Source: Paramacrobiotus metropolitanus (lineage: Eukaryota; Tardigrada; Eutardigrada; Parachela; Macrobiotidae). Taken from it: a stretch of DNA of 64,000 nucleotides. The stretch lies in the NCBI RefSeq assembly GCF_019649055.1, contig NW_026570226.1, forward strand, positions 2,356,001-2,420,000. Reading direction: 5' to 3'. The notes beneath the pieces are model-generated. The model was not told the origin of the DNA. It saw nothing but the letters and a program-made list of their open reading frames with translations, and searched no databases. Shown here piece after piece: positions 1-64,000 of the stretch. Every line of letters begins with the position of its first letter. Position 1 is the stretch's first letter. Made by a program: the position numbers and the translations under genes.

Positions 1-78
1 CCAGTTATTAAAGAAAATATCTACTATACCATAGAACTACATCGTCATGTAAAATACTCTGATTAACTTGGTTTCTAG

Positions 79-2241
79 CCGTTTCCACACTGTGTGCTAC
101 CGGTTGCCTATCATCCTGCTGGAACATGATGATGATCAGCATCAACCGGTGGGCGAAATTCATTATCCTTTTAAATAAATCCATTCTAGGAGATATTAAA
201 ATTGCATTACTTATTGAACATTAATTATGGATGGATGATACAGGTACACCCTCATCTGCAAATGGCCATATTATGAAAAGATCTATACCAAGATCAACAC
301 GGGCCTGATGTGCTTATTGTGCTGGATCATCATCTACAGCATCGAATCGCCGAATCATTTGGGTTGGGGGGATCTGCGCTATTCCAACGTGTTCTATCTG
401 TGCACTTTCGCCAACCATGTCCATTCCTACGCGCTGTTCTATATTCTGGTGGGCGTGGCCACACCGCTGACCATCACTTTCATCATGTATCTGCAGATTT
501 ACGTGCGGGTGAAGAACTCCAAGATGACCCGCAGCATGATTCTCAGCGGAGCGAACGCGCCAGTCGCTCCGGTGTCGGCTGGCAACACTTCCGGTCAGTT
601 ATGCAGTTGTACGGTGTAAATAATGAAAACGAATCCGCGCTTATGTCGGGTGTTTCGTACTGATTGAAAATTTACGAATAAAGTTTTTACCAAATTACGA
701 CACTTTTACTACAGAGTATATTTAAGTACCGTCAAGTACGCACAATTTAAGGGATTTGGCCCGGTACATAGCATCAAATTTGTATACATCCACGGCAACT
801 TTCGCTGTTGCGCACTCCCAAACACTTTTGCATTACTTTATGATATTCTGTAGCCAAAGGATTCGTGTAGGTGTACATTGCGAAATTCGAAAACGTACAT
901 TACGATGAAGATCGTTTTGGTACCGAACCAGCTTTCTACAATTTTTTTCAAATTTTTAATAAATTTTAAAAATTTAAAAAATTAACTTAAAATTTGAAAA
1001 AAATCGTAGAAAGCTAGTTCGATACCAAAACGATCTTCATCGTAATGTACGTTTTCGAGCAAAATTTGAAGAGCATCGGTTCATAATGAGACTTTTGGTA
1101 CACTTCTGCGCGTTTAAACTTTTGGAATTCTCTTTCATTAATAACTCCCGAACCGGATGTTGCGCGCACAAACGGTTTTTTCGCCTATGTATACGAATCC
1201 TTTGGCTACAGAATATCATTAAGTAATGCAAAAAAGTGTTTGGGAGTGTGCAACAGCGAAAGTTCCCGTGTATGTACCCGAATTTGGTACTACGTACCGG
1301 GCCAAATCCCTTAAAACGTTATTCTAGTGGTACTTTACGTCGGGCCGATTTGAAAGACAGACCAGCTGAATACATATATATGACCAAACTTGTTATGGCA
1401 AAACCAACACACTTTTTGATCTCAAGATTTTACAGCCTTCACTCAGAATCATAACTTTGCGCCACATGTTTTGCAACTTTCACTCACTTTTGCAATATGC
1501 GTATGATTTGTAAGGTCGCAGAATCACAGTGCTGTCCTATGAAAATAACAGAAAGAACTTATAACCCAAAACTGTAATAAAACAATAATTAATTAAGACT
1601 TTGGCAACCTTTCCCGTTTTCGATTTTCAGGCGCCACTACGGCTTCCGGTACGCAGTCCACATCATCTGCACCAACGACTGCGGCAGAACAATCAATGTT
1701 GGCCAGCGTCACCCAAAAATTCCAAGAAGACTTAAAGATCATCTACGCTCTTTTTCGCGTCTACTTAATCTTTATGCTGATGTGGGCGCCGCTTGTCCTC
1801 CTGATCCTGATTGGTCATCCGGAAGATGAAGAACAACGGCTCCATCACGGCTGGTACATCACCTCCCTCATCATCGCCCACGGCAACAGCTCCATCAACT
1901 GTCTGGTGTACGCGTACACCATCGATCACTTCCGTGCCGGCTACTCGAAACTTTTGGGTTGCCAGTCCAAGACGAAGCTCAGCCGGGTGCGTTCTCGCCG
2001 GCAAACCGGGACCGAGTCCTTCAAACGGCGTAAGGCGATGCCGGACGAGATGTTCAGCGGAGTACCGGTGACCAGTAATGCTCTGCTGTTGTCAACGGAG
2101 TCCTCCAGTCTGCGCACAGAGGCTAGTAGCGTCTTCGTGCGATCACCGGTGACGGAGATATCACCGCTGGCCGAGAGTGTGGAAACTCGTTCGAGATTAT
2201 TTACAGAATCGTCGTGCATTGCAGTTAAACGAGATTCTTAG
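79..2241 (+). CDS. Melatonin-receptor/Tre1-like class A GPCR, 5' end outside window
   Basis: Three exons, 79-148, 244-593 and 1631-2241, join in phase at GT-AG sites. The first intron splits the DRY-equivalent: exon 1 ends ..ISIN-cg and exon 2 opens g-tac, giving NRYTLICKWPYYEKIY. This NRY plus the following 'Y-K-Y' loop resembles melatonin receptors and the fly Tre1/moody group. TM4 (LMCLLCWIIIY), the extracellular-loop-2 cysteine (YLCTFANHVHS) and TM5 lie in exon 2. TM6 (YLIFMLMWAPLVLLILIG) and TM7 with an NSSINCLVYAY motif in place of NPxxY are in exon 3. The third loop is Ser/Thr/Ala-rich, and the tail of about 90 residues is rich in Ser, Thr and Arg, as expected for phosphorylation. TM1-TM3 N-terminal parts lie upstream of base 1. 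The ligand cannot be deduced. The intron from 594 to 1630 carries a TTAA-flanked repeat. Confidence 0.85.
751..1310. repeat. 560-bp MITE-like inverted-repeat element with TTAA target sites, in a GPCR intron
   Basis: The arms 751-~880 and ~1190-1310 are imperfect inverted copies. Both outer ends read GGGATTTGGCCCGGTAC inward, and both are flanked by TTAA (747-750 and 1311-1314), the target-site signature of piggyBac-type transposition. A second, tighter hairpin (about 890-1058) sits inside, with arms around GTACATTACGATGAAGATCG. Diverged relatives of the arms occur near 5295-5400 and 22307-22916. No transposase ORF is present, so the element is non-autonomous. Family assignment rests only on TTAA plus inverted ends. 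Confidence 0.7.
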
Positions 2242-2975
2242 GAGTCTAGATGCTTAAATGATTTATGGTGTATACTTTAATTTTCGATATTGACGTAGGG
2301 TCGATATTCCGGACCGCTAACGAGATCTGGAAATGGTCTTCAGCAACTTATCTAGTTTTATTCTTTCAAGTATTCCATAATCGGTGTTCTCAAATAGCTT
2401 TATAATCACAAAATTAATTGTTTTTAAAGCATTTTCTACGATATGGCTGCTTTTCACTGCGGGTCTGTTGCATTTTTACCGGAAATACATACCAAGCTGG
2501 TAATTCGGTTGGTCTCACCATCCGTCATCGGCGGATTAGCATCTGCATATTACATACAAACGAAAACATGAGACCATACTTACTAAGGTTTGAAATAACA
2601 CCGGCGACCCTTACAGAAATTCTAAGACGGAATCGTACGATACTGTCCATCTTTCTGTAGAATTTAGTAATCGTAAACTATATTACTTTGATTTGATCTT
2701 TAAGATTCTCCATTTTGTAGATTCTGTACATTATTAGCTCGATACAGATCGGCAGTTGTTTGTTCCAGTTGTAAGAATGTTGAGATTAAAGTTATAACCC
2801 AAACTTTGGTAAACATCAGGCTACAAGACCATAATTATATATTAGTAGATCCTCTTAAAAGATACGTATAAGATCGCTTTAAGAAAACATCCGAAAACAA
2901 AGGTGTCAAATGCCCGGACAAAACGTTGCACTAGCGAAATACCAACAAATTAGTAAACAAGTATATCCTCGCATA
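2242..2975. other. Intergenic, nothing recognised
   Basis: Tail-to-tail gap between the + GPCR and the - fucosyltransferase. It probably holds both 3' untranslated regions. No coding similarity or repeat was seen. Confidence 0.5.
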
Positions 2976-4613
2976 TCACACTGCGTGCAACACGCAAGAT
3001 ATATGGTGTCCCGTGTAATTCGACGGGCACCAGTCGACATCCAGAGAATGGAGAGTCCCATTTCGCGAACCGCGCAGCAGCGCCACCACGTTGCATAGGT
3101 TTGAGCTCAGCGTGCAGACCACGTCATCGGCCAACGCCAGTATGGTGACCTCCAGAATCAGTTGCGTCGTATGCTTAACCCAGTACGCTCTATCCAACCG
3201 TGTCACGTGGTGATTCACCTGCTTTAGGGGATTGACAAACAACTGTTTCGGATTAAATCCATGCACTTGCGACAGATCAACAATACTGTGCACACTGCAC
3301 GTGTCCTTCCGCAACAGATTCCGCAGCAATTCAAAGGCTGCCTCGTCATCGGTCATGACAAAAACCACACAGCGTGCATAAGCTTCAGTCTCCAAAATTT
3401 TGCGAATTTCTTCGGCAAAGCGTTCAATGGGAATATCAGCCATTTCCTTGCTGGTGATCTTGTCCGTGCGGCGCATGTGAACACCGATGAATCCGTTGGA
3501 TAAAGCGCTGGATAGGAGCACTTTAATAAACTCACGAAATTCCGGTTTTAACTGCCACAAAGATTTGGCAAGCAAGGATTTGGTGCGAAATTCCCCGGGA
3601 AAATCTATCTGGTACAGTTTCCTAATGACGTAACGCATTTGGTCGAATTCTGGAGCGGAGTTCAGCGGAGCGGCGTCCACATCCTTCGAGACCGTTACAG
3701 TGTTATTTTCGTACGTTACAGTGTATGTGCCACCATGGCGCAATAATCGCTCGGCCTGCCAGTCAGACAAATCGGCCATTAAAGGGCACTGAGTGGAACG
3801 GGCGAAATCGTCAAAATATGTGGCCAGATTTTCGTAAGGCCATTCGTGGTGTACCAGCTGATAGCGTCGCCCTGTCTTCTGGGCAATGTGATACGCGCCT
3901 AGTCCATTGCTTAGATAGGAGCCAAATCCCAATCCAGGGCTGTGTCCCAGAAATCCACCGAAAAGACGCCGGTTGGGATGACAGTCGTTGGTGTATGCCG
4001 TCATAAATTGTTTAACCTGTATGAAATGATTGGTTAAGTGTTTTCGTAAAAAAAAATTCACACTATCCGGTTTACAGATAACAAAACTATGAACATAATA
4101 TTACATGAAACCGCGAGGCAGTCATAAACTGAATCTACCTTTAAATTAGAATATACAGTAGCTAGCTATAAAAAGAATTATAAAATATTTGCTAAAGCTA
4201 AAATACTAAGTTATCTAAAAATTAAATATATTTCATTGGCAGTTTAATTTAATGAAAACCACACTCTGACTCACCGAATTTGAAAGAAAAATCCTCCGAA
4301 CTTTTTCATTAAATGCATCGACATAGGAATTCCAAGCATCGTCCTGAACAATCAGGCAAGTCAGGTCGAAACTGGTGATATGAAAAAATCGAGGAGTGAC
4401 CCCCGATGAACGTGATGTATTGTTGGTTTGCTGACCACAGGAGGTCATGCAAGGTATTTCGCAATAAACAACATTTGACTGTTGTTCAGTATACAGATAA
4501 ACCGGGGCAAAATAATAGATTATGGAGAAACTCATAAAAGCACCACCTGCCAGGATAACCACAACAGGATGACAAAGGCGGAAAGTGGACACTTTTACTG
4601 AGATAAATGCCAT
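2976..4613 (-). CDS. GT23-like (FUT8-type) fucosyltransferase, type II membrane protein
   Basis: Two exons, 4613-4275 and 4016-2976, join in phase 0 (donor gtgagt, acceptor acag) to give about 459 aa. I start at ATG 4613; an in-frame TTG nine bases upstream is less likely. Residues about 15-40 (CHPVVVILAGGAFMSFSIIYY) form a signal anchor, as in Golgi glycosyltransferases, followed by a stem with N-glycosylation sites. The catalytic part has a Gly-rich loop (GLGFGSYLSNGLG), the GDP-fucose-binding motif GVHMRRTDK, a VMTDDEAAFELL segment matching the FUT8 'ATDD' strand, and ADDVVCTLSSNLCNVV, the equivalent of the FUT8 'CTFSSQVCR' motif. It is shorter than FUT8 (about 575 aa), and I see neither the SH3 domain nor the long coiled coil. 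The acceptor specificity may therefore differ from core alpha-1,6 fucosylation. No neighbour suggests a pathway. Confidence 0.75.
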
Positions 4614-7074
4614 AACATCCAAGTGGAAAGCCTCAGTTTCAGCCCATCACCTGCAATCTTTAGAATAATGTACAATTTCAGCGTTTACAATTTCAGTCCT
4701 TCAGCATCATTTAAATCTTAATTATAATACTGTTATATTCGAAATTACAACAACTGCTTCCATTCGTCCAGTTTCTGCTGGAATAATGGAAGCCGTAAAA
4801 ATTACATACAAGTAAATTTGAATGGTTAGAAAGTTTAACTATAAATAAATTCGGGAAAGAAGAAAACCGATCTTTTGTAAGGTATACCGCGATCAGAAGC
4901 TGCTCTGCTGTCAAGTGCGGTGCTTGAGAAAGTGATGACGTTATGCATTAAATTACATACTGGGCACAACAATTACGAATGCACTCCTACTAGAATTTGT
5001 GTCTGCTGCTTAACTTATCTGTATTTATTACCACTGCACTTTCACTGGCGTACGTTTTATGTTGTAAAACATTCCGCCTTCTCATCGCATCGTTTCAGGA
5101 AAACCAAGGAATGTTTTGAACGTATTCACTGGGCCATCATTTGGTCATAATCGTTTTTATGCCGAGAACGTTAGTGCTAGACACTAGACAGATCGGGCGT
5201 CCAGACAGAGCGGGCGTTCTCACATGCTCCGTTATTGCCACATAAAATTGTTTACATACAAAAGATACCAGTACCTGCAGCTGGATTAAGGGAAGTGTGT
5301 CGGTACATAGCGCCAAGTTCTTATTCGTGGGCAATAATATTATATGCGCAAAAACTTTACGTTTCGCTCACTTCCAAACACTTTTTGCAGTGGCATTAAT
5401 TTTTGTAAGGAAGTGGTTAATGTAGTTGTAATTACTATGACTAATGTACCGACCTTTCTTGGCGACAGTTGGGTCTGATTGTGTTGCTTTTCATGTTGTG
5501 TATGGATAACGGGGTACTCCCCTAAACTGGTTACCGGCAGGATAACTCCTGTTCGGCCAGAAATCGAAACATCTCTTGAACCTAATTCTAGCCGTATTAA
5601 CATCCAATAATGACTGCGGCGCAATTACCTGTAGAGTTCATCAGCTATGCCTCAGGACTAGTCGTTTTCCCGTAACGGTATAGCCATGAATATTCAGTTA
5701 GTTAGTTTAGATGTTAATGTTTGAACATACAAGTAAAGGAAAATGAAAATTAATAAATTTACTTTATACAGCCATTATATAAACTTGTCTTTGTACTGAA
5801 CCAAGCTGCAGTCAACGCGAATCGAAACCTGTTCAGTACGGTTTGAGCTGGTTGTAGAACGTACTGACGAAGTGTGTAAACAAACCTCAACACTACTCGT
5901 ACTGAAAATAGACTCACGGCCTAAGATCATTAATTTATGCATGACCGGTTACAGTCCCTTATCTCCAGTGCAACATCTGAATGGTGCTCTCAAAGTACAG
6001 GTAGATGTTTTTAAACACAATTTTAATCAGGGGGCGACCACGATGATAATTATTTGTTACGCTTGAGAATATGGTCTTTCACAGTAGAAAATTTAATATA
6101 CAGTAGTTGTAGTATATTATGCTAAAATTAATAATACCTGTTGCTTCGCAACACTAGGCAGGCAGTGCCAGGCACCTGTTTAAAACACCACCCTGGTCTT
6201 TCGTATTACTGCCTGAGGGTGTAGTCAAATTTTATGTCTGCAGCTAACGGACTCTGATAAAGTACTGCTGGATATACATTGTATCAATATCTGTATGATT
6301 GTGTCGTGCTGAAGATGCATTATAAGATAAAATTAATGCTAACATGATACAACATCGCGCTGCGGCATGCATTTGCTATCGTGCTATCATTAATTTTGAG
6401 TTTTAGTGAGATGCTGCACTTTTCATGCATTACGCACAAATGATAAATAAGAACATTCTTACATTTTTTTATAATTTTGATTGTACTTGTTTTTTTTTTT
6501 ATTCGCAAATCCATATCAGCGACAGCGAGCACCACTCAGTAAATAAAATCAAATGAAAAATTTGTCCCAGTTAACATTTTTTATGCACTAGCACTTATTT
6601 AACCATGTATGTAAGAAATATCCGTCGTCTGGATCCATAATTTTACATAACTGAGCTTTATTTCCGTTGATTCCGTACAAATTGTATTAATATTCTAGAG
6701 GCATTAATTTAAAAGATATCTGCTAGTTCAGCAATCTGCGTGCATTTTCGACGGTGTAGAGAGCATGCTTATCTGTAGCGCCATGGCAATGCGTGGTGGT
6801 AGGATAGGAATACACATCCAATTCAGAAGCGTGATTGAGTAGCAATTTTGACTTTTGTTGAAATTATTGCAGTCCTTGCCATTTTGCAATTCATGCCAAT
6901 AAAAATAACTGAAATTCGTTTTATCGTTAGAGCACCGGATTTCCTTAATTCAGCCGACAATTTATTTCTAGCCCCATAATGCTAAGGTTGTTAAATAATA
7001 TTGCACGCTTGTCCAGCTGAATCGAAGCACACCTGCAACAGTACGCTCCTTTAGTTATGGTTCCACCATTTCCC
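4614..7074. other. Long gene-poor interval
   Basis: The first few hundred bases are the presumed promoter and 5' untranslated region of the fucosyltransferase. Around 5295-5400 there is a diverged half-copy of the arm of the 751-1310 element (shared CGGTACATAGC and CCAAACACTTTTTGC blocks). A short block ATAAAATTGTTTACA near 5241 recurs near 8994. I see no convincing gene; the small ORFs here have no recognisable domains. Confidence 0.4.
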
Positions 7075-8497
7075 TCACGTGCTCGTGGTAAGCTTTACCT
7101 CAATAGCGGTGGAACCGGCGATGTACGGGGATGCGGTTAACTGCGGTGCAACGGAGAACAACAACGTCTGGCATCCCGAATAGTTGATACTGCCGGGATA
7201 ATTGGACGCCCCATAGATCCCTGCTTTACTGGTAGTGGGGATGTTCAGCAAGGCATTGTAATTACTAACGAGAATGACACCCGGATTGGCACCGTAATCC
7301 AGCACGGCCGGCGAATATATAGCCGGTGGTCCGGCTTGGCTCGTGAGATCGGTCAATGCGGCTCCCAGCCCGTTGGTAGGACAACTGCAGTCTACCGGCA
7401 TATCCCATATTAAGTCGGTACCGTCCGGGACATTGCTAGCCTGTCAGACAAAATTCCATTTATCACTATCGAAAACCTAAGGAGTGTAAAATAGTGCAAT
7501 GCCAAAGAATTTACCATTATGGTCAGTTGCGGATAATCGTTATAGGCAGAATTCATCGGGTCCGGAGGGTATCCAGGGCAAAATGTTGTGCCGTTGACTG
7601 GTCCGGTCAGTTTTATGGTGCAGCTGGCAAACCGGAACTGGCGCACGAATAACAATATTTCTGACAATATTTTTTAAACGGATTTTTTTGTATCTTCCTG
7701 TCGCATTGTGGTACAAAAAGCGGGCTATATTACTGATGCGTTCTAACCGCGTTGTATATCTCTTACCGTAACACTGACGGAACTGGACACCGAGAGGCTA
7801 AGGTCAAAGTTAAAGTATGTAAACTGGTAGACCTGGGTAGCATCTTCAGTTACAGCCACGCTGTTTCTATAGATCAGTCCGGTGGTTGGATCCACCGTAA
7901 TCAGCTGTTGCATGGCTCCATTGCTGCTGTATATCAGATCCGTAGCGATGTAGTTTCTGGAGGTAGCGTTGCCACAGCCATTCCACAGCTAAGGGAGATA
8001 TGAGGCTGCTTTAAAAAGCTAACGTAAAGCACACTAGAAGAACCGTAAAATTTCGGACGATGATGTAATGCTTTCGGGCTGTCAGATCGGTAGAATTATT
8101 AGAGTTTGGACCGACTGCACACATATTTAATTTAACCGCTTCGGTGAAAGGTGTTTCTGTTATGACTCTCGTTTGTTTTAATATTCAGTTTCTACTTACA
8201 TGACGATACTTATTAAAAATATTTACGTAGTGGTCAAACATTAAATTTATTGTTTCATTTTTGTTGCACTGTGCCACAGAAAAGCGCTAAACTACTTACT
8301 GTAAGTTCGATCCCTTCCACGCGTGTCAGGGTATAATCGCATGGCACATCCACACAGCTGACTGATGCCGAAATCTGCAGATCCCGGCACAGTGGCGGAA
8401 TATCTAAGCATGATGTACACCCAAGACACGGCACTACACAGCTACTGCCCACAATACAAACACCAATTGTAACAACAGTCACGCAAAACAGGTGCAT
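7075..8497 (-). CDS. Secreted Cys-containing protein of unknown family, 4 exons
   Basis: Exons 8497-8300, 7988-7767, 7637-7515 and 7440-7075 all join in phase 0 with GT-AG introns, predicting about 302 aa. The ATG at 8497 opens a signal peptide (MHLFCVTVVTIGVCIVGSSC). After it come closely spaced cysteines (CLGCTSCLDIPPLC), then long Thr/Ser/Asn/Tyr-rich extracellular-looking sequence with several N-x-S/T sites and a second Cys group (MPVDCSCPTNG) in the last exon. No transmembrane segment was seen after the signal, so it is probably secreted or matrix. The end is uncertain: a possible donor (gag|gtaaag) lies shortly before the stop. I do not recognise the family. Confidence 0.6.
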
Positions 8498-10001
8498 GTT
8501 GCAGGCAACTTACACGTACGTAATTACGCCACAAAGCTCCAAGTGTTGTTACTGAACTAGCATGGGATATTTTGCTCCCCAAAGAAATGAGCTGCTTAAA
8601 TAGTATTTTAGGGCCTCGGAGTTTTATAGATTATTTTGCAGTTGATGTACAGTTATTTACATTATATAAACCAACGACACATTATTTAACTTAGCGCCGC
8701 ATTAAATGAGCTTAGTGGAAAATTATCAAACATCCAAGGAAGTCGGAGACGTCTGATCTCATGTGCGGTACTGCGGAACAAAATGTTCGGAAAAGACGGC
8801 AACTTAAAACGGTGCACAGGTGCTCGGTGAAAGCAGCTAAGCAAAAGGAATTCATGCAACGGCATTCCATGCAAGGCCAGAATTATTTTATGTGTTTCAC
8901 TGAGCCACCAAGAGGCCGTAATATTTTTACGGAAATCACGTTATTTTTAGACAGGTCAGCGTCCATGATATCTCACGTTCATTTTATTGTCGCATAAAAT
9001 TGTTTACACACCCAGGATATCTGGATTGTATACGGTTTGCAGCACTTACAACGATGCCACTATAAGATACGTAACATAAGTTGCATGTATTATGCCGCCA
9101 TGGCCACAAACAATCATCACGAGTACCCCGTGTTTTATCAGTAAAATTAATCTCAGATGTGCACAGCAAATCTGCTACAAAAGGCCACTAACTACGACAT
9201 TCCACCGTATATTACGTATAAAGCATTCCATGTACCAAGTTTTAAAAATTTCGATAGACACTACTGTACAGCTTTACCCAATGAACACCGAAGCTCGAAA
9301 GCTGTAGAAGAGCAAGTAAACTTTATTACATTATGTGGTTCTGAACAGTTTTGTCATGTTTACTGCTTTCTGTGTCAATGTCTGCAGCCTAGCGGGGGCT
9401 GCAAAGACAATAAACTTCATTATTATTATTTATTATTATTTACTCTTCTAGTTATTCAGAACAATCTACAGTTCCCAAAACAGAAGCCACGTTTCGGTGC
9501 CATAACATAGTGTACTAATAAAACTACGGAAAGCCAGAGACTAAAGTGTCAATGGTATCTGTTTCGAGAAATTTTAGACATTTGTAAAAAAGTACTTGAA
9601 AGGTTACGTTGAGCAGCAACCCCGGCAAGTGGTCCAGGTTGATGTCGACAAGGACGTAATAAAGAGATATTACACAGTATCCGGTTTCGACCACACTACA
9701 GGATCGTGTTGCTCGGTAAATTAAAAACTAACGTCCTAGAAATAAATACGTTATTACCCTTTAAGTATGCACGAGTGCCGGCAGTATCGCATTCAGTAAT
9801 TATCACTAATCCGAAAATGGAGTGTCGTTCCTTCTTGGCTGCGCCAACGGTCGATTGGTTTCCGTGTTAGCCACGGCTGGTTACTTTTCTTCAACGAAGT
9901 ATGCCGTTCCTGTCTAACTGCTGCTGCACGTTATCGATTTGTTATTATAGCGTAATCCTCAGTCTTTTATATCCTTATCAAGTTTTATTTTACGCCTTGA
10001 T
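8498..10001. other. Intergenic between two divergent genes; short ATT microsatellite
   Basis: Probably holds the promoters of the - secreted protein and the + receptor cyclase. An (ATT)n-like run lies at about 9417-9450. Small ORFs at 8761-9510 show no domain and I leave them out. Confidence 0.4.
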
Positions 10002-13000
10002 ATGACACATACGGCACTCGCTGTAATAATTTTTCTGAATACTTATTTAGCAAATAGCCAAATAAATCTAGTCTCCATATCGTCCGGGCGTAGTGGACAC
10101 AGTGGGTACAGAGTCATGGTGCCGCTGTTTCAAACCGTCGCCGCCGAATTAGAAGACAGCTATGCGACAACCCATAATATCTCGGTGACAACCAAATACG
10201 GGGATCCCGTAATTCCTTGCACGGATATGGAATTAGATTTGATTATGGCGAGTTTACAGGACTTGTACAGGGATGGACAACTACACGAGAACGGATTAAC
10301 GGTTATAGTACCGTCCACCGGTAGGCGGATACGATCACATGCATGACTTCCCAGGTTGTAAAGGTTAAAAGCGTCTTTGATAATTCTGGGTGTGTTTGGC
10401 AGTGTGCGGCAATTATTTTCTACATGTTGGAGATTTTGCTCGGGAACTGGACATCACGGCGCTTTCATGGTACGATGAAATGCGTCATGACTTTTACCGC
10501 TACCATTCATTACTGCTATTCAGTGGGATTTTTTAAATGTTGCAAAACTTCTGAAAACACAAAAAGTCGGAATTAAAAAGTAATGTTTTGTTACGCCTGT
10601 GTGAGGAGAGAAGCGGCTCATATACAGCGACAAAGTCTTTCAAGGATTTTCAACACACTGCGCCGTGGTGCAGTGTTCAATTCACCCATCGGTGCATTTT
10701 TCGGCCGTTTCTCGGTTTCCCTCGGATGGCGCCCTGCTTTGACCTGTAACAAATAAGTTTTCTTCAAGCTTTTTGTAAACCGAAGTAATAAAATTTGGTC
10801 AGAATACGCTTATCTAAAATTATTAAGTTCCATTAATAAACTGAACTTTTTTAGCACTTTGAATGATCCGTTTCTCACGGACCCCATTCGCTTTCCATCG
10901 GTAATATCGGCCGGTCCTTTGAACCTGCCCATGTTCGGCCACTCATTCCTGAGCATTATGGAGAATTTTCAATGGCATTCGGTGGCTGTATTAATCGATC
11001 GCATGTCAACGGATACGATCAATGCCCTGCGCTACAATCAGACATGCCGGTATTTTCTGGAAGCATTGTCCGGTTCCAATGTACAGGTGCAGCGGATTAA
11101 TTTGGACTCGGATACGACGAATAGTGACGTCAACGGATGGCATTTTGCCTTACGGCTCGCTTCCGATTACACCAGAAGTAAGGGAGATATGTAACATAAT
11201 TTTTGGAAATTAAGGGAATCGCTGTGGTGTAAAATGAACTTTATCCGCACCTTATAGCTTTGTAATCGATCATCCTCGATTTCTTGTAGTTATTGTCTCA
11301 TGTACCACGTCCATCCGGCAGCATCGATTTCTGGTATATGTGATGAAAAAAGATGTTTGCGAATTATATTATTTTGTATTACATAAACCGAAGCTGTGTT
11401 TCTAGGCGGTTGCGGAAGAGCTTGGCTTTGCCAATGGTCAATACGTAAGCAACAGTCTTTTGCGCTGCAACTTTTTTTAAATTTTTCAGAAAGCTTAGCC
11501 TGCTTACGACTATTAAGATATTTCTCTGATAGGGAGTTTTAGAAAAGCATGTTTGGATTCATGAGAAAATAATTGCACACGTTGCTAATCACTAATTTAA
11601 TTTTATTGAATTCGTCTCTTGTAATTCACTGTTGACGATAGGTCCCTTTAATAGGCTTTCATTTTTCCGTATTCGTTTCTTGTTCCGGATGATCTGCCAT
11701 TTACATGCGGTGGAATGCGTTCGCACAATCAATCATGCGACTCGGTAACGGTCATGTCGGTACAGAACCCCGTTTAAACTTTAAAGTAAGAAGCTGATTT
11801 CTGCCGTAAATTGCAGAAAACACTTAAAGCATTGCAGAGCACGCTGATTATTCAACCCACCTTTCCCAACTGGACCATGGTAGCCACAACGATGCAGAAA
11901 ATTCAACAACGCCGTCAGGAGCTGTTTAACATTGCCGATCGTGACATGGAGGTGCACCATTATGTAACCTATCGCCGACATATTCAATCCCATTCAGAAA
12001 CCTGCATTTTATTTCCAGAGTAACCAGTTTGCTGCTTCTTGTCTCGAAGCACTGGAAAGCGTAGCAAAGGTCAGTGGTGCAACTTGGTCGAGCCGTTAAC
12101 CGCTACAGTAATAAATTTCATGAACGGTTCAAGCAAATTCCAGAAATTATAGTCAGGTATTTGCAGACCTACGATCGACATTATGAACGCTTTGCCGGCA
12201 TGACCACCATCAGCGGACGGTTGTTTCGCCACTACTTTGCTAACTCGACATTTGACCTGGCTTCGAAGACCGTACGGTACAGTGAAGGCCTCCGCGTCAG
12301 CGAAGTGCAGATACTAGGTTTTGATGCAGCATCCAGCGTTTTCAAGGTACTTTAATATCTGCCTGTAAAAACGCTTTTTCTGTAATATAAATCGCAGAAC
12401 AAACACTTGCACACTACGTAAATTTTCTACATTGTTCAGCAATCTGCACGAAAAATAATTTCTATAAATGTATGGATTAATGGTATCAAATCAAGTTTAA
12501 GCGGTTGCTGGCTGTCTTTCCTAGGTGCTTTTCACAATGAACAGCAAAGACAAGATCTTAGGCAGCACCGATTCGGGCTTTATCTGGATGAACGGGAGCG
12601 CACCTTTGGATCGGCCAAAATGCGGTCTCCGCAACGATTTATGTTTGGATCACTCCGTGACCTATGGCAGCGTCATAACCGCGATAGGGATTACCTTATT
12701 GTTCGGCATAGCGGTTTTTTACGCTGCCCGGTGAAACTCGCTGCCCATTGCCCATTTCATGAATGCTTAAAACTGAAACATTAATTTTGTTTTAAAGGCG
12801 AAAGTGTGGCACGGAGTACGGCGGGGATGCCTGGTGGATCATCTCACCCCGGGAACTGGCATTTGACGACGAATGGCCAATCTCAGTAGCCAAAAGCCAT
12901 GTTGCCGAACGGCTACGCGTGCCATCATCGTTCTCCGCCGTGAAGAGCAATGTCGGCCGCACTGCGAAATTGAGGAGTACCAAATGCTGGATCACGAAGA

Positions 13001-15515
13001 TGGATTACCCTGCCACTGGGCGGGTGATGTCGTATAGTGAAATATCGAAAATTATGAGCACGGTACGCACTTCAATCTCACATCCAGAATGAAACATTCA
13101 TTTTAAAAGCCAAAGTACAGTATACCTAGTTTAGGCGCGGGGACTACGTCACACTAATATCAACGCAACATTCGGATTATGCTTAGAAAAACCATGCATA
13201 GTGGAGGATTATGTGAGTCGAGGTTCCCTGGCGGATTTCCTAGCGGATGCCCATCGAATGGACAGTGAACTTATGCTGTCCTTCATCACCGATTTAACCC
13301 TGGTAAAATTTTCCCTAAATTATCTGAAAGCACAGTTATTTCTTTGCTAAAATTTTTGCTAGAAAAATCAGTTTTAACATCACCTGTGTAATTTTGCCGA
13401 CAGGGTTTGCATTTCCTCCACAAATCGGCGCTGCATTTTCATGGCAGTCTCCGGTCGACCAAATGCTTACTCAACCAATGGTTTTCACTACGCATCGGCG
13501 ACTGTTTGAACGACAAAATCAACGGTGCTTCGCTACGGGTTAGTGCGCGTGCCAACCAAAATGTGGTCTATGCCAGAAAGCTCCTGTGGACCGCACCAGA
13601 AGTACTGCGGAAAGACAAGCCCAAGAGTGCCGCTTCCGATATTTATTCTTTGGGCATTATGACCCATGAGATTCTCTATCAACTTGGACCGTTTACGCTG
13701 GGTCCGGTGGCTGACATCTCTCGCTTGGCAGCCCTCGGTAGAAAATTGTTAAATATTTTTAATTAAATTTTAATAACATTCTTTAGTCAGATACACATTA
13801 TAAATGAATAATTTACGCTGTATATTTACGTGATCCCTGGAAAACCATTACAAATTATCAGGAGTAAGGCTAACTGCAAAATTTCCCAGAGTATGTTTTC
13901 GATGATCCTTTCAGATGTCATCACCAAGGTCAAACAAACCACTGCAGCTGACCGCATGTTTCCCTGCCGTCCGTTCGTGCCGGTGCTGACCGGCTCCGCA
14001 CAGACAGACCGACTAGTCAGACTAATGCAGCAGTGTTGGGACGAACAGCCGGAATGTCGGCCAAAAATCGCACAGATTAAACAAAGTATCAGCAACATCT
14101 TACAAGTGGAGAGTTTAGACACGGCAGCGTCCCTGATTGATCGCTTGATCAAACGCCTGGCCAGCTATCACGCTGAGCTGGAACACTTGGTCACAGAGCG
14201 CACCCAAGAATATGTAGCCGAAAAACGAAAAAGCGATTTAATCCTGCTAGAGATCTTTCCAAAGTACGTACATATTACCAAGTTCTGCAACGCTAACGCT
14301 TTCTTGAATGTACAAGGTGTTCGTGCACGTACAGACCGTACGTACTCTGTACAATTTCAGGGGGTATGGTCTTTTCACCACAACTTTTATTGCTCGTTAC
14401 GCAACCAATTTATTCTTTGTTTATAGAAGTACTAATGCAGTAATTGTAAGAGCATGTGAGAGTAAGTGTTCAAAAACCGTGGCATCGTGGCTCGAAAACC
14501 GGCTTCTAGGTGTAGGCTGGAACACCTGGTTTGATTTTGTGACTAAACTGGGCCTCGACATCTCCATTAAATTATTGATCAGCTGGTCTACCGGCTTAAC
14601 GTTACAATCGAAAAAACGTTGCAAACAAAATTTTGGAATTTTAATAGTTAAGTTCATTTGGCAGGTCGGTGTTCGAACGGTTGCGCTGTGGTATTTTCGT
14701 GACGCCAGAGATTTACGACAGCGCCACGGTTATGTTTTGCTCCGTTCTGGGATACGAGCAGGTTTTAGCTACGGACTCCGTCGCCAGGTTCACTGAGCTA
14801 CTGGATAAAGTCTACACGGCATTTGACTTGGCGCTGCGCTCTTTCGATGCTTACAAAATGGAGACCATCGGAGTAACATATATGGTAACCACTAATATTT
14901 TTAAAAGATTACAAGATTTAATAAGAAGTAAACAATTACAGGTTGTTAGCGGAGTGCCAGATCGCAACGGTCACCGGCACTGCGAAGAAATCTGCCGAGT
15001 GGCGCTGCAGTTCCGTGCGCTCTTTCTGAAACTGTATTTTAACGGACCAATCCAGCTACGATGTGGAATCGATTCCGGTGCACAAGAAAAAGCAATCTTT
15101 AGTAAAAAACGTAATGTATTTTTTATCGGTTGAACCCGTAATAGGACCAGTTGCGGCTGGAATCGTCGGACAGAAGCGACCGCGATACTGTTTGTAAGTT
15201 TGTTGCTGACCGTTCCCTGACAATTATCACAGTAAGTTTAAGAAAAACGTTTTATTAACATCGTGTTTCGTTATTTTGATAGATTTGGTGACACCATCAA
15301 CTGCGCCTCGCGTATGGATAGCAGCGGTACTGGCGGATTTATACATCTTAGTGAGACGGCCGCTGATTTGGCGGCATGTGCCGGACTGCGTGTCCGCCCT
15401 CGTGGCACGGTTTCTATCAAGGTACATTACGCCAGCAATGTTTTAGGAACAATTTTTTTCCGACACGTTCATCTGTAGGGCAAAGGTGAAATGCGGACGT
15501 TTTATCTGGATTGAC
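10002..15515 (+). CDS. Receptor guanylyl cyclase, catalytically degenerate, 19 exons
   Basis: Exons: 10002-10320, 10403-10469, 10855-11177, 11290-11333, 11406-11444, 11655-11759, 11817-11951, 12019-12069, 12167-12346, 12525-12730, 12798-13062, 13135-13302, 13404-13737, 13915-14263, 14665-14884, 14942-15077, 15145-15193, 15283-15421, 15480-15515. All join in phase, giving 3165 nt and 1054 aa with no stop. Order: signal peptide (1-20), ANF-receptor ligand-binding domain (20-440), DRPKCG juxtamembrane motif, one TM (about 467-488), kinase-homology domain (500-800; LRHTNINATFGLCLE, SRGSLADF, LLWTAPEVLR, SDIYSLGIMTHEIL), coiled-coil linker, cyclase domain (870-1050; YDSATVMFCSVLGY, KMETIGVTYM, YCLFGDTINCASRM). 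The two metal-binding Asp are Ser888 and Val932, while the guanine-selecting Glu and Cys and the transition-state Asn and Arg remain. By family knowledge it should not make cGMP alone. It may bind ligand and dimerise with an active cyclase. Confidence 0.9.
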
Positions 15516-16288
15516 CAAAATTTTGTATGGCAGAGTTGCCTGAATAGGCGCTCAAGAATTAATTTGGAGTTCACTAGAAATCGTCACGGCAGACATTATG
15601 GCTTCGATTTTTGAACGTTTGTGAATAACTTAATTAATTATTTGCGGCACAGCAAGCTCGGAAGGGTTGGTCTGTTAGTAAAGAAACGATACAAGTACAG
15701 AACGACACACGGTAAACGAAATAAAAGGCAACATGTCACAGTTCTTAAAGTTTAGCATGGAGCGCAGCTGCTTGACTTTACTTTGTACGAGTACATTAGT
15801 TGCAGATAAATGTAAAATAGAAATTATGGTAGTACTCGTATGATGGCACAAGTCTTGGTCATGATATTTAACCTTTCATGTTAAACTTTGAGATGATGAA
15901 ATTACATAACACTGAGATGTTACATAACACTGACATATTAATTAACTCTGAGATGATGAAATTAATCCAGTTTAGTACTTATATTGCTAATTGTTTTAAA
16001 ATAATTCGGCCATAAAGTAATCTTCACAGGTTAACAGTCATGCACCTTATGCTTAACCATATCACGGTATATGTCTGTGACTCGGAAAAGGTGAGTTGTG
16101 AATTTGTGGCCCACTTGTAGTCTACTGGATATGTGAAAACTTTAAACGCGCTTACAAGGAAGAAGTCACGCTATTTAAATGTTGTTCTTAAAACGTTACA
16201 AAAATATGATGCATTCTTCGATGAAAGCCATACAATGTGCTTGATTCAATATACCCGTCAAATGAGCGTTCATGCTGATCTCAACTCA
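15516..16288. other. Intergenic with short direct repeats
   Basis: Around 15888-15965 the segments TTACATAACACTGAGATG / TTACATAACACTGACAT and two copies of GAGATGATGAAATTA form a small local duplication. No gene was seen. This is the tail-to-tail region between the cyclase and monooxygenase copy A. Confidence 0.4.
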
Positions 16289-19200
16289 CTAAAGTGCCCT
16301 TATTCGCATGTATCGGTGTCTTTTGCAACCCATCGGCTCAAACACCGGCGGATTGTCATTAGGAATCGGTGTCAGAATCCCCTGAAAAGTCAACCGTCAT
16401 TCCGGTTATCCTCGAAAATTTTCTAACGGTAGCTATTCCGCACCTGTACATTGCAGATACCCAGGTAGTTAGCGCCTTTGGTGAAGAAATCTTGCAGCGG
16501 TTTGACGTCGGCTTCGCTCCACGTGCGGCTACTGAAATACTTTTGCGCCTGCGGCTGCAGGTGTTTGACCATAAGGCGGCGTGCTGGCATCAGATCACTG
16601 GTACCGCTCATGAGAATATTCGCCATTTCCGGCGTCAGTTTTGGTCGAAACGCCGATCTATTTGAATTACAAAGGAAAGGGCTGTGAATGCTGTTTTGTT
16701 CTTTACTATGTGATTGGCGTACTGGTTGGGGCGGGGCTGCGACATCAAGGCCAAATAATCCGGAACACGAAATCGCGTTCCACAGACCTTTAGCGCGGAT
16801 TTAGGATAGTAATTGAGGAAGGCTAAGCACATTTCCTCCATAGAACCCTCTCCGCCCTTCAACAAAATAAAAAAAATTTGCAGTTTGGAAATTCATTTCG
16901 AATTTCAACATACAAATACGGGCTGAATATCGTTCTCCGTGGTAAAATTGCATTCTACCACAATCCGATCACCCTGAAAGAAAATAGAGCCAATAGAGCG
17001 AACAGTATGCCAAGACATGTGCCTATTGTCTGGTGCACTTACAGGAAGAAATTTCCTGAACGGCATGACAGGCCGCGTTGCTTGGAGGTTGAAATCATAC
17101 TTCAGGTTAGCGTCAATGAGTGGCAGTTCTTTGGAGCCGCGGAAGTGCCGTACCACGCCACTCAGACCTAGCGAACAATGAATATCACTAAACTCAATAA
17201 AATACTGTATGAATAATAGTGTTGCTAATAGAATAGTGTTGCCCAAAGGTGTGGCGAATATGTATACCTCTTGTATGCATGTGAATAACGCTGGAGAAAA
17301 TTGTGATGCCTTCTTTGGGAAACTACACAAAAAAGGCACAGTTAGCAAAATTGAATTCCCAGTGACTACTGAATAACGCTGCCGGGTGTACTTACCAATT
17401 CGGTACAATTATTCACGCATTGTCCTTGGACAGTAAAGACTTTCTGTCCTGGAGGCAACGTCATAGTAACTACAGAAAGAAATTAATAAAAGAAAACTAC
17501 AGCGGGAATGTGTGTCTTTCATAATTTTTCAAATACTTGCTCGAACTCACAGTCTAATCCAAGCAAGCCGGTCATCAGTGTTCCCATATCGTACTGGCGC
17601 AGTTGATCGCTTAAATGGTAGATCATTCCCGAATTGTCAACGAATGCTGCAGCGCAGAAAGGCAGCGCCAATGTCAGAATCAGTTCTGTTGTGAATACAC
17701 TCGACATATCCCATACATACATCGGCGTTCCGGGTTGTTGTAATGCAACTGTACAAGCACATATTTCCCCGACATTTCCGGTCCCCACGGTTGGCCGGTT
17801 TCTTTGGGATACGGATTAACGTCCTTTTAACAAAAGCAGAGTTATTCAGAACAAGATAACTTCAACGCATCCAGAAATTTCCGGGCGCTCACGGCCTCAC
17901 ATACTAGTTGCCTCTTTCGCAAATTCTTTGTTTTATTCGTAACAACGGATTACAAGCTGAACAAGGAAGTTAGTGATGCATGTTAAGCACTCACAGCCTG
18001 TCCCATGGCCCAGGCACCCAGTAGGTTAGGGCAGTACTTCATCATGAACGTCGAACCATCAGTGGGACTGCAGGGAAATTTGCCCTTGATCAGTTCCGGT
18101 TCATCTTTAGGAATATCATTGCACGAATATACCAGCATGTGATGGATGTAGGGCAAATTTTCCTTGTCCAGCAACGGTTGGGTCTGAAAAGGGCATAATT
18201 AAAATCAATCTCATCTAAAATCAATCAAAGAATTCCTGGGTGCAACATACCGCAATAGCGTGATATTTTTTATCCAGCGTCGGCACTTTCTGTACTGCAC
18301 AGTAGTACACCGTATCCAAATCGCCCGTAATTGAAACCTGCCAAGAAAAGTGTATTGACAACATCTCAGAAACCAGTAAGTAATTTTTATAGGATTTTCA
18401 ATTCCGCTTGATAATTTGCGCTCGTATTATACCTATGTATTGTATGTACAAATCTATCGGATAGATTTGTTTGCCGGTAAAATAACTACAGATATTTTAA
18501 CTCGTGTTTACAGAATACGTACATTGCCGATAGTGAACTGTAGCTTTTTGCTCCCCGCTCCATCTAGCTGTAAAGCGCTCTTCCCGTCCGGTGTCCGATC
18601 GCCTTCCGCTGTGCTACTGGCGCCCACAAAGTTGATATTTGTCGAATATTTGAACGTATGTTTAGTGATGTGCGCAGTGGGAGTGGTTGGCGGTTTGGTA
18701 TGCAGGCTGTAGATGACATGCTGCAGAGCATCCTGAACAAATGCCGACGAACATATTTGACGACATTCGTCACCAAGTCTAGTCACTAACTAAAAACGAC
18801 AATCTTACACGAAAAGGGTGATCGGCTTTGTCGCAGGTCTTCAGAAGACGCACGGCGCGGATCACGGTGTATGTGCCGTTTTTGGAACCGGCTATCTTTT
18901 GCCAGTCTTGCTGCTCGTCCAGACTTAAGTTCACCGACATTTTCAGCAAATTGGCTTGTAAATAGCGATCCTAAATTTGAAACATTTCACAAAATATAAT
19001 TTTTCACAAGCTTTTACGTGCTTTCCTACCGTGAACTAGGTAATAAACTGTAATTCCTTTCGCGCTTTCAAAAGTATACTTTTGGTAATGTTACGCAAGG
19101 CGGTTTTACCTGAACGATAACTTCATTGGTCAGATCGTCGACGTATCCGAACAGTACATCCGATTGGTCCATGCCGCCTTCGGGTGATAATCCCATGGCC

Positions 19201-19376
19201 AGCCATCCCTGTGTCGGATAAGACAGCTGTACTTCGATGTGCGTCTCATTGGTGCCCCAGCTGATCTCCACTGGGCGGTCGGGGGCGGGGCCTGTTGTTC
19301 GGCGGACGTTGATCAATTCGATAGCGTGGCCGACATGCAGCATCAAGAGGAACACACAGCAGAGGAGTGCATGCAT
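16289..19376 (-). CDS. DBH/MOXD1-like copper monooxygenase, copy A (14 exons, probable defect at exon 12 donor)
   Basis: Exons: 19376-19110, 18970-18809, 18732-18523, 18337-18251, 18183-17995, 17823-17721, 17646-17551, 17469-17396, 17322-17268, 17167-17043, 16973-16914, 16856-16707, 16657-16444, 16381-16289. Signal peptide MHALLCCVFLLMLHVGHA is followed by a DOMON domain (SWGTNETHIEVQLSYPTQGW, MGLSPEGGMDQSDVLFGY), then the two Cu2-monooxygenase domains. Copper ligands by DBH/PHM family knowledge: CuH site IHHML in exon 5 and QLHYNNP in exon 6; CuM site VIHMHTR in exon 9 and SMEEMC in exon 12. Acts on catecholamine-like or peptide substrates in the secretory pathway; the substrate is unknown. 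Exon structure and phase equal copy D except at exon 12. There the donor used in B and D is absent, and the next GT (ata|gtaaag, 4 nt later) puts exon 13 out of frame. Either the last 110 or so residues are lost or an unseen donor is used. Confidence 0.8.
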
Positions 19377-22306
19377 TTTTCGACGCTGCGCTTTTCGACC
19401 GAGCTCCAAAACTGCCGACGCGTGGAATAAAAAATAATACTAAAAACGCTTGTGGATTGTCCGTTCTCTCCTGCCAGATGGCTTACAATGAAAGCACAAG
19501 AACAACTTACGCCTGCGGATATTAAAGCTAGATAAAGCATTGTCTGTAGAAAATAACCCGGTATTTATATTGTTGTTTTCTGAATGAATACGTTTGGCTT
19601 TAATCCATGTCTTGCCAGGTTTGAACAGCTCTGAGCCACTATATAGATTGGTAATTTGGAAATGAATACATGGTGAATATGAGAACTTTAAAATGCAAAT
19701 GAAAACCAGTATTTCCGTTGTAAGTATCAAGTGCACACCAAAACACCACAGATGCACCAAAGCGAAATAGGCATAAAACTATACTTTCTGCATCGGAATT
19801 ATTTAAGCTACACACATAAGAACAATTGTAAATTGCACCCCTATTAAGGCAGCTCGCAGGAATCGCTCCTCTTGGGAACCCATCGGTCAATCACGGGCGG
19901 ATTATCCGTCATCGATCTCGAGACGTTTCCTACCGCAAATTACCACGTAAAGGAAGGCAACAATTAAGCATTGTATATTGGCTCGCATTATCGTCACGTA
20001 CCTGCGACATGCATATGCTCATGTACAGTAATTGACGCCCCTCGTGTAGAAATCATGCAGTGGTTTCGCGTCCTCTTCGCTCCAGGTGCGCGAGCTGAAG
20101 TACTTCTGCGCCTGCGGCTGTATGTTTTCCACGATGGATCGGTGAGCATCGCTCTTTTCGCTGGTACCCGACTTGAGGATTTCTGCAATTTCCGGAGTCA
20201 ATTTAGGCAGGAAGGCGGGTCTGAACAACAGTACAGTCGATTACAAAATTATAGTTATGTTAAAGTTAAATCGCTTTTTTTTAACGTACTTATCTTATTA
20301 TTGTATAATTTAATTATTTTTTGGCATTTTATTATTTGTTGTTTATGGTACAAAAGGGTTTATAATGCTTTATGCAAATTAAGTACGCTGTTGCGTACTG
20401 ATTGGGCCTTGGTTGTGCCATCATAGCCAAGTAGTCTGCAGCACGGAATTTCGTTCCGCAGGTTTTCAGTCCGGCTTTTGGATAGTACATGAGAAAAGCC
20501 AGGCACATCTCTTCCATGGACCCTTCACCGCCCTTCACAAAAAATCCCACTTATACAACTTCACGGATACTTGATTATCCACCGACAATTTCAGTTTCGG
20601 GTTAACATACAAAGACAGGTTGAATGTCGTTCTCCGTGGTAAAATTGCACTCCATAATAATCCGATCGCCCTGCATAAAATATTCAAATATTTTCCATTG
20701 CAAGCTCGATTATACCTTTAAAGAAGTGTTAGTTTCGAATATTAAAGCAGAAGCTGAGGCTCTATGAACAGCGCGTATTGATTATTAGTCCAAAAGTTGA
20801 AACAGTAATACGCTTAATTTACATTACTAATCGTAATCGATATGTGGTACCGGTACAACAGGCAATGTAATCGGCATTATGAATTCGTGCACCGGCATGC
20901 TGATTTAATTGGTGATGGCTAATGGGTACTTAATTTACCGGTAAGAATTTTCGGAATGGAAGAACCGGTTGGGCTGTCTGGTAGTCGAAATCGTAAGTAG
21001 GATTAATATCAATGATCGGCAGCTCCTGAGAACCACGCAAATGTCGCACCACGCCACTCAGACCTGTCGACCAAGCTTGTATCCTGTTTATATAATATTC
21101 TAATGCCAATCCCATTTACATACCACGGGTATGCATGTGAATCGTGCTGGAGAAAATGGTTATGCCTTTCTCTGGTAGCTGAAACGGTTATGCAGATAAT
21201 CTGTACATCGTTAGCGCTACACCTGTGCACGTAATAGAAATGTTATGCGTAATGGAAACTGACGGAATTCAGCTCCCCAGTCTTACCGAATTGGTACAAA
21301 ACTCCAGGCAATGTCCTTGAATATTGAACACTTTCTGACCCGGCGGTAAGGTCATCGTAACTACACAAGCAAATAATATTAAATATTTTCTTATCGGTTG
21401 CATTCTAAAGGCCAATGCTGCTTACAGTCTAAACTAAGGATGCCGGTTATCAATGTTCCAGAATCATACTCCCTCAGCTGATCCGTTAAGAAAAATTTCA
21501 TTCCCGAATTGTCGGCAAATGCTGGCGAATAAATTAAGCATGCGCTATTAACGCTAACTGATCACAATGCTACATTTTAACAATTACTAGGCCCACTCGT
21601 TACGCACTTTAAGTGAGTTCTGTAAGATACAGAGCCGGAAGTTCTGTAACGTTTTGACCCCACCCCTCAACGCTGACTAGACGCTCGAGGTTAAAGTGCT
21701 CTGTATCTAAAAGGAACTCTTCTGGCTCCGTTACGATACAGAACTCGCATTCTCACCAGAAGTGCAGGTTGATCTCACCAAGTGTATGCAATAACAAAAT
21801 ATTTTCCTTTACTTCTAACTTCCTTTAAATCACTAACGCCTGTCCCAACGCGTTCCGCGCTCTAGGCAACCACAGTCTTCGGATGATACAGTGCCTTTTA
21901 ACATACAAGTCTTATGAGTGATACTTCCTGTTTGAGTTCACTAGTAGCGCTGATCGTTCCAGTTTTGACATCAGTGGGTCCGCAATAAAGCGTTACACTA
22001 GCTAAAATAAAGATAAACAACGCCTGTATCGACCAGCAGTTTGTGAATAATCAATTTATGATGTGAGTACGAAACTCGCTGTGCGCTGAAACTTTCGACC
22101 ACATAACTGGAAAAATTTTAAGTTGTTGTCTCGTTGCTCTGTATCGATCGTTCTGTAAGATTAAGCGCTGTGCCATTGGTAGACCCTGTTTTACAGAACT
22201 TCGGCCACTTTATCTTATAGAACGTATTTAAAGTTCGTGGCGAGACAGGCTATTAGAGGCTGCATAGCTATAATCTGCCAGCTTTATTAAATTGTTCGGG
22301 TAAGTG

Positions 22307-22916
22307 ATCCGGTATCTGTACATGGTACCAGATTCGTGTACATTGTACATGGACGAAAACTTTCACTTTCGCGCAAACTTTTTGCACTGTATCTACCAAA
22401 CAGGTTTTTGGTACTGTTTCATGGCATTACGTTGCCAGATCATTTGTACCTTGACGTTTATCAATAGCAGATCCAGTTAGCTGTACATTTTGAATAACAG
22501 ATCACCGCATCCACCACGTGTGGCTGGACTTACACGATGAACTGTGCTGAGCGCCTTTTCGGTCAGTAGCGTACGAGCTCCATAGCTCGTAGCTCAATAG
22601 ACGGCGAAGTTCAAAACTTAAACGCTCGCATTGTGCCCGTTTCTAAACAGATACCAAGAGCGACATTTCAAAAGGTTGGGGACAAACTAAAGAATTGTTT
22701 TAGTCACAAACAAGTTGTTTTTCATGGCTCGGAATACAACATATTGTTTAGATAACTTTTGAAATTCTCTTACAGCCAAATCTCCAACTGGGTGTTGCAC
22801 GCAAAAACAGGTTTCCCGTCAGTGTATACAAATCATTTGGCTACAGTCCACAGAATGCCATGAAACAAGGCAAAATGTGTTTGGGGAGCGCGAAAGTGCA
22901 AGTTTTGGTCAGATGG
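22307..22916. repeat. Relative of the TTAA MITE, at one breakpoint of the exon 5-6 inversion
   Basis: Ends resemble those of the 751-1310 element: GGTACCAGATTCGTGTACA followed by a TTTCACTTTCGCGC block on the left, and the inverted GCGCGAAAGTG block plus AATCATTTGGCTACAG on the right. The right arm stops abruptly at 22916, exactly where monooxygenase exon 5 sequence (VYACD..) starts on the plus strand. A short matching end (GATACATGGTACCAAATTT) sits at 23380-23403, exactly where the first half of exon 5 ends on the minus strand. Confidence 0.6.
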
Positions 22917-24544
22917 GTGTACGCTTGTGACGCCATTCCAGGCGATGCACCCGAACTGGAACAAGTTAGATTCCCTTGTGATGGTTCTCCGTTTATCATG
23001 AAGTATTGTCCGGGTTTGCTGGGCGGCTGGGTTATCGGTGCTGAGGTATAGTATCTGTGATTCCGTGCGCATATTGTTCGATATTATGCTAGTGTTCCTT
23101 CGAACGGATTAACAAAATACAAAACAACTGTTTGATTCGGTGATAATTATTGTCGGTGGCTTTCGATTAAACAGGACGTGCACTGGTTCCCCAAAAAAGT
23201 CGGCCAACCCTGGGGACCGGAAATGTCAGGAAAGCTCGCATTGGTCCGGGTGCATCACAACAATCGGGAGCGTCGATGTAAGTACAGCAGTCGATTTATT
23301 TTTGTATTATACGAGTAACCTTTGTTATTGGGGAAGGGTTTTCATCTGGATTTGTTCTCAAGGGAAATGACCTGATACATGATACATGGTACCAAATTTA
23401 AGTATGATGGATGTTGGCCACGTCCCGAGGGTCCATCATCGGTTGCGTCTGTTACAAATAAGTATGTCCGGCACGCATTATTTACGCGGGATACCACGTT
23501 ACTGCAAAGCAGCTCGTCATGCAATTGCACCACGTTTTACCCCAGTGGCATGGTATTTCTTCTCGAACACGGGAATCCTCTGAATGCCGCACCAGTACAC
23601 GGTGTCCTCGTCAGCGGTTACGGAGACCTGCAGCACGGGACAAAGCTCCCTAAAGGTGGTCAAAATTCCCGAAATTCCCTTGTTAAAGGCGGCAGCTTTG
23701 AGACAGTAATGCGGACGAAACGGTAACTCGAAAGACACTCGACAAAAAAGTTGTTTTATGGAATGAGTATTTATTCAATTTACTAAGATTGTATGTATTA
23801 GAAAAGTGTTTTATGAAAAGTTGTAACGTAACGAAGTTGATACAAATAGGTAAATTTCGTATCAAAGCAATATTAAGATTCTTTTTTGTTCTTCTGTGTT
23901 TCTTCGTATTACAAGCTTGTCACGTGAAACCTCAATGCCGCAGGTGGGTAAAAGGAACTGTGTGTGATTTACTGTTACGCTGTTGCCTACTTTGCGAATA
24001 AACGATACGTTATCGTTTTCACTAACTTTAATCAAACAACCAAAAGCACCAGCAGGAAAAGGAAAGTCAAAGTTCGATAAAAATGAAAGAGGAAACAAAC
24101 GCTTATATCCGATGGAAAGTGAGTACACCAAATATACGAAAGTGCAGTCTACCGTGCAATCAGTCCGCAGCAAAGCTGGACCATAAAACTTGCAACAAAC
24201 ACTCATCCGCACACATACGCCAAATTTTATCATAAAACACAATCGCCAAACAGCATTCAGGCACGAACACAAAGATACACTTTCGGCTAATAAAATAAAC
24301 TAATAAAATAACTTGCGTCCTTGGACGACCGCTGGTATGGGATGCCGGTAATATGGTCACTGGCCGCTTGCCGGTGCCAGGTAACACACGCAATTTCACA
24401 TTGACACAGCGACAAAAGTAATACAATTTCACGAATTACGCTAAACGCCATAGCTCATACTGCAGCGCGCCAGTTAGGCTTTACACGCATTTGGCATGGC
24501 TGACGAATGCAAAATATCGGTCAAAATTATAAACTATCCATATA

Positions 24545-26494
24545 CTGTGTTGTCGACTCAAGTTGGCACCCTTTTTTACAGTACAGCAAATCTATGCTAT
24601 AAAGCTCTGTGCGCCGTGCAGGCGTGCACTTGAATTGCCCGCACAGTGGGAAACATACTTACAGGGCGGCTGGCAGCGACTGCCGCCAAAAAAACCCCTG
24701 TCCGTTAACAACGACAATTAGCATTTTAAAATTTGATAACTGGCAAAGATTGTTTGTTTTTTGCTGGGATATCTTTTTTTAACTAATATGACGAAACAGT
24801 ATAGTTCTGAATTCGTGAAAAGCATCATGCTTAGTTTCCAGGCATCAGGTCTTTCTCCTCGCAAGTTTGCCAAATCTCAACCACATGTTTCGGAAACAAC
24901 ACTTCGACGGTGGATTTCGTGAGTTTTCATTTCATTTTTCACAGTAAGTATACTGACGTAAGAAAATGTTTCAGAGAATTGTGAAAAGGCATCCCTGTCG
25001 GTAAAGGGAAAAAGCGCAGACGACGCAGCGGTCGCGGTTTCCAGCACATCGATCCGCCTCTGACGAAATGGATACTCGAGCAGTTTGAAAAGGGCCTGTG
25101 TGTGACTAACGACATGATTAAAGAACATGCGCTGTTGTTAGCTTGTAATCCAGCGTTCAAGGCTTCTTAAGGATGGCTGGTGGATTTCAAAAAGCGAAAT
25201 AAACTGGTCTATCGCGCAGCTACGCACATATCCCGCAAGCAGGGAATGACACGGGAGGATATTGTGAGTAAACGTAATTTTAAATTTTCCAGTAAATGTG
25301 AAGACAAACCAGTTGTCTGATAATTTATTGTGTATTATATTAGGAAGAGGAAGAACAGTATATCGATGCGATGATAGATTTGAACGCAGCGCTGGAGTGC
25401 GGTAGCGATGCGGGTGACCTGAAGCGGATCCTGAACATGGATCAGACGATGGTCCGGCTGGTTGCGCCTAAGCTTCACTCCGTAGTGCCCGTCGGCTCCA
25501 AGCAAGTGAGGTTAATTCGCCCACCAGGAGACAAAGAAGGTTTTACGGTCACATTGACAGTGTCGGCCGATGGTTCCCTGTTGCCGGCCGTTATTGTGTT
25601 CAAGGGTGCAGCAGAAACAGAAAAGCTTTCAGATGGGATAATGCGTTCGCTAAAGGCACCCACAAATATAATTATTGCAAGCTCAAAATCTGCGTGGTGG
25701 ACTGAAGATTTGGACCATGAGTGGATCGGCACGACGTTTCCTTTTGACGGTCGCGTCAGGACCTTGATTCGCGATCAGTATACAGTCCACAAAATGGATT
25801 CTAGTGCCGAGATGCTGGAAGAGCGTAGTGTTTCGCAATTGTTAATTCCAGCTGGGCAGACCGGCCGCTACTCCGCATTGGATGTGGGAATAAATAAAGC
25901 GTTCAAAGCCTTCTATAAGACTGAATATGAGAAGTGGCGCCGAGAGCAAAATCCAAATAACTGCACCAAGTCCGGGTATCTCAAAAAGCCGAATCGTCAA
26001 GATTTTATCGATATGGTTTCGCGAGCAGCGTACAAAATTACTCCGGAATGTATAAAGAGTTCATTTCGTGCAGCGGGAATAATTACAGCAGAGAACTATG
26101 CTGAAATCGATGAAAATCATGTTCCTGATGAGCAACCCAGTGAACTGGAAATTAGCCTTTTCGATCCTCAGTTACTGAATGGAGAATAACGTCCTGTTGT
26201 TTTTTGCATATTCTTTCAAAGTGATGTTAGGTTTTCTTATGTTTGGGGTTTATTATGCAGAATTGATGATCGTTTATTTGTGTACAGAGTTCTGTTTTAC
26301 GACGAATAAAGCGAAGTTCACGTAGCCATTCTTAATGGTCGGTCGTGTTTTGGCGGCAGTCGCTGCCAGCCGCCCTGTAAGTATGTTTCCCACTGTGCGG
26401 GCAATTCAAATGCACGCCTGCACGGCGCACAGAGCTTTATAGCATAGATTTGCTGTACTGTAAAAAAGGGTGCCAACTTGAGTCGACAACACAG
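24545..26494 (+). mobile_element. pogo/Tigger-type DNA transposon, full length with ~147-bp TIRs, TA target site
   Basis: The left end (24545-24691) and right end (26348-26494) are inverted copies with, by eye, one mismatch up to the GCCGCCAAAA block. Each end begins CTGTGTTGTCGACTCAAG and is flanked by TA (24543-24544 and 26495-26496), as for Tc1/mariner-pogo elements. It contains one three-exon transposase gene, 24788-26189. The element lies in intron 3 of monooxygenase copy B. Near-identical TIRs argue for a young insertion. Confidence 0.9.
24788..26189 (+). pseudogene. pogo-like transposase with two in-frame stops
   Basis: Exons 24788-24918, 24975-25263 and 25344-26189 join in phase; about 421 codons. 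Exon 1 encodes an N-terminal psq/CENP-B-like helix-turn-helix (MTKQYSSEFVKSIMLSFQAS). Exon 2 carries the second DNA-binding half (WLVDFKKRNKL) but has a TGA at 24982-24984 and a TAA at 25168-25170. Exon 3 is a fully open DDE domain: first Asp in ILNMDQTMV, second in TLIRDQYTVHKM, third in SALDVGINKAFKAF (DDD type). With two nonsense codons it is probably inactive as it stands. Its intact TIRs could still be mobilised in trans. Confidence 0.8.
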
Positions 26495-26800
26495 TACATA
26501 AATTATAAAATGCTAACTTTTCTCATTTTGAATTAACTAAATCTTAGGAAGGGTTGAAGTTGTCACATTAGAAGTTTTTCGCTGAGACACCATACCCATA
26601 CCTTAACCATCTCTTATCAAATAAAATAACGCTATGGTAAGAAAGTGCTAACCGCCATTTCGCTTCGCCTCGATTAGTCTTTCCCTAACTATACACAATA
26701 TTTGGCCACATTAGGCAATATTTTACGGATATTATTTTTGAATCTTATCTTGTCACTACTCTCATAATTTTTATGTGCATCATTGAATACGATTCGGAAA

Positions 26801-27823
26801 ATGAAATTTATTTACCTTTTTCTTCTATATAAACGCAAAATAATTTCCAGACGCAGGTTTCTTTTACTACTCTGTATACTGAAAAAGCGAAAACTGCGAG
26901 ATGACTGGGTTCCGTTCGCTTTTGATCCGAGCGTCTTCACCGAACGAGAAAGCTGGCGATATTTTCGATTCACCATGCCCGAAATTGAAGATCTCCAAAA
27001 GCGTCTTCTTATCCCCGACGTTGTGGTAACTGCTGAACGTGATCGTGCGTCAGGTGTGGAAGCACTGTGCATTCTGTTGCGCCGATTTGTGTATCCTTCA
27101 CGCTGGATAGACCTGCGTATGTTTTTTGGGCGATCAGAGTGCAGTCTATGCCGAATATTTATGTGGGTTTTAAACCACATTGACAGGACTTTTAGATGGC
27201 TTGTGGAAGAGTGGAATCAGACCTGGCTTACTGAAGAGGATTTCGTTATGTATGCCGGTGCCATAGCTGCAAAAGGTGGTGTCTTACGCGGTTGTTTTGG
27301 TTTCATCGATGGGACTGCGCGACCAATCAGCCGTCCAAGATTTTTCCAGTGCCAGTGTTTTAGTGGTCACAAGCGTCACCATTGCTCGAAATGGCAGGCT
27401 ATTTTACTCCCAAATGGGATGAATTGCAGTTTGTACGGCGGACACCGAGGATCCATGCACGACAGCACCCTACTAACTTCAAGCAAGGTTCTCGACGCAC
27501 TGCAGCAGAAGTTTACCACGTTTATTGGTCCAGACAGATTCTGTCTGTATGGTGACTCAGGATACGGAAGAGGCGAGCTTGTCAAAAAACCATTCTCAAA
27601 AGTAGAAGTACTGAATGATCGTCGAAAAAAGGCATTAAACAAAGCTATGTCTCGGGTAAGAGAACCCGCTGAGTGGGGCTTCAAAGAGGTCATTTCTAAG
27701 TTCGCGTTTCTTGACTTTAAAAACCAAATGCGAATGTACGTTAAACCAGTCAACAAACTATACCGTGTAGCTGTTATTCTTATCAATTGTCATAACTGTA
27801 TACATCATAATCAAGCTAGCTAG
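26801..27823 (+). CDS. Harbinger-type transposase (DDE_4 nuclease), intact 340 aa
   Basis: Single open frame from ATG 26801. Catalytic core in order: FGFIDGTARPISRP (first Asp), GGHRGSMHDSTLLT (second Asp), LYGDSGYGRGEL (the conserved 'DsgY'), and EWGFKEVISKF (catalytic Glu region). The QCQCFSGHKRHHCSKWQAI segment corresponds to the 'yysghkk.h..k.q.v' stretch of this family. Length and order fit a complete PIF/Harbinger nuclease, and nothing in the frame is broken. Normally it needs its Myb-like partner for nuclear import and DNA binding. Confidence 0.85.
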   Translation: MKFIYLFLLYKRKIISRRRFLLLLCILKKRKLRDDWVPFAFDPSVFTERESWRYFRFTMPEIEDLQKRLLIPDVVVTAERDRASGVEALCILLRRFVYPSRWIDLRMFFGRSECSLCRIFMWVLNHIDRTFRWLVEEWNQTWLTEEDFVMYAGAIAAKGGVLRGCFGFIDGTARPISRPRFFQCQCFSGHKRHHCSKWQAILLPNGMNCSLYGGHRGSMHDSTLLTSSKVLDALQQKFTTFIGPDRFCLYGDSGYGRGELVKKPFSKVEVLNDRRKKALNKAMSRVREPAEWGFKEVISKFAFLDFKNQMRMYVKPVNKLYRVAVILINCHNCIHHNQAS

Positions 27824-28097
27824 TATTTCGATTTAGAGCCACCTAGTCTGGAAGAATATTTAGTTACGTTTGATGAATAAAGTTGCGTGCTGCTGTGTGT
27901 ATTTTATTATACTTCGGACTTAAAATCAGAAAATTAATTACCGCTCATTTTCTCCTTCAATGCAATCTCACGCTCTCTACATGCTATCTCACGTTCTTGC
28001 AAGTCTAATTCCCGCATGCGAATTGTGTACTTTCGCTGGTCTTCTGCGCTTCGGAGCTCTTTCTCTTGTTCCATTTGCTTTTCTCGCAGCTCTCCTG

Positions 28098-28942
28098 CTA
28101 AATTTTTTTTCCTCGAATTCTCGGATTTTTCAACTCTTTTTCTTTGATGTTACATTTCATTTTATCACCCTCAGCTATGGCTTTGACAGCTTCAAGTTCG
28201 GCGGATGTTTTAGTCGGTTTGAGTTTTGCTGGTCGCATGCATTTCTGGCGCAATCTTCGGGCAGTTTTTTCGCGTTCATATGTTGCAGGATCATAATCCG
28301 GTTTTTGCATGGCCGCTTCTTCTTCGGCGGCGGAATCCACCCATTCATCGTTATCAGATCCTTCAGTAGCTCCCGATGCGCTGGAAGAAGAAAGGCGATA
28401 ATCTGCGAGATCGTCCACCCGTTTCTTTTTTGTAAACGTCGATTTTCCGGCGCTTTGAATAATGGCCGTTTCTGCATTACGTTTCTGAGCCTACGCAGCT
28501 TTCTGCTGTTTCTTCTGTTCTGTCAAAGCAACGGCGTCTTGTTTGCTATCCGACAAGGAGGAAAGGGCTGCTTCAATGCGGCCGTAGATTTCTTCGGTGC
28601 CAGTTCGAACAAGATTTCTGAGATCTTGCTTGATAAATGCCTCTACCAACTTGTCCACTCGAACTTGACACGCGCGATCAGTCAGCAACGTCTTGAATCT
28701 CTGTATATAAATAGAACTAAAATAAGCTTCGTGCGAAAACCAAACCTGCATGAATGCGAGCCAACCTTCACCTTCGTCGTATTGAGATTTTCGGCGATCT
28801 TTTCCCAGCATTCCCGAGGATTCCGAGCTGCGTACGGATTCTGTGCACTGGCTTCTTCCACTAGCAATAAATCAAGCTCCGCGGTAAAACGATTCCTGCG
28901 ATTTTTTGCCTGAGGCTGAGAACGATCATCGGCAGCCGCCAT
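28098..28942 (-). pseudogene. Myb/SANT-like Harbinger partner protein with one premature TAG
   Basis: Exons 28942-28772 and 28700-28098 join in phase 0. The N-terminus (NRFTAELDLLLVEEASAQNP, then ECWEKIAENLN) is the Myb/SANT-like trihelix typical of Harbinger protein 2, and a Lys/Glu-rich coiled-coil tail follows. A TAG at 28491-28493 interrupts the tail between KKQQKAA and AQKRNAE; a CAG-to-TAG change would explain it. After the stop the frame stays open for about 130 codons. A truncated product keeps the DNA-binding part. The 317-aa frame on the opposite strand is its shadow. Confidence 0.65.
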
Positions 28943-29574
28943 TTCAAAACTTTAGGAAATTACAACCTTGTTGAATAAAGACTTGAAAATGCACTTCGTT
29001 CATGAGAAAAACACTTGTTGCCGGCGTAGTGGTCGACCGCCATCAAGGTGGCAGCGTATGAAGAGTTGAGCCAGCGGCGCGCAGCTGGCTTTTCAGTGCC
29101 TTCCAATTTATTTTTTTCTCTTGCGCTACGAGAATTGGTATTGTTTGCAGCATCAAGATTCATATTTAGAAATGCTTTCTGTGTCCGAAAAAACCATAAT
29201 CAATGAAATCAGGTTTACAGGAACTAAGGGGAGCCTCTGGAAGTTGGCTACCATACAACGAGTTTGTATGGTATTCACACTTACCATACGCTTGCACTTA
29301 ACCATAGCGTATGGTTAAGTGTAGTGCTATGGTTAAGTGGAGCGTTTGCGAAAAATGCCTATTGTGGTAAACGTAGTGCAGTTGCAAAACTACAAAGTAC
29401 TAGCAATCCCTGATAGCAGAACTTTGCGCTAAATACTTCCTCTTCTGTGCCTTTTACGATGGAAAATGCGGGACAAACTTGTACATACGCTGCCTATGGT
29501 GAACTGCAGTTCCTTTTTAATTCTCATTTCATCCCACAGCAAGGCCAAGGCTCGTTCCGTCGCCTGGTCCGGCG

Positions 29575-30407
29575 TAGAGCCCTGCACGAGCCGAGCCGCT
29601 CGGCTCAGCTCACGAGCGCTCGGCGCTCGCGAGCACTTCGAGCGAGCAGGCGTCGTTTTGCGAATTTGCGAACGAGCCGAACAACTGAAAAAAATTGCGA
29701 GCAAGCCGAGCGAGCGGGATGGTCGGGTGCGAGCGATCGCGAGCTTACAGGCTAACATTGTGCAAACTGGAGAAGTTTCGGGTACAAAACTACATTGACC
29801 GACCTGAAAACGGTCTTAAACCACCGTCACCTTCGCGCTTCGCGCGAAGTGATTTACTAACTTTCCTAGACCGGTTGGGACTCAGGACTAACTTTTGATA
29901 TTTTGTACTCGTAGCGAACAAAAATATTATTTGACGGGTTTATGAATCAGTTGAATGCTTCATAAGAAAGGTGCATTTTAATTTTGAGCATTCTACTGTA
30001 TGTATTTATTTCAGACTAAATTAAGAAAACTACATCAAGTTGAAAATTAGAGAAATGTAGTAGCGAAAAAATGAAAAACTGAAATGAAACGGACTACCAG
30101 TATGGAGATATAAGTGATTGTCTCTGAACATCCGATTACACTTACTGAGTTTTTGTGTTGGTGAAAAGTTTGGTATAATTAATTCGTGCAAAAAATGGAT
30201 ACGTAAATTTTTGCCGATCTCACGAGCGAGCCGATTTGCCAAAATAAAATTACGAGCGAGTTGAGCGAGCGGAAGCAAAGAAAAATTGGAAAACGAGCGA
30301 GTCGAGCGAGCGGTGGTTGGGGCGCGAGCGAGATGACCGAGCAGGAAGTTTCAGAAAGCTGAAACGAGCGAGTTGAGCAGCACTTTTGCTGCTCGTGCAG
30401 GGCTCTA
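29575..30407. mobile_element. 833-bp hAT-type MITE inserted in exon 3 of monooxygenase copy B
   Basis: Starts TAGAGCCCTGCACGAGC and ends with its exact inverted complement. It is flanked by a perfect 8-bp duplication GTCCGGCG (29567-29574 and 30408-30415). TIRs beginning TAGAG and an 8-bp target site are the hAT signature. Subterminal regions are packed with CGAGCGAG-type repeats (29576-29750 and 30215-30385), as hAT elements often show for transposase binding. No transposase was seen. Removing the element and one target copy restores the open exon 3 reading frame. Confidence 0.92.
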
Positions 30408-32142
30408 GTCCGGCGCAATAAAATTAATGCTGGTAGAGGAGCGGAAGCTGTGGTGCCGTATATTGGCGGTGGGACTACACGGCGGTCTATAGTGCAGATT
30501 GTAACTGACGTGCTGCAGGATATTCTAGAAAAAGAAGCCTAAAGCTTGATTAGCTTGTAGTAAACATTTCCACTTCCGGGCAACTGTTATTTAATTTTAT
30601 TTCGCTTTGATTATTGTACCATCTGCATTGATAGGCATTTTATTTTAAGGGGAAAGAAAGGGCAGCACCACGGTACCTGAAACGGTCGGTCGGCCGCCTG
30701 ATCGCAGGTAATCAGCCGGCGAGCGGCCCGCAAAACGGTGTATGTATCATTTTTCCAGCCGGAAATCTTCTGCCAGTCTTGATGGTCATCCAGACTGAGG
30801 TTGAGAGAGCGTGCGGTGAGGTTTACTTTCAAATAACGATCCTATTTATCAAACATAATACAGCAGCTGCATTACTGAAAAACTATCGCGGATTCATCTG
30901 AATCGTGATAATATAGCAAAAAAAGTACTTAATTTATAGCAAGGCGGATAGAAAAAAAATTAATTTCTAAACAATGTTCACAAAAACTGAACCAAAACAT
31001 AAAAGCTTAATTTCTCATTTTACTAAACTGATCAAAAATTTTAAAACAATGAAAAAAAATAAAACAAAATTGGGTCAAAGAGCTATTATACGGTACTGCG
31101 CAAAATGTAACCATGAATCCCGGATGCACAAGGATAAAAATTGCTACATAGATCCCAAAAAGCTTTATGACTGTGACAATCAGATCACAGCACGCACTGA
31201 CACGCAGAAGTCACAGTGGCGTAACCTACCGCATCTGTTTCCATTAATTAGCTTGGTTTATTTAAAAGCTAACAATCAAAAACAGTCGACGTATTTTTAC
31301 CTGCACAATGATGTCATTGGTCTGATCGTCGAAGTATCCGAACAATACATCGGATTGGTCCATACCGCCGTCGGGTGACAGTCCCATGGCCAGCCAGCCC
31401 TGTGTCGGATAGGACAGCTGTACTTCGATGTGCGTGTCATTGGTGCCCCAACGAATCTGCACCGGTTTGTCGGCGGGGGTTCGTTTCGTCCGATGGACAT
31501 TGGATAATTCGATGCCATGACATGCGCCGATTAACACTCGCCCTCGTCCATGTGCCTGAGAGGCACATTTAATCATTCAAAAATTCATGGAACGTTAATC
31601 TGGCTGTTGATTTCTTCCTACCTGACCTGAATTCCTCTGAAAATTTGTTTGCTTTTCATTTATTGAAACAGTTAGTAAAAATGAATGAACTGAAAACTGA
31701 GAAACTACGAATTCCAACCGCTTCCGGTTGGTGAACAAATGGCAGCCTCCCAGTATGGCAGCGTGATTTGACTCTGCTGCGAATTTTTTTGCGAAGTCCT
31801 CACTTCTTTTCAAATTCAGTTAACCGATTTAAAACGAACTCTTTTTACTTGGGTGCTTAATGAAAAGGAAGAACTAAGTGCAGAAAACATTTTGCATGAA
31901 TATCAGACCGTTCTACACCAGACTGGGACGAACCCATGGGCTGCGCCTGCGCGGCACACATGAAAACTCCGTGTAATTAAACCATAGACGAGTGCGAGTG
32001 TTAAGAAGGCCAACACAATTCCCAGCATGACTGTGGTGTTATGTTCTCTCTGTATATATAATGATAAAACTACTTTGTATCTTTAAAAATTTGTTTGTTT
32101 AGTCTTTTAATGTTTAAAAATTTTTTTCTATACAACACCCAC

Positions 32143-32232
32143 CGCAGTTCCGTGATATTTTTTCCCAGCGTCGGCACTTTTCTCAAGCAGTCTCCACTGG
32201 GTGAGGCATTGGCTAATTCGATAGCGTGACCA
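32143..32232 (-). pseudogene. Relic of a further monooxygenase copy (C): bits of exons 4 and 1
   Basis: On the minus strand about 32185-32143 reads VPTLGKKYHGTA followed by a donor-like gtgggt, matching the end of exon 4 (copy A has VPTLDKKYHAIA). Just upstream, about 32232-32209 reads GHAIELAN, matching the signal-peptide/DOMON junction of exon 1. Exons 2 and 3 are missing between them. This is a deletion relic or a fused fragment, closer to copy A than to D. Confidence 0.55.
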
Positions 32233-32802
32233 TTTTATCTTCGCGATCAGAATAATACACGAGAAGTTATTCGTTCATAAACACACAGCTATAGAAGTAT
32301 GCATTTTATGCTGCTTTTTGCCACTGTGACTGCAAAACTGGTAATGCGGGAATACAAATTACTTGAACGGATGTGCATTCTTGGGCCTCTTTGGTCAGAT
32401 GGTTAATATGAATGCCAGTGACTATAACACATGCGATAACCAAGGATAGAATGTACTTGTATTGTCGGCATTAATTATATATTGTATTAAAACTACCTGG
32501 TGTTTACATTGCTGTTTCCTGAATGAACTCTTTTGGCATAAATCAAAGTTTATTTAGTTCCAACAGTATTGAGACTCAGGACAGATTCGATGTCAGGGGC
32601 CCAGGGCATGCTCTTACCCAAGGAAGCTGGAGAATTTCAAATTGCTACCGAGTATGGAAAACAAACATTCCAATTGTAACGTATCAAATTAAACTAATAC
32701 CCATGCACCTAACAAAGCGAAACCAGATATAAAAACTTTATTTTTGCTGCAGAAATATTTTAATTTGCATGCAAAAGAATGATTTCCACAACTACAGACG
32801 TG

Positions 32803-35800
32803 TTATGGCTGATCGCAGGTATCGCTCCTCTTGGGCGCCCATCGGTCGATCACGGGCGGATTGTCGGTCATCGACACCGAGTGATTTCCCTACCGCCAAC
32901 CGTCATGTAAATGTATACAACAAAATAATTTATACTGGTTGAGATTGTCGTTCCGTACCTGCGATATGCATATGCTCATGTAATTAACGCCCCTCGTGTA
33001 GAAATCATGCAGCGGTTTGGCGTCCTCTTCGCTCCAGGTGCGCGAGCTAAAGTACTTTTGAGCTTGCGGCTGAATATTTTTGACGATGGATCGGTGCGCT
33101 TCGTTCATTTCGCTGGTGCCGGTCATGAGGATTTTAGCGATGTCCGGCGTAATTTTAGGCAGGAATGCCGATCTGCACAGAAATATATTTAATTTCTAAT
33201 AAGAAAAAATTGCTTCCTTTGCACTGAATCGTCTTTTTAAATTTTATTATTTTTCATTGAATTTTTTCTAATTTGTTACAACTGTTAACGGTTATAAGAG
33301 ATTACAAAACGTTTTATTCGCGGTGCGGCGTTAACTACGGTGCTGCGTACTGATTAGGCCGTGGTTGCGCCATCATGGCCAAGTAGTCTGCAGCACGGAA
33401 TTTCGTTCCGCACGCATTCAATCCGGCTTTAGGATAGTACATGAGAAAAGCCAGGCACATTTCCTCCATGGAACCTTCACCGCCCTGCACGAAATATCGT
33501 CCTATTTGTAAATATCCACCAATAATTACAATTTTTTTCCTAACTTACAAAGACAGGTTGAATGTCGTTCTCCGTAGTGAAATTGCACTCCAGGACAATC
33601 CGATCGCCCTGCAAATACAAGCTCGGTTAAGAGTGGGAGTGCTGATGAGACTGAGTCACTGAGACTATAGTATTTAAGGCTGAATATTTACATAATATAG
33701 TATTTACGGCTGTCAGGGCTATATTAACAGCGTGTACACAGCACTGATTACTAGTTTAGACGTTGTGAACGTAATATTCTTCTTTCTCAATCCGTAATCG
33801 GTGCGTGTTTAACACTGGGTAATAATGCAGGCAAAGATGTGCTCCGGCATGGATGTGATTTTAATGGGCAATGGGATTTTATTATACCGGTAAGAATTTT
33901 CTGAATGGCAGGACCGGTCGGGCTGTCTGGTAGTTGAAGTCGTATTTGGGATTAATATCGATGATTGGCAGCTCCTGAGAGCCACGGAAGTGACGCACCA
34001 CGCCACTCAGACCTATTGACCGAACAATTATCATTTGTCAAATATAGGTTCCATAATATTGTATAATATTTTATAATATCGCAAAAATTGCATTTTTCTC
34101 ATAGATACCTCGTGTGTGCATATGAATCGCGCTGGAGAATATGGTAACTCCTTCCTTCGGAAGCTACAATCGTTGAGAATTTCAATCTGTATACCGTCTA
34201 ACTGGTACAAACAGACGGATTATGGGGCGTTATGAGCGTCCGCAGTCTTACCGAGTTCGTACAGAACTCCGGACATTGTCCTTGGATATTGAAAACTTTC
34301 TGGCCTGGTGGTAAGGTCATCGTAACTAGTGACAAGACAAAAAAAATTGCAAATAAACACGGAAATTATCCGAGCATATCAATGGATCTATCTGATGTAT
34401 CACAGAAATTTCACGTCGTGGCTACGGTTTTCTTAAAAAGCAACGACGCTAGTTCCAACTTGTGGTTTTCAAAATAAATGTATGTTAGGCACGTCAGTGC
34501 TGCTTACAGTCCAAACTGAGTATGCCGGTCATGAGCGTTCCGGAATCATACTGTCGCAGCTTATCCGTTAGCAGGTACTTCATTCCCGAATTGTCGACGA
34601 ACGCTAGAGAATACAGTTGTTTCGGTTTAGGTAAGTTAAATAACGCATTGCATACTATGTACTGTATTATTGTGACATTGTTACCTCTGTACTAAAAACT
34701 TACATCGACGATCCGGATTGTTATAATGAACCTGGACTAATGCGTACTTTCCGGACATTTCCGGTCCCCAGGGTTGACCAACTTCTTTCGGGAACCGATG
34801 CACGTCCTGCATAATCAAACGCCACCAAAATGTGATACCAGAACTGGGTTTTTGGCAACTTGTTCGGTTATCGCTATTTTACCGAGTTTCCGCAACGTGA
34901 GTGATATAGTCATTTAAATAAAATTTATTACAGCCAGCGTAACACATCTCGGTATACTGCAGCGATGTACAACCGGGGATAAATTCGAAAATGTAATTAT
35001 AAAGGTAACTCGCCAACTTTAAGTTTAACTAGCTGGTTTTATCTTTGTATTTGTACTTTTTATCGTATTTTTTATCGTTACGTTATCCTTGTTATTTATT
35101 TACTACCTTTCGCATAGTGTTTCTAATTATTATGAATTGCGAGCATTTTAGCTGAAAACGCTGTTAAAACAAACCCTGGCACATTCACACCATCAAACTG
35201 TACCGGCACGCGGATTACATACCTCGGCGCCCATGGCCCAGCCGCCCAGCAAACCCGGACAGTATTTCATAAGAAACGGTGATCCATCAGCCGGATTGCA
35301 TGTGAATTTAACCTGCTTCAATTCGGGTGCATCCTCTGGAATGTTGTCGCAAGAGTACACCAGCATATGATGGATGCTGACCACGTTCTTGGGGTCCATC
35401 AGGGGTTGGGTCTGTAAGAGAAGAAGATGGCCGGCATCACATTATTAAATTTGGCACTGCACTTTACCGCAACGGCATGATATTTTTTCTCCAGCACGGG
35501 GATCTTTTGAAGGGCGCACCAGTATACGGTGTCTTCGTTGCCGGTTACGGATACCTACAACACGGGACAAAACTGCCTAAAGACCATGAGTGCGGTATAA
35601 GCGCCAGCTAAATGACGGTTATGCGGACGGAACTTATTTGAAACACATTCACCAAAAACTGTTGTTTTATGAAAATGAGTACTTTGTTAACTTACTAGTT
35701 ACTACGGTTGTTTCTAATTGAATAGTGTGTTATGAAAGGGTTGACGTACTGAACCGAAAGTGGATGCAATAAGTAAACCAATTTCGTATGTAAGTAATAT

Positions 35801-36989
35801 ATATTTTCTTGTTTTTTTATATTTGTAATGTAATTCATCTCTGCATGTACATTGCCGATGGTAAATTGCAGTTCCTTATTAATTCCCGTTTGATTCAAGG
35901 GCATCGCGCGTTCCGCCATCTGGTCCGGCGCGATAAAATTGATGCTGGTGGAGAAGCGGAAGTTGTGATATTGAATTTTTGCGGTGGGACTGGACGGCGG
36001 TTTATTGTTGAGACTGTAGATGACGTGTTGAAGGATATTCTGTAAAGACTCTTGAATTAAACATTTCAGTGCGACGTTAGTTCAGCTTTCTATTGCTCCT
36101 AATGCAGTATTTGCGTAGTTGGGAGCAGTGAAGTTTGACGTTACCTGGAAGGGACGGTCGGCATTATCGCAGGTTTTCAGCCGGCGTACGGCCCGTAAAA
36201 CCGTGTAGGTTCCATTTTTTGAGCCGGATATCTTCTGCCAATCTTGTTGGTCATCCAGGCTCAAGTTGACGGTATGTTTGGCCGTGTTGGCTTGCAAGTA
36301 ACGATCCTAATTATGGAATGCAGTAACTGCATTATTAAATATTTTTTGCGAATTCGTTTGCATTAGAATAACATTAAGAGCGGACAGCAGAACACTACGC
36401 GGGCTAATGAACAACGCTCGAATTTAAAATCAAATCAAGCAATGTCATCCCTCAGCTCATCGCGCTGATTAAAACTGGAAAATAAATCATTCAATCGTAA
36501 ATTTAATGCTTCAATTTATTATTGCAATGCTTTAGATCTGTTATGTTTTTTGTTATTACAATGCTTTAGTTTTTATGGGATATGACTGCAGCGTATGTAA
36601 ATTGTATACTTATAGTTATCAAATGTCAAGCTTGCTGTACAGTAGCCATAGTGGCATGGCGTACCGCATCAGTTTCCGCTAATTAATTCGGCTTAATAAG
36701 CTTGCTATCACGGAAATCAGTGCGTTTTTACCTGCACGATAATGTCATTGGTCTGATCGTCAAAGTATCCGAACAAGACATCGGATTGGTCCATACCGCC
36801 GTCGGGTGATAGTCCCATGGCCAGCCAGCCCAGTGTCGGATAGGACAGCTGTACTTCGACGTGCGTGTCATTGGTGCCCCAACTAATCTCCACCGGTTTG
36901 TCGGCGGCGGCTCCTTTCGTCTGATGGACATTGGCCAATTCAATGCCGTAGCATGAGCAGATCAAGGAAGCTAATACAAGGCCGAACAT
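32803..36989 (-). CDS. DBH/MOXD1-like copper monooxygenase, copy D, intact (614 aa)
   Basis: Fourteen exons: 36989-36732, 36306-36145, 36039-35851, 35554-35468, 35411-35223, 34806-34704, 34603-34508, 34325-34252, 34163-34109, 34012-33888, 33608-33549, 33484-33339, 33172-32959, 32889-32803. All are GT-AG and the sum is 1845 nt. The start is ATG 36989, opening the signal peptide MFGLVLASLICSCYG. DOMON domain about 20-150. Catalytic core has every copper ligand expected for DBH/PHM: His246-His247 (SIHHML), His322 (VQVHYNN), His400 and His402 (AIHMHTR), Met475 (MEEMC). Length equals MOXD1 (about 613 aa). The C-terminus lacks an obvious membrane anchor, so a luminal or secreted enzyme is likely. 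Substrate unknown: MOXD1-type proteins resemble dopamine beta-hydroxylase but are not proven to use dopamine. Confidence 0.92.
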
Positions 36990-37774
36990 TATTACGGTGT
37001 TCGTTAACTGCACACCAGCAACAACCGCAGCAGCAATGCGGCAGGCGCTGCTTCCTTGTGGAATACGGCAATGCGATTGCGAACAACGCGGATGCCTGGT
37101 TCAGATTTTCAGTTTTCGCCTACAGGTATATGATTGCAGCCGGTGTGTGAATGTGTATGTATAAATGACAAACGGGAATGCCAACATTACTGCCGGCTTC
37201 AAGTAAGGAAGTGAACGAAGAACTGCTTTGTCAGTTTACTGTCAGTCAGTTCTAAATGAAATATTGCTGCTCACGACAGTGATTCCGATAAGCATTATAG
37301 TCTACAAACCTTAGTTTTGCTAATTATTTGCAAGCAGCTGACACGCCCGCAGCGAGGTGACATACACCAACAGAAAGTGTTACCGTATCATTGCCTTTTC
37401 TCTGTTAGAGAAATTTAAGCGTTCTCTGGGATCCAACTTTTGCATCATATAGGTAAATCTTGCAAATAATCGAAAGTTTACGAAATTACATACGTAAATT
37501 TTGTATTGGAGCAATCAAATTTGTAAAAAACCGGTCATATCATAAAAAAAGGGAAGATGTATATAAAGTTATTAATGCATACAATAGCATTGTACTCTCT
37601 GACTTCATTTTAACTGTAACAGTAGCGCGCTTTCTCGCTTACCGTTAAAGGCTGCTCAATTCCGTGCGGACTGCGCATTTGCAGGTTTTCAGTTTTCAGA
37701 GCTATATCAGTCGACGCACAGCCATGTTTCTCCCATGCGAAGATTTCCTCTTTGATGTCACTGTGACTTTGACT

Positions 37775-39437
37775 CTATTTCGTCATTGCCTTTGGTACCT
37801 CCGTCAAACCGGGACAACTTTGCCTCCCGGCACAGAGCCTTGCGCCTATAACTCCCACCCAGAGCCGCTGCGCACCGCGTCGATATTCTGCGCTCAGCAA
37901 CAGGAACAGAATCTGCAGAGACAGTACTATATATGACATAAAATTTATGTAATTATATGGTCACCGAAAAGAGACACGCATTGGCTAATCAATTAGCGGA
38001 AGAATCGTACATATGCAGATAGCATACAATACCGCAGACGGCAGATCCGAGGCATAATTAAAGTGAATAAAAATTTGAACTGAAATACAGTATTAAAAGG
38101 TTATTTAAGAATATTGAAAGGTTACTGTATCCATTGATGTCAACGGAACCGACAGCTAGCGCGGGCGGTCCTGGGGATTTCTCTGTCCCTTAATATCGTG
38201 TAAATACAGTAAAAGAATATTCATAAGTATCGGCATAATAAAAGCAGGATCATACCGGATTTATAGCATATTCCGCCACCAGGACGGTCCGCATCCAGTA
38301 AGATACCAGCGGATCAGCTGGGCGATCTTTTTGCGTTGCTGCCAGAACAATGACAATGAGCGGCACTTGACTGCACACCGTGCTCCACATGTACGAGGCA
38401 AAAAGCAATTTAGCTTTGGTTACGCGGCGCTTGTAGATGATGATAGATGGCACCGATGGTAACGGTGATAGACGATGCAGTGGTGTAGCATTACTCGCAT
38501 GGATACCGCGATGCCGTCTCCTTAATGTCATCACGGTGAAAATGCTGACGTACAGCATGCCTACGCCACCAATCATGGGCCAGATTAACCTTAACAATAT
38601 TAAATGCCGCTCATATTTCTAAGAAAACTAAAAGCTTCCATATCAAAGATTTGAAGTATCGGAAACTAATATGGCCAATATGACCACTTTTGTTTTGTAA
38701 AATAAAAACAAAATAGCAGCGACCGCATAATCAAAATCTTGCGGAATACAGTATGTATGTGGCCTAGCTCCCGCACCTAGAAGGATAACAGGCAGATACT
38801 GTCCAGCCGTAACGGTAGCCGCCATAATAGAGCGATTGACCGTTCGAATCGTCCCGCACGTCAGTGACGGCTGCATGCCGCTGATCATTCCAGTACCGAA
38901 TAGCGACGGCAGCTTGGCCGACAATACCACCGTCCAGGAAAATACAACACAGCCCACAGTAGCCCTTGGCGAGCTGAGCTGCCTATACCGATGCGGTAGG
39001 ATAAGCGCGACAAAGCGGTTAACGCCCAGAAAGAACGCTGTCCAGTATCCCACCTGCATGAAGACGATTTGGAAGGTCTGGACAAAATTACAGTCTATTT
39101 TCGGTGGCGGTTGAACGATCCAGAAATTAAAGACCGGTGCGGTGCCAAGCGGAAAAATCACGGCGCATAAAACCGTGTCGAGGATCTGTTTATGGGCGAT
39201 GAGCCAACCGGTACCGGTGCGCAATCGCCGGTTTGTGGCGATGGCCAGTAGAATGGAGAGATTTAGAAGCGTTCCTAGACCGCATGCTCCGGCGTAAACG
39301 ATTAGCCAGGTTTTTGTCGCACTGGTAATAACAAACGGTGGAGATGAGAAGTTCCCAACATCGGTCGAATTGTGAGAAAAATTAGATAGCACAGGTGAGG
39401 AACGCCACAATGATAATGCGGAATTTAGAAAAGCCAT
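37775..39437 (-). CDS. Orphan class A-like GPCR 1 (365 aa, 3 exons)
   Basis: Exons 39437-38841, 38618-38256 and 37912-37775 join in phase 0. The ATG at 39437 precedes an N-terminal ectodomain with N-glycosylation sites (NFSHNST). TM1 is KTWLIVYAGACGLGTLLNLS; TM3 ends LGVNRFVALILPHR, with NRF in place of DRY. The loop-2 Cys lies in SLTCGTIRT at the exon 1 end. TM5 LILLRLIWPMIGGVGMLY and TM6 KAKLLFASYMWSTVC lie in exon 2. TM7 ends AINP at the junction with exon 3 (ILFLLLSAEYRRG), giving an NP-(5)-S-x-EYRR motif. The first junction uses a weak donor (acg|gtcaat), chosen because its spacing matches GPCR 2. Related to GPCR 2 at 47932. Ligand unknown. Confidence 0.75.
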
Positions 39438-40974
39438 TGTGTATTGTTCGTTTCAGTAAATAGAAGTATTAGCTATCAACAATGTGATCTGCACATCTGT
39501 CACACCATCTTCCCCAAATTATAATAGACGTTAGAATGCTCGAAAATTGTAGTAAAACGGGAAACACTGCGCAGCACCGCATGACTGCGCTCTCGCAACT
39601 AAATTTCATTCGACTGACGCAGGTCTTCGTTGTTCGCTTTCTCTACTATTAATATGTATACAAGAGCTATTGAAGACTTGCATGCGAGCCAATTAAATCA
39701 AAGCATCGGAGCCAGCGGCGTATATCTACGGCGTTGTGAGATCATCTTTTTCCAGTCTTCACTTCACCATGCCGGGCGTTGATCACTTTATTACTGTGTT
39801 GGTATTATTAAAAACTGTGTATCCGGTAAAACAGCGGAGGCGTGATGAGAGTCATGAGAGAGGGATGAAAATATTGATTCACATCGAGTGGAAACTCTCT
39901 GACTGATTAAGTAAACGGATTTTCATAATCGTTATTTCGGCAAGTTTTCATGGAACCATTACAAACTCTTTTTATCGTTAAGAATTTAAGAACAAGATGA
40001 AAAACTCTGTAAGCTTCAGGAATATTCAAAAAATCGTAGCGTACATCATAATTATTTTATTTATAAAACACGAGTACATTTGAAAATCAAAACCAGTTTT
40101 TAATTATAAAATAGTATTTCGTTTGCCGCTGCCGCTTCTTTGTACTCTTGTGTTCCTTGTTCTTCTTTATAGTCATCGATTAATACCTAAATCTCAGAAA
40201 TAAACGCTCCTTGAGAACAAAACGTTTGTATTGACGAAAATTCTTTCAGCATAACCACAGATATATTTCTTTGTACAAATGAGTATATAACCATAGTCGT
40301 CACAACAAAGCAGCAAAACAGTAACGACAAATAAAAAATACCCGCGCAGTCTAAAAAAAAACAGAAATGGCGCACGAGACAACCGAAATCTAAAAAGTGC
40401 GGTAAGTAACTGCCTTTACCTGTCATTATACTACAATAATATCTAACAACGTTATTTCCCACTGGAACACGTTCGCTATGGCACATTGCGAGTAAATTTA
40501 AACTTTTATGGACATTCTTTTCGTTTTTCCAGGTTTGTACAAATCGAACATCCAACGTGCTTCGTGAATTTCAAAATTTTAACAGTTGTCTTACGCTATG
40601 GACATTTTCTCAATATGTCATTGAAACATAACGACGATGACGATTTTGGCTGAAAAAGTGAGGAACGTCTTTACCAAAAGCGATTCGCGGTGTAGAGAGT
40701 GTTCTGCTAGCAGCTAGAGGCCAAGTGCGTGCGCGCGTATAATGCAGTGCCTTTCTAATTAATTTGACAAAATCATAAGCAGTAAGCGCTTTTGTTTACG
40801 CAATGGTCCTGCGTAATATTATTATCCTAGGAATAGCTTTTTTATTACATCGTGAATACTGCCGCGCCAAATGTATTGTGTGGTGACTGATAGTACTCCT
40901 GATAGTAATTTTATTGTGCATATTGGGAGCATCGGAGGCGTAGCACATTACTGATCTAAAAACAGTAATTACAG
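39438..40974. other. Intergenic, upstream of GPCR 1
   Basis: Presumed promoter of GPCR 1 and then the left flank of the LTR element. The short ORFs near 40190-40555 are hydrophobic but have no recognisable family or start context. I call no gene. Confidence 0.35.
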
Positions 40975-40978
40975 ATAT

Positions 40979-41429
40979 TGACATGCTATGCGGAAGTCGC
41001 ACCGCGACAACCGCACTAGATGACCAAACCTACTCAATCGGTAGAGTGGGAATATGCTCTGGACTCCGTAAGTGGTACTACTGCCTACTTCCGCAAGGTA
41101 CGAGCGGATTGCTGTGCCTAACGAAAGTTACCGAAACCAAAACACTCAAGAACTTCCCAAATGTTTAATCACCAAACCGAACGAACGAACAAACAGAACA
41201 GAATGAGATATGAACTTCCTTCTAACCTAGAGTCACACGACCTTTCAGCTAGAAACAAGCTCACAGATTTAGATGAAGTCAGAAACTTCAGACTGTAATG
41301 CAAATCAGAATCGTGGATCGCATTAGCGATCAAATCCGTTAGATAAGAACAGCAAGTCATACGTAACGGAACAGACAACAGGTACGTCATAACACGTACG
41401 TAATACGCGCAACTACGCATAGCGCGTTA
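40979..41429 (-). repeat. 3' LTR of the gypsy-type element
   Basis: 451 bp, equal in length to the copy at 46258-46708. By eye it differs at four positions, near 41046, 41273 and 41375-41381. Confidence 0.9.
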
Positions 41430-41824
41430 CCCCCACTGCTACGGAATTAACGTCCGCGTTAATCAAGCAAACAACAAACAAAAACCAAAATCAAAGAAAA
41501 CTCAAACTCCAGGGAAGTACCGTAATCCTGGGGATCCATTTCATCGTTCGCGTGTGGAATCCGGGGTGTGACGAGGGCTCGAATGGAGGTCCAAGTTGAT
41601 GAAGTTCGTGTCCCGTCCAAGTCCTCTGAGTTCCTGGTTCCATGCGCGTCCAGTATCATCAGTCCATCCAAACATTTTGCATCCAGGTAAGGTTTTCATC
41701 CATCCTCTCCCTCCGAAGAGCTCGAAGATCCGCAATCCGTCCGGCCAGACACATCAGAAATGGCAACCATTCTGATAAACACTGGCCACAGCCAATCATT
41801 CAAAAACACAGATCAGAACGTGTA

Positions 41825-42425
41825 CAGTGGAACCTCCCGACCCTGAACACTCTCGGTACGGAGTTTCTTGTTCAAGGTTCGGGGGTGTTCAGGGTTCAGA
41901 AGTACTGCCCCCAGGGGCACCGCCGCCCCTGGGGGGCGCACAAAATTCCAAATGTAATAATGTACATTATATTAGTGCGTATGTTAATAAGCAAAAGGAT
42001 ATAGCTGTACTTTAATTTATTTCACGTCGTTGTTTATTAATTTTATTTTTGCTGGCCATGTTGTCAAAGGTTTAATTTTCGTTTACTGAAACTCTGGCTA
42101 CGGATTGGTAGTGCATGAAACAACTGGTTATTCTCTGCTAATCTACTTGCGATGAGATCCGTGAACACTTTGAGCAGTTCCTGGATGCTTTCACTGTTTT
42201 GCACACAAAACGAAGCCGCTCTCTGATCACGGTTGGAGGTCCGTTTTACTAAGCAAACGCATCACGGTACGCAGCCCAGTGTTCAAGGTTCAGAGTTCAG
42301 AGGTGTTCAGGATTCAGAGGTCTCCCCTAATGTTATAGCTTACGAGAGCTGCGCGTACGAAAAAAATTGTTCAAGATTCGGGGTTGTTCAGGGTTCAGAG
42401 GTGTTCAAGATCGGAGGTTCCACTG
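41825..42425. mobile_element. 601-bp Tigger/pogo-type MITE nested in the LTR element
   Basis: Left end CAGTGGAACCTCCCGACC and right end GATCGGAGGTTCCACTG are inverted, and TA flanks both (41823-41824 and 42426-42427). The interior repeats a GTTCAGGGTTCAGAGGT-like unit several times, mainly near the two ends. No ORF of note. It inserted after the LTR element, between its polypurine-tract side and the integrase remnant. Confidence 0.8.
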
Positions 42426-43005
42426 TAAATACCGTTCATTTATCAGCATCTTCAGTGCACAAAAAAGTGGATATTTAATTTCCACTAATAAATGGCAATT
42501 ACCCCCACTGCAAGTTTGCACTTGCAGTCAAACGATCAAACAAGGTCAATCACAACCAGATCACAAGAACCGATACGATTGCATGGTTCCTCATAAGAAT
42601 CAAACAAAACATAATCAGTATCATCCAAAAATAATTCCCGGATGATGGATTCAAATCACAACTGGATTATAAACATCCAGTTATCAAAATCAAAGCAGAC
42701 AGTAATTGCTGACAACTGCAGAATTAAAATGATTTTAAAGTCATTTTTGCAGAAATCAGACACCGCACCGCAGCACAGCGTTTCCATACACGTAGCTACC
42801 ACACCAGCGGCTACGGCACATAACACAGTACTCGATTAATAAGTACTTCATTTTCCCAATCAACAAGGTTTTATAACTTTCTGGTATTTCAACAATCAGC
42901 ATCCCCTTTTCGCTGATAAATCCTGCGGTTATGAGTAAAAGCAAGTTACACTGTCAGTACACCACCGACTAGAGAACAGCGGACTCACAACGTAGCAGCT
43001 AAAAC

Positions 43006-45890
43006 TTAAACATGAGCACTACATTGCTCACATTGTGCTTCGATTTTCCACAATTCAGCATTCATCCCAGGCCAATAATAATTCCGCAAAACATACTTAC
43101 GGACTGACCAATAATCATGCAAATTACCAGCATAATAACTCTCATGGCTGTCTCGTAACAAGTCCTGGCGGCTCACATCCGGTACGAACCCACGGTGTCT
43201 ACCGTACCTACCGCCCTTGCTACGGTACACAATGCCACGATAAACATGAAAATCTTTCACGTCCTCTCTTTCATCCCGATTCATCTCCGCCTCGGGATTC
43301 TTGATCATATACTTCAAGCGCTTTACATAAGCACTACCACTTTGCTTCCGACGCCAACCCACACGAGCCTGAGCACCCTCACTGCAAAGCGAGTGCCCTG
43401 TCGGACGGCGTGCTGAGCTGAACTGAACCTGGGAAGCATCGCCCCCACCGCAAGTTTGCTTCCGTGCAGTAAATTCTTGTGCATGTTTATCCTGCACAGT
43501 AAAGGAATTCATTTCCGGCCTACGCATCAAAAACGATCCCAAATTATTGCTTTCGGGATTCCTTCCCATCGACTTTTTCAACATGTAAGCCTTAATCACC
43601 TGATCTGGTGGTTCAGCTGTCACAGGCTTACGAGGTTCCGTGCTGGTGCATTTCTTTCCCACATGCGCACCATGGCATTTAAAACATATCGGTTGTCCGT
43701 CTGGGAAATACCACTTCGTGTAAATAATGGTCACCTGCTTACCATTATCAACTGCACTTCCTTCGGACTTCTTCGACTCACTGCTAGCAGCTTTACCTAT
43801 GCCGTTATCTGTTTCAACTGGCTTCCTGCCAACGAACTGTTTCGACTCAGAGTAACCAGAAATAGGGTTACTATTACGCAGTTTATACTGCAGCTTCAAT
43901 TCTGACAAAAATTCTTCAACATCAGCCACTCTTTTCTCTTCCATGTGCTTGAACCAGAAGAAGCGGTTCTTCTTCAATCCCTGCTTCAGATAATACACAC
44001 GTTCAGATTCGTTCAACTTTTTGAACGACGTAGTGGACCAATCAACATACGAGTTTGGTGTATCGTCACTACTGAAATGACGATCAGCTATCTTATCACG
44101 AACGGCCATCAAATCTTTCTCATCCGAAAAATGTTCTCGGATCATTTTCTTCCATTCAGACTACTTTACCTTCTTATTGGCATCATACTTATCGAGATAC
44201 CAGGTAAGTGCCGTACCAGTAAGGCAGCGCGACAGGCACTTACTGATGACGTCACCATCAGACCAACTGTTGTGGTTTTTACAGTTATCCACACTCTGGA
44301 TAAACTGCTCAACCTTATTCGTATCTGTCTTCCCGTCAAACTTTTCAGGATACATTGTATCCGTCCTGAATGCACCTTTCATAGCATTCGTAAATTTATC
44401 CATATCAAACGGAGCGGAAACAGTACCACCGCCCTTGGCCTCCTGTTCCTTTAAACGACGATCAAGTTCAGCAACCTTTGCTTCCATCTTACTCAAAGCA
44501 GTCGTACTGACTTCTGATATCGTTGGTGAAGGACTACGCGACTCACCCAAACATTCCTGCATATTGTGGGCACGCTCACGCAAGTTCAGAAAATCTTCCA
44601 GCTTCTGGGTATCTTTGACTACAAAGGCAGGCTTATGAACAACACTGTACACCTTTCGTACAGGTTCGGCCATATCCTGTGCTACTGCGCTGCGTCGACC
44701 TGCTTCAACATGCGGGACAAAGTTGACGTCATCTTTTACTGAATGGCGTCTATCAATTCGATCAACTTTCCACTTATCAACAGCAACATTAAATGCTGCT
44801 TGTTCAGCCAGAAAACTCGCATACTTTTTATTCAAGGCAGCTGTGCCTTGTTGAAAACTTTTTTGCGCCTGCTGCTTCTCCAGCTGGAATTTCTGTCTCT
44901 CAGTTGAAGCTTCTCGCTTTCTTTGTTTACATGCTCGAACGCGTCCTGCATCAACTTTGCGTCTCGCGTCCGCATAACAGTAAGCAACTTTACGTCATCC
45001 GTCAACTTCTTTCGATGATCAACACTATCATCGTATTTTTCGACCAAATCGTTATACTTTAAAGCTAGTGCATGATATTGCACCCTTTCTGCATCCAACT
45101 CTTTACGTAACTGATCAACCACAGCCGCGGTTGATGACTCATCGCTTTCTTTGCCAAGCTTCTGACTGTAATGCAAATCAGCGCCCTTATGACGCTGATC
45201 AATAGCAGCCAGTTCCGTATCGCTATCTTCATTATCTCCAGTAACAACAGCTGAATAATCTGGAGCATTATTAATTTGCTCCAAAACCTTATTCATTTCT
45301 GTCAAGTCCAGTTGTTGAGTTACCGTGGTATCTTTCACAGTACCACTCAAACCACTGGCCCACAGAGCATCGCTCTCACTTACTGCAGCTTGCACACCGC
45401 TTTGCTGCACATGCGACCCTGGACGAGCTTTACCGCTGTCTGCTGCAGACTGATCAGGCTTCTTGTTGGCAAGATACAGCATCCATTTGCCATGCAGTTC
45501 AGTGCCATATTGCTGATCATAATCATGCAAGGTCAGATGGATCGTTCGACGGGCGGGAATCTTCCTTCCTGCCTGAATCCACTGATCATAACCTCCTGGT
45601 TTTTCACCACCATTAAGATCATATTCAACCCATTCTTGACTTAATTCTCCAGTACGTGGGAGAACAATTTCCCACCTTTTGCAAAAATCGCCAACCTTTT
45701 CGTCTTCAGGTAGAAACCACTGCACTGTAGGCGGGGATAAATAATCCGCCTTCTTTAACATGGCTTCAAACTCGTCAACATTTATCATCCCTTTTCGACG
45801 GGACGGTTTACTTTTGCCAGTTGACGGCTCTCCTACACCGTCCTCCTGTCCAGCGGTTAATGCTGATGGTTCAATCACTGTACCATCCAT
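43006..45890 (-). pseudogene. Gag-(deleted pol)-integrase remnant of the LTR element
   Basis: Starts at ATG 45890 (MDGTVIEPS..). An N-terminal region rich in Ser, Asp and Gln and a predicted coiled coil is followed by a capsid-like gag core. Core landmarks are WSDGDVISKCLSRCL, TALTWYLDKYD, and after a TAG at 44161-44163, MIREHFSDEKDLMAVRDKI, the usual order of gypsy gag. The zinc knuckle is CFKCHGAHVGKKC. The frame then jumps to a histidine/cysteine (H2C2) integrase motif near the end, without protease or polymerase between. A one-base frame change lies near 44900. Not functional alone. Confidence 0.75.
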
Positions 45891-46257
45891 TGCACCTGCT
45901 TGACAAACAACAGACAAGTAATCCAGGTCACCGAACCCGGACGTAAGTCTGCTACACAAATAACAGGGCTTACGCCACCACCTCTCAGTACACACCGTAC
46001 TAATTACCAGTACAAGTACAGGCGGACTTCCGTCCAGCACCTGGCTCGCACTTAGGAACCGTGCCTCGCGTAACCTCCTAAGGTCACTGCGGTACACACT
46101 ACGGGCAAGCACCTGGTTCTCACTTAGGAACCTTGCCTCACGTGATTCTTTGAGAATCCACGTGGTCAACCAACACAACCACACAAAACGCCAAAAACCA
46201 ATACCACTTACCAGACGATCCAGATTCCCAGGGGTTGTTAAAACCCGTTGGGCGCCA

Positions 46258-46708
46258 TGACATGCTATGCGGAAGTCGCACCGCGACAACCGCACTAGAT
46301 GACCAAACCTACTCAATCGGTAGAATGGGAATATGCTCTGGACTCCGTAAGTGGTACTACTGCCTACTTCCGCAAGGTACGAGCGGATTGCTGTGCCTAA
46401 CGAAAGTTACCGAAACCAAAACACTCAAGAACTTCCCAAATGTTTAATCACCAAACCGAACGAACGAACAAACAGAACAGAATGAGATATGAACTTCCTT
46501 CTAACCTAGAGTCACACGACCTTTCAGCTAGAAACAAGCTCACAGATTTAGTTGAAGTCAGAAACTTCAGACTGTAATGCAAATCAGAATCGTGGATCGC
46601 ATTAGCGATCAAATCCGTTAGATAAGAACAGCAAGTCATACGTAACGGAACAGACACCACGTACGTCATAACACGTACGTAATACGCGCAACTACGCATA
46701 GCGCGTTA
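46258..46708 (-). repeat. 5' LTR of the gypsy-type element
   Basis: It is the upstream LTR because the primer-binding-site-like TGGCGCCCAACG adjoins its left edge on the minus strand. Confidence 0.9.
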
Positions 46709-46712
46709 ATAT

Positions 46713-47931
46713 ATACCCATGAGATACTCAGAGCTATGTTTGAGTGTGTCAGTACCTATGTACAGAGAACGGTTCCTAATAGCAACCTCATCAAAATAAG
46801 CAGCTTAATTTTTGCTATAACCAGGTGCAATAATCATTTAGCTCTTACTATGGTGGGAGAGATTATAATATATTTCACACCCTACACGATAACCGAGACT
46901 TGGTATGCTTCCGTTGCACATGCTAAAAATCGCAGTGCTGGGTAAATTTCCGGTGTCGATAACTTATATGACTTTTTTCCAACTGGTCGATGCAACCCTT
47001 TGACAGGCATGACACGTAAAAAGAACCGTCTCAACGCACAAACGGTGCTATGAGCCAAACCACACCCATGACGTAGGACGCATTGGCTGTTCCGTAATTA
47101 ATGTCTCTCTTGTGGCGAACTTGGTTAATCACAGCCGTTGAGGCAATTAAGCGCTTCGATAACTTCTATGGGATTCTACAGTGGCCGAACAATTGAGTTT
47201 TCGCAATTGTAATTTTTCTACCGATGGTGCTGTTGTCAACACGAAGTGTACTAGATCGCACAGTATTTTTAGTTGTGTGCTATAGGAACACATATTTTTA
47301 CGTTATGGTTTCGTGACTGATACCTGAATGTACTGTAATCTGTTGAAAAGCATTGTGCATGAACACAGAGTAATAACGTACAAATATGGATCAAGGCTGA
47401 AACTATTATTATTTTTAAATCCTGGATATTTGTCTTTCCTGCGCTTTAGCTTCAAGAACGTTGCACTGCACGTGACGGTCAGAATGGCGTGACTATTGTA
47501 CCGCTTATCGCTTTGTTTGCGATGTATTAACCTTAAAACTGCAGAGAATCGGGGATCATGGCTGTGCACAACCTTTTCATTCTGGCACCTTTTCTGTAAA
47601 TAGCGTGTTATTGTAGCTGGCGGCAGTGATTAATCCACGGCTATACACTGATTAGTGAATGATACGAGTATTCCTAATCACGGAAACCGGCTTTCAATTA
47701 CTTTCATCTTCCTAAGGACCTGTGTCTCTCCGTTTACATTGTGCGCCTTTCTTCCTTGACTTTTCGGGCGATGGCCGCAATAAAGTCACTGAAACCGGGA
47801 TTCAAGAACCGTCATTCATGGCAAATATGAGATTTTCCTCATCATTACTGCCTACGATATTTCCATACTTTTTACGCAATATGCCGCTTTCCACCATGGA
47901 TTTACGAATACGGACTTTCCGTTAATTAGCG
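46713..47931. other. Intergenic, upstream of GPCR 2
   Basis: Right flank of the LTR insertion and presumed promoter of GPCR 2. No gene or repeat was recognised. Confidence 0.4.
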
Positions 47932-49205
47932 ATGGCGGGTAATAATTCCACACTACTCCGTGCACCGCTAATTTCATCCGCGGAATTATTAACATGGTAC
48001 GGGAGCGCCACCTTGATCAGTATCATCGGAACCTTGGCCGGCATCGCGCTGATGCTCGTCATCATCAAGCAGCACAACTTCCGCGACGGTACCCATCCCT
48101 TAATCGTCCAGCTTCTAGCCGTGGACTGCTTCACTTTAGCCGTTCCTAGCTTCTTCGCGAACACGGAGATCTACCTCATCCAAACCGGCCGCGGCAGTCA
48201 CGTGAACTGCAGCGCCATCTTCTTCCTGCAATACTTTTTAACGTGTGCATCGCACTGGATTCAAGTTTCCTTGGCGCTCAACCGTTGCACCGCGGTATTA
48301 TTTCCCCACAATTTCCGCGCCTGTTCCAGTAAAATCACCATCGCGTTGATGTCTGCTTGGAGCTGGACGTTCCCGTTAGCGCTATCCGTTCCGTATTTGT
48401 TCGGTGTGGGCGCTTCGTACGGACAAGTGATGCCGCTAGGTCACTGTACGCTGTTAGTGAACAATAACACGCTGTTCCTTATATTAAGCTCCCTCGTCAC
48501 GACAGTTCCCCTGTGTATTGAGGGCTTATGTTATGCCATTGTGCTGGTGGCGTTCCGTTGTCAGCAGAAACAAATCCGGCCAACGGCTGCCTCACGCTAC
48601 GATGCTCGCCGGCAGAAACGGCGACGGAAAGAGCGAGCGTTGTCGCTGGTGCTGCTGATATGCTTCCTGTGGTACTTGGTGTGTTATCTGCCTAATACGG
48701 TCATCTCACAATATGTGGCATGGTACTGGCGGACTCATTTGAACGTGTTCCTATGGCTACGGAGTTTGTTCGGACTGGCGCAGGCTGGAACACCGGTGAG
48801 CAAAGATAAACAGGCTGTGCAGCAGTAGAAATGTGTAGTGTCATGGCCGTATCTAAAAGGTTCATCAGATGCGTAGTGTGCGAGTTCTCATGTACAAACC
48901 TAAGCAGTCAGTGGTGTGGGGAGTTTAATAATTTTTTTGGGACATGAGGAATAGTTGTTCATGTTTATATCAGGTTTCTTGTTTACAAATCGATGCTAAC
49001 GTCTGCCTTGGTGTTGCAGTTTATTCTCGTGATGGGCAATGCGGAATTCCGAGTGGGAATGACCCAGCTGTTGACTTTCCGTTGTGTCGCCATTGTCCCG
49101 CTAGGTGGATCGTCCAAGTGGTCCGTATCGCTGCGGGGAGCGACGTCGCGGAAACTGCGCTCCAGTCAAGGTGTCGCCGATCAAAGCACTTCTCAGAAAT
49201 TTTGA
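47932..49205 (+). CDS. Orphan class A-like GPCR 2 (349 aa, 2 exons)
   Basis: Exons 47932-48795 and 49020-49205 join in phase 0 (donor ccg|gtgagc; acceptor ttgcag). The ATG starts MAGNNSTLL, with an N-glycosylation site. TM1 ATLISIIGTLAGIALMLVI; TM2 LIVQLLAVDCFTLAVPSFF; TM3 ends LALNRCTAVLFPH (NRC for DRY); loop-2 Cys in GHCTLL; TM5 LILSSLVTTVPLCIEGLCY; TM6 ALSLVLLICFLWYLVCYLP; TM7 runs over the junction LAQAGTP-FILVMGNAEFR, so TP replaces NP. The basic third loop (RRQKRRRKER) suggests G-protein coupling. It shares the NR-x-x-A-V/L-x-x-PH end of TM3 and the TM7 exon break with GPCR 1, so the two are probably old paralogues now separated by the LTR element. Confidence 0.85.
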
Positions 49206-51205
49206 TATTTATCGATCACTGGCTGCAGTACGCCCTTGTCTACTCGAGTCGGAACTGTTGTCCCGCTATGCGCGGTATCTTTATGATACATAATTTTCTT
49301 ACCAGAAGTCGAAAGTCAGATCTACTACTCTTGATACTAACTTGCGAGGTCACAAAATCAGCAGATTGCTGCAGAACGTTTCTGCACGTGATCTTTTGAC
49401 CGAAATCAAATAAAAAGCAGTTTGCCATTGGCAACGTTTGCAGGAAATGAGTTTTTGTTTACTTGCTTAACGGGTGAGCACTTTGTTTGTTTTTTGTAAA
49501 AATGGTCTTCTTGTAACTCGGGCACAGAAGTTTGAAACCGTTGCAATCGGTGGATGCCCAGACTTTAATATTCAACTTGTCGCCTGCACATGCTGCGGGT
49601 TGATTAAGTTTATTCGGAGAGAAGCCTTCGCAACTCTCCTCTTTTTCGTTGTTTGGAATATGGAATCCGAACTACTCGTAGAATTATTAAATGGAATTAT
49701 GGCATTACCGCTACGCATTCCTGCAAAAGTAGATTACGTATAACGTATGTTACAGTTAAAAAAGTGCACAGGTTTCCTGGCGCTGGTACCTGTTTCAATG
49801 ATGGTCGTTGTTGTAAGCGGTGGTAATACTGCGCCAAATATGATCTCTTTTGATCGCTCCAAAAAGCGCCGGATCGTTGCAGAAGGTCCAGGCGCGCCAG
49901 CAGCACCGCTAACACAATATCAGCGTTGCCGAAGCCCCGCCCAAATAACCATCCATCGTACTCTTGTCCTCGGCCGGTACCTGCAATTTGCAAAATAGAT
50001 GCATCAGAAAAGAACCTTTCTTCCAAAATTTCCACAGGGTCCTTTGAATTATCTTGGATAACATTAGGGTATTTTTCGCGCTTGCCTAGCGTATTTGCCA
50101 TAAGCCCGAGTTGCTGATCGACTTCATTCAAAAGGTCCTGCAGTTCCTGCACTGCGGCGCGCAGCGATGCTTCGTCGGATCGACTGTTCTGTGCCATAAC
50201 CCTGTCTAATTTGATCTGATAAAACAGCGCCAGGTGTGGATACTTTTGTATGTGATCCATCAAGATCTGCTTCTTGTCTACTCTTTCTATAAAACCGCTA
50301 ATGTAAATAGTTTGCATAGTAGAAATGTTTGTAATACAAGTTCAGTGTGAAATTATTTTACGGGTGAATCTCTCGATGGTGGGCTGCGGCAAAGCTGGTC
50401 CCTCCACCAAATGAGGAAAACGCACTATTCCCAGCGACATACGCCCATCGGAATGTCGCAAATACGCGAAGCGAGGTTATTTGTTGCTTAACGTCCTGGT
50501 CAAAGTCATCGTCTCCTGTGCAGCGCCAAAAATCAAGCAACCCCAGTTTATCACACTGCTAACAGAAACTAACAGGATATACAATATGTATAAACCCGAA
50601 CCTGCCTGGTTTAATGCTATCAAGGTAATCGATTATTTGCTGCGATCCGTTGACGCTAAGGACAACTTGGTCGTTATTGTCCGTTATACATAATGCCGGG
50701 ACTTCGCACTCGGGATTGATGGCTACGTACTCCGGCTCGTAATTGTCACCGCGGAGGATCTCCACAACCTGGCTGATATAGGGAATGTCCTTTTCCACGA
50801 ACGCCATCTTTGCCTGTACTGTGCCGCTTGGTATTTGGCTGCGTCAGCTTATTTGGTAACTATTTAAATTTATCGTAGCCTACGTTGATTATTTGGTTTT
50901 TTGTTAGATACTTGCCATTTGGCCAGGGTCAAAAAGAGGGAGGGAAAATTAAAGGGAGGGATTTTCTTTGGTCAAAACGAGGAAGGGAAAACTAAAGGGA
51001 GGGATTTTGAGCGGTCGAAAAGAGGGAGAAAAGTAAAGGAAGGGATTTTGAGCGGTCGAAAGAGGGAGGGAATTTGTCTGGTCAAAACGAAAAGCCTAGT
51101 CAAGTGTTTGAAAACAAGTATCTGTATAACAGGGAAATTCTGCACCACCATTCGGAATATGGAACCTATTTACAGTACAGTGAACACAGTTATTCGAATT
51201 TTGTG

Positions 51206-51867
51206 CGAGTGCACACTGCACAATAATATTGTGCGGAAGTGGCGTTTTACTTGATTTTATTCGTGATTTCACAGCCATTGCACCATCTGTGGACCCTCCA
51301 GTTATCAAGTGACAACGTAACAGAAGCACGCGTGCGGTGGCCCATGCCACAGGCTGTTTTAACGTAAATCTATGAAAATTCATAACTTTGTTCATTCCCG
51401 CATTAAATTTTTAAATATAGCCTTGAAAAATGCAGAATAATACACAGCATTAGACAAAATAAGTGCTTCTCTGTTTGTTCTTCAGGGTAATGCACTAGGA
51501 GCCCCTGCGGTTAACATAGCCGCCTATCACAAATCCTCCATAGGCGGCTATGCTAGCCGTACAGGCTAACAGTGCAAAAAACCCTGAAAGAAAAACAAAA
51601 CCGAATTTATTTTGCCTAATACTGTGTATTATTCTGCATTTTTCAAGACTATACATAAAACTTTATTGCAGGAACGAACAAAGTTTCGAATTTTATGAAT
51701 TTTCCATAGATTTACGTTAAAACAGCCTGTGGCATGGGCCACCGCATGCGTGCTTCTGTTACGTTGTCACTTGATAACTGTAAGGTCCACAGATGGTGCA
51801 ATGGCTGTAAAATCACGAATAAAATCAAGTAAGACGCCACTTCTGCACAATATTATTGTGCACTCTT
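51206..51867. repeat. ~660-bp fold-back element nested in the 2.5-kb element
   Basis: Arms of about 270 bp (51206-51480 and 51595-51867) are inverted and nearly identical. The outer ends carry the short palindrome GCACAATAATATTGTGC. The spacer holds its own hairpin, CATAGCCGCCTAT..ATAGGCGGCTATG. No ORF. The RNA would form a long double-stranded stem. Confidence 0.8.
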
Positions 51868-52479
51868 TGTACTACCTTTCTTCAGCTACAAGATAATAAT
51901 TATAATTATTATCATCATAAAGAGAACAAAGTATGCCGCTCCGCTATGTTTCAGTATCGATAATAGAAATAAGTATTTGTTTACACACCTCGATCAGGAT
52001 AGCATAAAGGACGTTTTTTTTAAGAATGCGATTTTGTTATGATACTTATTAAAGGTATTGAACAGAGGTACTCTGTACTTATTTACACAAAGTCTTGATT
52101 ATTTTGGCAGATGTTTGAGCATGAGTTACATGAATATCTCCTGTACTGCACATCGCTGCGTATAGAGTCGTCACTATAGACCTGTGTATTGCATAATTAT
52201 ACTGTATGCATTGCCTTCTTTAATCGTAATGCATATAGAATATGAATAGTACCCTTCATATAAGCACTACGCTTGAACCCAGACTTTATCACTGAGATTA
52301 GTTTTCATGTTATAATATTAAGATTCTGTAAAAAAACAGGCGCCTCACTCATGCAGCCATGCTGATAACTCACGTACGGCCGTACCGTCACGGTACATAG
52401 TCCCTGCTCCCACTTGAACGGTGCCGGACTCTATGTAGTTGTGATGAGGGTGTCCGTTAATTTCGGAAACCATTCATTT

Positions 52480-52830
52480 CGGAAACCATTCATTTTGTAA
52501 ACCGTGCATTTTAAAATATTTTCTTCGGTTTTCTTATGCTCTCTTGTTACGAGTACTATTCAAATGACTTAGGTTTCATAATTTTCTCCAATTTTTAATT
52601 AGGTTTCTTTACTAGGTTTCCTAATTAGGTGGTTTTCTAGGTATTGTTCAAACGTTTTCTTAGGTTTCTTAAGTTTTCTTAAGTTTTTAATTAGGTTTCT
52701 TAATTAGGGTTCTTAATTAGGTGGTTTTGTTAATGAGGTGGTGTTATGCAAATGTTTTCTTAGGTTTCTTTGGTTTTATTATGTTCTTAATTAGGTTTCG
52801 TAATTAAATGGTTTTCTTAGGTTTCCTTAT
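52480..52830. repeat. Diverged TTAGGTTTCTTAATTAGG-like direct repeats
   Basis: Many imperfect copies of a unit near TTTTCTTAGGTTTCTTAATTAGGTGG follow one another. The unit is degenerate in length, so it is satellite-like rather than a clean microsatellite. Confidence 0.6.
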
Positions 52831-53498
52831 GTTATTCTTCTTTTTTAATAGGTTCTCCTATTTTTGTATAGATATTGTAGTGTAGATAGTTTTATTGTAT
52901 AGATTTTGTAGTATAGATCCTTCCCTTGATGAATGATTTAGGATCTGCACAATCAGTGCGTACACATGTACTGTAATTCTTTAAAAATATTGGGGAGGTT
53001 TTCATATGCACTCACGTTTTCAGTAATAAATCCTCAAAAAATAGATGTTAAAAGTGGCAGATGATGCCGAGAAAAACAACGCTGGTCATACAATCTTTGC
53101 TCTAACCTGCGCATAACGCTTGATCACATCCTCTCAGCTCTCAGCGTTTGCTGTTTTCTTTTGTGCACCAACCGTCGCATGCAGTTGCAAAAATTCCTGT
53201 TACAACTTTTCCAAATATTCCTCGTTTTGAGCAAGAAAATTATTTTTCCCTTCCATCTTTTCGACCGCTCAAAATCCCTTCCTTTAGTTTTCCCTCCCTC
53301 TTTTCGACCACTCAAAATCCCTCCCTTTAGTTTTCCCTTCCTCGTTTTGACCGCTCAAAATCCCTCCCTTTAGTTTTCCCTTCCTCGTTTTGACCAAAGA
53401 AAATCCCTCCCTTTAATTTTCCCTCCCTCTTTTTGACCCTGGCCTGCCATTTGGCTCCAATACGACGACGGATAATGGTACAAGACAATGTTCGACAT

Positions 53499-55399
53499 AA
53501 TTTCGCTGCCTTTAGAACCTTGCCAGTCCTAAAACCGAAGCCAGTCGCAGCTGGATGCGACTGAATCAGGTAGACAAGTTACCAAGCGGTACAATAAAAT
53601 AATTCAGCGAATCAGAGATAATGGAATTGATATTCCTATGGAAAAATGTTTCGGTTTCGTTACAAAAACAGTATAAATATGTTCCTCGAGCCGTGAGAGT
53701 GAAATTACAACGTTAGTAACTGCAACGCTTTCCCGTAACCAAGAGGCGACAAATACACCGATTTGTATATCCACCGGAATACTCATATATCTTAGTCTCT
53801 TATCAGTATAGTTGCGGGCACCAGTTTATACTGTAACGATAAGAAAATAAATCATCTTTACAAACAAGCTTCGAGAACAGTGATACACTAATAGGTAATT
53901 TCATGCAAAATTATAATCCAGCGTTATCTTATGACACGAATTTAGCGTTGTTGTAATTACAAATGTCATTTTTCTTGTGATATCCGAACATTTTATAAAA
54001 ATTTGCAAAAGAAAAATTATAAAACAAATTTGTCGGCATCTATTCTGGTCGACAATTGTCGGCACGCTCTTCACCAGGCCGCAAAAACGAGTTGATAAAA
54101 AATGGCTAATAGATACAATTACCCGTGAAAAATAAAATTTTAACAAAGCAAACTTAATTATAATTTCATTTACAAGTTTACAAGATTTTCCAGTCAGCAA
54201 ACAATAACAAGACTCATTTGTAGAAATCCGCATTCACTCATTACATTACGATTCATATTATCAACAGGAGCTTGTGTCGGTGAAATAATTATGTGGTCAA
54301 TTACGAAACGCCGACAGCGTTCTTCTGTAAAGTATGCTTTTCTAAGCAACATTCTTTTCCATTATCCGGCAGCCATCGCTCTTTAATGCGAATGCAGTCA
54401 ACTGGGGAAGAGGACGGAGGGCGGGGGGACGCCAGATGCTTCCTCGAAGCTATAGTTTCCAGTTAATTCAACGGTTCGGGCCGCTGTATTACAGGGAAAA
54501 TTCTGGACACTAGCGTAAGCGAGTGTATTTTAGGAATGACGTATATGTATGCTACGGTTTTCGACGAAGCGGACCAACATATTGTCGTCCAACGATCGTC
54601 AAGCACTGGGGCATGAAACAGGTAAATTAAAATAACGCAAAATAACGCAGAAAAATCATTGAAAAAAGATGATGTATGTATGTAAGAAAAAAAATTATGT
54701 ATGAAATTCGAAGGAAAAAAGATTATGTAGTAGTTGATTTGTACTCTGCAGTCCTTTACCAGTAAATGTTACCTTGTGGTTCTTCGTTCCTTCGCTGCGA
54801 ATGTTAACCTCAGTGGTGACTGTTATACGAAAAAAACTACTACTGATCTTGAAATTGCTCAGACCTTGAAAAGGTTTTGTAAGGCGTATTTCACTGGCAG
54901 ATTTTGTGCTGATTTGTTGTACGCTGTTAACGGAATTTGGATCACTTGGTTAACGTCTAGTTAAGCTGGCAATTTTTAATTCTGTAAGAGAAAACGTAGT
55001 GCTGTGGCTGGAGTTTTATGTCATCAAAGGCTTCGGAAATTCTGAGCAAGTTCAAAAATCTGATGAACTATTACCAGTACTATAACTTTTAGACGAAAAT
55101 AAATTTTTTGGAAAGGAAAAATACATTACGACTCGTATTCTTTCCAGTACTCGTACTCGTAATTTACGAGTACGAGTACTGGAAAGAATACAGTACGAGA
55201 AAAAGTACATAATTAGAAATAATGAGTTTTTTCCAGTATTACAGCAGTACTATCTGCTACAGTTCCGAAAAAAACATCACACAGAAGTACAAGCTGATGT
55301 TTTCCATACTTTTGAAAGCCGTCAGAAAATTTTAAACTTGGTAGAAACAAGATAAAATATTCTCCGTTAACCATCTGGGGTAAGCTTCCGTAATTGTCC
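53499..55399. other. Intergenic; contains a 57-nt near-perfect palindrome
   Basis: No gene recognised. At 55135-55191 the arms GTATTCTTTCCAGTACTCGT.. and their exact complement meet around a single central base, giving a 28-bp stem. Confidence 0.55.
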
Positions 55400-56560
55400 T
55401 TTTTTAACACGTAAATTCAAGCTTTCACCGCTTTGGTGAACGACTGCGCGTCCGTTTAGCCCCCAGACCAGAATCTTCTTCAACGTTGAGCAGATAAGAT
55501 TATTCTGATCACTGGACCTTTAATAAGTATCACGTGAAAGTACAAACTAAGTACTAGAAAACAGAAGTTTGATTAAGTATGCAAACGAGACAGCGGCAAC
55601 TACTGCTCCTTAGGGGTGAACTGCCATTCACGCACCCCGATGTTAGGGGGCCAGTTGTCTGCCGTGAACATTTTTTCAGACTCACTGGCGTAAGAACCAA
55701 CACGTGCGAACAAACTATTCTTACATACGTAATCTAAAACAGCAACACGGACGTTGTCATAATAGCTGCACATTTTCAGCAGCGGACATTCCTGATACAA
55801 ATGCTGTTCCTTGACGATCCCTGGCTTGCCGTCGCACGAGCAGGCTTACGGGGCACACTGTCAACCACCGAACAACTGTCGAATATCTGGACAATGGAAT
55901 ACAATTAAAAAACAGTAATTACAAATAACAGTTGCAAGGCATTCCCATTAATTATCAAAGCAAATGATCGCAACCGTACAAGATATTTTTCCAAGTTGAA
56001 CGTGCTTAAGCGGGAACACACACAGAATCAGCCATCCCCCTACGATTTCTACCGGTAGAACACACGATCAGTGTGCAATCGCTGTGTGTTACTGTTCTAG
56101 TAAGTTCTTTTGTTGTTCCTTCCCCGCGGTATTCGTCTCCACCACCCGGTATCCCTCGCTCTGAAAACGCCGCGGCAGTCACCTGCAGAACTTTCCTGTA
56201 TTTCCCCTTCTTCACCGGCGCCACCACTTTCGCCGTGACAATTTCTTCCTGATCCGGCTGGGCAAGTTCTTCCCCGTCGGCATCGACATAAGCTTTTTAA
56301 TCACCGGTACGTTCAATTGTTCGGTGGCGGAACACGGGGACAGGAGAGTACCGGAAGATTTTTCAGGTTAAAACAGAGGAATGTTTACCGGAAATGGCAG
56401 AGATGCTGGGATGCGGTTTTTCCGAGTCGCAGGAGTGGTGGAACGTGTCGGATTTGCAGCTGAAGTGCCGTTTAAATCCCAGGAACTTGAGCCAATCAAT
56501 GATTTGAACGGTTTCGCCGTTGCATACATGATCATAATACAGCTAAGAGCTTCCTGGACA
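55400..56560 (-). pseudogene. Degenerate duplicate of the CEP104-like zinc-finger region
   Basis: Minus-strand blocks match the gene at 61674-64000 in the same order. About 56560-56390: AKPFKSLIGSSS and downstream linker. About 56227-56150: VAPVKKGKYRKVLQ (the gene has VVPLVKKGKYWKHLQ). About 55860-55745: zinc-finger segment with YQECPLLKMC, where key Cys are changed (YYDN for YCDN) and a TAA follows CAP. About 55490-55445: the trace of the next exon (KILVWGLNG). Several stops and frame breaks show it cannot make the protein. Confidence 0.65.
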
Positions 56561-57058
56561 CAAAGCAAAAGCAAAATATGCTTTAGCAGTGCAATGAGTG
56601 TCACGACCTCCTTTGTAACACAACTTACGAGTACACTAATCTCAATTTTTTCTTCTTCTTCCCATAAAAAAAACCACCTACTGGGTACAGACACAAACAC
56701 TGTAAATTGTAATCGATCCTATTATTTTGAATCTCCAAAAGCAGGGTCCTTGAGCTGCGTGCCATCCCATTACTACGATTTCGCTATCATTTTTACAAAA
56801 CATCGGCAAATTGTCGAGTATTTTGACGTTGGATTTTAGAGTTGTGTTAATTTTTAGAAGTGGCTACGCGCGAGAGTTTTTCCCGCACAAAAAACTACCA
56901 ACAAACAGTTTAAACCAGTGTATTTATCACGACGTGGCAACCAATAATATTATTATTAATTACGGGAAGGTCACCTTTTAGTGCAAGAAATACAAAATCT
57001 GACCGTATCGCCATTTCACATTTCCTGATAATTCAAGTTTTCACAACTATCAGCCGTT

Positions 57059-58458
57059 ATGGCATCAGATTTTAAAGTGGGAAAAAGATATGGATTCTAT
57101 GCGGAGGTTTTGAGAGCGGTGGAGCAATGGAGCAAGCGAACGCACGAAGTCTTCATAGATCCCGGTGGCAATGCGAAAACGTCAAAGACGCATCCGCTTC
57201 ATGACACATTCTCCTACAGCTCAGTGAATCTGGTCTGCAAGAAAGCTGGCGCTTACCGCCCACACCGGCGGAATTCAGCCCCCACAAAGAAAAGCATAAC
57301 GACTACTCTGAAAATGACTGCCAGGCGATGGTCCGTCTTTAAGCTTGTGAATGGCATGATGGAGGTTATTCACCTGCCGGCTTTAGAAGACCACAACCAT
57401 GAGGTCGCGGAAACGATCGCCCAACATTTTCCAGAAAGAAGGCGGCTGTCCGAAGCGGAAAAGAACACTGTGGAGCAAGTGATCGAGAGACAAGTACCAC
57501 CTCGAATTATTGCGAACACAATCAACGCAACGCGCCGGTCGATCGGTAGGACCGGCATTCTTATTATGAAACACATTAATTTTTCAACCAAGGGAGGAGA
57601 ATACGGATGGGAAAGAGGCAAGGTCGAGAAGAACACGAAACTCTTACAGAATTTCTACGAGAAATGAGGCAGCGGGATGAAAAGCGGCACATTCAACGTC
57701 GGCCAGAATATCCCACAGCCCGGCGCGTCCAGGAACAACGCCCGTTAAGCGTGCGGCTCGCATACTGGCTACACGTGTGAAAGGTCAGAATGAAGTTGTA
57801 CACCGATTCGGTGAACGGGTGAAGAATTAGTGGTGCTTCGAAGAGGATATCAACAATCTGAAAACACGCGGCTCGTATTTGGAGCTAAGACTCTTTAACG
57901 CAGGAGTCTATCTGCTGCGCAATGCATTTCCCCAGAAAGGAGCGTTAGAACTTCCTGCAGAGTTGGCACTGTGCCAGGATAACGGCCAGTGCTTCCGCAA
58001 GGCCGCGTTTCCACACGCGACTGCATGGAGGAAATCTTGTGCAGCGCATGTTCCACGGTGAGAACAACTACGTTTGCGCGCTGTACAACTGTGGCATCCC
58101 TGGTCTCGCCCGGATCTATTGTTCAACGGGTCAAATGCCCACGGACTGGTTGAAACTGCAGCTACACTTTCTGTTTGCCCATCCGGACAGCAAGGGTCAG
58201 ATCAGCATCGAGTACGTCCCGATTGATGGTCAATCATCTCGAGGAAATGACTGCCTAATATACTCGTTTGCCTTTGCGTATGACCTGTTATTGGGCAAGC
58301 ACATTCAAAACGCCAACTACGTCCGGGAGGATAAACTGCGCCACTGGTTTTTCACCATCATCGAAACCGGTACATTGGCGCCTTCTCCCAGATCGCAGGG
58401 CCGGAATCCTCGAACGAAAACCACGGTGAAAGAAAACTGCACATTCACTGCACAGTAA
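57059..58458 (+). pseudogene. MULE/FAR1-like transposon-derived gene, degenerate
   Basis: A 202-aa frame from ATG 57059 carries a FAR1/FLYWCH-like zinc region: SYSSVNLVCKKAGAYRPHRR, the SITTTLKMTARR stretch, and LEDHNHEV, followed by LSEAEKNTVEQVIERQVPPR, the typical head of MULE-type proteins. The frame then breaks (57640-57780 continues in another frame: EEHETLTEFLREMRQRDEK). A last frame (about 58039-58458) ends with DGQSSRGNDCLIYSFAFAYD and LLLGKHIQNANYVREDKLRH, the 'Q..G..DCGlyAiAf' pattern of Ulp1-like cysteine proteases found in some transposons. No terminal repeats were located. Confidence 0.5.
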
Positions 58459-59354
58459 CAGCAGCAGATACGGTGGAAATACGCCGGCGGTTGCATATGC
58501 CCAGCGGATACAGAACAGTTTCGCTGTGAAAATTGCCCACATACTACTGAATGATACAATAACTGTTCTGTTTCCTAGCTTAATAACCTCAAGAAAAAAC
58601 AAATTTAACGTAGGTGGACGTGTGTTCGAAAATTGAAATGAAGGACCGTACAATTTTCCAGTTTACGCCATAACCGGCGGTCGAAAATATTCCGTAAGAT
58701 ATTTTCGCGCGGTTTTTCTCTCTTGAACGTTTTGTTCGTAGTTTTATTGTGCGGGGAAAAACTCTCGCGCGTAGTCAATACTCAGTCTCATAGCGCGGGA
58801 CTATCCTCGCGCGTAGACATGACCTTAATTTTGTTTTATATTTGTCGAACATTATGATGTTTACGCTTCTGCTCCCATCCGGTGCTACTAGAATGGCCTC
58901 ATTTTATATCATTTAATACAATACTGCTGCAATTTTGCCGGTTTAAGGCTGCTTTTTGTGCGCCCTCAAATTTACCGCCATTTCCTTGCTCTGGTTAAAT
59001 GAACGTAATCGAAACTCTTGATGAATTGTTTCTTTTTTTGCTTGTGGCCACGTTTTTTTAGATGTGTCTGTTCACTCCCTATAGTTATGCATATTACGCC
59101 GCAGGTCCGCAACTGATGTCATTTTTTTATCGCGATTACCGAATAATACTGCACTGAAATTTCGTCACATATCCGGTAGGAATTCATAACAGTCATCGGT
59201 CGAACGGCGGGCCGTAAACAATCCTCTTATGACTTGACTTCTGTGCAGATAAAATGCAAAATATCACAAGCGGCTAGCATTTGCAAGATCAGCTGCCTCG
59301 CTTGTGACGGCTTGTCATTAAATTTTATTTCCTCACCGCTGAAATATCACTGAG
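58459..59354. other. Intergenic, nothing recognised
   Basis: AT-rich upstream region of the DUF4430 gene. Two CTCGCGCGTAG-like blocks lie near 58766 and 58812. No coding potential seen. Confidence 0.4.
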
Positions 59355-60427
59355 ATGCCGTTTTACACGAAATCTTATGGTTTTGGCATCTTCATCGCGC
59401 TAGCGCTGTACTCACTGGTACGTTTTCAACTATTTTATTTTATTTAAATGGTAACTCCCATCACGAAAAGTGTACAATGTACATCCTCTAAATTTTACTG
59501 ACCGTGAAGTGCAGGATTTTTATTAAACTAGTATTTTGGACTTTTTTGTTGTCACAGTTCATCGAAAATATTAAATTATGTTTATGCTTTTTGCGTAATT
59601 TTTGTAGAAATCATATTCAGTAAACCATGTAAAGTATTTCTGAGAATTTTGTACACCGTCAAGAAATTTTTGGAAAATTGACACCTTTTAAATCCGTTTT
59701 GATTTAATTTTATTTCTGTTTGGATTATCTATCGCATCCCGGGTTAACTTTATGGAACCTTTACAGAAACTACCAGAGGATATTATTACGTGAAATAATA
59801 ATTATTATAGTACTTTAAATAAAATTATTTGAATAAGCTGCCAGTAAGTCGATACCGAACTGGATCTCGAGTTAAATTAATTTACGAATTTATTGGTACC
59901 TCTTAGCGTTAATATTACAGTTAATACTTTGTAATGAGTCCTGACAACCAGTTTGAATATTTTTAAACAAATTGATACATAAATAAACAACAAAAATATC
60001 ATATTACCAAAAATTACTCTAGTGTTCCGCTGACTACACACCAGCTACCGCCCAGTGCAACAACCAATGCGACGCCAACACGCTGCTGACCGGTGGCGAT
60101 GTGATCCGTCTGCTGGTGCAGACCAGCGACAACGACGTTGGTCGCTCCTATATCGTTAACAATTTCGTGGCCCAGATGACGCTCAGCCTGGCCATGCAGA
60201 ATCTCCGCTTCAACGCCACTAACAATTTCCAATATACTACGCAGTTCTTCTCCCCGTTCGGGAATCTGGTGGACAGCATTAACGGTGTCAAAGCGGACGC
60301 CAGTTCCCAGTACTGGATGCTGTGTGTCAACGGGCAGTTTGCCCGCTGCGGAATGGACACGTACCGGCTGAATCGTGGCGATAGTGTTAGCTGGAAACTG
60401 GTGCCCTTCAGCCGGACAACGTGCTAG
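59355..60427 (+). CDS. Small secreted DUF4430 protein (155 aa, 2 exons)
   Basis: Exons 59355-59417 and 60023-60427 join in phase 0. Exon 1 is just the signal peptide (MPFYTKSYGFGIFIALALYS). The mature part has the DUF4430 fold: NNFQYTTQFFSPFGNLVDSI, then INGVKADASSQYWMLCVNGQ, CGMDTYRLNRGDSVSWKLV. The same fold forms the C-terminal beta-domain of transcobalamin/intrinsic factor, where it caps cobalamin. Here it stands alone without the alpha-barrel. Paired cysteines near both ends (CNNQC; LCVNGQFARC; TTC) suggest disulfides and an extracellular place. Function unknown. Confidence 0.8.
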
Positions 60428-61673
60428 TTCTCCTGCAAATGCTGATTGCTGAATCGGCGATTTTTTTACAAACTTTTTTAACTGAGAAATGTTTGCTATA
60501 CATAATACGTTGCCCCAAAGATGCACTTACTTTCCTGTTAGTGATATATTCACTTTGCTGGTGGCGGGCTTTTTCGGTCCCTGCCGCACATATATGCTTT
60601 TCCCTGAGCATGTGTACCCGAAAAAAATAACTTAATGTGTGTGTTTGTTAACAGAATTTGACGGATTTTATATTTTATTTTTACATTATGGCGATTTCAA
60701 TATTCGACACTAATAACTGACTGATGTAGAGATACGTTCCAGTCAGCCGCCACACTACGATTTCTACAGGTTGTATGCCAGACCAGTGAATAACGCGTTG
60801 TCATTTACGAAACGGTGCTGCTGTTCTTCCTCGATTCATTCACCGCTGCATTCTTCCGGTGTGTTCCGTGTGCTTTCGTAACTGTGGGATGGGGGGGGGG
60901 GTTACAGCGGCAGTCGGCAGATACTGCCAGTATACCAGAAAACCCTGTCCACCACTCGAATCCCAGTATGCCGCGATGCTGTATTGCCAAATAACCCTCC
61001 TGAACGTCAGATCGCCAGGTTCCATGAGAGCGTGGAGCAATTTCGCAGCCCAATAGGGTGATACATTCGGATGGGGTAAATCACAACCCGCTGAACCTCT
61101 CAAGAACCGATGACTACTACCCGTAGTATCATCCGTTCTTGACAGGCCCAACGGCAATTTACCGTCGGCGTTCATGTTGTGACGACGAGCTGCTGCAGAG
61201 GTCATTTTTATCCCGGTGGCCCACGCAGTATCAGCAACGCAGTATCAGCAACGACGCTGATACTGCGTGGGCCTTGCTGTTACCAATCCACTGATAAAAT
61301 ATTACTACAGTACGAGTGTGTTACGTATTCCGTTTGGATTTCAATACTTGATGCCAAGAAGCCTGCACTATACAAGCGCAACAGTGCAATTAACGATAAA
61401 TAACTCCGTTTTCTTGCTCACGCGGTTATCACATAACGTTCAAGAAATAAGCAAGTTCATTTTTATTTCCGCGTTATTTTACCAAAGACGTATACGTACT
61501 AACCTTTTTTTAAATTTTACACAATGATAATAATAATCGTGGTAAAAGAGATACGTCACACGGATACTAATACGTATAAAAAATATAATTAAAATGAAGA
61601 TAATGATAATACAACCATAGAAGCGAGCCGTAGAATACAGGACGGCATCCGTGGAACAAAAAAGCGTCCAAGT
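60428..61673. other. Intergenic with a G-run and a 17-bp hairpin
   Basis: A run of eleven G at about 60891-60901. At about 61218-61274 the segment GCCCACGCAGTATCAGC is inverted after a spacer that repeats ACGCAGTATCAGC, giving a strong stem-loop. ORFs here are small and without domains. Confidence 0.5.
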
Positions 61674-64000
61674 TCACGCCGTATCACTCCATTTCTGCGC
61701 TGCAAATGACGGAAATCTTAGGAAACGCACGTGAAATTTTTGAATGGCGGAATAGAGGCCGCGTTCTACGTTTAATACATACTAAAATTACCTTTGATGC
61801 GGCGTTTACTCTTCCGGTATCCGTGCTGAATATCGCCCAGCAGATGCGCGATCCATCCGTCGTCCGTGTTCTGCACGCACTGCCGACATAAAGGGCATGT
61901 GGCCGCTCCCTCGTCCAGGCTGACATCTGCAACAAACGAGCGTAACAAATCCGGTTTAATAAAACTAATCAGATTCGACGGAGACAAACCAGAACATCCT
62001 TTTCTGAATTTTTTAAAATTACAATTAAAAAATATTATCGCAAGTAGTCTAATTACTGAAGTTCAGTTTTTTGCTAAACTAAAGAAACAATATTAAAAAT
62101 CAGAAAAAACAAAATGTACAAAAATAAGCGGACTAAAGACTACATAGTTTCTTAGCACATTATGATACAACCCGCTCAATCTGCAATCATTCGGACAGAA
62201 ATGAAATTTCAACTTCGGCTGAATGCAAATAACAGCCAATTATTATTAAAACCCGTAATTAAATTATTATTGTAACTTGTAAGCCGTAATTTCAATAATT
62301 ATGGCAACAGTAAAACGAATTAAATTACCCAGACAATCGGCATTGCTCATATGGTCCTTCAACTGTTTCAGTGGGATGGCCAGTCCGCAACGCGAACACG
62401 GCGCCATGGAAGGCCGTTTGGTGCATTTCCCCAACCAGTGTCCGTTCAACTCCCAGACCAGGATTTTCTGCAACGTTGTGCAAATCAAATTATCTCTTTA
62501 GAATATAAAGTACAGAGAAGCGGAACTGACGTTGTCGCAGTAATTGCACATTTTCAGCAGCGGACATTCCTGGTACAAATGCCAATTTAACTCCTTGACG
62601 ATGTCTGGCTTTCCGCAATACGGGCACGCCCTGTCAACGAACACTTAAGTTAATAAATACGAATAACTTAATTCATACATTAAAATATCAAGAAGAAAAC
62701 TAATAATGAAGCGCACTGAAAAAAAGAAATACAAATAACAATTGCAGGGACTTGCAATAGCAAATTAACGCACCGAAATATTACATGATTATAATTTTCA
62801 ACGCACACCAAGGCAAACGAGCCATCACACTACGATTTATACCGGCAGAACATATGATAAGTGAATGTGCAGCCACTTACAAAACGGTGCTGCTATTCTT
62901 CTTCAATTCCTTCAACGCTGCATTCTTCTCCACCAACCGACATCCCTAGCCCTCCAACGCGGTGGCAATCACCTGCAGATGCTTCCAGTATTTCCCCTTC
63001 TTCACCAGCGGCACCACTTTCTCTGGGACAGTTTTATCCTGATCCGACGGGCCCGCAGCGCCATTCGCGTCCGCATCGATTTTATCCTCTTTTTCCTCAA
63101 TATTTTCTGGCGTTACCGCTGTCACCAAGATGTTGGATGTCGCGGCGGATTTTTTTGCATGTGGCCGCGACTGCTGGGACAAGGAGCGCGTCGACAACAG
63201 GGTGGTGGAGGATTTCCGACGGACCAAGGGGGAATGTTCGCCGGAAACATCAGGGTGCTGTTTGTTCAAGGGATCCGAGGTGTCGGAGAAGTGGCGTTGG
63301 GACGCCGGTAATTTCCTCAACGCCACGGTTTTCAAGGATTTTGATGGTTTGGCGGATGCATTACTGGGAATATTCTAGACACAAGATGGAAGCGAATCAC
63401 ATTACACCAACGTAATAATACGCACAATTTGTGGTGCTGTAATAAAAATTAAAACGTATAATAATAACTACACCTGTATTTTCATGAACGACGGGTTTAA
63501 GTAAAGTAAATTTTATTACAGAGGAGAGTTAACACACGTACAGGAATTCGGTCATCGACGCTGCGCTCCGAAGGCAGATCCACACTTTCAAAGGGCAAGC
63601 TCAGCGGCTAACGAAACCAAAACCATCAAATATACAAATGGATATTCGAATTTATACATACTTCGCAGTTAATATTTACAAGCCAAGTTGAAACGCAGTA
63701 ACAAAGCTGACAAACACATTCATTTGAAACCAAACAGCCTAACATAATAAATTAATCAATGTTACAGTTGTAAAAATTATTAAATAAAAATTTTTAACCT
63801 AGATCGTGAATTAAGTCGAAATAAAATTTTGCCAAGACCATATACATCAGTCCAGTAAAATTCCAGAATTTATGGATAAAAGAACTTATCGGTTCCTTGT
63901 CAGGCCGTTAGAAAATCGCTGTACCTTTCGGGTGTGTCCAAAAGAAAAGCAGCCAGATCTTGGATAATTCGTAGTCGGTTCAACGCGTACCGTGCTTGTG
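61674..64000 (-). CDS. CEP104-like C-terminal zinc-finger region; 5' part outside window; in-frame TAG at 62946-62948
   Basis: Exons 64000-63925 (partial), 63599-63542, 63374-62881, 62630-62531, 62467-62329, 61926-61792 and 61700-61674 keep phase throughout. The N-terminal visible exon reads YALNRLRIIQDLAAFLLDT. A Ser/Pro/Thr-rich linker follows, then zinc-finger modules spaced as in CEP104: ACPYCGKPD..HLYQECPLLKMCNYC, GHWLGKC..PCSRCGLAIPLKQL, TCPLCRQCVQNTDDGWIAHL, ending RKSKRR. CEP104 works at cilia tips and centrioles. The long exon has a TAG (62946-62948) after VIATALEG. If spliced instead at cag|gtgatt (62973), the next exon would be out of phase. So either the gene is newly disabled, the base is an error, or an unseen exon exists. 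A degenerate duplicate lies at 55400-56560. Confidence 0.65.

What the first reader, a model, noticed from the sequence alone, without database searches (positions are those of the whole stretch)
10002..15515. Intact receptor guanylyl cyclase that has lost both catalytic metal-binding aspartates
All 19 exons join in phase over 1054 codons, so this is not a random pseudogene. Yet the two Asp that bind Mg/Mn in every active class III cyclase are Ser888 (FCSVLGY for FSDIVGF) and Val932 (ETIGVTYM for ETIGDAYM). The guanine-contact Glu and Cys, the transition-state Asn/Arg, the dimer coiled coil and a full ligand-binding domain are kept. That pattern suggests selection for binding or dimerisation without catalysis: a decoy or modulatory receptor.
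Basis: partly seen in the sequence, partly recalled or inferred. Interest (0 to 1): 0.8.

Follow-up and report, generated by a model that had tools for sequence, protein, structure and literature searches.

The report
Half-enzyme receptor guanylyl cyclase needing partner
A water-bear gene makes a cGMP-producing receptor that has lost one half of its active site but keeps the other half, and dozens of related genes show the same one-sided loss, which suggests that these receptors work as mixed pairs rather than as dead decoys.

Summary
A 19-exon receptor guanylyl cyclase (rGC) gene lies at 10002-15514 (+). Both metal Asp positions are Ser and Val; guanine Glu/Cys, Asn/Arg and phosphate Lys remain. 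The genome matches the tardigrade Paramacrobiotus metropolitanus in assembly figures (inference).

The loss is not unique. Of 198 cyclase gene clusters, 160 receptor-type catalytic domains show all six key residues. 66 of 160 lack one or both metal Asp, and 66 of 66 keep Asn and Arg; four re-read partial genes agree. Against this, 4 of the 66 changed Glu or Cys. 13 of 160 lack Asn and/or Arg, and 13 of 13 keep both Asp.

All four genes of the window's clade lack both Asp, and omega=1 is rejected for every pair, so purifying selection is supported. One-sided decay fits a beta-like (C2-like) half that completes a site with a partner, as in soluble GC, adenylyl cyclase and C. elegans ODR-1/DAF-11, better than a catalysis-free decoy. 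Pairing and activity are inferred, not shown; the tree-aware pair tests lacked power.

The parts
10002..15514 (+). whole receptor guanylyl cyclase gene, 19 exons
   Evidence: phase-consistent GT-AG exon chain without stop; Pfam domains; 19-exon paralogue L002
10002..12346 (+). exons 1-9: signal peptide (by eye) and ligand-binding domain (ANF_receptor, protein 106-419)
   Evidence: exons 10002-10320, 10403-10469, 10855-11177, 11290-11339, 11406-11444, 11655-11744, 11817-11963, 11998-12069, 12167-12346; splice choices in exons 4, 7, 8 and 9 uncertain
12525..12730 (+). exon 10: end of ectodomain and transmembrane helix (hydrophobic stretch judged by eye)
12798..14263 (+). exons 11-14: kinase homology domain (protein 579-811) and dimerisation/signalling helix (by eye)
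   Evidence: exons 12798-13062, 13135-13302, 13404-13737, 13915-14263
14665..14884 (+). exon 15: both metal-Asp positions, MFCSVLGY (Asp1 to Ser896) and METIGVTYM (Asp2 to Val940); guanine Glu kept
14942..15193 (+). exons 16-17 (14942-15077, 15145-15193): LRCGID Arg (third metal-half residue, kept) and RYC Cys (kept)
15283..15421 (+). exon 18: FGDTINCASRM, transition-state Asn and Arg kept; phosphate Lys (last codon) kept
15479..15514 (+). exon 19: GKGEMRTFYLD and stop

Best explanation
The gene makes a full receptor guanylyl cyclase whose catalytic domain is a beta-like (C2-like) half. It cannot hold the two metal ions, so a homodimer should be inactive. In a heterodimer with a receptor cyclase that keeps both Asp, it would bring Glu and Cys (guanine recognition), Asn and Arg (transition state) and Lys (phosphates) to the one complete active site. 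It would then signal through its own ligand-binding domain. Candidate partners in the same genome are metal-intact receptor cyclases, above all those that have lost Asn/Arg and need such a half themselves (L077, L128, L147, L183, L196, L197, L199). Shown: the residue states, purifying selection and the genome-wide one-sided pattern. Inferred: the pairing, the activity and the partner.
For: 66 of 160 readable domains lack one or both metal Asp; N and R are kept in 66 of 66, E in 65 and C in 63, K in 51 of 51 read. Counting only non-acidic replacements: 51 genes with N 51, R 51, E 50, C 49. Four partly read metal-lost genes, re-read out of nine, keep N, R and K. 13 of 160 lack N and/or R and all 13 keep both Asp. 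A third metal-half residue (sGC alpha R574 type) is neither R nor K in 17 of 62 metal-lost and 0 of 92 other genes. Metal loss needs 10-14 events and N/R loss 4-6, in different parts of two trees. Omega=1 rejected for WIN with L001, L002, L198 (2dlnL 323, 399, 267, all shared codons) and for the nine closest disjoint metal-lost catalytic-domain pairs. Isolated human sGC alpha or beta homodimers have no significant activity, the site being shared (abstract and passages of PMC3591389); ODR-1/DAF-11 are described as such a pair (passages of PMC5225109 and PMC8045692).
Against: No expression, binding or activity data. Tree-aware sign tests had too few supported pairs (median p=1); the Fisher tests ignore relatedness and near-copies (L077 and L183 are identical rows). 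4 of 66 metal-lost genes changed a residue of the kept half: Cys in L039, L045, L193, Glu in L107 (L193 has a frameshift in the model and the L107 splice there is doubtful). N, R and K might be kept for the fold: they are invariant among intact genes too. The N/R-lost class is small; some members are weakly read (L012, L057, L184) or changed only one of the two (L091, L154, L184), and L200 carries a stop. The window gene keeps the third metal-half Arg, which a pure beta half need not. No partner is identified. dS is saturated in the window-clade comparisons, so only the rejection of omega=1 counts there. [quoted passage not shown]
Confidence: 0.6

Rival explanations
1. Catalysis-free modulatory receptor: it binds ligand and dimerises, acting as decoy or dominant-negative partner of active receptors.
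For: Both metal Asp are lost with ectodomain and kinase homology domain kept; purifying selection over the length; 4 of 66 metal-lost genes changed Glu or Cys.
Against: Does not predict that N and R stay in 66 of 66 metal-lost genes while a third metal-half residue decays, nor the mirror class that lost N/R.
Confidence: 0.2
2. Still an enzyme alone: other acidic side chains or water-mediated binding replace the Asp, so homodimers keep weak activity.
For: The other six active-site residues compared are as in GC-A. Some relatives carry Glu at one or both positions (L039-L042 at both), so tolerance may exist in the family.
Against: Here the replacements are Ser and Val, poor metal ligands, in both protomers of a homodimer. 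No structure was modelled.
Confidence: 0.08
3. GTP-binding pseudo-cyclase: the kept half binds nucleotide as an allosteric switch, without turnover.
For: Guanine Glu/Cys and the phosphate residues Arg/Lys are kept.
Against: The transition-state Asn should not be needed for mere binding, yet it is kept in 66 of 66.
Confidence: 0.08
4. Young pseudogene in early decay.
For: Some family members carry frameshifts (L022, L131, L159, L193) or a stop (L200).
Against: No stop or frameshift in the window gene; all four clade members lack the Asp and omega=1 is rejected in every pair.
Confidence: 0.04

Closest known systems
C. elegans ODR-1/DAF-11 and other nematode rGCs proposed as obligate heterodimers (Morton 2004, as told in PMC8045692 and PMC5225109; passages seen)
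   Same: receptor cyclases that lack GTP-binding or Mg-coordinating residues and are thought to share one site
   Different: there one tested pair among 27 rGCs; here 66 of 160 fully read domains of one genome lack a metal Asp and 13 lack Asn and/or Arg, with several independent losses
soluble guanylyl cyclase alpha/beta
   Same: beta keeps E, C, N, R; a solved sGC beta-1 (6pas_B) has Gly at Asp1; solved sGC alpha chains read VTLANKF for VNTASRM, with the T and K also seen in L077/L183/L200 and L128
   Different: cytosolic haem protein without this ectodomain; 6pas_B keeps Asp2 (VETVGDKYM), while the window gene lacks both Asp
transmembrane adenylyl cyclase C1/C2 (residue roles partly recalled)
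   Same: one-sided split of one catalytic site; the window gene resembles C2
   Different: C1 and C2 lie in one chain and use ATP
natriuretic peptide receptor GC-A (NPR1)
   Same: domain order and closest solved relative of the catalytic domain
   Different: GC-A keeps all eight residues compared; mammalian rGCs are homodimers (PMC5225109 passage)
NPR-C clearance receptor (recalled)
   Same: receptor of the family without cyclase activity
   Different: NPR-C has no kinase-like or cyclase domain; the window gene has both

Membership tests
animal receptor guanylyl cyclase | ANF-type ligand-binding ectodomain | tested here: met
   PF01094, E=4.7e-14
animal receptor guanylyl cyclase | single transmembrane helix | not tested
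   hydrophobic stretch in exon 10 seen by eye; no predictor run
animal receptor guanylyl cyclase | kinase homology domain | tested here: met
   PF07714, E=1.4e-24
animal receptor guanylyl cyclase | class III cyclase domain nearest to rGCs | tested here: met
   PF00211, E=2.1e-44; best solved relatives GC-A and GC-C
animal receptor guanylyl cyclase | complete active site in one chain (homodimer-competent) | tested here: not met
   Asp1 is Ser, Asp2 is Val
beta-like/C2-like half of a heterodimeric cyclase | metal Asp lost | tested here: met
beta-like/C2-like half of a heterodimeric cyclase | E, C, N, R, K kept | tested here: met
   window gene: all five as in GC-A
beta-like/C2-like half of a heterodimeric cyclase | complementary partner genes in the same genome | tested here: met
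   13 of 160 keep both Asp but lack N and/or R; 8 of them lack both, with R to K (L077, L128, L147, L183, L196, L197, L199, L200; L200 has a stop)
beta-like/C2-like half of a heterodimeric cyclase | inactive alone, active in the pair | not testable with these tools
   needs expression and a cGMP assay
non-catalytic decoy receptor | drift of the catalytic residues that remain | tested here: not met
   N and R in 66 of 66 metal-lost genes, K in 51 of 51 read; but Glu or Cys changed in 4 of 66
non-catalytic decoy receptor | lowers partner signalling | not testable with these tools
   no functional data

The most novel reading that the evidence does not exclude
This tardigrade has turned receptor guanylyl cyclases into a large split-enzyme system. 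At least 198 cyclase gene clusters hold many receptors that are only half an enzyme: beta-like halves (66 of 160 read) and a smaller set of alpha-like halves (13 of 160). They become active only in mixed pairs, so the pair is the sensor and two ligands can be read as a coincidence. Receptors of one lineage have repeatedly dropped the metal half, those of the other the transition-state half.
Probability: 0.4. Interest if true: 0.78.

Novelty: new variant of a known kind. Interest (0 to 1): 0.6.

Why it matters
Receptor cyclases with missing catalytic residues are easily read one at a time as dead or odd. Here a single genome offers repeated losses of the metal half, none joined with a loss of Asn or Arg among 160 read domains, and a mirror class. 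That makes the proposal of obligate receptor-cyclase heterodimers (made for a few nematode genes) testable at scale by co-expression, and suggests a combinatorial receptor set in a tardigrade. It also warns against calling such genes pseudoenzymes from the missing Asp alone.

Tried and rejected
Reading the gene as unique: rejected; 65 other genes of 160 lack a metal Asp, and the nearest three (L001, L002, L198) lack both.

Pseudogene: made unlikely by the open 19-exon model and by selection.

Possible counterexample L120: a raw stretch reading FGDALNTAGIE seemed to lose Arg in a metal-lost gene. The wider locus L201 shows that it lies in the intron, without an acceptor AG just before it; the modelled exon reads FGDAVNTASRM.

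Phylogenetic sign tests (independent pairs) for metal loss against R574 loss and against N/R loss: too few supported pairs, median p=1. The two parts of the tree have only moderate support (SH-aLRT 56-91 as printed), so I rest on counts, not on the split.

Rows left out: 9 of 198 as not receptor-type (L050, L088, L089, L090, L105, L115, L149, L150, L157; L050 and L089 checked against solved structures, the rest judged by motif and score from memory) and 29 of 189 with at least one residue unread. Nine of these 29 lack an Asp with N/R unread (L013, L016, L021, L085, L109, L117, L120, L124, L136); four were re-read (L109, L117, L120, L124), five were not. L023 has Ser at Asp2, Asp1 unread, and keeps N and R. 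The 160 still hold four genes with a frameshift in the model (L022, L131, L159, L193). For the second tree I dropped L022, L131, L159, L193 and L184 and added GC-A and GC-C. The cluster count is a lower bound: each search scored 150 candidates and listed 150 rows, and later searches showed clusters that I never fetched.

Structure prediction was not run: a spliced protein is not a plain translation of the DNA, and I did not test that rule. Paper searches for a tardigrade cyclase expansion listed none by title or abstract start. Of the listed papers I saw passages of PMC1435932 (no homologues of the nematode-specific GC genes in tardigrade ESTs) and PMC6660194 (a guanylyl cyclase eclosion hormone receptor in tardigrades); the main text of PMC11191345, a P. 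metropolitanus transcriptome paper, has no word beginning with guanyl. Only open-licence papers are held.
Full report
WHAT IS THERE. The window lies at C6:2356001-2420000 of G000, a genome of 169.8 Mb in 533 contigs. Its size and its C1 contig length of 4,484,719 lie close to the published Paramacrobiotus sp. TYO assembly (170,483,395 bases, longest scaffold 4,484,941; passages of PMC8277472). I therefore take the organism to be the tardigrade P. metropolitanus; this is an inference. At 10002-15514 (+) 19 exons with GT-AG introns join in phase without a stop and code for 1062 residues by my joins, give or take up to about 16 codons of uncertain splicing in the ligand-binding part. Pfam finds the ligand-binding region, a kinase-like domain and the cyclase domain. 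The nearest solved relatives of the catalytic domain are GC-A and GC-C.

THE MISSING RESIDUES. Compared with GC-A, Asp1 is Ser and Asp2 is Val; Glu, Cys, Asn, Arg, the phosphate Lys and the Arg of the LRCGID stretch are the same. In class III heterodimers the two Asp and one Arg come from one subunit, and the base-reading residues, Asn/Arg and Lys from the other. For human sGC the paper names D486, D530 and R574 of alpha and R552 and K593 of beta, and says that homodimers are inactive because no full binding site can form (passages of PMC3591389; the roles of Glu, Cys and Asn are partly recalled).

THE GENOME-WIDE TEST. Two searches gave 198 cyclase gene clusters including the window gene, a lower bound. 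I fetched the other 197 and read all 198 with a spliced aligner written for this. Nine were set aside as not receptor-type; of 189, 160 show all six residues. Of these, 81 are intact at the metal and Asn/Arg positions, 41 lack Asp1 only, 13 lack Asp2 only, 12 lack both, and 13 keep both Asp but lack Asn and/or Arg. Metal-lost genes: 66 of 160. Asn and Arg are kept in 66 of 66, Glu in 65, Cys in 63, Lys in 51 of 51 read. With Glu counted as a possible metal ligand, 51 remain, with N 51, R 51, E 50, C 49. No gene of the 160 lacks both a metal Asp and Asn or Arg; the Fisher test gives p=0.0008 without correction for kinship.

RESULTS AGAINST. Four of the 66 metal-lost genes changed a residue of the half that I call kept: Cys in L039, L045 and L193, Glu in L107. 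L193 has a frameshift in the model, and the L107 splice at that place is doubtful; L039 and L045 stand. Among columns conserved in intact genes of the same part of the tree, N, R and K stay at 100 percent in metal-lost genes, but so do twelve other columns to which I assign no role, so a fold reason for their retention cannot be ruled out.

PARTIAL GENES. Nine of the 29 partly read genes lack an Asp and had Asn/Arg unread, mostly because my pieces ended too early. Four were re-read from wider loci, and all four keep Asn, Arg and Lys; five remain unread. One of the four, L120, had looked like a counterexample and proved to hold a short intronic look-alike of the exon start.

OTHER RESIDUES OF THE METAL HALF. 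The R574-type Arg was not used to define the classes. It is neither Arg nor Lys in 17 of 62 metal-lost genes and in 0 of 92 others (Fisher p=4e-8, uncorrected; 7 changes on the tree). In the second tree metal-lost lineages hold 38.2 of 84.2 units of length, so seven random changes would all fall there with a chance of about 0.004 (my arithmetic). This is a rough guide, not a formal test. The formal independent-pairs tests had too few supported pairs. The window gene and its three sisters keep this Arg.

TREES. Two trees, made without the eight trait columns, place the window gene with L001, L002 and L198 (starred, 99 in both); all four lack both Asp, L198 having Gly and Ala. All metal-lost genes of each tree lie in a part of 125 (or 122) rows that holds no N/R-lost gene; all N/R-lost genes lie in a part of 33 (or 32) rows that holds no metal-lost gene. 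Support of these two parts is moderate. Metal loss needs 10-12 changes (13-14 if irreversible), N/R loss 4-6. Human GC-A falls within the second part in the tree that includes it.

SELECTION. Over 1043 codons the window gene against L002 gives omega 0.078, with omega=1 rejected (2dlnL 399); likewise against L001 (755 codons, 323) and L198 (1032 codons, 267). Synonymous sites are saturated, so the omega values themselves are not reliable. Closer metal-lost pairs with usable dS agree: L014-L015 omega 0.083 at dS 0.76, L044-L132 0.122 at dS 1.15; omega=1 is rejected in all nine metal-lost pairs tried. Nine intact pairs in the same run range from near 0 (saturated) to 0.22.

INTERPRETATION. A receptor that only binds or sequesters should let both halves of its catalytic site go. 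What is seen is decay of one half and near-strict retention of the other, in several lines, and the mirror image in a smaller class that shows Asn and Arg can be lost without loss of the gene. In that class N is T, Q, V or A and R is K in eight genes; sGC alpha chains also have T and K there (VTLANKF). L199 of that class has kinase-like and cyclase domains by Pfam but no ligand-binding match in my model, whose upstream part is weak; in L200 the aligned model spans the full length but carries a stop. The simplest account is that many of these receptors form heterodimers with one composite site, the window gene giving the beta-like half. Precedents: ODR-1/DAF-11 and the proposal for further nematode rGCs (passages of PMC5225109 and PMC8045692). 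[quoted passage not shown]

NOVELTY. The kind is known (heterodimeric cyclases, sGC, ODR-1/DAF-11). New, as far as the searches show in an open-licence library by titles, abstract starts and the passages read, are the scale in a tardigrade and the two mirror classes in one receptor family.

Noticed in passing
L201 about 2473-2520 (intron before the exon at 2521): A short look-alike of the FGD-exon start lies in the intron just before the modelled exon, without a splice acceptor directly before it; it mimics a lost Arg.
   Followed up: yes
L200 (C163) against L077 and L183: One of three near-identical Asn/Arg-lost genes carries an in-frame stop in the signalling helix; L077 reads through there.
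   Followed up: partly
L039-L042 (C101) and L061, L071-L073, L093-L096, L098, L106, L107: Sub-families with Glu at Asp1 (L039-L042 at both positions): a conservative swap that may still bind metal, or another metal preference.
   Followed up: partly
L014, L015, L017, L020, L022, L024, L029 and relatives: Of 13 genes that lost only Asp2, 9 have also lost the R574-type Arg/Lys, while the both-lost window clade keeps it.
   Followed up: partly
whole G000: At least 198 cyclase gene clusters, several in tandem; later searches showed more that were not fetched.
   Followed up: partly
window 25344-26189 and 26768-27823 (+), 43006-44160 (-): Reading frames with DDE transposase domains (DDE_1, DDE_Tnp_4) and one with an integrase zinc-binding domain.
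   Followed up: no
window 38643-39452 (-) and 47926-48828 (+): Reading frames with rhodopsin/Srx-like GPCR domains, in the same window as the cyclase receptor.
   Followed up: no
L089 and L050: The genome also holds sGC alpha-like and beta-like genes with the usual split: the alpha-like one keeps both Asp and lacks N/R, the beta-like one has Gly at Asp1 and keeps N/R.
   Followed up: yes
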